Source: Nitrospirota bacterium
GTDB taxonomy: Bacteria; Nitrospirota; 9FT-COMBO-42-15; HDB-SIOI813
Assembly (NCBI GenBank): GCA_020846775.1
Contig: JADLDG010000089.1
Coordinates: 1 to 45,102 of the forward strand
DNA length: 45,102 bases
Reading direction: 5' to 3'
The notes under the pieces are model-generated. The model was not told the DNA's origin, made no database searches, and was given only the letters and a program-made list of their open reading frames with translations. This document shows positions 1 to 45,102 of this stretch, piece after piece. How positions within the stretch are numbered: position 1 is the stretch's first letter; every line of letters starts with the position of its first letter. The position numbers and the translations under genes were made by a program.

Positions 1-163
1 ATACCAGCGACGAAGTTCATTGGAAGGTGCTGCATCTTTAATCCAAAGGTCAACTTTCGCATCCTTTTTGGACAGCCCCCTGGGCCAAAGCCTGTCAACT
101 AAAAATCCTGAGTCCATCTTTTGGACCAGATTTGTCATACACGCGTTTAATCTGGATGTTCAT
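1..163 (-). pseudogene. DUF488 family protein, frameshifted and cut by the window edge
   Basis: Read on the minus strand from an ATG at 163, the first frame gives [20 protein letters not shown] and then hits a stop. The next frame continues with [20 protein letters not shown] and [13 protein letters not shown] up to the window edge. Together these match the N-terminal half of DUF488 proteins ([23 protein letters not shown]). The frame change falls at a run of five A (101-105, plus strand); deleting one base restores one reading frame. The ATG overlaps the stop of the upstream glutathione-transferase-type gene (ATGA), so the two were translationally coupled. It is either a true pseudogene or a homopolymer sequencing error. 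DUF488 function is unknown to me. Confidence 0.75.
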
Positions 164-1101
164 GGCTCAAACGTGAGAGTATCACGACCGTGTGGATAAT
201 CTAAATCAAGTTCAGGACCGAGAGGGACTATCCCGGTGGGATTGATATCTGTATGGGTGATGTAATAGTGTCGTTTGATATGGTCGAGATTAACGGTCTC
301 TGCGATTCCGTCGTGCTGATACAGCTCACGTAAGTATCCATACAGGTTTGGATAATCTACGATCCTGCGTATGTTACACTTAAAATGGGAGTAATAGACC
401 GCATCAAATCGTATCAGTGTCACAAACAGCCGCCAGTCAGCCTCAGTAATCTGATTGCCCACCAGGTATCTGCTTGCAGCGAGGCGTTCATCTATGGAGT
501 CGAGCGCCTTAAACAGTGCCCGGACTGCCTGTTCGTAGGCACCCTGCGTGGTCGCAAAGCCGGCCTGATATACACCGTCATTAATATTTGAATAAACAAT
601 GTCGTTGATCTCATCAATCTCTTCACGAAGCGGCTCAGGGTAGTAATCAAAATTGCAACCGGTAAATGAGTTGAATTCACTGTTTAACATACGCATGATG
701 TCATCATCAGCATTTGAGACGATCCGGCCCGTCTCCTTATCCCAGAGGACCGGAACCGTGACCCTTGCGTTAAAGTCAGGATCCGATGCCTTATATGCCT
801 CACTGAGAAACTGAAAGCCGTTTACCGGGTCCTCACTGTACCCCGGACCTTTTCGAAACGCCCATCCACGCTCATCACGAATAGGATCTACAACTGTCAT
901 GCCGATGATATCTTCAAGCCTTTTTAACTTTCGCATAATAATGGTGCGATGAGCCCAGGGACAGGCAAGAGAAACATAGAGGTGATAACGGCCCGATTCA
1001 GCCGGATAACCGCTTGAGCCATCGTGTGTCACCCAGCCCCTGAACTGGTCTTCCTGTCTGACAAATTCTCCCTGATTATTCTGTTCCTTGGGAAACATCA
1101 T
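160..1101 (-). CDS. Glutathionyl-hydroquinone reductase (GST Xi/Omega-like, YqjG/ECM4 family)
   Basis: A 313-residue thioltransferase that in this family reduces glutathionyl-hydroquinones in the cytosol. The thioredoxin-fold active site is SLACPWAHRT with catalytic Cys47; family landmarks include the Trp/His-rich N-terminus (GWVTHDGSSGYPAESGRYHL), the VPVLWDKETGRIVSNADDDI segment with its SNAD/E motif, and the helical C-terminal domain (YLVGNQITEADWRLFVTLIR). The start is set at the ATGATG preceded by AAGGAGG at 1110-1116; the open frame runs 62 codons further upstream but that stretch has no family similarity and would make the protein too long. It overlaps the DUF488 start downstream by an ATGA junction. 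Function is assigned by family, substrate is not known here. Confidence 0.9.
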   Translation of the reverse strand: MMFPKEQNNQGEFVRQEDQFRGWVTHDGSSGYPAESGRYHLYVSLACPWAHRTIIMRKLKRLEDIIGMTVVDPIRDERGWAFRKGPGYSEDPVNGFQFLSEAYKASDPDFNARVTVPVLWDKETGRIVSNADDDIMRMLNSEFNSFTGCNFDYYPEPLREEIDEINDIVYSNINDGVYQAGFATTQGAYEQAVRALFKALDSIDERLAASRYLVGNQITEADWRLFVTLIRFDAVYYSHFKCNIRRIVDYPNLYGYLRELYQHDGIAETVNLDHIKRHYYITHTDINPTGIVPLGPELDLDYPHGRDTLTFEP

Positions 1102-1382
1102 TGGCCTATCCTCCTTGCTGCACGCAGGGGTTAGTTTTAAGAAAAGTATGGACGCTTTATAAAACTTATAGAATATTATAACATCATTTTGATCTTGCGG
1201 AAACCACAAACCTTCCGTGACATTTTTTATAACATAATGGCTTGATCCGGAAATCCATGATAAAAAAAGGATACTGCCTTTACTCATTCCTTATCCTGCA
1301 AAAGATATGGAGGCCTTTGATGATAGAGCAGATGGTCAGGGAATGACTCCCAGCGTAATTGACAACAAAGTTTGACTCTCTT

Positions 1383-1856
1383 ATGATTACCGGTATGAGG
1401 CTTCGGTGGGTCTTGTGGATGCTTATCATCTTCTGGTCATTATCGAAATATGGTACTTCCGGAGAAGCCTCCACCCTGATCTCGGTTCAACTGCCTTCCG
1501 GCAGGTTAATAACTGCGGAAGAGGCCATAACACACGAACAACAGATGGAAGGAATGATGTATCGTCAACACCTTGAGGAAGACCGCGGAATGCTGTTCAT
1601 ATATCCCCAGGACGGGATCCATGGTATCTGGATGAAGAACTGCCTGATTTCACTGGACATTCTCTGGCTGGACAGTAACTACCGTATTATCTATGTGAAG
1701 GAACGCGTCCCTCCATGCCGTTCTGAGCCCTGTCCGACATACAAACCGCCGCTAAACTCCAGGTATGTGCTTGAAGTCCACGAAGGACTCGCGGAAAAGG
1801 AGCGCCTGAGACCGGGATCACAACTCCTCCTGACAACCTCCGGTCTGACGCTATAA
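1383..1856 (+). CDS. DUF192 family exported protein
   Basis: About 157 residues. An N-terminal hydrophobic segment (RLRWVLWMLIIFWSL) looks like a signal peptide or anchor, followed by a DUF192 domain: GMMYRQHLEEDRGMLFIYP, then HGIWMKNCLISLDILWLD, then the PPCRSEPCPTY cysteine segment. DUF192 proteins are small, usually exported, and of unknown function. The start is uncertain: the open frame begins with TTG at 1359, with ATG at 1383 and 1395; none has a strong ribosome binding site. The 1395 start would give the cleanest signal peptide. It lies 14 bases before the Nramp gene and probably shares its transcript. Confidence 0.8.
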   Translation: MITGMRLRWVLWMLIIFWSLSKYGTSGEASTLISVQLPSGRLITAEEAITHEQQMEGMMYRQHLEEDRGMLFIYPQDGIHGIWMKNCLISLDILWLDSNYRIIYVKERVPPCRSEPCPTYKPPLNSRYVLEVHEGLAEKERLRPGSQLLLTTSGLTL

Positions 1857-1870
1857 CCGGAGAAGAATAT

Positions 1871-3121
1871 ATGAGAATTTTGTCAGCATCCAGAAAAGGT
1901 TTCCCCCTCAAGACGCTTCTCAGCTTTCTTGGACCTGGTTTCCTTGTCACTGTCGGGTTTATAGATCCCGGCAACTGGGCTACCAATATTGAGGGTGGAT
2001 CAAAGTTCGGATATGAACTTCTCTGGGTCATCACGCTCAGTACGATCATGCTGATCGTGATACAGAACATGGCCGCCAAGCTCGGTATTGCCACAGGAAA
2101 ATCTCTTGCAGTCAACATCCGGGAGAGATTCTCTCTTCCGGTCTCGGCATTCCTCGGGCTGACGATTGTTCTGGCCTGTTTCGCAACCGATGTGGCGGAA
2201 TTACTGGGAGGGGCAATCGGATTTAATCTCCTCTTCGGCATGCCTCTTTGGTCGGGTGCACTACTCACAGTGCTCTTTGAAGTGTTTCTTATTGTCAGCC
2301 AAAGATATCATCGTGTAGAGGCGATCATCATGATCTTTCTTGGAATCATCGGTCTGTGCTACCTCGTGGAAATTCTTATCGTTAATCCCGACTGGTCCGA
2401 ACTGGCATCGTCAATGGTCGTTCCCAATATCAACAGAAGCAGCATTTACGTGGCCATGGCCATACTTGGAGCGGTTGTGATGCCTCACAATATCTTCCTT
2501 CATTCCAACGTCATTCACAGCCGGAATTGGGGTATTTCAGAGAGCGAAAAAATGTCACTCCTGCGCTACGAGAAGATAGACACGCTTACTGCCATGCTCT
2601 TAGGCTGGGTGGTGAACTCAGCGATGATCATCGTGGCGGCCTCCGTCTTCTTCCGCCATCATATCCTGGTTGACAGCATTGAGCAGGCATCGGAAACACT
2701 GAAGCCTCTGGCCGGGCCTCTTGCCGGTTTCCTGTTCGCCCTCGCCCTTGTATTCGCGGGAATCGGCTCATCAGTGACGTCGTCCATGGCAGAGGTCAAT
2801 GTTATCACCGGGTTCCTGGGAAAACCGGAAGATCCACGGACCCTGCTCTACAGAGTTTCCGTTTTTGTAACGGCCATACCATCATTTATAATCATTCTTT
2901 TCGCCATGGACACGTTTCGCATTCTGATCTTCAGTCAGGTTGTACTGAGCATTCAGCTACCCTTCACACTGATTCCACTTCTAATTTTGTGCCGCGATCA
3001 CAGCCGCATGGGCCTCTTTAAAAGCAGCACACTGGAGTTCGCTGCCGCCGTGACCATCTCCAGTGTCGTAATTGTCCTGAACATCTACCTGTTTTATTCA
3101 ACAATCGCAGGAGGAGGATGA
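1871..3121 (+). CDS. Nramp family divalent metal (Mn2+/Fe2+) transporter
   Basis: A 416-residue inner-membrane protein with about eleven hydrophobic spans. It carries both Nramp metal-site signatures: Asp32-Pro-Gly-Asn35 in helix 1 (GFIDPGNWATN) and Met204-Pro-His206 in helix 6 (GAVVMPHNIFLHS). In this family these residues coordinate Mn2+ or Fe2+ taken up with protons. The conserved GSSVTSSMAE stretch of the later helices is also present. The gene follows the DUF192 gene closely and ends one base before the ATG of a UspA protein, whose ribosome binding site (GGAGGAGG) lies inside its last codons. The tight coupling suggests that the UspA protein serves or senses this transporter. Metal specificity cannot be read from the sequence. 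Confidence 0.93.
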   Translation: MRILSASRKGFPLKTLLSFLGPGFLVTVGFIDPGNWATNIEGGSKFGYELLWVITLSTIMLIVIQNMAAKLGIATGKSLAVNIRERFSLPVSAFLGLTIVLACFATDVAELLGGAIGFNLLFGMPLWSGALLTVLFEVFLIVSQRYHRVEAIIMIFLGIIGLCYLVEILIVNPDWSELASSMVVPNINRSSIYVAMAILGAVVMPHNIFLHSNVIHSRNWGISESEKMSLLRYEKIDTLTAMLLGWVVNSAMIIVAASVFFRHHILVDSIEQASETLKPLAGPLAGFLFALALVFAGIGSSVTSSMAEVNVITGFLGKPEDPRTLLYRVSVFVTAIPSFIIILFAMDTFRILIFSQVVLSIQLPFTLIPLLILCRDHSRMGLFKSSTLEFAAAVTISSVVIVLNIYLFYSTIAGGG

Positions 3122-3122
3122 T

Positions 3123-3533
3123 ATGCAGGCATACAGGAAGATCCTGGTCGCGATGGACTGCTCACCCGTTGACGATGCCATAATCGAGCATGTGTCGGCC
3201 CTGGCGCTTCAGAACAACGCTCAGGTCTATCTTTTACATGTTGTTCACTCTCACACACTCGACCAGGACCGTGCGTTGCGTGAACTGACTGAAGCATCCT
3301 TGAAATCCCACCGCGATGTGTTGCAGGCCAGGAATATCGAAACCTATATCATTATCAGAAGCGGAGAACCGGATAAAGAGATACTGAAGGAGATCGAGGA
3401 AAAAGATTATGATCTAGTGGCAATGGCCACCCATGGTCATTCTTTCATAGGCGACATTCTGTTCGGAAGTGTTTCCCGGACTCTCAAACACAAGATCAGC
3501 ATACCTCTGCTTCTGATAGGCCCCTCACGTTGA
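3123..3533 (+). CDS. Universal stress protein, UspA family
   Basis: A single Usp domain of 136 residues, a cytosolic nucleotide-binding alpha/beta fold. The N-terminal strand with the conserved Asp is KILVAMDCSPVDDAI; the C-terminal nucleotide-binding loop is MATHGHSFIGDILFGSVS, i.e. the G-2x-G-9x-G-S motif with Ala in place of the first Gly. ATP binding is therefore plausible but not certain. It starts one base after the Nramp stop codon, with a strong GGAGG upstream, so it is co-expressed with that transporter. Several transporters in this window have a Usp partner; a regulatory role on transport is inference. Confidence 0.9.
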   Translation: MQAYRKILVAMDCSPVDDAIIEHVSALALQNNAQVYLLHVVHSHTLDQDRALRELTEASLKSHRDVLQARNIETYIIIRSGEPDKEILKEIEEKDYDLVAMATHGHSFIGDILFGSVSRTLKHKISIPLLLIGPSR

Positions 3534-3578
3534 AGGGCAGCACTAAGATAACATAAAATCTGAAACAAAGGGTTCAAT

Positions 3579-5162
3579 TTATACTGTCCTCCCTGACCGC
3601 TGTAGTGAGGCAATATGCTCCGACGTCTTGATCGCTAATGCAGCAATAGTTAGAGTAGGGGGCGATGCGCTCGATGTGACAAAAGCCCCGCTGCCAACCA
3701 GATAGAGATTTCGGATATCATGTGCACAAAGATTTTCGTCTACAACACTTGAGCCGGAATCCTTGCCCATCCTGTGAGTTCCTATCTGATGTGAAGCATA
3801 CCTAAGGGTGCCGGTCTCAATGTCGGAGGCTCCTGCAGATTGCAGGATTGTCTTTGCTGCCACTGCGGCATCTTTTAATGCCCCGCGTTCATATTCCCCT
3901 AAGCCGCAATAAATTTTGGGAACCGGATTCCCAAAATAATCTTTTTTCGAAGTGTCCAGGGAAATAGAATTATTTTTATCAGGTAATTGTTCACAATAGA
4001 CTCGAACACCTAATGTATGACCAAACTCCTCCCGCACATGTCTTTCCAGAGTCTTTCCCCATTTTTCAGATGAAAGTGCAATCTCTTCAGGCTTATGGCC
4101 GGCAGAATTCAAAAATTCGAGAAAATATGCCCCCTTTGCCGCCCGGTCACGATCTATGGCAAACTGCCGTGTCATCGCCGTTGAAAATCCAACACGATAT
4201 GGATAGACCTTCTCTATCACACGGCCAGTCACGTCTATCGCAGGGTGAGACATAAAATAATTACCAACCAGGCCACTTCTATTGGCTAGTCCATCCGGAA
4301 AACTTATTGATGCAGATAGCAATAGAAGTCGTGGTGTTTCAACAGCTCCGGCAGCAATAACAACAATTGGTGAGGATAAACGATGTTCAATCCTGTCGTG
4401 TCCAGCATAGATAATTCCGCTTACCTTTTCCGAATGATCAGTCTCTAACCTTAACACAGTAGAATCCATTAATACATTCACATTCCCGGTTTCTACAGCC
4501 TTTTTCATGTGCGTAATATCAATACTCGCCTTGGCTCCAATGGGGCAGACATGGCATGTCCCGCAGGTCTGGCACTGGGGTCGTTTATCGTAAGCTGTTG
4601 AGTTTCGTGCCTGCGGCAGATGGTGCAGGGCAATGCCGAGTTTGTTACACCCCCTGGAAAAATATCCGTCAGAATAGCTGAATTCAAAAGGAGGAAGCGG
4701 AAATGGTGTACTCCTGAACGAACTCCATGGGTCATCTGGAGTCCCTGCCACACCTAATGCAATCTCTGCCTTCCCATAATACGACTCAATGATCTCATAG
4801 GATATTGGCCAATCCTCTGAAATACCGTAAAGACTGAACATGCGAAAATCATTTTCATGCAGGCGAAGGGTGTACCCTTCCCAATGGAGGGTGCTTCCAC
4901 CTACACCCCTTGCACGATTCCACTCGAGATGATAAGGGAAACCTCCCCCTGTGCTGTAGAGGTCCAATCCTGGAAGTTTTGTTTGCCAGGGATTTTCGCC
5001 CCTCAGAAATCTATACATGTATTCAAATCGCTGCTCAATGGGATGAACAGGACCTGACTCTATCACAGCAACTTTAATCCCACGCCGGGCAAGTTCCCAT
5101 GCCATAATTCCACCTGCTGCACCGGCACCAATAATACAGACATCAGGATTTTCCAATTTCAT
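3579..5162 (-). CDS. GMC-type FAD-dependent dehydrogenase, large subunit (gluconate 2-dehydrogenase-like)
   Basis: A 527-residue flavoprotein of the glucose-methanol-choline family. The FAD-binding dinucleotide fold is at the N-terminus (CIIGAGAAGGIMAWELARRG), with the second FAD contact GVGGSTLHWEGYTLR. A cysteine cluster CQTCGTCHVCPIGA in the middle resembles the cysteine-rich segment of sugar/alcohol dehydrogenases that pass electrons to cytochromes. The C-terminal catalytic region has the His-rich SHQIGTHRMG and the closing SASPPTLTIAALAI. It has no signal peptide, whereas the gene just upstream, the small subunit, has a Tat-type one, so the pair may be exported together. The usual cytochrome c subunit is not adjacent. 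The oxidised substrate is unknown. Confidence 0.88.
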   Translation of the reverse strand: MKLENPDVCIIGAGAAGGIMAWELARRGIKVAVIESGPVHPIEQRFEYMYRFLRGENPWQTKLPGLDLYSTGGGFPYHLEWNRARGVGGSTLHWEGYTLRLHENDFRMFSLYGISEDWPISYEIIESYYGKAEIALGVAGTPDDPWSSFRSTPFPLPPFEFSYSDGYFSRGCNKLGIALHHLPQARNSTAYDKRPQCQTCGTCHVCPIGAKASIDITHMKKAVETGNVNVLMDSTVLRLETDHSEKVSGIIYAGHDRIEHRLSSPIVVIAAGAVETPRLLLLSASISFPDGLANRSGLVGNYFMSHPAIDVTGRVIEKVYPYRVGFSTAMTRQFAIDRDRAAKGAYFLEFLNSAGHKPEEIALSSEKWGKTLERHVREEFGHTLGVRVYCEQLPDKNNSISLDTSKKDYFGNPVPKIYCGLGEYERGALKDAAVAAKTILQSAGASDIETGTLRYASHQIGTHRMGKDSGSSVVDENLCAHDIRNLYLVGSGAFVTSSASPPTLTIAALAIKTSEHIASLQRSGRTV

Positions 5163-5178
5163 AATAAACTTCTTGTGA

Positions 5179-5757
5179 TTACACTTCTGAATGAGTATAT
5201 CTGAACTGGCTGCTGCATCTCCCGGGGAATGTCTTATATCCGACTATAGCCCAACCAGCAGGAGAGCTATAAAACCCTTTTATTATATCAGGGACAACAT
5301 ATGTCCGTATAGTCAGATCCTGACGTCGAAAAAGGTTAAGATACTCCCAGCCCTTAACATGATGAGAGTTCAGATGATTGGATATGACAACTGTAACACG
5401 ATCATTCAGGTCTAACGTGGAGAAATTGGAATTTGCAAGACGATTTAAGAGATTCGCCGTTCTGCGATAGATTGAAAGATAACCAGGTGTGTTTTGTGTT
5501 CTGTAATCTATATGTTCTATAAAATATTTTCTCTCTTCTTCCGTCAGGCTCTTTTCCTTGACCAAAACTTCACCAAAAGCAATAATTGTTTCCTTTTCCC
5601 TGATTGACAAAACTCCGGTTTGTGAGGAGGCCTTGAGTCGGGGCTTAACAATGCGTAAGATGTGATATCTCCCCCACTCAGAACGCCAGAGGACAGTCGT
5701 ATAAACTGATACAATGACAAACAATAGTATCACCTTTAACAGTCTGCGTCTTGTCAT
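5179..5757 (-). CDS. Gluconate 2-dehydrogenase subunit 3 family protein (Tat-signal small subunit)
   Basis: 192 residues. The N-terminus TRRRLLKVILLFVIV fits a twin-arginine signal (S/T-R-R-x-F/L-L-K followed by a hydrophobic stretch). The body has helical acid-rich segments (TIIAFGEVLVKE, SLTEEERKYFIEHID) and ends with the family-typical SSPAGWAIVGYKTFPGRC. In sugar dehydrogenases the equivalent subunit is needed for maturation and export of the FAD subunit. It lies 16 bases upstream of the GMC gene, in the order small subunit then large subunit. The ATG has no strong ribosome binding site, so the start is moderately sure. Confidence 0.82.
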   Translation of the reverse strand: MTRRRLLKVILLFVIVSVYTTVLWRSEWGRYHILRIVKPRLKASSQTGVLSIREKETIIAFGEVLVKEKSLTEEERKYFIEHIDYRTQNTPGYLSIYRRTANLLNRLANSNFSTLDLNDRVTVVISNHLNSHHVKGWEYLNLFRRQDLTIRTYVVPDIIKGFYSSPAGWAIVGYKTFPGRCSSQFRYTHSEV

Positions 5758-5810
5758 AGATTTATAGTGTTACAACGGAAAAAAAGGTTTTTTTGAATTA
5801 CAAAAAATTA

Positions 5811-5840
5811 AAGGGGTAAGGTCTCTAACCTTGCCCCTTT
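5811..5840 (-). terminator. Rho-independent terminator after the PEP-CTERM gene
   Basis: AAGGGGTAAGGT and ACCTTGCCCCTT form a 12-bp stem with one G-T wobble and a 5-base loop. On the minus strand the hairpin is followed by AATTTTTTG, so it stops transcription from the PEP-CTERM gene before the dehydrogenase operon. The A-tract on the other side could make it work weakly in the plus direction. Confidence 0.8.
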
Positions 5841-5861
5841 AAAAAATGTGATGGGTATGTC

Positions 5862-6044
5862 CTATCTCTTTTTCCACCGCCACAAGACTACTCCACCTAT
5901 TGATGCAGCCCCTGAAGCCAGTAATAAAAGTGAGCTGGGCTCAGGCACCTGCGTAACAGGCGGGAGAGGAGGAGTTCCTCCAGCAGCGACATTCGCGGTA
6001 ACAAACAGGACCATAACGATTACACCTGTTAATATATTCCTCAT
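5862..6044 (-). CDS. PEP-CTERM mini-protein (60 aa)
   Basis: The start is the ATG at 6044, preceded by AAAGGAGAG at good spacing; the open frame upstream of it shows no protein-like features. The product is almost only sorting signals: signal peptide NILTGVIVMVLFVTANVAAG, a spacer of about ten residues rich in proline (TPPLPPVTQ), then the PEP-CTERM tail VPEPSSLLLLASGAASIGGV ending in WRWKKR. PEP-CTERM tails are recognised by the exosortase/EpsH system in Gram-negatives that make extracellular polysaccharide. There is practically no mature domain, so the cleaved product would be a short peptide. No exosortase gene is in this window. It may be a degenerate remnant of a longer PEP-CTERM protein. 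Confidence 0.75.
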   Translation of the reverse strand: MRNILTGVIVMVLFVTANVAAGGTPPLPPVTQVPEPSSLLLLASGAASIGGVVLWRWKKR

Positions 6045-6297
6045 CGATTTCTCTCCTTTCTGTAAAATTAGATGATAATAACATTTAGTTAGCAAATTCC
6101 TTGCCATCAATATAACCCATTGTTTTTTAATAGAATTAAAATTATCCATCTAAGTTTGTGTTAAATTTTATTTCACTATTTGAGTTATTTTAGAGGTGGA
6201 GAAAGAATGATTGAATTCATAATCACACAATTTACTTATATATCAATAAGTTACCTCACTTAAACAACTGTCAAATTTTTCGTCACTTTGTTAGCTG

Positions 6298-7953
6298 TCA
6301 TAAAACTCCTGCGGTCTTGAATGTGTTACGGATGATCTCCTCTGCCTCAACCTGGATCTCCCTGAGGTGTTCTTTTCCCCTGAAACTCTCTGCATAGACC
6401 TTGTAGATATCCTCTGTCCCTGAGGGCCTTGCGGCAAACCATCCATTTTCTGTAACGACCTTTAGACCGCCGATAGGCGCCCCATTTCCCGGGGCCGTCG
6501 TGAATGTTGAAATGATCTTTTCTCCCGCCAGTAAAGTTGTGGTAATCTGATCAGGTGAGAGCCTTTCAAGAATCTTCTTTTGTTCTCTGGATGAAGCAAC
6601 ATCAATTCTCTCATAGACAGGATCTCCAAACATCTCTGTCAGATCATGATAATGTTCCCCCGGATCGCGGCCCGTCCTTGCCGTCATCTCTGCAGCAAGC
6701 AGATCCATAATAAACCCGTCCTTATCCGTGGTCCAGACGGTTCCATCCTTCCTCAGAAAAGATGCCCCTGCACTCTCCTCACCGCCAAACCCGCAGGAAC
6801 CATCAATAAGCCCTTCAACAAACCACTTGAATCCAACAGGTACTTCTGAAAGCCTTCTTCCCAGGTGTTTTGCTACCCTGTCTATCATGCTGCTGCTGAC
6901 GAGGGTTTTTCCAACGGCGGCATCACTCCTCCACCCATTCCTGTTCTGGAACAGATACCAGATGGCAACTAACAGATAGTGATTCGGATTCATCAGTCCT
7001 GCACCAGGGGTAACAATCCCGTGACGGTCAAAGTCCGGGTCATTACCAAAGGCTATGTCATATTGATCCCTGAGGTTGATAAGGCTGACCATGGCGTAGG
7101 GAGAGGAGCAGTCCATTCTGATCCTGCCGTCTTTATCAACAGTCATAAATCGGAACGTAGGATCCGCATACTGGTTTTTAACCTCAATATTCAGGCCATA
7201 TCTCTCTGCTATAGGTTCCCAGAATGCCAGTCCTGCCCCTCCCATGGCATCGGCTCCGAGCCTGAGCCTGGCAGAGCTGATGATGTCCATGTCTATGATA
7301 TTTTCAAGGTCTTCTACATATGATTTGATATAATCATGTTCACGCGTAGTATCTGCCTTGATCGCCCTTTCATATGGGATCCTTTTTACACCACTGTTAC
7401 TATTTCTAAGCAGATCATTGGCCATACCTTCTATCCACCGTGTAATACCTGTGTCCGCAGGTCCGCCATTTGGCGGGTTATATTTGATGCCGCCGCTTTC
7501 AGGGGGATTATGAGAGGGCGTAATGACGATGCCATCGGCCAGGCCGGACTTTCTTTCACGGTTGTATGTCAGGATGGCATGGGAGATTACAGGTGTCGGC
7601 GTATAACCCCGCCCCTTCTGGATCAGTACGTTGATCCCATTGGCTGACAGGACTTCCAGTGCCGTAACATAGGCCGGTTCCGACAGTGCATGTGTATCCA
7701 TGCCAAGAAATAGCGGGCCGTCAATACCATTCTCTTTACGGTAATGGATAACGGACTGCGTTATAGCAAGGATATGATCCTCGTTAAAACCTTTTTGCAA
7801 GGAAACGCCCCGGTGTCCTGAGGTGCCAAATGCGACACACTGGGCCGGATCCGACACATCCGGATGCCTCGTAAAGTATGAGGTGATCAGCTCCGGGACG
7901 TTGATCAGTATAGATTGCGGGGCAGGTTTCCCTGCTAAAGGATGTAAGGTCAT
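6298..7953 (-). CDS. pgm: Phosphoglucomutase (alpha-D-glucose phosphate-specific)
   Basis: 551 residues, close to the 546 of the enterobacterial Pgm. It interconverts glucose 1-phosphate and glucose 6-phosphate in the cytosol through a phosphoserine. The active-site serine loop is [20 protein letters not shown], the N-terminal phosphate-binding loop FGTSGHRG, the metal-binding loop [10 protein letters not shown], and the C-terminal phosphate-binding [14 protein letters not shown]. The start is the ATG at 7953, after AGGAGAA; the open frame extends 18 codons further but that part is AT-rich and unlike the family. It lies 43 bases after the BamA/TamA-like gene. Its substrate connects to the trehalose enzymes at the other end of the window (via UDP-glucose and glucose 6-phosphate). 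Confidence 0.96.
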
Positions 7954-7996
7954 GGTATCATTCTCCTGGTTAGGATTAATTAGATTAATTAGGAAT

Positions 7997-10735
7997 CTAA
8001 AAAGCATGCCCCAGCGTAAAATGTGGTGTACAGGTATCCTCTCCCTTTTCCCGGTCCAGCTTGCAACCTACATCAAGTCTTAGAGGACCAACCGGGGTAT
8101 TATAACGAATCCCTGCACCTGAGGTTGCCCTGATCTCAGACATATCAAACTCATCCACATTTCTCCAGACGTTGCCTCCATCAATAAAGACTACCATCCC
8201 GATACCTCTAAAGAGAGGAAACCTGAGCTCACCATTAAGTACAAGCATCATATTCCCTCCTGTTGGCGTCCACGATTTACCATCATATGTTATCGTCTTC
8301 CCTGGAATGCCAGCCTTGTCCTGATCATATCCGCGTATCGTACTTCGACCCCCGACAAAGTACCTTTCAAATATTGGCACTTCATTTGATTCACCAAAGT
8401 TCCATGCCACTCCGCCGCGGACTGATAATGCGGCAACAAGCTTACTTATTGGTGAGAAATAATGACTGTCCTGAACCGTTATCTTGGCAAACTGTGGTCT
8501 CGATCCAAGAATCTTGGCAGCCTCACGGAATGAAATACTAAATAGAGAGCCCTTAGACGGATTAAACGGATCATCCCGTCTGTCAATGATTACGGAGGGG
8601 TTGATTGTTGATATTTCAACCTTTCCAGTGTCTTCCGGTGTCAGAATGGCCTCCGACTGGACATCAGAGAGTTTCACATCCTCATACTGGTATATTAATG
8701 ACCCTGTTATACGATCACTGATTTTTTTATCTAATCCGACAGAGAAACCGAGTGTCCTTCTGTTAAAACTACTTTTATTTTCAGCCAAGTCAACTAAATT
8801 AAGCCTGCCGTCCATCTTATAACCAAGTACCCACGGTTCTTTATAGTTGATGCTATATTTTTGTTCTATTGAACTACCCTCTGCGCGTAACGATATCTGA
8901 CGGCCTGTCCCGAATAGATTTTTATACCCGCCCTCGATCATTCCCCTTATCCTTTCCACATCTCCATAACCTATTCCAAACTCTACCCGTCCGGGATAAC
9001 CCTCTTCTATACTGACAGATATTTTTTTCTTCTCTTCCTTTATATCAGGGTTCAGAATGTCAACCTTAGCATTCTTAAATATACCCAGATTCTGCAATTG
9101 TCTCTGACTTCGGAATATTTTCTCATAGCTGAACAGGTCATCCTCCTTAATAAGCAATTCCCGCCTGATCACCCTTTCCTTTGTAAACGAGTTGCCTGTC
9201 AAACTTATTTCCCCTATGTAAACAGGATTATTTTCACGTATTATATAATCAACTACAGCAGTAGTATTATCATCATTAAATGTGGTTTTTTGCTCTACGG
9301 ATACATATATATAACCCTTCCTGAGGTAAAACGACTGTATATTGTATATGTCATCTACTATCTGTGATTCGTTATACGGCTTTCCAACCCTTGACTTACT
9401 ACTGATAAGAATCTCCTCCCTGCTGAATGAATTATTGCCTTCAAGACGGATCTGTGATAACAGGGTCTGCGGACCTTCATCAACATTGATATCAACGCTG
9501 ACGGCTTGAGCTTCTTCTATATATAAGACCTCATGAGTTATCCTGACAGCAAGAAAGCCGTTGCTCCTGTAGAGACTCGCTATGCCCCTCAATCCCTCCT
9601 TCAGGACATCATCATTTAAAAATCCCCCTTCTTTAATATCAACATATTCCTTGAGTGTTTCGTCCTTAAAAAAAGAATTTCCAATAAAACTGATATTCTT
9701 TATAGTGATTGACTTACCTTCCTTAATGATAAAGACGATACGTATATTTCTGTCATCCGGTTTCTCAACTTTGTATGAGACTGACACAAAGTAATACCCT
9801 TTTTTCTGATAAAATTCTGTAATATGATCAGCAGATTCATCAATAACGGAGCTGTCATATGCCCTTTCTTTCCATATCAGAAGCTCCTTCGTAAGGGCAG
9901 CCGGGCTAACAGCATTTGCACCCTCAAATTTAATCTCTATATGAGGACCGGCATCTATTGGGAGATTAACAGAGACCTCCTCCCTGACCCTGTCATAAAT
10001 CAATTCCGGTGCATTGACAAGCGCTTTAATATAGCCTTTCTTATAATAATAGTTGGTAATAGCCTTTATACCCGAAAACATATCTCTTTCATTATAATAA
10101 TCGTTCCTGCCTGTTCTGAGAAGTGATCTTAGTTTTTCGTCATCAAAGACCTTATAGCCAGAAAACGTTATATCTGAAATCCGGGCCCTCCCTTTTTCCT
10201 CTATATTAATCTCTATGTCCGACTTCTTAGAGTCACCCTCGGGATTAGTGAGTATAACTAACGATACATTAAAAAATCCGGCCTCTTTATATAACTTGAT
10301 GATATTCTCTTTTGATACTGTAATCTTCTCATCCGATAACTCCCCTCCTTTATTAAGCGTAATAGCCGCCTTAATCTTCTTTGCTGAAAAATATTTATTA
10401 CCTTTTATTTTGATGTCAGCTATCTTCATCTTTTCAACAAAGTGGAACCTGAGACCAACTCCGTCTCCTTCCTGCACGGCCTCTGCACTAACATCTTTAA
10501 AGATTCCTTTCCTGTAATAATGGATGATACAATCTCTTACCTGAGGGAGCGAAAGCAACTCACCTGTCTTGATATTGCACTCCTCTTCTACATCTTTGCC
10601 TGTTATGCCGGTATCAGTAAACGTAGTTATAGATGATACCGGCCTGCCGGCAAATGTACTCAGACTATCCTGAGCATATGAGCATTGAGCAGTTAATAAA
10701 ATAGCAGCAAGAAATAATGAATATATGAAATACAT
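7997..10735 (-). CDS. BamA/TamA (Omp85) outer-membrane protein with seven POTRA domains
   Basis: 912 residues from the ATG at 10735, with signal peptide [20 protein letters not shown]. About 590 residues of periplasmic POTRA repeats follow; I count seven, with openings [76 protein letters not shown] and [13 protein letters not shown]. The C-terminal third is a beta-barrel with the lid-loop motif STIRGYD and a terminal phenylalanine (HFTLGHAF). BamA usually has five POTRAs and TamA three. It directly follows tamB: tamB ends in TGA and this ATG begins one base later. The pairing favours a TAM-like role in outer-membrane assembly, but a BamA role is possible since no other copy is visible. A TTG at 10750 is an alternative start. 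Confidence 0.93.
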
Positions 10736-10736
10736 A

Positions 10737-13700
10737 TCATTTGAACTCAAACCTGAACTTGATATCCCCGCTCACTCTTCCAAGCTCATCCCTCTCACCA
10801 ACAAGGAAAACATTCCTGCTGAGAAGGTACTCGAGCTTAATGAGCTCTTCTACAGTAGTAAGACCTGTGGTATATGTAACATAGAGCCTGTCATCCATTA
10901 ATCTCTTGCCGACAGTAAGCCTTGCGCCTGCTGATGACGTTGAATTCGAATAGTAAGGGTCTACCTGAAACCTGTCAACCTTTATAAAATCACTTAAAGT
11001 CTCTTCCAGTTTTTCCTGAATCGGCGCCGCAAGAAATGCTGTTGCCTCAAAAGCGCCCACTTCAGCCAGTGTATCGGATGCCTCTGAGGCCGTCTGACCT
11101 GTTGTCAGAAGTGCAAGAATATCAGTCTCGCTCAGAGAAGGGTCAGAACTGAGTGAAAGATCAACTCTGTCAGTTGTTCCGGAAAGCCTCATGTCTATCA
11201 AGTATCCTCTAACCTCTGTTGACGCGTGGAGATCAATTACAGGATTGATGCTATCCGGACTGACAAAGTCCAGGGAAGCAGAAATCACCTTAAAATCATT
11301 TCTGTTGAATATAAATGTCCCGTCAAGTGCCTCCATCCTCCCAAAAAGCAGCGGGTGATCTATGGTCCCCTTCAGGATGAGATCAACCTCATAGGGAAGT
11401 TTGGCAATGTTATTATTTATCCAGAGGTCCTTCTTTCCGGTAATATATATATTAATATCTGTGTTTCCTATAAAGGGCAGGGGTTGTTCGTTATTTGCCT
11501 TCTTTTTCCGGAGTTCAAAGATAAGCGATCGGATGCTTATGTTTCTTTCATAGGAAGCCTTTTCCAGGTTTATCTCACCCTTCAGTCCCTTTGACTCCGG
11601 TGTCCCCTGAAAAACAAGCGTTCCGTCAATCTTCGTTGTAAGTCCTTCCGGATACCTGAAAATGGCATCAGCTATCTCCAGGACGAACCCGAACTCTTTT
11701 ACAACGAAGTCCTCTGTAGTTACCTTGCCTGTGACATTGACAGTGCCGCCGCCAAGGCGGCCGCTCATTGATTCAAGCACAATTTCACGTCCATTAAAAA
11801 ATAGCGACAACTCTGCTCCTTCCAGTGTCTGCTTTAATGTATTGCTCCTGAGGGTACCATCCTTTATAACAAGTCCGCCCTGAATCGCGGGGTTCTTTAA
11901 GTCACCGCTCATCAAAAATGCAATGAACATCTTTCCCCTGCTGTATTTGATCTCAGGGGTAAAGAGTGATAGTAGTCTCAGATCAGCCTCGCCATTTGTG
12001 AAGACATTAGACTCTCCATGCAGAGAGATAGTGCCTATCATACCAAGTGATGTCCCTTCTCCCTTAAACCTGACGATATCAAGTGACAACCTGCCTTCCT
12101 GAATACTGAATTGTAAATCTCCATCGTTTTCTACGCTATATTCGCCATAATTAGCTGTAAATTCTGAAATCAGGGCCTTTGCATCTAATGTCTTCAAATC
12201 AGATAGAAGGCCTTTTAATGTAAACTCCCCTGTCACAGTAGCCGTAATATCGCGTGCCAGCGATGGTTTAAAAAGCAGGAGGAATGTATTCAGGCTGCTA
12301 TTCTTAATTTGTGCAAATATCTCAAACGGTGCATCCCTGTTCCACCCCACGGTACCCTTATAATCTATATCCATAAGTTTTCCGCTGAGCTTCAGTTCAT
12401 CCCCTGATTTTGACACCGTCAGCTGCGTTTGACCAGTGTCTGTTCCGTTAATCATAAGATGCGGGACATTAATCACAGCCTCCAAAACAGGAGCACTCAA
12501 CTTACCGCTTCCCTTTACACTAAATGTCCCTGCACCACTCACGGAAGAAAAGGTACTCTTTAGTATTTCCCAATTCTGCAGGTTAAACTGCTGAGAATCC
12601 AGTTCTGCATGAAAAGTCCCCTTTGACTCTCCGCTGTATTCTATCCAGCCGCTTCCAACTACAGACTCATCACTGCGCTCCACCTTTACTTTGTCAAAAA
12701 TTACCCTCTCCGTTGTGAGCGATACAGCCACATGACCGCTGTCGAACTTCTGTCCGTATACTGAAAAAGTTGAAACATTCATATCTGCACTTCCGGAGAA
12801 ATCATGTGCTTCTCCGGCAAATTTTATCCTGCCGCTTGCCTTCATATCTACCGGTATTTCTTTATAGAATATAGCGCTAATATCCTTAGGGATTCCCAGC
12901 GTTATGTCGCCCCCCAGGTCGAAATACGGGTCTTTAAAACCTGGTGACCGGAACTTGATAGTGCCGGTCACGCTGTAAACAGCATCCATCTTTCTGAAGA
13001 CCACCGGCTTCAGTGTCAGATTGCCTCCTGATAAAGAAATATCTGCTGTAATTGAATCAAAGGCTACCCCGTTTACGATACCTTCAGGCATAGTAATAAT
13101 GCCACTCACCACAGGTTTCTCCATGTTTCCTGAAACATCACCGCTTAGAGATGCAGGTCCGTGCAGGGGAAAGTAGGGTATATGGAGATAACTTGCTATG
13201 TCTCTTAATCCTCCTGTAAAGCCGGCACTCAGGTTAAGCCCTTTGTTTAACTGCCCTGAAACAGAGAGATCCTGACTTTCATCTTTATATGTAAGCCACC
13301 CTCTGGCTTCAATCTCATCCATGTCATGTCCACTGCCATTGACCGATATCTCTGCATTCACCGTGCCCTTCTCATCTATAGACGCAGTAACACCTGGCAG
13401 ATAGCGGGACAAAGGCGCATATGGTTCTACAGCCTTTCCTTTTATATTTACCGTATACGATGGTGTTCCATCTGATTGCCTGATACTTATGTTTCCATCT
13501 ATATCACCTCCAAGGACATGACCTTTAAGACCTGAAAGTGATAAAAGATCATCTTCCCATAATAGCCTTCCCCTGACCTTACCATATTTAACACCATCGT
13601 ATGCAACCTCCTCCGCGTCAACAGTCCCTTCTACTGCAGGCTGCGGCAGCATTCCTCTAATGCCTCCCTTAAATGTTACTTTGCCGATTAAGTCTTTTTT

Positions 13701-14489
13701 GCCTGGGATGTCAGAGGCTATATCTTTCAGTAATATGGACATGTTCCCCGTAAGTTCCACATAGTCATCCCCCCTGATATATCCTTCGCCGTAAACATTT
13801 GATCCGCCTGCCGAAGAGATGTTAATCTTCCTGATTTTAACCCTTTCTAATTTCTTCTCTTTTGCCACAAAGACAAGGACCCCCTTAACATTGAGTTTTT
13901 TTTTGGATATATATGGGTCCCTATAATCACCTGTAGCTGAGAGGTCCGTAGTGACTTCCTTCCTGACCAGGTCAGGATATACGAATCCCTCAGAGTTCGT
14001 CAGTAAGACATCTCTCTCTTTTAGCTGATCATCAATCCTTATACGTCCCTTTACCACCTGGATTTTTTCAATCTTCACGACCCATCCGGTCTTTGGTGTG
14101 TCAGGAAAGAGGCCTGCAATGTTCATACTGCCGTCAGGATATCTTCTTATGGTAAGGGACGGCTCAACCAACCTGATATTTCCGATGTGTACTCTTTTAC
14201 TTAGTAAATTGGCAAGACTGAGATAGACCCTGGTCTCTTTAGCTGTCAGCAGAACCTTGCCATCGTCTTTCTCTGTCATATATGTATTATTAAGGTTCCA
14301 GTAAAAGGGGAACAGGTTTATCTGACTGTCAGAAAATGTAATTCTCCGACCTATGGAATCTTCAACTATATGTAAGACCTTTTGTTCAATTATACGCGTG
14401 AGGTATTCACGTTCCAGATAAATTGACGCAGAAATTATGAGGAGGGAGAAAACAATAATGGAGAAAACAATCACATACTTACTTTTCAA
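10737..14489 (-). CDS. tamB: TamB-like translocation and assembly module protein (DUF490)
   Basis: 1250 residues: one N-terminal transmembrane anchor (YVIVFSIIVFSLLIISASIY), then a long series of beta-strand repeats typical of AsmA/TamB-type bridging proteins, with internal GxIxxxDGT-type strands, and the C-terminal DUF490 domain with SLSSDPSLSETDILALLTTG and the closing strand VSGDIKFRFEFK. TamB spans the periplasm as a hydrophobic groove and moves lipids or assists outer-membrane protein assembly with the partner barrel. The start is TTG with AGGAGA upstream. The partner barrel gene follows after one base, as in tamA-tamB operons but in reverse order (tamB first). Confidence 0.93.
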   Translation of the reverse strand: MKSKYVIVFSIIVFSLLIISASIYLEREYLTRIIEQKVLHIVEDSIGRRITFSDSQINLFPFYWNLNNTYMTEKDDGKVLLTAKETRVYLSLANLLSKRVHIGNIRLVEPSLTIRRYPDGSMNIAGLFPDTPKTGWVVKIEKIQVVKGRIRIDDQLKERDVLLTNSEGFVYPDLVRKEVTTDLSATGDYRDPYISKKKLNVKGVLVFVAKEKKLERVKIRKINISSAGGSNVYGEGYIRGDDYVELTGNMSILLKDIASDIPGKKDLIGKVTFKGGIRGMLPQPAVEGTVDAEEVAYDGVKYGKVRGRLLWEDDLLSLSGLKGHVLGGDIDGNISIRQSDGTPSYTVNIKGKAVEPYAPLSRYLPGVTASIDEKGTVNAEISVNGSGHDMDEIEARGWLTYKDESQDLSVSGQLNKGLNLSAGFTGGLRDIASYLHIPYFPLHGPASLSGDVSGNMEKPVVSGIITMPEGIVNGVAFDSITADISLSGGNLTLKPVVFRKMDAVYSVTGTIKFRSPGFKDPYFDLGGDITLGIPKDISAIFYKEIPVDMKASGRIKFAGEAHDFSGSADMNVSTFSVYGQKFDSGHVAVSLTTERVIFDKVKVERSDESVVGSGWIEYSGESKGTFHAELDSQQFNLQNWEILKSTFSSVSGAGTFSVKGSGKLSAPVLEAVINVPHLMINGTDTGQTQLTVSKSGDELKLSGKLMDIDYKGTVGWNRDAPFEIFAQIKNSSLNTFLLLFKPSLARDITATVTGEFTLKGLLSDLKTLDAKALISEFTANYGEYSVENDGDLQFSIQEGRLSLDIVRFKGEGTSLGMIGTISLHGESNVFTNGEADLRLLSLFTPEIKYSRGKMFIAFLMSGDLKNPAIQGGLVIKDGTLRSNTLKQTLEGAELSLFFNGREIVLESMSGRLGGGTVNVTGKVTTEDFVVKEFGFVLEIADAIFRYPEGLTTKIDGTLVFQGTPESKGLKGEINLEKASYERNISIRSLIFELRKKKANNEQPLPFIGNTDINIYITGKKDLWINNNIAKLPYEVDLILKGTIDHPLLFGRMEALDGTFIFNRNDFKVISASLDFVSPDSINPVIDLHASTEVRGYLIDMRLSGTTDRVDLSLSSDPSLSETDILALLTTGQTASEASDTLAEVGAFEATAFLAAPIQEKLEETLSDFIKVDRFQVDPYYSNSTSSAGARLTVGKRLMDDRLYVTYTTGLTTVEELIKLEYLLSRNVFLVGERDELGRVSGDIKFRFEFK

Positions 14490-14540
14490 CCGCTCTCCTA
14501 TATCAGTAACTCTGTTTCTATATCATCCTTCTTAGGGAAC

Positions 14541-14586
14541 AAGCAGGATGCTGAAACAAGTTCAGCATGACAGGTGTGCTTTTTTA
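14541..14586. repeat. Dispersed palindromic repeat between tamB and the DUF1844 gene
   Basis: ATGCTGAA (14548-14555) and TTCAGCAT (14561-14568) pair perfectly around the loop ACAAG, followed by GACAGG. Similar GATGACAGGG/TTCAGGAT strings occur at 15209, 20157 and 44731, so this looks like one copy of a small interspersed repeat. The outer arms AAGCA and TGCTT could extend the stem, and a run of six T follows on the plus strand. Confidence 0.6.
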
Positions 14587-14599
14587 TGAGTTTTCAGCT

Positions 14600-14998
14600 T
14601 CAAGCACTTTTCTTGGAAACTAATTCAACATACCTCATCCGCAAGGCATACAAGAGGTTCTTAATTAACTGACCTTCTTCCTGAGTAAGGTTACCCTTTG
14701 TCTTTTCTTCAAGCATTGAGATAATATCAATAGTCTCTTTAGCCAATTGAAGTGATACCTTCTTTATGCCGCTGACAGGATCCGGTTCTTCGCCAAGATG
14801 TATAAAAGCTGACCTGCCAAGGGAGAATGTAAATGCTGCAAAATTAATTTCAGTTGGAATCGAGTAAGACTGCTCTTCAGCGCCAGCCTCTTCCCGCTTC
14901 TCATGTCCGGGTTCCTGATCTTTCGGAACATCGGCAGCATCCCCATCCTCTTTAAATCGCCTCTTATCCCTTATCGTAAACTGATCATCATCCTGCAT
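14600..14998 (-). CDS. DUF1844 family protein
   Basis: 132 residues from the ATG at 14998 with TTAGGAGGTG just upstream, a very good ribosome binding site; the longer open frame upstream is not needed. The N-terminal half is charged and low-complexity (KDQEPGHEKREEAGAEEQS). The C-terminal half is the DUF1844 core: PTEINFAAFTFSLGRSAFIH, LGEEPDPVSGIKKVSLQLAK, TIDIISMLEEKTKGNL and the closing LLYALRMRYVEL. The family is small and cytosolic, of unknown function, common in deltaproteobacteria-like genomes. The gene lies about 110 bases upstream of tamB on the same strand, with a repeat between them. Confidence 0.85.
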   Translation of the reverse strand: MQDDDQFTIRDKRRFKEDGDAADVPKDQEPGHEKREEAGAEEQSYSIPTEINFAAFTFSLGRSAFIHLGEEPDPVSGIKKVSLQLAKETIDIISMLEEKTKGNLTQEEGQLIKNLLYALRMRYVELVSKKSA

Positions 14999-15188
14999 TT
15001 TCTCACCTCCTAACTTATTAACTTTTATCATAAAAAGCAGTGTAAAAGCAATAACATAAATGCACATGATTACGGTCATCCTCGTTTCATTGTGCATATA
15101 GCAATGTGCAGGCATGGGTTCACAACTCTGTGTTTTACTTTGCTTATAAGCAGTTAGAGATTGGCATATTTCATGAAATGTAACCCAG

Positions 15189-15254
15189 TTGTTTCAGATC
15201 CTTAAATACATTCAGGATGACCGCGGTGTGAGTGACAGGGGGCTTTATCTTCGT
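15189..15254. repeat. Repeat-like sequence upstream of comF
   Basis: The segment reads TTTCAGATCCTTAAATACATT, then TCAGGATGACCGCGGTGTG, then AGTGACAGGGGGCTTTATC. It resembles the segment at 20139-20190 inside the lytic transglycosylase gene (CAGTATCTCAAATTATTCAGG, then ATGACAGGGGGATTTCATTT). It extends the comF reading frame upstream, but the encoded peptide is not ComF-like. I treat it as a copy of the interspersed repeat also seen at 14541. Confidence 0.45.
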
Positions 15255-16088
15255 ATGAAACTGCTGTCTCATGCAATAAACTTGATTTTTCCCTCAGCGT
15301 GTAAAAACTGCAATAGAATGGTCTCTGCAGATGCAGTTACACCCTATTTCTGTAAGGAGTGCTGGCAGGGTATCGAGTGGTTAGACTTTCCATCCTGTCC
15401 GAGGTGCGGAGTGCCATATGTTAATAATTATTTTGATACCGGCAAGAAATCCTGGCCCGGACAATCTGCTGCAGGTCACATTTGCGGAGACTGTCGTGAG
15501 AAACCTCCATATTTTGACATGTCCGTATCGGCTGGCCGTTATACAGGTGCATTGTCTGAGGCCATAAAGCTCTTTAAATATAAAAAAAAGATACAACTTG
15601 GGAAAAAGCTGGCTGAGCAGGCGCTGACATCTTCTTTAATTGAAAGAACAGTTCGAGAAGTTCATTTCCCTCGAACTACTGATAAAGTGTGCGGCTTCCC
15701 TGCCTATCGGGCTGAATCAGCTGTTTCAGCGAAAACAGTGATTGTACCCGTTCCTCTTCATGTTAAACGGCTCAGGGAACGTGAGTTTAACCAGTCAGCC
15801 ATCATAGGTTCAGTATTTGGGAGGATCCTCGGCATTCCAATTGCAGCAAACGCTCTCGTACGCCATCGCCACACAAGACCACAGGTTGAACTGGACGGCA
15901 AGGATAGAAAAGAAAACGTATCAGGGGCTTTTAGTGTTGATGACAGAAAGATTATAGAGTGTAAAGAGATAATCCTCGTGGATGACGTCTACACATCAGG
16001 GTCAACAATCAATGAGTGCTCAAGGGTTTTGAAGGAAAACGGAGCTGACAGGGTATATGTAATTACTATTGCGCGGATGGTGGAATGA
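15255..16088 (+). CDS. ComF family amidophosphoribosyltransferase-like protein
   Basis: 277 residues. The N-terminal zinc-ribbon cysteines are in ACKNCNRM, FCKECWQG, SCPRCGVPY and CGDCREKPPYFD. The C-terminal phosphoribosyltransferase half has VIVPVPLHVKRLREREFNQS and the PRPP-binding loop EIILVDDVYTSGSTINEC. ComF proteins support DNA uptake in competent bacteria, but many homologues sit in non-competent species with unknown roles. About 30 extra residues (around 133-160, including CGFPAYRAESAVSAKT) precede the IVPVPLH strand; they look inserted and share DNA similarity with the repeat in the transglycosylase gene. The start is the ATG at 15255 (weak GGGGG upstream); an in-frame TTG at 15189 is rejected because it lies in repeat-like sequence. 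Confidence 0.88.
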   Translation: MKLLSHAINLIFPSACKNCNRMVSADAVTPYFCKECWQGIEWLDFPSCPRCGVPYVNNYFDTGKKSWPGQSAAGHICGDCREKPPYFDMSVSAGRYTGALSEAIKLFKYKKKIQLGKKLAEQALTSSLIERTVREVHFPRTTDKVCGFPAYRAESAVSAKTVIVPVPLHVKRLREREFNQSAIIGSVFGRILGIPIAANALVRHRHTRPQVELDGKDRKENVSGAFSVDDRKIIECKEIILVDDVYTSGSTINECSRVLKENGADRVYVITIARMVE

Positions 16089-17130
16089 TCTCCTCCCTCA
16101 ATTGACCGCATGCGGCAAGGATATCTCGGCCGCGTGACTTTCTAATAAATACTGAGTAATTGTTATTGACAAGTATCTCCTGAAACCTGTAAACAGACTG
16201 CTCAGACGGCCTCTTATAAGGGGATCCTGGAAACTCGTTAAAAGGTATCAGGTTAATCTTGCATTGTAATCCCTTGAGCAGCTTGGAAACACGCCTTGCG
16301 TCTTCCGGGCTGTCATTAATCCCTTCAAGGAGGACATATTCAAAGCTCAGCATCCTGCCCTTGCGAAGGGGATAGTTCCTGCACGCATCGAGCAGATTTT
16401 TCAATGGGTATTTTTTATTTATCGGCATTATCGAGCTCCTCTGTTCATCTGTTGATGCATTCAGAGATATTGCAAGGTTGATGTTCAGACTGCATCCCCC
16501 CAGTTTCCTGATTCCCGGTACAAGCCCGGAGGTCGAGAGCGTAATCCTGCGGGCTCCGATAGCAGGCCCCATAGGGTGCTTAAGGATTTCAATTGCTTTA
16601 GTCACATTATTATAATTCGACAGGGGTTCACCCATACCCATTATCACAATATTCGTGATTCCCATTCTCTCCGGCAGACCCTTCTGAACCAGGAGAACCT
16701 GGCTTACTATCTCTGAGCTTTTCATATTTCTCACGAGCCCGCCTTTACCTGTGAGGCAGAATGTGCAACCCATCCCGCATCCAACCTGCGTTGATATGCA
16801 GAGTGTTAAACGGTCTTCCTCCGGTATCAGAACACTTTCTACACTGTGACCATCCTCAAGCTTAAACAGGAATTTTTCTGTACCATCAGAAGATACCTGC
16901 CTCCTGATTTCAAGCAATTTGCTTATGTATGCCTTCCCGGATAGGAGCTCACGGCTCTCTTTTGAGAGGTCCGTCATCATTTCAGGTGACTCCACACTCT
17001 TACCGTAAACCCAGTGAAATATTTGACGCCCTCTGTACCTTTGCAGCCCTGAAGAAAGCGAAAACTCCTCCAGTTCTGTTAAACTTAGATTTTTCAGGTC
17101 TGTTTTTTTCACAAGAATATTCCCGCTCAC
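16066..17130 (-). CDS. rlmN: Dual-specificity 23S rRNA A2503 / tRNA methyltransferase RlmN
   Basis: 354 residues, a radical-SAM enzyme that methylates C2 of A2503 in 23S rRNA (and A37 of some tRNAs in E. coli). The 4Fe-4S motif is CGMGCTFC (Cys118, Cys122, Cys125), followed by GKGGLVRNMKSSEIVSQVL; NIVIMGMGEPLSNYNNVTKA is the family's MGMGEP stretch; the C-terminal methyl-carrying cysteine is Cys341 in DILAACGQL. The start is GTG at 17130; a GTG six codons later is equally possible and would give the more usual N-terminus. Its 3' end overlaps the convergent comF gene by 23 bases. Confidence 0.95.
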   Translation of the reverse strand: MSGNILVKKTDLKNLSLTELEEFSLSSGLQRYRGRQIFHWVYGKSVESPEMMTDLSKESRELLSGKAYISKLLEIRRQVSSDGTEKFLFKLEDGHSVESVLIPEEDRLTLCISTQVGCGMGCTFCLTGKGGLVRNMKSSEIVSQVLLVQKGLPERMGITNIVIMGMGEPLSNYNNVTKAIEILKHPMGPAIGARRITLSTSGLVPGIRKLGGCSLNINLAISLNASTDEQRSSIMPINKKYPLKNLLDACRNYPLRKGRMLSFEYVLLEGINDSPEDARRVSKLLKGLQCKINLIPFNEFPGSPYKRPSEQSVYRFQEILVNNNYSVFIRKSRGRDILAACGQLREEIIPPSAQ

Positions 17131-17135
17131 CCCTC

Positions 17136-17206
17136 CATCCCCTCCCCCTGTAAAGATGGGAATCCGATACCCCCTCTGAAAAACGGAAGGGAAAGGGGAT
17201 ATTCAA
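17136..17206. repeat. C-rich / G-rich dispersed repeat upstream of rlmN
   Basis: The sequence CCCTCCATCCCCTCCCCCTG is followed after about 40 bases by GGAAGGGAAAGGGGAT, which can pair with the first part imperfectly. The same C-rich/G-rich pattern appears at 33366-33412, inside the transglycosylase gene near 18675, and as a near-perfect hairpin at 44752. It also provides the Shine-Dalgarno-like G-run before rlmN. The rest of the 17131-17417 gap shows no gene. Confidence 0.4.
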
Positions 17207-17417
17207 TCATTTTACATCACTACCTTACTATCAGTCACGCAGAGATTGACAGAATAATATCCTACTGCTATTTTAATTATGATATACTACCTGGAAATAC
17301 TCATCAAAGAAAATTCACAATACAATATCCGGTACAGAATCGAAAGACTGCGATTGCTTGCCTGCAAAATGATTGACATGAGCCATCACAGAAAAACAAA
17401 TAACCGAGGGAGATAGT

Positions 17418-17741
17418 ATGAATTACAGAAAATTAATCTTCGCAATAGTCGTTAATGCAGTATTTACAGGGATACTGTTACTGGGTTCTTCTTCTCATGC
17501 CGCTGATTTGAAGTCCGGGGAAGTTGTCTTTAAGAAAAAATGTGTAATGTGTCACGGAGAGCAGGGTCAGGGTGGGGTTGCGATCAAAATAAATGATCCT
17601 AAGGTCCTCAGCAAGACGGATCAAGAGATCAGAAAGACTTTAACAGAAGGGGTTAAAGGTATGCCAGGCTACCAGAAACTCCTTAAGCCTGAAGAGATAG
17701 ACTCTCTCATGGCATTCATACGTTCATGGGGAGTTAAATAG
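17418..17741 (+). CDS. Small monoheme cytochrome c (class I)
   Basis: 107 residues with a signal peptide (LIFAIVVNAVFTGILLLGSS, cleavage near SSHAAD). One heme site, CVMCH (Cys42-His46), lies near the mature N-terminus; the distal ligand is probably Met82 in EGVKGMPGYQKL; the C-terminal helix is EEIDSLMAFIRSWG. This is the plan of a soluble periplasmic class I cytochrome c, an electron shuttle. GAGGGAGA precedes the ATG. It is followed after 16 bases by a pentaheme cytochrome gene, so the two are likely co-transcribed and may exchange electrons. Confidence 0.92.
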   Translation: MNYRKLIFAIVVNAVFTGILLLGSSSHAADLKSGEVVFKKKCVMCHGEQGQGGVAIKINDPKVLSKTDQEIRKTLTEGVKGMPGYQKLLKPEEIDSLMAFIRSWGVK

Positions 17742-17757
17742 AAAGAGCGGAGAAAAC

Positions 17758-18507
17758 ATGTCTGTTATTTTTCTTGTTTTACTTCTTACTCTTGGTACCT
17801 TGATGCCGGTTGCCATTTCTGCTGCAGAACAAAACAACTCCTGTATTGGGTGTCACAAGGACCTTCCCGCTGGCTCTTATGCCGGACATAAATTTTCTGA
17901 TTATACAGGCTCTGTGCATGACAAGAATAATGTCAGATGTGAGGCATGTCACGGCGGGGATCCGGTATCTGCTGATAAGACTGCAGCTCACAAAGGAGTC
18001 CTCAGATCAGGTGATCCCGGGAGCCCTGTTTATTTCAGAAACCTTCCACAAACTTGCGGAAAGTGCCATGGCAAGGAGCTTGTCAATTTTTCCAGGAGCA
18101 GGCATTATGCAGAGTTGAAGACCTCAGGCAGAGGTCCATCCTGTGTAACGTGTCATGGTTCGATGGGTACTTTCATCCTTACGTCAGGACAGATAACGGA
18201 ATTCTGCACCATATGCCATAATAATAAGAGAGGCATTCTTCCTAATGCACCAAAGGAAGTCAAAAATGTCCTTAGTATGATGGAATTGGCTAATACAGTT
18301 GTAAGTTGGTCAGAAGATTTCATCAAAGAGGCACAGAAGGATAGAAAAAGTACCCCTGAATCTGAAAAACAGCTGACAATTGCCAGGAATTATTTGAAGA
18401 ATGCAAAGACATCATGGCACACGTTTAACATGGAGGATGTTACGGCAAATATTGAGGGTGCCTACACCGCAGCAAAGAATGCGAGAGACGGCTTACGACT
18501 GCACTGA
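17758..18507 (+). CDS. Pentaheme cytochrome c
   Basis: 249 residues with a signal peptide (VIFLVLLLTLGTLMPVAISA). Five CXXCH sites: CIGCH (29), CEACH (61), CGKCH (100), CVTCH (129) and CTICH (150). Other histidines (His44, His54, His78, His116) could serve as second axial ligands. The last 90 residues carry no heme and form a helical region (DRKSTPESEKQLTIARNYLK), as in several multiheme reductases and NapC/NrfH partners. I cannot assign a precise family. The gene is coupled to the monoheme cytochrome upstream. A role in periplasmic electron transfer is sure, a particular substrate is not. Confidence 0.87.
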   Translation: MSVIFLVLLLTLGTLMPVAISAAEQNNSCIGCHKDLPAGSYAGHKFSDYTGSVHDKNNVRCEACHGGDPVSADKTAAHKGVLRSGDPGSPVYFRNLPQTCGKCHGKELVNFSRSRHYAELKTSGRGPSCVTCHGSMGTFILTSGQITEFCTICHNNKRGILPNAPKEVKNVLSMMELANTVVSWSEDFIKEAQKDRKSTPESEKQLTIARNYLKNAKTSWHTFNMEDVTANIEGAYTAAKNARDGLRLH

Positions 18508-18590
18508 GAAAAATCCTTTTTTTACCGAAGGACTAACTTTTTTCCCTTCATTCGCTGTTAATCACAGACATTTCTTGTTATAATATAAAT

Positions 18591-20930
18591 ATGCGAATCA
18601 GGTCCATCCTTATTTCCTTGGTCATAATCATTTGTACTACGACAGATATTTTTGCTGACAAAATAGCACACCTCACACCTCCCTTAAGCCTCCTGCCGCA
18701 GGGGGAAGAAACATCAAATAATTTAACTGAATTACCATCTTCGTTGTCAGGAGACGTCAGCTGTGAATATCAATTTAATCCTGAAGCCTACTATGAAGAT
18801 GCCATTAGTCAATATAAGGATGGGAACCCCAATGGCGCCCTTGAAAAATTCAGGTTCCTTGCAGACAACAGACTGGAGATCAATGATCCTGAAATTACAG
18901 GTCCATCCCTGTACATGACCGGACATATTATGAGTGAGCTTGGATTGGAAGGGGCTGCATTATACTATGAACAGATTATCTCCGTATATCCGCTTCTTAT
19001 TGATTATGCACTGTTCAGGTTAGCTGAATCTGAAGAAAGAAAAGATAACCCTGCCGAAGCGGCAAAACTATATACAAGGGTTTATGATTCATATCCTGAC
19101 TCAGGTTTACAAAAAAAGGCCCTGCTGAGGGCATCAAGGAATTTCCAGTTAACTGGTAATACAAAGGATGCGAGGGCAGGTTTTAAGACATTCCTGGATA
19201 TTTATTCAAAAGATACGGCAGTACCTGAGGCATTGTATAACATCGGGATTAGTTATCTTCGCGAGGGCAGGGAATCAGATGCCCAAAACTTCTTCCAAAA
19301 AATATGGATTGATTACCCTTTAAGCAGGGAGGCCCGGTTAGTAAAGACGATGGTCCATCTCCCTCTAAGTGCAGACAATATTTTCAGGAGGGGGTCAAGC
19401 TTCTATGATAAAGGATATTATAAAGAGGCAATTGACGAATATAAGAGCGTGTTATCAAAGAAAAAGGGGGTTTCAAAGGCAGTCAGGAAAGAGGCTGCTT
19501 TCAAAATTGGAATGTCATATTACAGGTTGCGGATGTCGGGTGAGGCTGAAACTAACCTTGAACTCTTTCTGACAAAATATCCACATGATAAAATGGCACC
19601 GGACGCCGCATATTGGCTTGGAAGAACCTACCTCAGGCTGGGTAAAGAGAACGCGTATATCTCATCCAGTAAAGAGTTCCTGAAACAGTATAAAAAAGAT
19701 GAAAGGTACCCGGAGGTATTGTTCAGGCTGGCGAACATCTGCGCGGAAAGAAATGATATTAAAAATGCCGTTTTTTATTTCGACAGGGTGATCAGCGAGT
19801 ATCCTCTGAACAGTTTTGCGGCTGACAGCACGTGGAAGAAGGGATGGATTTCATATAAGACCGGCAATAAAGAAGGAGCACTGCAAACATTCAATACAAT
19901 TATTAATTCCCCTGGTGAACATCCATATAAGGCACAGGCCTTGTACTGGCGGGCAAAGCTTTTGGGAAAAAACGGGGATTATGAGGCAATGAATAAGGAC
20001 CTTTGCCGGTTATGCAGTAACCATGGTCAATCGTTCTATTGCCTGTTTTCTAAATATTATTTTAATGTGAACAGAAATGATGAAAAACAGGCATGTCAAC
20101 CGGAACATCGGGCTGAACTCGAATCAGCATCGTCTTCAGTATCTCAAATTATTCAGGTTCGGGATGACAGGGGGATTTCATTTTCGCGTGACAGCATCAG
20201 CAATAATCCTGAGGAACAAGGACTGAAACGCATCAGGCTCTTTCTTTATCTCGGATTAAAGGATGACGCTAAAACTGAAGTTCTCAAGTTACGCAGCAGA
20301 ATGAATGATAACAAAGAAACATCGCTGATGCTTGCAAACATCCTCTCTTCACTGGGCGAGTATAATCGAGCCATGTACACGATACGGCCATATATTCCTT
20401 CACTAAAGTCTGACAACGTAGACGGCTCTGACAACAGCCTGTGGCCGCTGGTATATCCTGCGGGATACAGCGATCTGATTACAAAACATGCAATAAGGAG
20501 TAATCTGGACCCCTTTCTGGTTTACGCTATAATTCGGGAGGAGAGTTGGTTTAACAAAGAGGCCGTATCTCCTGCCGGCGCATTAGGTCTTATGCAGTTA
20601 ATGCCCGGGACTGCCAAACGCGTGGCAAAAGACTCATATGCCGGAAGAGAATCTTTATTCGATCCGGAGACAAATATAGAACTGGGAACGAAATTTTTCT
20701 CCGAGAGACTCCGTCAATTTGACGGGAACATCTTCCTCGCAATAGCAAGTTATAATGCAGGGCCTGAGGCTGTTGAGCAATGGATGAATGAACTCAGTGG
20801 AGTTGAACTTGATGAGTTTATTGAGGATATCCCGTATAAGGAGACTCGCGAATATGTAAAAAAAGTCTTCAGGAGTTATATGGAATATAACCGTCTGTAT
20901 AAAGAAGAAATGAGGATTGACACCCTGTAG
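18591..20930 (+). CDS. Soluble lytic murein transglycosylase with TPR repeats (Slt-like)
   Basis: 779 residues with a signal peptide (IRSILISLVIIICTTTDIFA). The middle has many tetratricopeptide-type helices (YYEDAISQYKDGNPNGALEK, YYKEAIDEYKSVLSKKKG, DIKNAVFYFDRVISEYP). The C-terminal GH23 domain holds the catalytic Glu651 in IIREESWFNKEAVSPAG, then GLMQLMPGTAKRVA, AIASYNAGPEAVEQW and the closing ETREYVKKVFRSY. It cleaves peptidoglycan between MurNAc and GlcNAc in the periplasm. TATAAT at 18579-18584 is only six bases from the ATG and no ribosome binding site is visible, so the message might be leaderless. Two low-complexity inserts, residues 26-45 (HLTPPLSLLPQGEE) and about 500-540, look repeat-derived. 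Confidence 0.93.
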   Translation: MRIRSILISLVIIICTTTDIFADKIAHLTPPLSLLPQGEETSNNLTELPSSLSGDVSCEYQFNPEAYYEDAISQYKDGNPNGALEKFRFLADNRLEINDPEITGPSLYMTGHIMSELGLEGAALYYEQIISVYPLLIDYALFRLAESEERKDNPAEAAKLYTRVYDSYPDSGLQKKALLRASRNFQLTGNTKDARAGFKTFLDIYSKDTAVPEALYNIGISYLREGRESDAQNFFQKIWIDYPLSREARLVKTMVHLPLSADNIFRRGSSFYDKGYYKEAIDEYKSVLSKKKGVSKAVRKEAAFKIGMSYYRLRMSGEAETNLELFLTKYPHDKMAPDAAYWLGRTYLRLGKENAYISSSKEFLKQYKKDERYPEVLFRLANICAERNDIKNAVFYFDRVISEYPLNSFAADSTWKKGWISYKTGNKEGALQTFNTIINSPGEHPYKAQALYWRAKLLGKNGDYEAMNKDLCRLCSNHGQSFYCLFSKYYFNVNRNDEKQACQPEHRAELESASSSVSQIIQVRDDRGISFSRDSISNNPEEQGLKRIRLFLYLGLKDDAKTEVLKLRSRMNDNKETSLMLANILSSLGEYNRAMYTIRPYIPSLKSDNVDGSDNSLWPLVYPAGYSDLITKHAIRSNLDPFLVYAIIREESWFNKEAVSPAGALGLMQLMPGTAKRVAKDSYAGRESLFDPETNIELGTKFFSERLRQFDGNIFLAIASYNAGPEAVEQWMNELSGVELDEFIEDIPYKETREYVKKVFRSYMEYNRLYKEEMRIDTL
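20095..20190. repeat. Repeat-like insertion inside the lytic transglycosylase gene
   Basis: This stretch reads CATCGGGCTGAACTCGAATC, then AGCATCGTCTTCAGTATCTC, then AAATTATTCAGGTTCGGGAT and GACAGGGGGATTTC. It resembles the repeats at 14541 and 15189 and part of comF (TATCGGGCTGAATCAGC at about 15706). It stays in frame and encodes residues about 500-535, between TPR segments, with low-complexity composition (ELESASSSVSQIIQVRDDRG). Confidence 0.5.
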
Positions 20931-21008
20931 TAAAAGGTGTATAGTCTGTCGAAAATCTGCCGATTCTATCCTTTACTATTTTTATACTCTTTTTTACGGG
21001 AGCCAAAC

Positions 21009-21497
21009 TTGCAAAGCCATCCTGAAGAATACCATTCTGAGGAAAATCATACCGGATCACTCCTTGATATAAACCTTACGGATGTCCTTCAAGTCCTGTC
21101 TGTCAACAAGAAAACATGCACATTATTTCTAAAGAAGGGAAATGAGAAGGGAGAGATCTTCCTAAAAGACGGAAGGATCGTTGATGCAATATCTGGATCT
21201 CTCAGTGGTGAACCTGCGCTATATCATCTGCTTGACTGGGAGGGAGCAGATTTCTACATTGGCACATCTGTTGAGAAAAATTTAACGGTACGGATAGAAA
21301 AGGACATCCAGTCTCTTATTATGGATTGGATAGAGTACCGTGAGACGCATAAGGAAAAGGATGATGAAAAGATAGAAGAACAACCTTTACGAGTAGAAGC
21401 GACAGAAGAAGTCCGTATAGTTGTTGATGAAACGCTTGAGTTTTTAAAAAGATTAGAGTCCGAGGGATTGATAAAGGCAATTCATAATGAATCATAA
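21009..21497 (+). CDS. DUF4388 (PATAN-like) domain protein
   Basis: 162 residues if started at TTG 21009, which has GGGAG six bases upstream; the open frame from a GTG at 20937 adds an unlikely hydrophobic leader. The domain is DUF4388: LLDINLTDVLQVLSVNKKTC, TLFLKKGNEKGEIFLKDGRI, VDAISGSLSGEPALYHLLDW and the closing ADFYIGTSVEK. DUF4388 proteins are found with response regulators and gliding/signalling modules, where they may mediate protein contacts. The C-terminus is a charged linker and a short helix (EETLEFLKRLESEGLIKA). It overlaps the downstream Rossmann/GAF protein by 11 bases, so the pair is translationally coupled. Confidence 0.8.
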   Translation: MQSHPEEYHSEENHTGSLLDINLTDVLQVLSVNKKTCTLFLKKGNEKGEIFLKDGRIVDAISGSLSGEPALYHLLDWEGADFYIGTSVEKNLTVRIEKDIQSLIMDWIEYRETHKEKDDEKIEEQPLRVEATEEVRIVVDETLEFLKRLESEGLIKAIHNES

Positions 21498-23772
21498 TGG
21501 AAAGATAAAGGTTGCCCTGATAGGGGCAGGACAGGAAGGGTTAGAGATTCTTTCTCTTATGAGGAAGGACCCTGACCTCTCTGTAATGATGCTTGTTGAC
21601 CCCGATAAGTCCGCTCTGGGGTTCAGGTTGGCCGATTATGGTTATAAATACTCTGACAACCTTGACTTAGGGTTTTCTCAGCGGTTCCAGACCCTGTCTT
21701 CCATACAGAACCTCAGCTTGATTATTGATACTGCACCTGAGAAATACCATAAGGATATCTACTCGATATACCTCCGCCCGGCCGAGATAATGAACGGTTC
21801 TTCCGCAAGGCTTGTATGGGAGCTTAAATCCAAATCAGACATGAAAGATAAAAGAAACCTCATATCAGGGCGTCTGACTGCAGTACTTGAAGATCTCAAA
21901 ACAGGCATTTCTGAAATCCCGTATGCCCATGCATTAAATGAGGTCAGTTCCCTTATATTAAGGAGTGCCCTTCTCGGGGTACATGCTGATTCAGCTCAGT
22001 TAACGATACTGAGCAAAGATTCCGGCTGCAAAATATTAAAGGATATTTGCAGCGGAAGAGACCTCCTCATCAAAAAGGGGAGGATTAACTCTCCTGTCAG
22101 TGATGACAAAAAAGCGGACAGGATCATCAGAAGTGTTGTAGAAAAAAGAGAAGTCTATAAGTTGGATACCGGGGCAGTAATTCCAGTTACTAAAGACGGT
22201 GATGTAATAGCTATGGTCTGGCTTTACTATACAAATGACAATATTAATCGTGCTGAAGATGACATTTCATTTGTTCTGCCGTTAGTGAGTCTATTCGGGG
22301 AGTATATCCAGGATGCCATCAAATCTGAAAAATCACGGCTGCTGAATATAGAAGAAAGACTTTTAACTGAGCCACTAAACATTATCCGGTCAGATAAGCC
22401 TGCGGGACAGAAACTCAATGATATTAACAGGACATTGCGTAATTTTGTCGAGGCAGAAGATTCACATATCTACATAAAAGACCCGGCAACAGGGGATATT
22501 GTCCTTCAAGCTACCACCTTGAAATTTCCTTTTCTTACAGGAGAGATACGGATAAGGAGCGGGACAGGCATATTGAGCGAGATCCTCGAACGGCGGAATT
22601 TGATTACTCTCTCTGAACCGGGTCTTTCTGAAGGCGAGAGTATCTCTCAATTTGCAAAAAGAGAAGACACTGTATCCATTGTGTATCTCCCACTTGTCTC
22701 CAAAGGTGACGGGGTTGGTGTAATTGCAATGGAATTTACCAATGTCCGCAATCTGACGCCAAAGGCCATCAGTTGTCTGGAAGATATCGGGTTCCAGCTT
22801 GCAGGCTCTATTAGCAATGATGTGGAACGCCATCGCATGTCGCGGAAAATCCTCAAATTATACACGGTAAACGAAGAGGGGATAGAAATCCTATCCACAG
22901 TTGACATTGAGAAAATAGGAACCCTGGCGACTTCATCATCAGCCATGCTCCTGGATTCCGAGGCAGCAGTTCTCCGTTTAAATGAGAATGGTGGTCTTGT
23001 CGTAAAATCTACCTGCGGTTTAAAGGAAAATAGTGCCGGTCAGACTCTGATTGATATTGACAATGAACTCTGCACCACCGCCATGCAGACTAAGATTCCT
23101 GTTATTCTACATGACCTTGCGGAGTATGCTGAATCAGGGATAATTCTCACTTCGTCCGGTGAATTCCGTTATAAAACGGCAATGGTTATTCCGGTCACAT
23201 ACGGCACTGAGGTTCTTGGCACACTCTCTTTTTATAATAAGACGGCCCCTGAAGTCTTCAGCAGTCTCGTTTTCAGTGATGATGACAGAGAGATTGCAGA
23301 ACGTTTCATACAGTATATTGCAAGAGGAATAATAAACGCGAGGCGTTACAGCGAGAATCAGTCACTGATAACTATAGATGAGTTAACAGGACTCAGGAAT
23401 GAGCGATACCTTCAGATGCGTTTCCCTGAAGAACTGAATCGTGCAAGAAGATATAACAGGTCCGTATCCCTTATCTTTCTGGATGTCAAACCTGCTGATG
23501 AAACCATCATACATTATGCTTCACGGATCGTAAAGGAGACATTCAGATACATTGACGTGCTGGTAAGATTGAAGGAGGCTAAGTTTGCTATCCTCCTCCC
23601 TGATACCGGGCCTTCGGTGAAGGATGCTGTTGTCAGGATAGCGGATGGACTTGGGACATTAAAAGAAAAAAAATCCGACGTTTCAATTTATATAGGATAT
23701 AGTACATATCCATATGACAATGAAGACATGCATGAGTTGATAAAAAAGGCATCAAAGCTAAGACAGTATTAA
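21487..23772 (+). CDS. Rossmann-GAF-degenerate GGDEF signalling protein
   Basis: 761 residues. The N-terminus is a dinucleotide-binding fold, VALIGAGQEGLEILSLMRKD with GxGxxG, followed by MMLVDPDKSALGFRLADYGY. Two or three GAF-type regions follow: about 140-280, about 300-450 with VSIVYLPLVSKGDGVGVIAM, and about 455-630 with KTAMVIPVTYGTEVLGTLSF. The C-terminus is a GGDEF domain that has lost its signature: where RLGGDEFAVLLPD is expected it reads RLKEAKFAILLPD (696-700), and the DxxxFKxxND nucleotide loop is shortened to LDVKPADETI. It can therefore hardly make c-di-GMP. No membrane segment is seen. It likely senses a small ligand or redox state and acts through protein contact. It overlaps the DUF4388 gene. 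Confidence 0.85.
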   Translation: MNHNGKIKVALIGAGQEGLEILSLMRKDPDLSVMMLVDPDKSALGFRLADYGYKYSDNLDLGFSQRFQTLSSIQNLSLIIDTAPEKYHKDIYSIYLRPAEIMNGSSARLVWELKSKSDMKDKRNLISGRLTAVLEDLKTGISEIPYAHALNEVSSLILRSALLGVHADSAQLTILSKDSGCKILKDICSGRDLLIKKGRINSPVSDDKKADRIIRSVVEKREVYKLDTGAVIPVTKDGDVIAMVWLYYTNDNINRAEDDISFVLPLVSLFGEYIQDAIKSEKSRLLNIEERLLTEPLNIIRSDKPAGQKLNDINRTLRNFVEAEDSHIYIKDPATGDIVLQATTLKFPFLTGEIRIRSGTGILSEILERRNLITLSEPGLSEGESISQFAKREDTVSIVYLPLVSKGDGVGVIAMEFTNVRNLTPKAISCLEDIGFQLAGSISNDVERHRMSRKILKLYTVNEEGIEILSTVDIEKIGTLATSSSAMLLDSEAAVLRLNENGGLVVKSTCGLKENSAGQTLIDIDNELCTTAMQTKIPVILHDLAEYAESGIILTSSGEFRYKTAMVIPVTYGTEVLGTLSFYNKTAPEVFSSLVFSDDDREIAERFIQYIARGIINARRYSENQSLITIDELTGLRNERYLQMRFPEELNRARRYNRSVSLIFLDVKPADETIIHYASRIVKETFRYIDVLVRLKEAKFAILLPDTGPSVKDAVVRIADGLGTLKEKKSDVSIYIGYSTYPYDNEDMHELIKKASKLRQY

Positions 23773-23794
23773 TATCACGAAAGGAAAGGACTTT

Positions 23795-24067
23795 ATGAGC
23801 ATTGACAAGATCAAGGTGTTGGAAGACCGTGTAACCCAGGTGATGGAATATATTATGAAACTTCAGGCGGAGAGGATCGAGCTTGAGAAGGGCCTGCAGG
23901 AAAAGGAGACGATCATTAAAGACCTGGAAGAACAGGTTGCATCATATAAGAAGGTCGAGGATGATTTCAGCAAGATGAAAGACGAAAGGGGCGAGGTACG
24001 CTCAAGGATTGAAAAGATATTGGATTCATTAAAAGGAGTGGGAGGTGGCGGCCAACCCGTTGAATAG
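23795..24067 (+). CDS. Small coiled-coil protein, ZapB-like
   Basis: 90 residues, almost entirely predicted coiled coil with heptads of Leu/Ile/Val (KVLEDRVTQVMEYIMKLQAE, LEKGLQEKETIIKDLEEQV), ending in a glycine-rich tail (GVGGGGQPVE). AAAGGAAAGGA precedes the ATG. Its 3' end overlaps the zapA start by 23 bases. ZapB-like coiled-coil proteins stabilise the FtsZ ring through ZapA; the assignment rests on this position and on the architecture, not on a diagnostic motif. Confidence 0.75.
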   Translation: MSIDKIKVLEDRVTQVMEYIMKLQAERIELEKGLQEKETIIKDLEEQVASYKKVEDDFSKMKDERGEVRSRIEKILDSLKGVGGGGQPVE

Positions 24068-24362
24068 CGGTAAAGAAACCGGCAAGGGAGTTGAAGTCGA
24101 GATATTCGGCCAGAAATATGTCATCAAGGGTAATAATGATGAGGCATATATTCAGCAATTAGCAGATTATGTTGATTCGAAGATGCGCGAGATGCATGGC
24201 CGGCATAAACTCTCAACACCTGCGAAGACAGCCGTGTTGTCTGCAATAAATATTGCACATGAGTTGTTTTCATTAAAAAAGGAGATGGATGAAAAGGATT
24301 CGGTAATAGCAAAAAGGACGGATAAACTGTTAGATCTCCTTTCTGTTGAATTTAAGACCTGA
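24045..24362 (+). CDS. zapA: Cell division protein ZapA
   Basis: 105 residues: the family core VEVEIFGQKYVIKGNNDEAY, the helix IQQLADYVDSKMREM, then LSTPAKTAVLSAINIAHELF and a C-terminal coiled coil (SLKKEMDEKDSVIAKRTDKL). ZapA bundles FtsZ filaments at the division site. The start is GTG at 24045 with AGGAGTGGGAG before it, overlapping the upstream coiled-coil gene. A 6S RNA gene follows after 17 bases, and its promoter lies in the last codons of zapA. Confidence 0.92.
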   Translation: MAANPLNSGKETGKGVEVEIFGQKYVIKGNNDEAYIQQLADYVDSKMREMHGRHKLSTPAKTAVLSAINIAHELFSLKKEMDEKDSVIAKRTDKLLDLLSVEFKT

Positions 24363-24374
24363 CTTTGATATTAT
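24346..24374 (+). promoter_or_regulatory. Sigma-70-type promoter of the 6S RNA
   Basis: TTGAAT (24346-24351) and TATTAT (24369-24374) are 17 bases apart. The predicted start, six to seven bases further, coincides with the first paired base of the 6S RNA closing stem at 24380. The -35 box lies inside the end of zapA. Confidence 0.7.
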
Positions 24375-24379
24375 AGATA

Positions 24380-24557
24380 TGCCCTGCTCTGTTCGTGATA
24401 TAAAGGAAATTTTAACCGAACAGTTTTAAAATGGGGACCTTGTTCAAAGATGCGGTGTGCATGCCCTTTTAACGAAGGGAAGCCTTAAGCGTCTGTCAGG
24501 GTGCCCACTTGGTCTGACCAGGTAAAAATTTTCTTTTTACACGGCAATAGTGGGGCA
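24380..24557 (+). ncRNA. ssrS: 6S RNA
   Basis: The ends close in a stem: TGCCCTGCT (24380-24388) pairs with AGTGGGGCA (24549-24557) over nine positions with two wobbles; after a 5x5 internal loop, CGTG (24394-24397) pairs with CACG (24540-24543). The length, about 178 bases, matches 6S RNA, and the interior carries the characteristic AAGCCTTAA. A sigma-70 promoter is correctly placed. The location after zapA is the classic one. 6S RNA mimics an open promoter and sequesters housekeeping RNA polymerase in stationary phase. The rest of the gap up to rarA (24558-24751) shows no gene. Confidence 0.85.
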
Positions 24558-24751
24558 AAAGAGATAAGGGTTTAATATGGGTAAAGATATAAGATATCAG
24601 TTTGCTAAGGTGGATAGTCAATTTATATATGGAAACAATAAAAAGAGGGATGATGTAGATCCCGATTAGCATTGATAAAACCATCCTTATAGTACCTGTC
24701 ATAAAGCCCGCTTCTCTTCTGCAATAGAAATGAAGGTATTTTTAGATCAAG

Positions 24752-26068
24752 ATGAGAAGAATGGACTTATTCAATTTCGCAGACGATAAGAGTGCCCCGC
24801 TCGCGTGGAGAATGAGGCCTAAAAAGCTTGAGGAGTTTGTCGGTCAAAGGCATGTAATGGCCCCCGGCAAACTACTGAGGCGCATCATCGTCGCTGACAG
24901 AATCAGGTCTCTCATCATCTTTGGACCACCTGGCAGTGGTAAAACCGCAATAGCCCATCTAATAGCAAGTCTTACCAAGGCACAATTTATTGAGATAAAT
25001 GCAGTCACTGCAGGGATAGCCGATATACGGGATGCCATAGGACGTGCCAGGGAATGGCGTAATTCCGGACATGAAAAAACGATCTTATTTATTGACGAAA
25101 TACACAGGTTCAACAAGACACAGCAGGATGCCCTGTTGCCTCATGTTGAACAGGGTATCGTAATCTTAATAGGCGTTTCTACTCAAAACCCCTTTTTCTC
25201 TATTATTCCGCCATTGTTATCGCGGTCACTTATACTTGAATTCCAACCCTTGCCGGAGGAAGAATTAGATATTATCCTGGAGAGGGCTATTGCCTGCATT
25301 AGGGATATAATTAACAACCATCAACTGCATATGAGCAAAGATGCGCGGAAACATCTGATAATGTCTTCAGAAGGTGATGCGAGGAGACTCTTAAACGCCC
25401 TGGAGATAGGCGCCTTAACTACTCAACCGGATGAAAAAGGAGAGATACTATATGATTTAACTGTTGCAGTAGAATCTGTTCAGAAGAAGTATGTTCAGTA
25501 TGACGACGGAGACAGCCACTATGATACAATTTCAGCATTTATAAAGAGTATGCGGGGGTCAGATCCTGATGCCGCCATCTACTGGCTTGCAAAGATGATC
25601 TATTCAGGGGAAGATCCTCTGTTTATCGCAAGGAGAATAATCATATGTGCCTCTGAGGATGTAGGTATGGCAGATCCAAGGGCGCTCACTGTTGCTGTCT
25701 CGGCGCTGCATGCCCTTGAGGCCATAGGTATGCCGGAGGGGAGGATCCCCCTTGCAGAGGCCGCTGTCTATGTTGCTACAGCCCCGAAAAGCAATGCCTC
25801 CTATGCGGCAGTTGATGCGGCATTGAGGGATGTTGAGAATGGCGTTGTGCAATCTGTACCGGAATATCTAAAAGTCAGTCACTACAAAGGCGCTTCGAGG
25901 CTTGAAAAGGGAAAGGATTATAAATATCCACACGACTTCGGCGGTTATGTGGAGCAGAAATATTTATTGAAACAAGCCGTGTATTACAACCCGACCTCAA
26001 ATGGGTATGAAGCAAATATTAAGAAAAGGGCTGCTGAACTGAAAAATTCTAAGTCAGGCAGAGACTAA
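24752..26068 (+). CDS. rarA: Replication-associated recombination protein RarA (MgsA) AAA+ ATPase
   Basis: 438 residues. N-terminal family motif [20 protein letters not shown], Walker A GPPGSGKT (58-65), Walker [11 protein letters not shown] (Asp115-Glu116), sensor region [19 protein letters not shown], and the C-terminal DUF/MgsA tetramerisation part [20 protein letters not shown] and [14 protein letters not shown]. RarA acts on stalled replication forks, working with SSB. It is followed by rny after 19 bases. The start is the ATG at 24752, with Met4 as an alternative. Confidence 0.95.
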
Positions 26069-26087
26069 GGACGAGAGGGGAGAAAAA

Positions 26088-27659
26088 ATGGAATTTATGG
26101 AAATTATAGAGGTCGTAATAATAGGAATCGGTGCGATCATTATCGGGGCAATCGCTGGATTCATAATAAGAAACCGGATGATGGAGGACAAGGTTAAGGA
26201 AGGACGTGAGCAGGCTGAGAGAATCATCAAAGATGCTGAGAGGGAGGCAGAAACCAAAAGAAAAGAAATCGAGATAGAGGCTAAAGATAAGCTTTATCAG
26301 GCAAGGATTGAAATAGAACGTGAAACCAAGGACAAACAGGCAGAGCTTGTAAACCTGGACAAGAAACTGAGCCAGAAGGAGTCCCACCTGGATAAAAAAG
26401 GGGACCAGTTAGACAGAAAGGATAACGATCTGCACAGAAAAGAACGGGAACTGGTTGTACGTGAAAAGCTCGCGACTGAGAAGATAGATCAATACGAACA
26501 ATTATTGCGCACGTCCAGAGAACAATTGGAGCATATATCAGGAATGTCGGCAGAAGAAGCAAAGAAGCACCTCATGCAGGCTATGGAAGATGAGGCAAAG
26601 TTTGAGGCTGCCAAAGAAATAAAGCACATAGAGGATGATGCCAAAGCTAACGCTGAGAAAAAGGCCAAGGAAATAATTACAACCGCTATTCAGAGATATG
26701 CCAATGAACATGTTGCAGAGGTGGCGGTATCAGTAGTAAATCTGCCGAATGACGATATGAAGGGAAGGATTATCGGACGGGAAGGAAGAAACATTCGCGC
26801 ACTTGAGAGCGCTACAGGAGTGGACTTTATCGTAGATGATACACCTGAAGCAGTAATCATCTCAGGCTTTGACCCTGTACGCCGTGAGGTTGCAAGGCAA
26901 ACGCTTGAAAAACTAATATCAGACGGCAGGATACATCCTGGACGTATTGAGGAACTTGTGGAAAAAGTTAAGAAGGATGTGGAAAAAAATATGAAGGAGG
27001 ATGCCGAGAAGGTATTGTTTGAACTCGGGATTCAGAACGTCCATCCTGAGATTGTTAAACTTCTGGGCCGCCTTAAATACAGGACAAGTTATGGCCAGAA
27101 TAATCTCTTCCACGCCAGGGAGGTAGCTTTTATCTGCGGCATGATGGCATCCGAGCTTCACCTTGATGTTACCTTATGCAAGAGGATGGCGCTGCTTCAT
27201 GATATCGGCAAGGCCTTAACTCATGAGCATGAAGGGGCCCATACAACACTCGGTTTGGAAGCTGCAAAAAAATATGGTGAGAATTTAAAGGTGCAGAATG
27301 CGATAGCTTCACACCACGGGGACATTGAGCCAAACTGCGTGGAGAGTGTGCTCGTAGCTGCCTCTGACGCCCTTTCCGGCGCAAGACCAGGGGCAAGAAG
27401 AGAGACATTTGAGGCTTACATAAAGAGGCTTGAGAATCTGGAAAAGGTTGCAACATCCTTTAAAGGAATAGATAAGGCATACGCGATATCTGCAGGAAGG
27501 GAAATACGCGTCATCGTAAAACATGAAAATATTTCAGATGCGGAGGCCGCACAGATAGCGCGTGACATGGCGAAGAAAATTCACGATGAGTTGACATATC
27601 CTGGTCAGATCAAGGTAACAGTTATTAGAGAAAGCCGTTACGTGGAGCTCGCCAAGTGA
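26088..27659 (+). CDS. rny: Ribonuclease Y
   Basis: 523 residues, a membrane-anchored endoribonuclease that starts mRNA decay. One N-terminal transmembrane segment ([20 protein letters not shown]), a long coiled coil (about 28-170, [20 protein letters not shown]), a KH domain ([20 protein letters not shown], about 226-290), and an HD domain with the metal-binding His371-Asp372 ([16 protein letters not shown]). AGGGGAG precedes the ATG. Its stop overlaps the start of the next gene (GTGA). Confidence 0.97.
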
Positions 27660-28438
27660 ATATCCTGTTTATTGGTGACGTTATAGGCGAGACAGGACGG
27701 AAGATAATTGGAAATAAACTTGAGACGGTTGTTGATGAATACAGGATCAACCTGGTAATTGCGAATGGTGAAAACGCTGCAGGCGGCTTCGGCATAACGC
27801 CCAGGATTGCGGACGAACTGCTGGATGCCGGGATAAATGTAATTACCTCAGGTAATCATATATGGGATAAGAAGGAGATAGTGCCCTATCTCGAGAAAGA
27901 GCGTAGGGTACTGAGGCCTGCCAACTATCCTGATGGTGTCCCTGGGCACGGAAGTTTCACCGCTTACACGAATACCCGTGATAAGGTCGTTGTACTTAAT
28001 CTTACCGGTCGTGTCTTTATGGGCAATTTTGACTGCCCCTTCCGTCTTATTGACCGTGAAATCAAGCGGCTTAGGGCTGAGTCGGATATTATCATAGTTG
28101 ACTTTCATGCCGAGGCAACATCTGAAAAGATTGCATTAGGGTGGTATGCGGACGGCAGGGTATCAGCTATCATAGGCACACACACGCATGTCCAGACGGC
28201 TGATGAACAGATCCTGCCAAAAGGCACGGCCTATATTACTGACGTCGGGATGACCGGACCAACAAATTCAGTCATAGGTATAGAAAAGGAAATGGTCATT
28301 GATAAATATCTTACGCTGATGCCAAAGCGCTTTGAAGTAGCTAAAGGCAGAACTATCCTGTCTGCAGTGGTAATTGAGGTAAATGAACTTGATGGAAAGG
28401 CGTTATCAATTGAAAGGTTACAGTTAAGAGATGACTGA
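27656..28438 (+). CDS. YmdB family metallophosphoesterase (TIGR00282)
   Basis: 260 residues, a calcineurin-like phosphodiesterase of the family acting on 2',3'-cyclic AMP in Bacillus. Metal-ligand motifs: [14 protein letters not shown] (Asp8), [41 protein letters not shown] and [14 protein letters not shown]. It starts with GTG overlapping the rny stop, the same gene order as in Bacillus, so the products are likely linked in RNA turnover or signalling. It overlaps xseA by eight bases. Confidence 0.94.
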
Positions 28439-29768
28439 GCAAATGGACATTCCCTTCCGGCATATTCTTACCGTCTCCCAGCTGACTTCCATAATTAAGT
28501 CATCACTTGAAGATAAATTTACAGACGTGTGGATAGAAGGTGAGATATCTAATTTCCGGGTACCTTCTTCAGGGCATATCTATTTTACACTGAAAGATAA
28601 CTCATCCCAGATCAGGGCTGTATTATTCAGAACATCTGCCCGCATGCTCAAATTTGTCCCTAAGGAGGGTCTTCATGTACTTTGCCGAGGGAGGATTACC
28701 GTATATGAATTCAGGGGCGAGTACCAGATTGTAATAGAATACATGGAACCGAGGGGGATTGGAGCACTCCTGATGGCCTTTGAACAATTAAAGGAACGTC
28801 TATTGAAAGAGGGCCTGTTTGATGAATCAAGAAAGAGGCCGATACCCCCCTTCCCGAAAAAGATCGGGATTGTAACTTCTCCTACAGGGGCCGCCGTAAG
28901 AGATATACTCAAAGTAATAGAGCGGCGTTTTGCCAGTGTGGAAATAGTCATCGCCCCTGCGTCAGTACAGGGGGAGAGGGCGGCTCCTGAGATCGTTGAT
29001 GCAATAGTGGATTTGAATGCGATTGAAGGCATTGATGTAATTATTGTTACAAGGGGCGGCGGAGGGATAGAAGACCTATGGCCATTTAATGAAGAGATAG
29101 TAGCCCGTGCAATATTTAACTCACAGATACCTGTCATATCTGCAGTCGGGCATGAGATAGACTTTACAATAGCTGACTTTGTTGCTGATTTGCGGGCGCC
29201 TACGCCATCGGCAGCGGCAGAAATGGTTGTTAAGAACAAGGAAGATATACAGCGGCATCTGCATACGCTCTATCAGAGACTGTTGTATGCTGAGAAGACT
29301 TTTTTAGGGAAGACACGGGAACGAATCAACTCTTTGAGAGCCAGGGTATTCAGCCCGGAAAAGGAGATAGGCAGATATTTTCAGAGATTAGATGATGTGG
29401 AAATTAGATTGAGAAACGGGATTAAAAGATTAATTAAAGACAAACAACATAACATTGAAAAACTGATAATGGATATAAATTCCTTCAACCCGCAAAACAG
29501 AATCCAGCTGTACAAACACAGAATGGATACTTCACTAAACTCTCTGTTTAAGAATTTTTCACACATGCTTGCACTGAAAAAAGAGGGATTTCACATTGTC
29601 GTTGCGAGGATTGATAGCCTCAGCCCACTGGCTATTCTGTCTCGGGGCTACAGCATTACATATAAGCTCCCTGAGAGATCAATTATAAAGTCATCTGCTG
29701 ATGTGAAGAATGGAGATAAGATAGAGGCTAAACTCCATGATGGCACAATCACTTGTATAGTTGAATAA
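28431..29768 (+). CDS. xseA: Exodeoxyribonuclease VII large subunit
   Basis: 445 residues. The N-terminal OB-fold that binds single-stranded DNA begins [20 protein letters not shown]; the catalytic region has [40 protein letters not shown] and [20 protein letters not shown]; a coiled-coil region follows and the C-terminus closes with [13 protein letters not shown]. ExoVII degrades single-stranded DNA to oligonucleotides. The small subunit gene xseB is not next to it: a NUDIX gene follows, so xseB lies elsewhere. Confidence 0.96.
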
Positions 29769-29833
29769 ATTCACTCGAAAACACTACCTTTCCGTCATTG
29801 CTATTCATCTCTGCATCTGCTATAAATTTATGC

Positions 29834-30268
29834 ATGAAGTCATTGGCTTGTCCTGATTGCGGCGCTGTGATCCAGCCTAAAAATCCCTTCCCTGCTGTTG
29901 ATATAATTATCGAGCTTGATGGGAAGGGCATTGTACTGATACGACGTAAAAACCCTCCTTATGGATGGGCGATACCGGGCGGTTTCGTTGATTACGGAGA
30001 GTCAGTCGAGGACGCTGCGACACGTGAAGCGCTGGAAGAGACATCTCTCAGGGTAGAACTCCTCCGGCAATTCCACGTCTATTCATCCCCTGACCGCGAC
30101 ACGAGATTTCATACCGTGTCTACAGTATTTATTGCCCGGGCAACCGGCACTCCTATGGCAGCTGATGATGCACAGGACGCAGGGATATATACTAAGAACT
30201 CACTCCCTGATGAGATCGTATTTGATCATAGAAGGATCCTGGATGATTATTTTAGTGATAAATATTAA
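29834..30268 (+). CDS. NUDIX hydrolase
   Basis: 144 residues. After one zinc-ribbon-like CPDCG comes the strand [20 protein letters not shown] and the Nudix box [22 protein letters not shown]: Gly-x5-Glu-x7-Arg-Glu with Glu-Glu metal ligands are present, the final Gly of the motif being Ser. It would hydrolyse a nucleoside diphosphate linked to another group, probably an ADP-ribose or NDP-sugar type substrate. The start is the ATG at 29834; a TTG at 29798 is in frame but has no support. It follows xseA by 65 bases and could share its transcript. Confidence 0.9.
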
Positions 30269-30289
30269 GGGACTACTCTATGGAAAAAC

Positions 30290-31132
30290 TCACTGACCAA
30301 ACAATAGTGGTTTATTTCCCGATCTTATCAAATGCCTGCTAAGGCTCCCTATCATAAAATCAAGAAGTCCTTTTTTAGAATGAACCCCAAGCACTACCAT
30401 ATCCGCCCACTGAAGATATCTTTCTTCCATTGCCTCGATAATGTCCTGCGATATCTGTTCAACTTTAACGCTGCTGAAGGAATGGGCATTTAAATAAGCA
30501 GTGGCGCCGTCGAGATAGAATTTCGCAATATCTTCATCAATCCCGGACATCAATAACGTAATGTCTGTTTCAAAGACAGCGGTATCGAATAAATGGACAA
30601 ACCCCTTCATGGCCCTGACAGCCGGCAGGCTTCCGTCAAATGCTATCAGGACATTCATCTTTTCCTTGAGTGAAATGCTGTCAGGCACTGTCAGAACAGG
30701 GGTAACTACATTACTTAGTATCCTCTCAACAGAATCACCCGGAGTCTGTGCCGTTTCAAAATCAAAGTGTGTAGATATCCCCATCACCATTAAATCATAG
30801 AATATCGAGTCCTGAATAATCTGCTCACTTGGAGACCCCTGAAGTTCAGATTCACGGTGGGCAACGCCCTCCCGCTGGCATTTCTCCCTGAAGTTACCCA
30901 GTAATGCCTTAATATGTTCACGGGCCTTTTCTTCTTTGGTCTTCTCCAGTTTCTCTGCATAGTAAATCCCGCCAAGAGGTGTCGGCCCGATGGATTTCTT
31001 GATTCCAGGGGTATCCAGCACTACGACACCAGTGACTTCAGCGTTCCGTTTTTTTGCCAGAAAACAACCATACTCCAAAGCAGCTGCTGCATAAGGTGAA
31101 GGGTCATAAGGAATCAGGATTCGCCGTAGCAT
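30290..31132 (-). CDS. Universal stress protein with two Usp domains
   Basis: 280 residues made of two tandem Usp folds. The first begins RILIPYDPSPYAAAALEYGC and reaches about 150 (DSIFYDLMVMGISTHFDFET has lost the glycine-rich loop). The second begins NVLIAFDGSLPAVRAMKGFV and ends with VVLGVHSKKGLLDFMIGSLS, a Gly-rich loop with GS. Cytosolic, probably ATP-binding in the second domain only. It is transcribed divergently from the NhaD-type antiporter gene at 31311, and convergently with the NUDIX gene. Confidence 0.88.
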   Translation of the reverse strand: MLRRILIPYDPSPYAAAALEYGCFLAKKRNAEVTGVVVLDTPGIKKSIGPTPLGGIYYAEKLEKTKEEKAREHIKALLGNFREKCQREGVAHRESELQGSPSEQIIQDSIFYDLMVMGISTHFDFETAQTPGDSVERILSNVVTPVLTVPDSISLKEKMNVLIAFDGSLPAVRAMKGFVHLFDTAVFETDITLLMSGIDEDIAKFYLDGATAYLNAHSFSSVKVEQISQDIIEAMEERYLQWADMVVLGVHSKKGLLDFMIGSLSRHLIRSGNKPLLFGQ

Positions 31133-31221
31133 TGTTTCTCCTTTTCGGTTACATACTTTTATTGAAATCAGGATGTTCAGGGATTCATTTTCACCGCAAT
31201 AATAGCAGGATAGGATTTAGC

Positions 31222-31287
31222 AGTCAAGATTAAGTCAACAGTCAATATTTCGTTGACTTGAACAGTACTATTAATGTATATATATAA
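31222..31287 (+). promoter_or_regulatory. Promoter and operator-like repeats before the nhaD-type gene
   Basis: AAGTCAAC (31232-31239) and GTTGACTT (31252-31259) form a perfect inverted repeat with 12 bases between; further AGTCAA copies lie at 31222 and 31240. TTGACT (31253-31258) is a good -35 box, with TATATA 18 bases later (31277-31282). The arrangement looks like a regulator site overlapping the -35 element. GGAGGGG follows at 31294. Confidence 0.6.
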
Positions 31288-31310
31288 AACCTCGGAGGGG
31301 TAATGAACTA

Positions 31311-32804
31311 ATGGAGGCAGTTGTGAAGAGATTTGCAGCTTATGTAATTTTTACGGCTTTGATACTTATATCATCATCCAGTCTTGCCCTGGCCGGTGAA
31401 TTTGAAATGCACAGCATGGGACACTTCAGTGCAATGACAATAATCCCATTTGCCCTTCTCCTCGGTTCGATAGCGGTAATGCCATTTATAAACAGACACT
31501 GGTGGGAAAAAAATTATCACCTCGTCTCTTTTGGACTGGGATTATTGGTGATATTATATTATCTCATTTATATACGTGCCTCAAATGGCTTTGCCGACAT
31601 CTCAGGGGAAACGTCATATGGACTTCACAAGCTCATTCATACCGGTGTTGAATATTTCAGCTTTATAGCGCTTATCGGCTCTCTCTTTGTTGTCTCTGGC
31701 GGAATCTATATAAAGCTTAACAATAAATCAACCCCCCTTATAAACACTGTCATACTTTTTATAGGCGCTATAGTTGCCAATTTCCTTGGTACTACCGGCG
31801 CCTCAGTGCTCCTCATAAGGCCATTCCTGAGGATCAACAAGGAGAGGGTAAAGGGTTATCAGGTAGTATTCTTCATCTTTATTGTAAGCAACATAGGCGG
31901 GGCTCTTACCCCTATAGGGGACCCGCCATTATTCCTGGGTTACCTTAAAGGTGTCCCGTTTTTCTGGGTAATCGGACGTGTCTGGCATATATGGCTGCTT
32001 ACCACTGCAATAGTACTGGCAGTATTTTTTGTAATGGACTCCATAAGTTATTCGAGGGTTAAGACAAAGATCTCTAAAGTTGGCGCTCCGGGGAAGATGG
32101 AAATCCTGGGCAAGAAAAATTTCATTTATCTTTTTATGGTACTTGCTCTGGTACTGATGCAAAAGATGGATTCTATTAAGCATTTTGAAGAGATGATTGG
32201 GGAGAATGGCGAACTCTATATAACAATGATAGTCGCAACCCTTATGATCATTGTGTCAGCTATCGCATATAAAGGATCAAACAGAGAGGCCATTGAGGCA
32301 AACGAATTTAATTTTCTTCCAATAAGAGAGGTTGCAATTCTCTTTATAGGCATATTTGCCACTATGATACCTGCCCTCGATTACCTTGAGCAGAATGCAG
32401 CCGCGCTCGGCGTAAATACCTATGGGCAGTTTTACTGGGGAACAGGGATACTGTCAAGCGTTCTGGACAATGCACCCACTTATCTTAATTTCCTCAGTGC
32501 GTCGTTTGGGCTTGCAAATCTCTCAGTGGATACGGATATGATGAAGTTTCTTGACCCGGGCCATACTATAACATTACTAAACGGCGTGACTGTCTATACG
32601 TGGAAATATGTGCAGGCCATCTCTCTTGGAGCTGTATTTTTCGGGGCAAATACATACATTGGCAATGGCCCAAACTTTATGGTAAAGTCAATCGCTGAAC
32701 AGTCCGGGGTGGAATGCCCCAGTTTTTTTGAATACTTTTACAAGTATGCACTACCTGTTCTTATTCCAACATATGCACTCGTGTGGTATTTATTCTTCAG
32801 ATAA
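31311..32804 (+). CDS. nhaD: NhaD-type Na+/H+ antiporter
   Basis: 497 residues. A cleavable or first hydrophobic segment (YVIFTALILISSSSLALAGE) precedes about twelve spans. Ion-transporter/NhaD motifs: VSNIGGALTPIGDPPLFLGY, with GALTPIGD, and GILSSVLDNAPTYLNFLSAS with the VLDNAPT ion site; IGNGPNFMVKSIAEQSGVEC near the C-terminus. The family exports Na+ or Li+ in exchange for protons in the inner membrane. The message starts just upstream, with GGAGGGG; a two-codon ATG-AAC-TAA overlaps the start, which might modulate initiation. Two UspA genes and a nitrate carrier follow on the same strand. Confidence 0.88.
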   Translation: MEAVVKRFAAYVIFTALILISSSSLALAGEFEMHSMGHFSAMTIIPFALLLGSIAVMPFINRHWWEKNYHLVSFGLGLLVILYYLIYIRASNGFADISGETSYGLHKLIHTGVEYFSFIALIGSLFVVSGGIYIKLNNKSTPLINTVILFIGAIVANFLGTTGASVLLIRPFLRINKERVKGYQVVFFIFIVSNIGGALTPIGDPPLFLGYLKGVPFFWVIGRVWHIWLLTTAIVLAVFFVMDSISYSRVKTKISKVGAPGKMEILGKKNFIYLFMVLALVLMQKMDSIKHFEEMIGENGELYITMIVATLMIIVSAIAYKGSNREAIEANEFNFLPIREVAILFIGIFATMIPALDYLEQNAAALGVNTYGQFYWGTGILSSVLDNAPTYLNFLSASFGLANLSVDTDMMKFLDPGHTITLLNGVTVYTWKYVQAISLGAVFFGANTYIGNGPNFMVKSIAEQSGVECPSFFEYFYKYALPVLIPTYALVWYLFFR

Positions 32805-32936
32805 GAAGAACACCTCTTTCTCCTTTCTATTTCTCCTTGATTTATCTTATTTAAAGAGGTAAGATAGCCGAAATAACAACTCTTTCGCGTGAGGAATCAG
32901 AATGGTAATTACCCGTGGAAGGAGGTGAAATATTTC

Positions 32937-33344
32937 ATGAAGATAATGATCTGCTATGATGGTTCTGAAGGCTCACACAGGGCAATGGAACAAACAGTAG
33001 ATTATTTTAAGGCTCATAAGCCGGAGATAATACTTGTAACAGTCGTGGACCCCCCCCTTGATTCCAGCCTTGAAAATGAAGAAGTATTTGAAAGATGGCG
33101 AAATAGTCGGCAAAATGAACTTTTAGATGCAGCAAAGTGGGTTACAGAACATGGTCTGGAGGCTGATGCGATTCTTGCGGTGGGCGATCCCCGGAAGATG
33201 CTGATTAAGGCGATAGAAAAGAAAGCTCCGGACCTGGTTGTCGTAGGGAAAAGGGGAAGAACAGAGATGGATAAGATGATACTCGGGAGTGTCAGTGCAT
33301 TCCTGGTGCGGCACTCACCACTCCCTGTGCTTGTTATGACTTAA
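32937..33344 (+). CDS. Universal stress protein, UspA family (first of a paralogous pair)
   Basis: 135 residues from the ATG at 32937, with AAGGAGGTG nine bases upstream; a GTG at 32889 is in frame but not needed. Motifs: MKIMICYDGSEGSHRAMEQT with the conserved Asp, ILAVGDPRKMLIKAIEKKAP, and the complete nucleotide loop VVVGKRGRTEMDKMILGSVS (G-2x-G-9x-G-S), so ATP binding is likely. It is highly similar over its whole length to the Usp gene at 33758; both carry PLD-SLENE and GDPRKM. It sits between an NhaD-type antiporter and a nitrate carrier. Confidence 0.92.
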   Translation: MKIMICYDGSEGSHRAMEQTVDYFKAHKPEIILVTVVDPPLDSSLENEEVFERWRNSRQNELLDAAKWVTEHGLEADAILAVGDPRKMLIKAIEKKAPDLVVVGKRGRTEMDKMILGSVSAFLVRHSPLPVLVMT

Positions 33345-33757
33345 CATATTATATTGTTCTCTTTTCCTTTACCCCTCTCCGTTACCCACTCCCCTAAATG
33401 GAGGGGGGATAAAGATTTTATGTAGATGGAATGTTACAATATAATAAATGAAGATTATACTTCCGTTGCGAATTCGTAACATCCTATCTTATTGATATTA
33501 TTAATCATAACATCGTCAGGTTGCAATATTGACCAATATCACTCTTTAGAGTGTTACCAAATTGAAACAGCCTGAACTTTCTGCTGACCTATCAAAAATA
33601 CCATATCTTATTGTTAACTAAGACAAAATAACATATTAATCGAACTATGGCATTTTTTTTGCTCTTAAACTTCAAGCAAAGTTATAATTTAGCCTGGTAT
33701 TATAGTAATACTATTGAGGGAGTAATTCTAACCCGGAAGGGGGGTGTTGTTGTAAGT
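33345..33757 (+). promoter_or_regulatory. Intergenic region with a sigma-54-like promoter and an FNR-like site
   Basis: No gene is seen. TATGGCATTTTTTTTGCTCT (33646-33665) has GG (33649-33650) and GC (33661-33662) exactly ten bases apart, with TGGCA and TTGCT, as in -24/-12 promoters. TTGACCAATATCAC (33529-33542), about 120 bases upstream, resembles the FNR/CRP consensus and contains ATATTG-CAATAT. A C-rich/G-rich imperfect hairpin lies at 33389-33408. Together they suggest regulated expression of the second Usp gene and the nitrate carrier. Confidence 0.5.
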
Positions 33758-34165
33758 ATGAAAATATTGATATGCTACGATGGGTCACCTGCATCACAAA
33801 GGGCAATGGAAAAGTCTATAGAGTTTTTTAAGCAAAAGAGCCCGGAAATTATCCTGTTGACTGTCGTGGAGCAGCCCCTTGATGCAAGTCTGGAGAATGA
33901 AGCTATATTTGATAAATGGCGGCAGGACCGGCACAAAGAATTAAAAATAGTAAGTTCATATGTAGCTGATCACGGACTGGACGTTGACTCTATCCTTGCC
34001 ATAGGAGATCCGCGAAAAATGATTTTGGAGATAATAAATAAGAAGTTGCCAGACATGGTCGTTGTGGCAAGACGTGGTAAGACTGAGATGGAAAAGATGC
34101 TGCTGGGGAGTGTAAGTGCCTTTCTTGTCAGGCATTCAACACGCCCCTTGCTGATTATGACTTAA
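33758..34165 (+). CDS. Universal stress protein, UspA family (second of a paralogous pair)
   Basis: 135 residues. MKILICYDGSPASQRAMEKS opens the fold and VVVARRGKTEMEKMLLGSVS is the nucleotide loop, with Ala in place of the first Gly. It shares long identical stretches with the Usp gene at 32937 (SLENE, GDPRKM, LGSVSAFLVRHS), so one arose by duplication. The ATG at 33758 follows a G-rich segment (GGAAGGGGGG); the 37-codon extension upstream is rejected as leader. It lies 24 bases before the nitrate/nitrite carrier and is probably co-transcribed with it. Confidence 0.92.
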   Translation: MKILICYDGSPASQRAMEKSIEFFKQKSPEIILLTVVEQPLDASLENEAIFDKWRQDRHKELKIVSSYVADHGLDVDSILAIGDPRKMILEIINKKLPDMVVVARRGKTEMEKMLLGSVSAFLVRHSTRPLLIMT

Positions 34166-34189
34166 TGGCTTTCTCAAAGGGGGATAAAA

Positions 34190-35692
34190 ATGACAGTATC
34201 AGACTTATTTAAAGTTAAAAACCCGGAAATTCGTGCCCTGCATTTTACATGGATCGCATTCTTCATTTCCTTTTATACATGGTTTAACATGGCGCCTCTT
34301 GCTACCACCATGATCAAAGAGCTGGGATGGCTGACCATGAAGGATATCAAACTCTTTGCGATATGTAATGTCGCACTCACAATCCCGGCCCGCGTCTTCT
34401 TCGGCATGCTTCAGGACAAGTATGGACCGAGAAAATGCTATTCGGTATTAATGATACTGATGGCAATACCAGCCCTGGCATTTGCCTTTGGCAACAGCGG
34501 GGCACAGCTTCTCGTCACCCGTTTGATCCTCAGCTGCATCGGCGCCAGCTTTAGTATCGGTATACATATGACAGCCCTCTGGTTTAAACCGAGAGATATT
34601 GGCTTTGCAGAGGGGTTTTACGCAGGATGGGGAAATTTCGGCTCTGCCGGAGCTGCAATGACACTGCCATGGGTTGCATTGTATCTATTTGGCGGAGGCT
34701 CCCAGGGATGGAGATATGCCCTGGCAGCAAACGCGATTGTAATGCTCGGATACGGTATCCTCTATTTTTTTGTTATTACTGATGGTCCGGCAGGGGCTCC
34801 TCAGCATAAACCGAGAAAGACCTCTGCTATGGAAGTCAGCACCTGGTTTGATATGATCAAACTCATTATTGTAACCATCCCACTTTGGGGTATACTCTCC
34901 ATCCTCATCTGGAGAATCCAGAACTTTGGTTATCTCAGTGCAGATGGTGCAATTATCGCATATGCTGTTATAGTTGTCGTTATACTTTACCAGATAATTC
35001 AGATATTAAGGGTAAATATTCCGATTTTAAAGAAAGGTGTGCCTGAAGATGACAAGTATAAGTTTAATAATGTCATCTCCCTGAATACGACCTATTTTGC
35101 AAACTTTGGCGCTGAACTTGCGGTTGTCTCCATGCTCCCGGCTTTCTTTGAAAGTACGTTCACATTGACCCCCACAGCAGCCGGTCTCATTGCCTCATCC
35201 TTTGCCTTTGTGAATCTCATTGCGAGGCCCCTGGGAGGGTTCCTGTCTGATAAACTCAGCAGCAGGAAGTTGATTATGACCATCTACATGTTCGGTATAG
35301 CTTTAGGATTTTTGGGGATGGGATTCATATCATCTGCATGGCCTATAATTCTCGCCACAATTCTGACTGTTGCATGTTCAATGTTTGTTCAGGGAGCTGA
35401 AGGTGCAACATTCGGCGTAATCCCTATGATCAAGAGACGCATCACAGGTCAGATAGCCGGGATGGCTGGTGCCTACGGCAATGTTGGGGCTGTTTTCTAT
35501 CTCTTCCTTTATACTTTTGTCACCCCGAGTCAGTTCTTCTTGATTATTGCGGCTGGCGCTTTTGTAAGTTTTTTAACATGTATCTTTCTGTTAAAGGAGC
35601 CTGAAGGATCATTCGCCGAGGAGTACCACATGTCATCTGTTGACCGTGAAATGCTCGCACTGCACGAAGGGGAGTCAGTAGGACACCACTGA
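34190..35692 (+). CDS. narK: Nitrate/nitrite transporter of the NNP family (NarK-like, MFS)
   Basis: 500 residues with about twelve transmembrane spans. NNP signatures: FYAGWGNFGSAGAAMTLPWV in helix 5 and GMAGAYGNVGAVFYLFLYTF in the matching later helix, each a glycine-rich nitrate signature; MFS loop GMLQDKYGPRKCYSV and its repeat GGFLSDKLSSRKLIMT. It moves nitrate and/or nitrite across the inner membrane; direction cannot be read. AAAGGGGG precedes the ATG. It follows a UspA gene and ends at a strong terminator. No nitrate reductase gene is in this window. Confidence 0.92.
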   Translation: MTVSDLFKVKNPEIRALHFTWIAFFISFYTWFNMAPLATTMIKELGWLTMKDIKLFAICNVALTIPARVFFGMLQDKYGPRKCYSVLMILMAIPALAFAFGNSGAQLLVTRLILSCIGASFSIGIHMTALWFKPRDIGFAEGFYAGWGNFGSAGAAMTLPWVALYLFGGGSQGWRYALAANAIVMLGYGILYFFVITDGPAGAPQHKPRKTSAMEVSTWFDMIKLIIVTIPLWGILSILIWRIQNFGYLSADGAIIAYAVIVVVILYQIIQILRVNIPILKKGVPEDDKYKFNNVISLNTTYFANFGAELAVVSMLPAFFESTFTLTPTAAGLIASSFAFVNLIARPLGGFLSDKLSSRKLIMTIYMFGIALGFLGMGFISSAWPIILATILTVACSMFVQGAEGATFGVIPMIKRRITGQIAGMAGAYGNVGAVFYLFLYTFVTPSQFFLIIAAGAFVSFLTCIFLLKEPEGSFAEEYHMSSVDREMLALHEGESVGHH

Positions 35693-35716
35693 TCAGGTTT
35701 CTAATGCATAATATTG

Positions 35717-35754
35717 AATAAGCCCCAATATCTCTGATAATGGGGCTTATTTTA
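35717..35754 (+). terminator. Rho-independent terminator after narK
   Basis: AATAAGCCCC (35717-35726) pairs perfectly with GGGGCTTATT (35742-35751), loop of 15 bases, followed by TTT. It ends the usp-narK transcript; the sequence is also roughly symmetrical and may stop the leftward microprotein transcript. Confidence 0.85.
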
Positions 35755-35778
35755 AGGAACAATTAATATTTCTTCAAA

Positions 35779-35874
35779 TTAACTGTAAACGGCTACACCA
35801 AGAACAGTTACAGATATTACTAATATATTCAGTGCCAGCCCTGCATAAAGTTGAATTTTCGTATATTTACTCAT
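35779..35874 (-). CDS. Single-span membrane microprotein 1 (31 aa)
   Basis: An ATG at 35874 with AAAGGAGG six bases upstream opens a 31-codon frame: MSKYTKIQLYAGLALNILVI then SVTVLGVAVYS. A short basic head and a hydrophobic span of about 20 residues predict a single-span inner-membrane protein, N-in. It is a clear paralogue of the next microprotein (TKIQLYAGL shared, VIS-T--GV-Y pattern). TATAAT (revcomp of 35904-35909) lies about 30 bases before the ATG. I do not recognise the family. Confidence 0.75.
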   Translation of the reverse strand: MSKYTKIQLYAGLALNILVISVTVLGVAVYS

Positions 35875-35899
35875 TTTAATCCTCCTTTAAATTTCTTAC

Positions 35900-36083
35900 A
35901 GTCATTATAATAATCCAATATTAAAGCTGCATTAAAAGCCATAGATGACTACTCCAAATGCCGTAGCTGATATTACTACTATGGTCAGGACCAACCCCGC
36001 ATAAAGCTGAATTTTTGTATGTTTACCCATTTTAATTCCTCCTTCCAATTTCTATAAGTCATTATAATAATCCAATATTAAAG
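35900..36083. repeat. Direct repeat bounding the microprotein duplication
   Basis: A 27-base string is identical at 35900-35926 and 36057-36083 (begins AGTCATTATAATAATCC and ends AATATTAAAG), 157 bases apart. Each copy lies just upstream of one microprotein gene and carries its TATAAT box, so gene plus leader were duplicated as a unit. Confidence 0.9.
35932..36030 (-). CDS. Single-span membrane microprotein 2 (32 aa)
   Basis: An ATG at 36030 with GGAAGGAGG seven bases upstream opens a 32-codon frame: MGKHTKIQLYAGLVLTIVVI then SATAFGVVIYGF. It has the same plan as microprotein 1: a basic head and one transmembrane helix. The two share TKIQLYAGL and the VIS-T--GV-Y pattern, with third-base differences, which suggests protein-level selection. 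TATAAT (revcomp of 36061-36066) lies about 30 bases before the ATG. The family is unknown to me; the pair stands between the nitrate carrier and a cation/proton antiporter. Confidence 0.78.
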   Translation of the reverse strand: MGKHTKIQLYAGLVLTIVVISATAFGVVIYGF

Positions 36084-36175
36084 GATTGTTAGAAAAGGTA
36101 ATGGCAGAAAATTTGACTGGATATAGATATGGAAATCATGTAAAATAGACGTATCCGGTGGTTCAGGAAATAATA

Positions 36176-36197
36176 CTACTTACATCTATGTAAGTAG
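36176..36197. promoter_or_regulatory. Perfect 22-base palindrome in a divergent promoter region
   Basis: CTACTTACAT (36176-36185) and ATGTAAGTAG (36188-36197) are exact inverted repeats two bases apart. It lies between the leftward microprotein genes and the rightward antiporter gene, with no T-run after it, so an operator is more likely than a terminator. Which gene it controls is not visible. Confidence 0.55.
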
Positions 36198-36281
36198 CTG
36201 TGCCGACCTCATTTTTGCCGGCTACTAATAATATAACAATCTGAAACGGCCTGACTTCGGGAAAGTGCAACTTAAAGAGTT

Positions 36282-37517
36282 ATGGAAATATCGTTCGTTT
36301 TTTTAATAGCAGGGCTTATCATAATTATCGGTTTTTTTGGAGGTGTCTCTTTCGAAAGGACAAAAATCCCGGATGTCCTTGTCCTCCTGGGGATAGGTGT
36401 AGTCCTGGGCCCCTTATTCGGTCTTGTTGACCCAAAAAACCTAACCCGATTTGCAGAATATTTCGGTTCTCTGGCACTCATGATCATTCTCTTCGAGGGT
36501 GGGATGGATATGGACCTCAAAAAATTGATGAAAGAGTTCGGGACAGCCTCTCTCCTTGTTATGCTCTCCTTCGTACTTTCCACCCTTTCCATCGCAGGTT
36601 TTCTATTTTTCATAGAAAGCTGGGACATATTGAGAAGCCTTCTGTTAGGTACAATTCTGGGCTGTACAAGCGCAGCCATAGTTATTCCTGTTATTGGCAT
36701 GATGTCATTAAAAGAGGAAATAAAGACTATACTATCCGTAGAGTCGGCATTCAGCGATGTCTTTGCAGTCATATTTACTGTCTCATTAATCGAATTTGTA
36801 CAGCTCGAGACTAAAGGAATTGATGCACCTTTTCGAGCAGTCGCCAGTTCTTTTTCAATCGCAATTGTATTAGGGGTAGCCTCAGGGTTATTTTGGCTGA
36901 AGATACTTGATATTTTCAAGGACCGAAAATATTCCTACATGACTACGCTGGCTGCAATGCTGATAGTTTATGCGTTAGTAAATTTTCTTGGAGGGAGCGG
37001 GCCGATCTCTATTCTGATATTTGGCATCATACTCGGTAATTGTACTGATCTGGCTGGATTTCTGAAATTAAAGACCTGCTCTCTGGTAGATGTATCCATC
37101 AAATTTCTGCATGGAGAAGTAACCTTCTTTATCAGGACCTTTTTCTTTGTCTATATGGGAATGATGATCTCTTTCTCTCTCATTAGTCGCGACTTCCTTG
37201 CATTGAGTCTTGCACTGGTTTTGATTATCCTGCTGGTCAGGTATATAAGCGTCTTTGTAATTGCGTTGTTCTTTCAGGAAAAAAAGAGGGACAGGTTCGT
37301 GATGCTTTCCATGCTTCCGAGGGGACTTGCCTCGGCTGTCCTGGCTACTCTCCCGGCAACGGCCAACATTATTGGTACTGAACATTTTACGGACTATACA
37401 TTTGCTGTTATTGTCATGACAAACATCCTGATGACCACTGGTGTTTTTTTTGTTTCGAGGAAAAACGGCCACCCATTATTAAAGGCAGGAGGGAATCGAG
37501 TATCCCATCAAATATAG
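36282..37517 (+). CDS. Cation/proton antiporter (CPA family, NhaP-like)
   Basis: 411 residues with about twelve spans and no C-terminal TrkA/RCK domain. Family motifs: DVLVLLGIGVVLGPLFGLVD, MIILFEGGMDMDLKKLMKE, GTILGCTSAAIVIPVIGMM and SVESAFSDVFAVIFTVSLIE. The ion-site Asp is in ESAFSD, where the usual preceding Asn is Ser, and the TD of helix 5 is TS, so ion selectivity may differ from standard NhaP. It should exchange Na+ or K+ for protons. It is transcribed away from the microprotein genes. GAGTT before the ATG is a weak ribosome binding site. Confidence 0.88.
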   Translation: MEISFVFLIAGLIIIIGFFGGVSFERTKIPDVLVLLGIGVVLGPLFGLVDPKNLTRFAEYFGSLALMIILFEGGMDMDLKKLMKEFGTASLLVMLSFVLSTLSIAGFLFFIESWDILRSLLLGTILGCTSAAIVIPVIGMMSLKEEIKTILSVESAFSDVFAVIFTVSLIEFVQLETKGIDAPFRAVASSFSIAIVLGVASGLFWLKILDIFKDRKYSYMTTLAAMLIVYALVNFLGGSGPISILIFGIILGNCTDLAGFLKLKTCSLVDVSIKFLHGEVTFFIRTFFFVYMGMMISFSLISRDFLALSLALVLIILLVRYISVFVIALFFQEKKRDRFVMLSMLPRGLASAVLATLPATANIIGTEHFTDYTFAVIVMTNILMTTGVFFVSRKNGHPLLKAGGNRVSHQI

Positions 37518-37613
37518 GTCCGTCGCTTTGTGAGAAGTAAAAACATTGAATTCCTCACTCTACTTTGTTAAAGTTTAAGAAGAACAAGGAACACTAACGA
37601 AAGGGGGACAAAG

Positions 37614-37988
37614 ATGGATTTCTGGCAGAAAGTCAAAAGGGATGTACAGAAAGGTTTAAAGGATGGGGTTGAAGTAATGAAAGAGGGCGTTGCAGTTGCA
37701 AAGGAAAAAGCCGGAGAGATGTCGGACGAAGGGAAAAGGCGTTACCAGATATTTCTCCTTAAGACAAAAGTACAAAAGGAAATATCCGAGTTGGGAGGAA
37801 AGGTCTACGGATTGAGTGCAAAGGTGAAAAACCCAATGCTCGACAGTACAGTTAAAGCTGCAATCACCAGAATCAAGAAGATTGAATTACAGATCGTTAA
37901 ACTGGAAAAAAACACACAAAATACGGTAAAAAAATCGGTAAAAAAAGTGGTTGCCAGGACAACAAAAAAGATCAAAAAGATAAAATAA
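37614..37988 (+). CDS. Lysine-rich helical small protein of unknown function
   Basis: 124 residues, with GAAAGGGGG before the ATG. The N-terminal half has amphipathic repeats (VKRDVQKGLKDGVEVMKEGV, VAVAKEKAGEMSDEGKRR); the middle is coiled-coil-like (LKTKVQKEISELGGKVYGLS); the C-terminus is a run of basic residues (NTVKKSVKKVVARTTKKIKK), resembling histone H1-like or DNA-binding tails. No signal peptide or membrane span. It stands alone between the antiporter and the convergent M23 gene. I do not recognise a family; a nucleic-acid or membrane-surface role is only a guess. Confidence 0.75.
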   Translation: MDFWQKVKRDVQKGLKDGVEVMKEGVAVAKEKAGEMSDEGKRRYQIFLLKTKVQKEISELGGKVYGLSAKVKNPMLDSTVKAAITRIKKIELQIVKLEKNTQNTVKKSVKKVVARTTKKIKKIK

Positions 37989-38040
37989 AATCCGGCGGCA
38001 AAATTATTAAGCCTTATAGTCCAAACGCGAATTAATATCT

Positions 38041-39249
38041 TCAGAACGCTGACAGGCTATCAGGTGTGCTGATAGCCGCCAGGCGTTTTTGCATCCCCTC
38101 TTTCATCCTGTTGAACTCAGCCAGTTGTCTTTCTGAAATAGCTTTTCCCTTCGGCAACTTAACAGTAAGCGGGTTGACCGGACGATCTCCTATCCGCATT
38201 TCATAATGGAGATGAGGACCGGTCGCAATTCCTGTAGCGCCCACTTTCCCAATTACCTCTCCCTGTGTCAGCCTTTTTCCTTTTTTTACTCCCCTGCTTA
38301 TACTGGAAAGATGGCCGTAATATGTTTTATAACCATTGGGATGTTTGATAATAACCAGCTTACCATACGACCCCTTAAGCCCTGCAAAATGAACGACCCC
38401 GTCTCCTGTAACCGAAACCGGCGTACCTGCGGGAGAGGCATAATCCACACCGTGATGAGGGCGGTATGTCTTCAGTATTGGATGAAAGCGATTCAATGAA
38501 AAAGATGAGCTGATCCTCCTGAAACTAAGTGGTGATTTAAGAAAGCTCCTTCTAAGGCTGCCACCCTCATCATCGTAGTAGTCAGTCTCACCATCATGTT
38601 CATATCTATAGGCTTTATAGTCCTGTCCGTCATTGATAAACTCGGCACAGATGATATCACCGTATTTCTTAAACTGATCATCCCGGTACAAGCCTTCTAC
38701 AATTATCTTAAATGTATCTCCCTTACGGAGATCTGAAGTGAAATCAATATCCCAGCCAAAGATGTCAGAAAGAGTCAGTGCCAGCATAAGATTTTCCTTA
38801 CCATTCCCTATAGAGGATATAAGATTATTACTTATTGAGCCTGACATGTGAATAAGTCTCTTTTCATATTCAATAGCCTCCTTTTCCGCAGAGAATCCTG
38901 AGTCGGTGCGGGTTATGGTAAGGACATTATCATCGTCTATCAGGTATGTTAATGCTTTTATCTGGTCTCTTTCATCAAGAGATATCTTGTAAGGTTGTCC
39001 AGGCTTTAAATTTTTAAGCTTATGAATGTCAGCCGATGCCTTCCTCAACTCGAACAGCTCTGAGATATTAAGCCGGTATCTTTTAAATATATCAGAGAAG
39101 GTTTCGCCACGTTTTACAACCCCGCTTATCTCCCTGTATACATTGTCTCGATTTACTCCCTCATCGCCCTCCCCCTTCACTCCCAGATTAACAAGTGTCA
39201 GGAAAAATATTATTGCCAAAAAGGCGACAGCTAAATATAGTTTTTTCAT
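38041..39249 (-). CDS. M23 family metallopeptidase with LysM-like N-terminal domain
   Basis: 402 residues. A signal anchor (LYLAVAFLAIIFFLTLVNLG), then a LysM/OapA-like region (VKRGETFSDIFKRYRLNISE, LKPGQPYKI), then the M23 domain: zinc ligands in HHGVD (His265, Asp269) and HLHYE (His348), plus YGHLS His313. The plan matches MepM/YebA-type endopeptidases that cut peptidoglycan cross-links in the periplasm. GGGAGAAGG precedes the ATG. Downstream on the same strand lies nothing in this gap; the 38041-37989 region is convergent with the small basic protein gene. Confidence 0.93.
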   Translation of the reverse strand: MKKLYLAVAFLAIIFFLTLVNLGVKGEGDEGVNRDNVYREISGVVKRGETFSDIFKRYRLNISELFELRKASADIHKLKNLKPGQPYKISLDERDQIKALTYLIDDDNVLTITRTDSGFSAEKEAIEYEKRLIHMSGSISNNLISSIGNGKENLMLALTLSDIFGWDIDFTSDLRKGDTFKIIVEGLYRDDQFKKYGDIICAEFINDGQDYKAYRYEHDGETDYYDDEGGSLRRSFLKSPLSFRRISSSFSLNRFHPILKTYRPHHGVDYASPAGTPVSVTGDGVVHFAGLKGSYGKLVIIKHPNGYKTYYGHLSSISRGVKKGKRLTQGEVIGKVGATGIATGPHLHYEMRIGDRPVNPLTVKLPKGKAISERQLAEFNRMKEGMQKRLAAISTPDSLSAF

Positions 39250-39377
39250 CCCTTCTCCCGTAAATTAAATTTTAACAATGATTGTAGTCATACACCAGGT
39301 TATCAGAATCAATTATAAACTTTTCGGCATCTTCTGCAGAAATAAAAAAGCTTTAATATCTCCCTATTTGATGCCTA

Positions 39378-39794
39378 TTATATTTTTATACCTGTTATCT
39401 GGTCAAACAGGATTATTTTAGATTGAGCCAGACTCATAAATGCAGTGTCTCCGGGTCTGAGCCTCTCATCTAAATTGGAATTTCCTTTAATAATCAGAGC
39501 ATTCCATTTTCATTCAACCCAGTTGAATGACCCAGCAGGTTCAATCATAGATACTGTGACAGCTATAGCATTACCTCCATTTTGAGACGTTATAATAACA
39601 TCTTCCGGCCTGATACCGGCAACAACATTTTCTCTCTCCGGTGGACTGTCCACTAATGGGGACAGTAATAGTCCATTACAATCTACTTGCACTGGGGTGA
39701 ATTTCCTGACAACCGCAGGAATAAAATTCATCAGGGGAGTTCCGATGAATCCTGCAACAAAGGTATTGGCCGGTTTCATATAAAGGGCTGCCAA
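39378..39794 (-). pseudogene. Remnant of a sugar ABC transporter ATPase (MalK/UgpC C-terminus)
   Basis: The frame reads LYMKPANTFVAGFIGTPLMN, the junction of the nucleotide-binding domain and the TOBE part of MalK/UgpC, then VVAGIRPEDVIITSQNGGN and SMIEPAGSFNWVE. A TGA (39510-39512) follows, but the same frame then continues as KWNALIIKGNSNLDERLRPG and DTAFMSLAQSKIILFDQITG to a stop at 39378, a normal MalK C-terminus. All Walker motifs are absent; about 250 N-terminal residues are missing. Its 5' end is joined to the permease remnant. It cannot act as an ATPase. Confidence 0.85.
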
Positions 39795-40221
39795 GCCAGT
39801 TTATCTTAATGCCCGTAATATAATTTAATATTCCGAAGTCTGTATTATATATCCACTCCCACATCTTTGCAGAGACAACGGTTGGTACAGCCCATGGGAT
39901 AAGGACTATTGCCCTTATTATGCCTTTCATCCTGAACTGCCTGTTCAACAGCAGGGCTATAGAGAGGCCTGTCAACAATTCAAGCGTTACTGATGATACA
40001 GTAAAATACACAGTGTTCTTCAACGCATTCCAGAACCTGTCATCCCTCAACAGGAAAAGATAATTTTCAATGCCTGCAAACCTTGATATATCAAAGATGA
40101 GCAACCTCCTGTTGAGGCTGAGATACACGACATACAAGACAGGATATACTGTAATTAAAAGTAATAATATAAGGACAGGCGAAACAAATCTATATCCGTT
40201 ACCATTTTTAGCTGAGGTCAT
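39676..40221 (-). pseudogene. Truncated sugar ABC transporter permease (MalF/UgpA type)
   Basis: 181 codons, of which the first 145 or so are a good permease N-terminus: FVSPVLILLLLITVYPVLYV, LKNTVYFTVSSVTLELLTGL and AIVLIPWAVPTVVSAKMWEW. After INWLGSPLY the frame runs into the DNA of the ATPase remnant in another frame (ETGQYLCCRIHRNSPDEFYS), which is meaningless. The rest of this permease, including the EAA loop, the second permease (MalG type) and the front of the ATPase have been deleted at about 39785-39800. It starts by an ATGA overlap with the binding-protein gene. Confidence 0.85.
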
Positions 40222-41243
40222 TTCTCCACTTGTAGAATATATTCAATCTGTTCATGTGCCGATCTGAGGGCATCCTCAGGTTTCTTTATCCCTGATACGG
40301 CGGCGCTGAACTCTGGTTGCATGATCTGGCTTATCATCATATAGTAAGGGGTAACGGGCCTTGGCACAGCCGCCATAAAGACGGCATAAAGGCTGGTGAT
40401 AAAAGGCTGCTCCCTTATCAGATCACGGTCTTTATAAAGCTGCTTTCTTGTTGGTTTGTAGCCTATTGTAAGCGCAAGTCTCTTCTGTATCTCTGTTGAA
40501 GTAAGATAGTTTATAAGTTTCTCTGCCGCCTCAGGATTTTTTGAGTATCTGTTAATTCCGAGCTGCCATCCGCCGAGAGCAGACACTGAGTTTTCGAGGA
40601 CCTCCCCTCCGTTGCCCTGGAAATATTCGAGTACATTGCACACCAGACCTTCATATTGTTTGCCCTGCCAGATGAATCCATACATGCCGGTTTCTTTCTC
40701 AGTAATTCGTTTTGAAATATCAACAAGATCCTGCCATGTTTCCGGAGGTGATAACTTGTATTTCTCAAGGATATCCTTCCTATAATAGAGCAGGCCTGCA
40801 TCTATATACCACGGAACTGCATAGAATCCTCCCTCGAACGAAACTGACTGTATCGGGCCTGGAAAGTACTTTTCCCTTTCATCCCCGGGCAGGAGGTTAC
40901 TTATATCTTTAAGCCATCCGGCCCGCGCAAATTCAGGCACCCATATGACATCCATACTGAGGACATCAAATTCGGAACTCCCTCCTTCAAGGTTAATAAC
41001 ATAAAACTGATGTTGTTCGTCTGTTGACGCAGGCAGGGTCTCATCTTTTACCTTGATGCCGGGATTCCTGTTTTCAAATTCTTTGATTATTTCACGGAAA
41101 AGTCCGGCGTCACCGGCTGTCTTGCCATGCTTGAATACGAGGACAACAGACCTGTCCGAATCATTCCCACTCCTGGTACAACCGCAGGCATTGCAAAGCA
41201 ATATGAAGAGAATTGTAATAGAAGCTATTGTTCTAAAAACCAC
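40218..41243 (-). CDS. Sugar ABC transporter substrate-binding protein (family 1), apparently internally deleted
   Basis: 341 residues with a lipoprotein signal (SITILFILLCNAC, lipobox LCNAC). Binding-protein segments: FREIIKEFENRNPGIKVKDE, DVLSMDVIWVPEFARAGWLK, GFYAVPWYIDAGLLYYRKDI and, later, ALGGWQLGINRYSKNPEAAE. Between GNGGEVLEN and SVSALGGWQ the usual 80 or so residues (the bulk of the second lobe before SxLGGW) are missing, still in frame, which fits a length well below the common 410-430. It would probably not fold or bind properly. The start is GTG, overlapping the end of the trehalose gene. The sequence type resembles trehalose/maltose binding proteins. Confidence 0.8.
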   Translation of the reverse strand: MVFRTIASITILFILLCNACGCTRSGNDSDRSVVLVFKHGKTAGDAGLFREIIKEFENRNPGIKVKDETLPASTDEQHQFYVINLEGGSSEFDVLSMDVIWVPEFARAGWLKDISNLLPGDEREKYFPGPIQSVSFEGGFYAVPWYIDAGLLYYRKDILEKYKLSPPETWQDLVDISKRITEKETGMYGFIWQGKQYEGLVCNVLEYFQGNGGEVLENSVSALGGWQLGINRYSKNPEAAEKLINYLTSTEIQKRLALTIGYKPTRKQLYKDRDLIREQPFITSLYAVFMAAVPRPVTPYYMMISQIMQPEFSAAVSGIKKPEDALRSAHEQIEYILQVEK

Positions 41244-43447
41244 CGAATAAAACCTTTTACCTCGCCCTGGGTTTTCAAATAATACTCTGCCTCGGTATTT
41301 TTCCCTATGCTTATACTGATACCCTTGTCCTTTATAGCCCTGTAAGCATCCTCATCAGTGGTGTCATCACCAATATAAAGGGGTATACCCTCTTGCCCCA
41401 TATTTTCCATTATCCATGAAACTGCATTTCCTTTGTTCCATGTATTGCCCGGTCTAATTTCAATGACCTTTTTACCATGAGTGATCCTGAAAGCACCTTC
41501 ATAATTCTTTGCTGTCTTCCTGAAAATGGAAAGCAGCTCCCAGAGATACTTCGGGTTTACCAATCTGAAATGGATACTTGCAGTAATCCCCTTATTCTCT
41601 ATTACCACACCTTCAAGATGAGATAAGGCAGAACCCAGCCTTTCCAGGAAATCTTTTAGTAAATCAGGATCTGCAGAAGACTCCTGATTTACTACCGTCC
41701 TGCTCCCATCAAAAATCTCCGCCCCATGATTGCCCGCATAGATTATGCCTTCCACCCCTACTCTTCTTTTTAGGTCTTCAAGCTTTCTGCCGCTTACTAT
41801 GGCTACAGGAACGGTCATCCTCAACCTTGACAATAGAGGTGGTATGTCGTCAGAAAGCCTTGCCTTATCCGGTGATTCAACTATAGGTGTGAGCGTCCCA
41901 TCGTAATCTATAAAAACAAATATGTTCTTTCCGGCCATACGAGCTTTTAACTCATCCGCATAATCAAATATATAGTGAAACTTTTCGTCCCTGGATAATG
42001 AAATCTCTGCTGTCTCCTTCAGGAAATCTGATATCCATTGGTATATGTCATGTGTCTTTACGTGTCTTCGCATCGAGTTCATTCTTGTCATTTTCTCCTC
42101 AAGACTCATATCCAGTATCGTTTTTATTCTTTCAGAGAAATCTTCTATATCATAAGGATTGACAAGTAATGCACCTTCCAGCTCTTCCGCTGCTCCTGCA
42201 AATTCGCTCAGGATAAGCATGCCCTTTTCATCAACCTGAGAGGCAACATACTCTTTTGCCACAAGGTTCATCCCGTCGTACACCGAACTTATTATGGCTA
42301 CATCAGACATCCTGTAAAGGGCCGCAAGCTCTTTATGATCTACCTTATTGTCAATATAGATAATTGGTTTCCATTTACCCTTTGAATATTTTTTATTAAT
42401 CCACGATATAGACTCTTCAACACTTTTTTTATAACTTATATATGGCTCACTCATCCTCGTTGGCACTGCTATCTGGATAAATGTAAATTTTTCTCTGAAC
42501 CTTTCATATGTCTCAAAGAAATGTTCAATAGCCTGAAATCTTTTCAGCAGGGCCTTTGTGTACTCAAGCCTGTCAACACCAATTCCAATGAGCATCTTTT
42601 CGATGCCGTGAACTGATTTGAATTTCTTTATCAAGCGGATAGCCTTTTGGGCAGTAGCCATTGAGTTGAACTTATCATAGTCAATACTTATGGGAAATGC
42701 CTTTAATCTTGTGGTATGACCTCTGTAAGTGACAGAGGCATTATCGTAATCTACATCAGCTTTAAGACATTCACGCACACAATCCATGAAATTCTTCACA
42801 AAGAGCGGGATCTGAAAACCTATCAAGTCATTACAAAGTAACCCTTCAAGGATATCTTGCGCCTGAGGACAGACCCTGTAAACGCCCCAGTTTGGCCAGG
42901 GGATATGCCAGAAATGGGCCAGGGTAAGGTCTCCCCTTTTTTGTTTGAGGATGGCAGGAAGGAGACAAAGGTGATAATCATGTATCCATACAACTCCGCC
43001 TTCATCAACCTCTTCGAGAACGGCATCGGCAAAAGCCTGATTCGCAATCCTGTAATCCTTCCAGAAACATTCCCTGAAGTGGATCCTGTCAAGGGTGATA
43101 TGCGTCAGGGGCCACAGCACCTGGTTTGAATATCCATGATAGTAGTTTTCTATGACATGATGCTCAAGCCAGACCCTTTTTAACTTGTAGGATGGATTAT
43201 CCGGCGGCACCATGATGCAGTCCTTCTCATCAACAACTTCCCTGTCATAATTGCCAGTGCCAAGGGCTACCCATGTTCCGCCTGTAGCTTTTAGAATGTC
43301 ATCCATGGCTGATGTGAGACCACCTGCCGGCGTTTCAACCCTGACTGTGTCTCCCCTCTTCTTGTGGATATAAGGTTCTCTGTTGGATACTATGACCAGG
43401 GTCTTGTCAGGAAAATTCTCTTCTATGATATTATTCAACATATTCAT
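41225..43447 (-). CDS. Bifunctional trehalose-6-phosphate synthase/phosphatase
   Basis: 740 residues. The first 480 are a GT20 synthase that joins UDP-glucose to glucose 6-phosphate: LVIVSNREPYIHKKRGDTVR, WIHDYHLCLLPAILKQKRGD, IGIGVDRLEYTKALLKRFQA, DGMNLVAKEYVASQ and LVNPYDIEDFSERI. The last 240 are a HAD-type trehalose phosphatase: FVFIDYDGTLTPIVESP (nucleophile Asp near 513), VSGRKLEDLKRRVG, and LYIGDDTTDEDAYRA. The fusion makes trehalose in one polypeptide. It follows the mscS gene by 46 bases and overlaps the binding-protein gene by 19, so it is the middle of an operon. The end of synthesis is linked to pgm at 6.3 kb through glucose phosphates. Confidence 0.95.
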   Translation of the reverse strand: MNMLNNIIEENFPDKTLVIVSNREPYIHKKRGDTVRVETPAGGLTSAMDDILKATGGTWVALGTGNYDREVVDEKDCIMVPPDNPSYKLKRVWLEHHVIENYYHGYSNQVLWPLTHITLDRIHFRECFWKDYRIANQAFADAVLEEVDEGGVVWIHDYHLCLLPAILKQKRGDLTLAHFWHIPWPNWGVYRVCPQAQDILEGLLCNDLIGFQIPLFVKNFMDCVRECLKADVDYDNASVTYRGHTTRLKAFPISIDYDKFNSMATAQKAIRLIKKFKSVHGIEKMLIGIGVDRLEYTKALLKRFQAIEHFFETYERFREKFTFIQIAVPTRMSEPYISYKKSVEESISWINKKYSKGKWKPIIYIDNKVDHKELAALYRMSDVAIISSVYDGMNLVAKEYVASQVDEKGMLILSEFAGAAEELEGALLVNPYDIEDFSERIKTILDMSLEEKMTRMNSMRRHVKTHDIYQWISDFLKETAEISLSRDEKFHYIFDYADELKARMAGKNIFVFIDYDGTLTPIVESPDKARLSDDIPPLLSRLRMTVPVAIVSGRKLEDLKRRVGVEGIIYAGNHGAEIFDGSRTVVNQESSADPDLLKDFLERLGSALSHLEGVVIENKGITASIHFRLVNPKYLWELLSIFRKTAKNYEGAFRITHGKKVIEIRPGNTWNKGNAVSWIMENMGQEGIPLYIGDDTTDEDAYRAIKDKGISISIGKNTEAEYYLKTQGEVKGFIRWFLEQ

Positions 43448-43493
43448 ATTAAATCTCCAATACGCTATTACCCCTGTTTTCCATGCAATACCA

Positions 43494-44537
43494 TTATCCT
43501 TTCCAATCCTTTTCTTCTCTGAGATAAACAGTTCTGTGTGGAAATGGTATTTCTATACCTTCCTCCCTGAATTTCTTAAAAATCATCTTCCTCAGCTCAT
43601 GTTGTGCAAAATACTGATCAACAAATTCCTGGACCTGACAAATCAGCGTAAAATCAAGAGAACTATCCCCGAATCCCGGTATGAACCTTACAAACGGCTC
43701 AGGATTCCCAAGAAGCCCTTGTATCTTGCCAACCGCGCTTTTTGCCACTTCTACAAGAATTCTCTCCACCCTCTCCGGATCAGAAGAATAGCTGACTCCC
43801 ACTGGAATCAACAGCGACATCCTCTTTTCCGGGAGATAGTAGTTTGTTACTATGCTCTGTGAAAGCTTGCTGTTTGGGATTATGACCATATTGTTCGGGA
43901 GCATCCTTATCCTTGTAGTCCGCCAGGTAATATCATCCACATAACCCTCCTGCCCGGTTTCAAGTCTGATAAAGTCGCCAACCCTGACAGACTTTTCTAT
44001 AAGGATATGTATACCGGAAAAAAGGTTCGCCAGGGTGTCCTGCAGGGCCAGTGCTACGGCAAGCCCTCCTACACCAAGTGCAGTAAGGAATGGTGTTATT
44101 GAGATACCGATGACACTGAGTGCAATCAAACCACCTAATACAAGAATAGTCCCCTTTAATATCCCGTAGGCCAGCCCTGTAGTCGGTAGCGGGAGGTTAG
44201 ACTTCTGAATATAATGTGTAAAGACCTTGCCGGAAAGATTTGCTGTAGCTATCGCAACGGATAAAATCACTATAATATGAATAATCTTACTTAGATAAAT
44301 AATATACTTGTCAGGAAGGTCTGATATTCCAACGCCAATATAAAGCCCAATAGCGATACACCAATAAATAGACGGTGTTTTGAAAGATAAGATAATTATA
44401 TTGTCTACTTCTGTCTCTGTTTTTTTAGCCCATCTGTGCAGCAGCCTGAAGGAGATATTTCTGATAATTAATAGAATACTGGCGGATAAGAATGCGATCC
44501 CCAAAGGGATTAGTAGATTCAATAACCTTAAATCCAA
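43494..44537 (-). CDS. Small-conductance mechanosensitive channel, MscS family
   Basis: 347 residues with four or five N-terminal spans, then the MscS pore helix and beta domain: ALGVGGLAVALALQDTLANL, FSGIHILIEKSVRVGDFIRL, WRTTRIRMLPNNMVIIPNS and, further, VDQYFAQHELRKMIFKKFRE. It opens on membrane tension to release solutes on hypo-osmotic shock. The start is TTG at 44537 with GGAGGA five bases upstream. It leads the operon containing the trehalose enzyme, so trehalose made under high osmolarity and a release valve are encoded together. Confidence 0.92.
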   Translation of the reverse strand: MDLRLLNLLIPLGIAFLSASILLIIRNISFRLLHRWAKKTETEVDNIIILSFKTPSIYWCIAIGLYIGVGISDLPDKYIIYLSKIIHIIVILSVAIATANLSGKVFTHYIQKSNLPLPTTGLAYGILKGTILVLGGLIALSVIGISITPFLTALGVGGLAVALALQDTLANLFSGIHILIEKSVRVGDFIRLETGQEGYVDDITWRTTRIRMLPNNMVIIPNSKLSQSIVTNYYLPEKRMSLLIPVGVSYSSDPERVERILVEVAKSAVGKIQGLLGNPEPFVRFIPGFGDSSLDFTLICQVQEFVDQYFAQHELRKMIFKKFREEGIEIPFPHRTVYLREEKDWKG

Positions 44538-44751
44538 TAAATCCTCCTATTCGTATACTATAAAAATTACAAGTAATTGTTTTTTGCAGAAATACGATCA
44601 CAATTAAAACGATCAGTATATCCGGAGATTATTATGAAATTATCAAAGATATATTATCGACCAGGATTTATAATAGCAGATTTGAGAAAGGACTTCAATG
44701 ATCAGAATGATCAGAAGGTGCCGGGACCAATTCAGGATAACAAGGGAGATG

Positions 44752-44779
44752 TTTCCCTCCCCTTAAAGGGGGAGGGAAA
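44752..44779. repeat. C-rich/G-rich dispersed hairpin repeat
   Basis: TTTCCCTCCCCTT (44752-44764) and AAGGGGGAGGGAAA (44766-44779) form a near-perfect hairpin with one extra base. Related sequences occur at 17136, 33366 and 18675. It is just downstream of pal and could serve as its terminator. AATTCAGGATAACAAGGG (44730-44747) next to it belongs to the other repeat family. Nothing else is seen in 44538-44811. Confidence 0.65.
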
Positions 44780-44811
44780 GGCTGTCCTGAGAGAATTCAT
44801 GCTTCATCCAC

Positions 44812-45102
44812 TTACTCAGATGGTACAAAATGAGCTCGTCTGTTTAATTGATAACATTCCTCTGTCTGCTCATGGCAGAAGGGTCGTTCCTCTCCATAGG
44901 TAATAGTCGTAATTCTTTCAGGGGCTATACCCCTGGCAACGAGATATCTTTTAGTTGCCCGGCTCCTGCGCTCACTGAGGGTTAAGTTATAATCATTTGT
45001 CCCCCGTTCATCGGTATGTCCTTCAATGATAATCTGCTTATCAGGATTTTCTTTAAGAGATTGAATGTTTCTATTAAGTATCGGGTATGAATCAGGTCTC
45101 AT
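44812..45102 (-). CDS. pal: Peptidoglycan-associated lipoprotein Pal, C-terminal part (cut by window edge)
   Basis: 96 residues, the OmpA/Pal domain: MRPDSYPILNRNIQSLKENP, IIIEGHTDERGTNDYNLTLS with the diaminopimelate-binding GHTDERG, ERRSRATKRYLVARGIAPER, ITTITYGEERPFCHEQ and the closing NRRAHFVPSE. Pal anchors the outer membrane to peptidoglycan and works with TolB. The frame is open at the right edge, so the lipoprotein signal and the N-terminal portion lie beyond 45102; the tol genes would be expected there. The stop is at 44812. Confidence 0.93.
   Translation of the reverse strand: MRPDSYPILNRNIQSLKENPDKQIIIEGHTDERGTNDYNLTLSERRSRATKRYLVARGIAPERITTITYGEERPFCHEQTEECYQLNRRAHFVPSE

Follow-up and report, generated by a model that had tools for sequence, protein, structure and literature searches.

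A tandem pair of duplicated genes for predicted single-span membrane microproteins in a Nitrospirota bacterium

The 45,102-nt contig JADLDG010000089.1 of a Nitrospirota bacterium (assembly GCA_020846775.1), referred to here in its full length as the window, carries two tandem genes, U (upstream copy) and D (downstream copy), each encoding a predicted single-span membrane microprotein (Table 1). Computation on the two copies establishes that they are coding, that selection acts on their peptides and that the gene was duplicated jointly with its promoter region. The initial annotation, made from the DNA letters, had proposed two tandem microprotein genes of 31 and 32 residues; its coordinates and anatomy proved accurate, membrane insertion being a prediction.

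Anatomy of the two genes

How alike are the two copies? In register, they align over 95 nt at 77% identity and over 53 nt at 87%. At the protein level the identity is 65%, so that the 'near-identical plans' of the initial annotation hold for the plan and not for the sequence. The shared stretch that it singled out, TKIQLYAGL, is indeed invariant, and its strong GGAGG sites were recovered as an AAGGAGG Shine-Dalgarno site before each gene. Every replacement between U and D keeps the basic head and the one helix, leaving the hydrophobic plan unchanged. AlphaFold predicts a helix in U from residue 3 to residue 30 with a mean pLDDT of 88, and the 18-residue hydropathy maximum of U is 2.53 (2.4-2.5 across the pair). 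With fewer than 50 residues, a single predicted hydrophobic helix and protein-level selection on the ORF, both predicted proteins can be classed as single-span membrane microproteins. On a helical wheel, a conserved arc (G12, L15, V19, T23, G26 and Y30) lies opposite a variable one, as would suit a single binding face; at P ~0.1 this is only suggestive.

Table 1. Features of the microprotein locus (positions in the window)
Feature	Position	Strand	Description
Upstream copy U	36030-35932	minus	32 aa, MGKHTKIQLYAGLVLTIVVISATAFGVVIYGF, predicted single-span microprotein
Downstream copy D	35874-35779	minus	31 aa, MSKYTKIQLYAGLALNILVISVTVLGVAVYS, predicted single-span microprotein
27-bp block of U	36057-36083	minus	CTTTAATATTGGATTATTATAATGACT; probably the spacer of the promoter with its -10 box (TATAAT)
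27-bp block of D	35900-35926	minus	exact repeat of CTTTAATATTGGATTATTATAATGACT, identical to the U block, spacing 157
Leader of U	36031-36056	minus	AAGGAGG; little structure (z -1.3); expected 5' UTR ~25 nt
Leader of D	35875-35899	minus	AAGGAGG; little structure (z -0.8)
Strong hairpin	35717-35751		between the convergent ends of D and narK; -20.1 kcal/mol, z -5.4
Perfect 22-bp dyad	36176-36197		CTACTTACAT-NN-ATGTAAGTAG; operator-like, in the gap from the U promoter to the antiporter gene (divergent)

A further small ORF lies elsewhere in the window (5862-6044, minus strand). It encodes 60 residues behind a Shine-Dalgarno site, with an N-terminal signal-like helix and a C-terminal VPEPSSLLLLASGAASIGGVVLWRWKKR that looks like a PEP-CTERM sorting signal.

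Selection on the peptides

The nucleotide changes between U and D comprise 14 synonymous and 11 replacement differences. Relative to the sites available, 14 of ~23.7 synonymous sites differ versus 11 of ~69.3 replacement sites (pS 0.59, pN 0.16; Fisher P = 1.4e-4). This corresponds to a dN of 0.18, a dS of 1.17 and a dN/dS of ~0.15, a ratio which comes from 31 codons and is imprecise, with a wide error, although a value near 1 is unlikely. Among neutral simulations in which the frame stayed open, 0.24% reach so low a pN/pS (P = 0.0024), and stop codons interrupt each of the remaining five frames in one copy or, in most cases, in both. The differences are thus conservative, as had been claimed; the Ka/Ks check then recommended has now been made on the U/D pair itself, and the ratio near 1 named as evidence against the genes is excluded. 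On the evidence of the duplication, U and D are coding, and the comparison of the two sequences identifies them as real duplicated genes whose peptides are under purifying selection. Could they nevertheless be spurious ORFs or decaying repeats? No homologues were found in the searches described below, which favours such a reading, but the low dN/dS, the intactness of both ORFs and the conservation of Shine-Dalgarno sites and promoter make it hardly credible.

Promoter block, leaders and terminator

The duplicated unit runs from the 27-bp block, via the short leader with its AAGGAGG, to the stop codon. The initial annotation had already described gene, leader and TATAAT box as one duplicated unit of 157 bases, and the exact 27-nt repeat bears this out; the coding parts are 156 bp apart and the blocks 157, owing to a 1-nt indel in the leader. 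A good -35 hexamer conserved between the copies was not found at 17 bp from the TATAAT. Why is the block so well preserved? It is 100% identical between copies whose synonymous sites are only ~41% identical, so that drift is no explanation and the match reflects either selection on a shared promoter/operator or local gene conversion. Of these two, we infer selection on a shared promoter/operator as the likelier. A scan of the 2.7-Mb genome for the 24-nt core of this block, allowing at most three mismatches, gave no further copy. The 27-bp element was also considered as a genome-wide operator and rejected, as no other site was found and the matches to a 16-nt core with one or two mismatches have no comparable microprotein gene downstream. 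The 22-bp dyad is likewise unique in the genome.

The hairpin beyond D is probably a bidirectional terminator, at which a bicistronic U-D transcript and a monocistronic D transcript would alike stop; a consensus terminator scan did not flag it. With this terminator-like hairpin of its own, a convergent narK on one side and a divergent antiporter gene on the other, U and D appear to be transcribed as a unit independent of both neighbours.

The leaders bear on the main rival explanation, a duplicated type I toxin-antitoxin system, which we consider unlikely. Here U and D would be small membrane toxins on the Ldr/Ibs/ZorO plan, and a small RNA missing from the annotation, antisense or divergent, would hold them in check. 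The mRNAs of typical type I toxins have long structured leaders, and a charged C-terminal tail is common, if not universal, among the toxins. The leaders of U and D, by contrast, are short (~25 nt) and open, the Shine-Dalgarno site lying in sequence of little structure, and neither protein has a charged C-terminal tail. Moreover, no antisense RNA gene was detected with confidence at the locus, the Rfam antitoxin families all stayed below their gathering scores and neither peptide matches Ldr, Ibs or ZorO/ZorP in sequence. What the pair does have in common with these toxins is that it is tiny, hydrophobic, tandem and intergenic; ZorO and ZorP of E. coli O157:H7 are themselves encoded by a tandem pair of genes for small hydrophobic proteins (PMC3919570). 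The TATAAT core is palindromic (ATTATAAT), and a weak plus-strand promoter match (9/12) lies in the D leader at 35886-35914, but the U copy lacks this match.

Search for relatives

Do U and D have homologues? The peptides have no other copy in their own genome (2.7 Mb), and no homologue was found in 60 relatives, in ten genomes of the order and class (including nine class-mates), in 396 genomes of the phylum searched with a two-row profile, or among plasmids, phages and the PDB. Neither back-translated patterns nor a looser one that included a Shine-Dalgarno site retrieved any from GTDB or IMG/VR. With E <= 10 as the limit, Pfam, NCBIfam, PHROGs and PADLOC gave only two matches, both from PHROGs and insignificant (E 0.14 and 0.26), so that at the profile cut-off the peptides belong to no named family in these four libraries, in line with what had been supposed from the sequence.

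Several candidates were set aside. Weak profile matches occurred in 91 phylum genomes, most of them inside long frames. The 16 in short frames, or otherwise plausible, included no comparable short, Shine-Dalgarno-led single-span ORF except a 58-aa protein of the class-mate G008 (L100:531-707), which resembles CbtB, the short cobalt-transporter subunit. This protein has the motif VISAxAxGVxxYG in common with U, but with 396 genomes searched its per-genome E of 0.26 is at chance level, and it carries a His-containing C-terminal tail that U and D lack. The only single-span candidate from the GTDB patterns (L065:5085-5177) is antisense within a 465-aa gene and was rejected, and the IMG/VR matches were either out of frame or lay in unrelated proteins of greater length.

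An absence of homologues outside this strain had been named beforehand as an argument against the genes, and it is formally what was found. It is weak evidence, as the class is sampled by only ten genomes (four at least 90% complete) and similarity searches easily miss proteins of 30 residues, and the 'orphan' status may reflect poor sampling. The near-saturation of synonymous sites between U and D suggests that the duplication is old, in which case relatives may exist unsampled.

Neighbouring transporters

The pair lies, as first described, between a nitrate carrier with its Usp partners and a cation/proton antiporter: a convergent gene for a NarK-family MFS transporter, with usp genes ahead of it, and a divergent gene for an antiporter with a Na_H_Exchanger domain. 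Are U and D dedicated subunits or regulators of one of these? Adjacency favours it, and a near-complete congener (G001) lacks the pair together with close homologues of both the antiporter and NarK. However, the pair stands alone on the opposite strand as a separate unit, and homologues of the two transporters do without it. No such pair accompanies the NarK orthologue of G006 (76%), where the following gene presumably encodes a RadC-like protein (its sequence was read by eye), or the NarK homologue of G016 (55%). It is equally absent beside the antiporter paralogue on contig C98 of the same genome (78%) and the antiporter homologues of G208 (68%) and G232 (39%). The link to the neighbouring transporters put forward in the initial annotation was therefore not borne out, the functional connection resting on adjacency alone, and we regard a dedicated role at either neighbour as quite improbable.

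The neighbourhood offers two further observations. The antiporter (36282-37517) shares 78% identity with a paralogue elsewhere in its genome (G000:C98:14145-15326), whereas homologues at E <= 1e-80 occur in only 2 of 395 other genomes of the phylum, which suggests lateral acquisition. In the class-mate G006, an unrelated 47-aa single-span ORF (METNKQISGIISLEGSEDAGLSYRGEVLYYFVFFAAMAVIPAVVLLF; L042:2967-3110, plus strand) lies upstream of the usp-narK pair, a different microprotein at the homologous locus.

Possible function

What might the two proteins do? The explanation that we prefer, with about even confidence, is that they are conditionally expressed accessory or regulatory helices of some membrane complex and work through helix-helix contacts. 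U and D would be paralogous inner-membrane proteins with a basic N-terminus that is probably cytoplasmic, the helix at residues 3-30 and hardly any tail at the C-terminus. They would be made from short transcripts of their own, jointly regulated through the same 27-bp promoter/operator block before each gene, and both transcripts would end at the hairpin before narK. Under some condition their helices might pack on a larger membrane protein, much as AcrZ, CydX and KdpF do, and this hypothetical partner need not be either neighbour. The likeness to these three lies in the size of about 30-50 residues and the one membrane helix, and AcrZ too is made from a stand-alone gene. There are also differences: no sequence match to any of the three, a tandem duplicate with a duplicated promoter, and no operon partner (one neighbour is convergent, the other divergent, and the pair has the strand to itself), whereas the genes for CydX and KdpF lie together with those of their complexes.

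We count in favour of accessory helices the selection on the peptides, the invariant TKIQLYAGL, the confidently predicted single helix, the Shine-Dalgarno sites in open leaders, the conserved promoter block and the pair's own hairpin. Against it stand the non-significant helical-face signal, the homologues of both neighbours that do without the pair, the missing homologues, which leave no synteny or co-occurrence to name a partner, and the fact that type I toxins likewise look like small hydrophobic tandem duplicates.

Another way to account for the same anatomy is that U and D are stand-alone membrane-stress proteins which need no single partner and act on the bilayer or the membrane potential generally, with a YohP-like slowing of metabolism. 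YohP reportedly silences metabolism (PMC12719787). Own promoters, the absence of an operon partner and a hydrophobic helix with no soluble domain would all fit, and the invariant positions cluster at the N-terminal interface (residues 5-13), where they could serve insertion only; yet the invariance of TKIQLYAGL exceeds what insertion alone would be expected to need, and we find this explanation doubtful. A more elaborate version of the accessory-helix proposal, in which U and D found a new paired single-span family, the copies differing in function, sharing one conserved operator and together forming a hetero-oligomeric regulator of a membrane complex in this thinly sampled class, strikes us as rather improbable.

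If a partner is found, the pair would be a new microprotein regulator in a lineage almost without experimental work; otherwise, it would join the very many uncharacterised small membrane proteins. In this locus an internal duplication stands in for the missing homologues, the copies themselves revealing selection on a 31-residue orphan and the conservation of its promoter.
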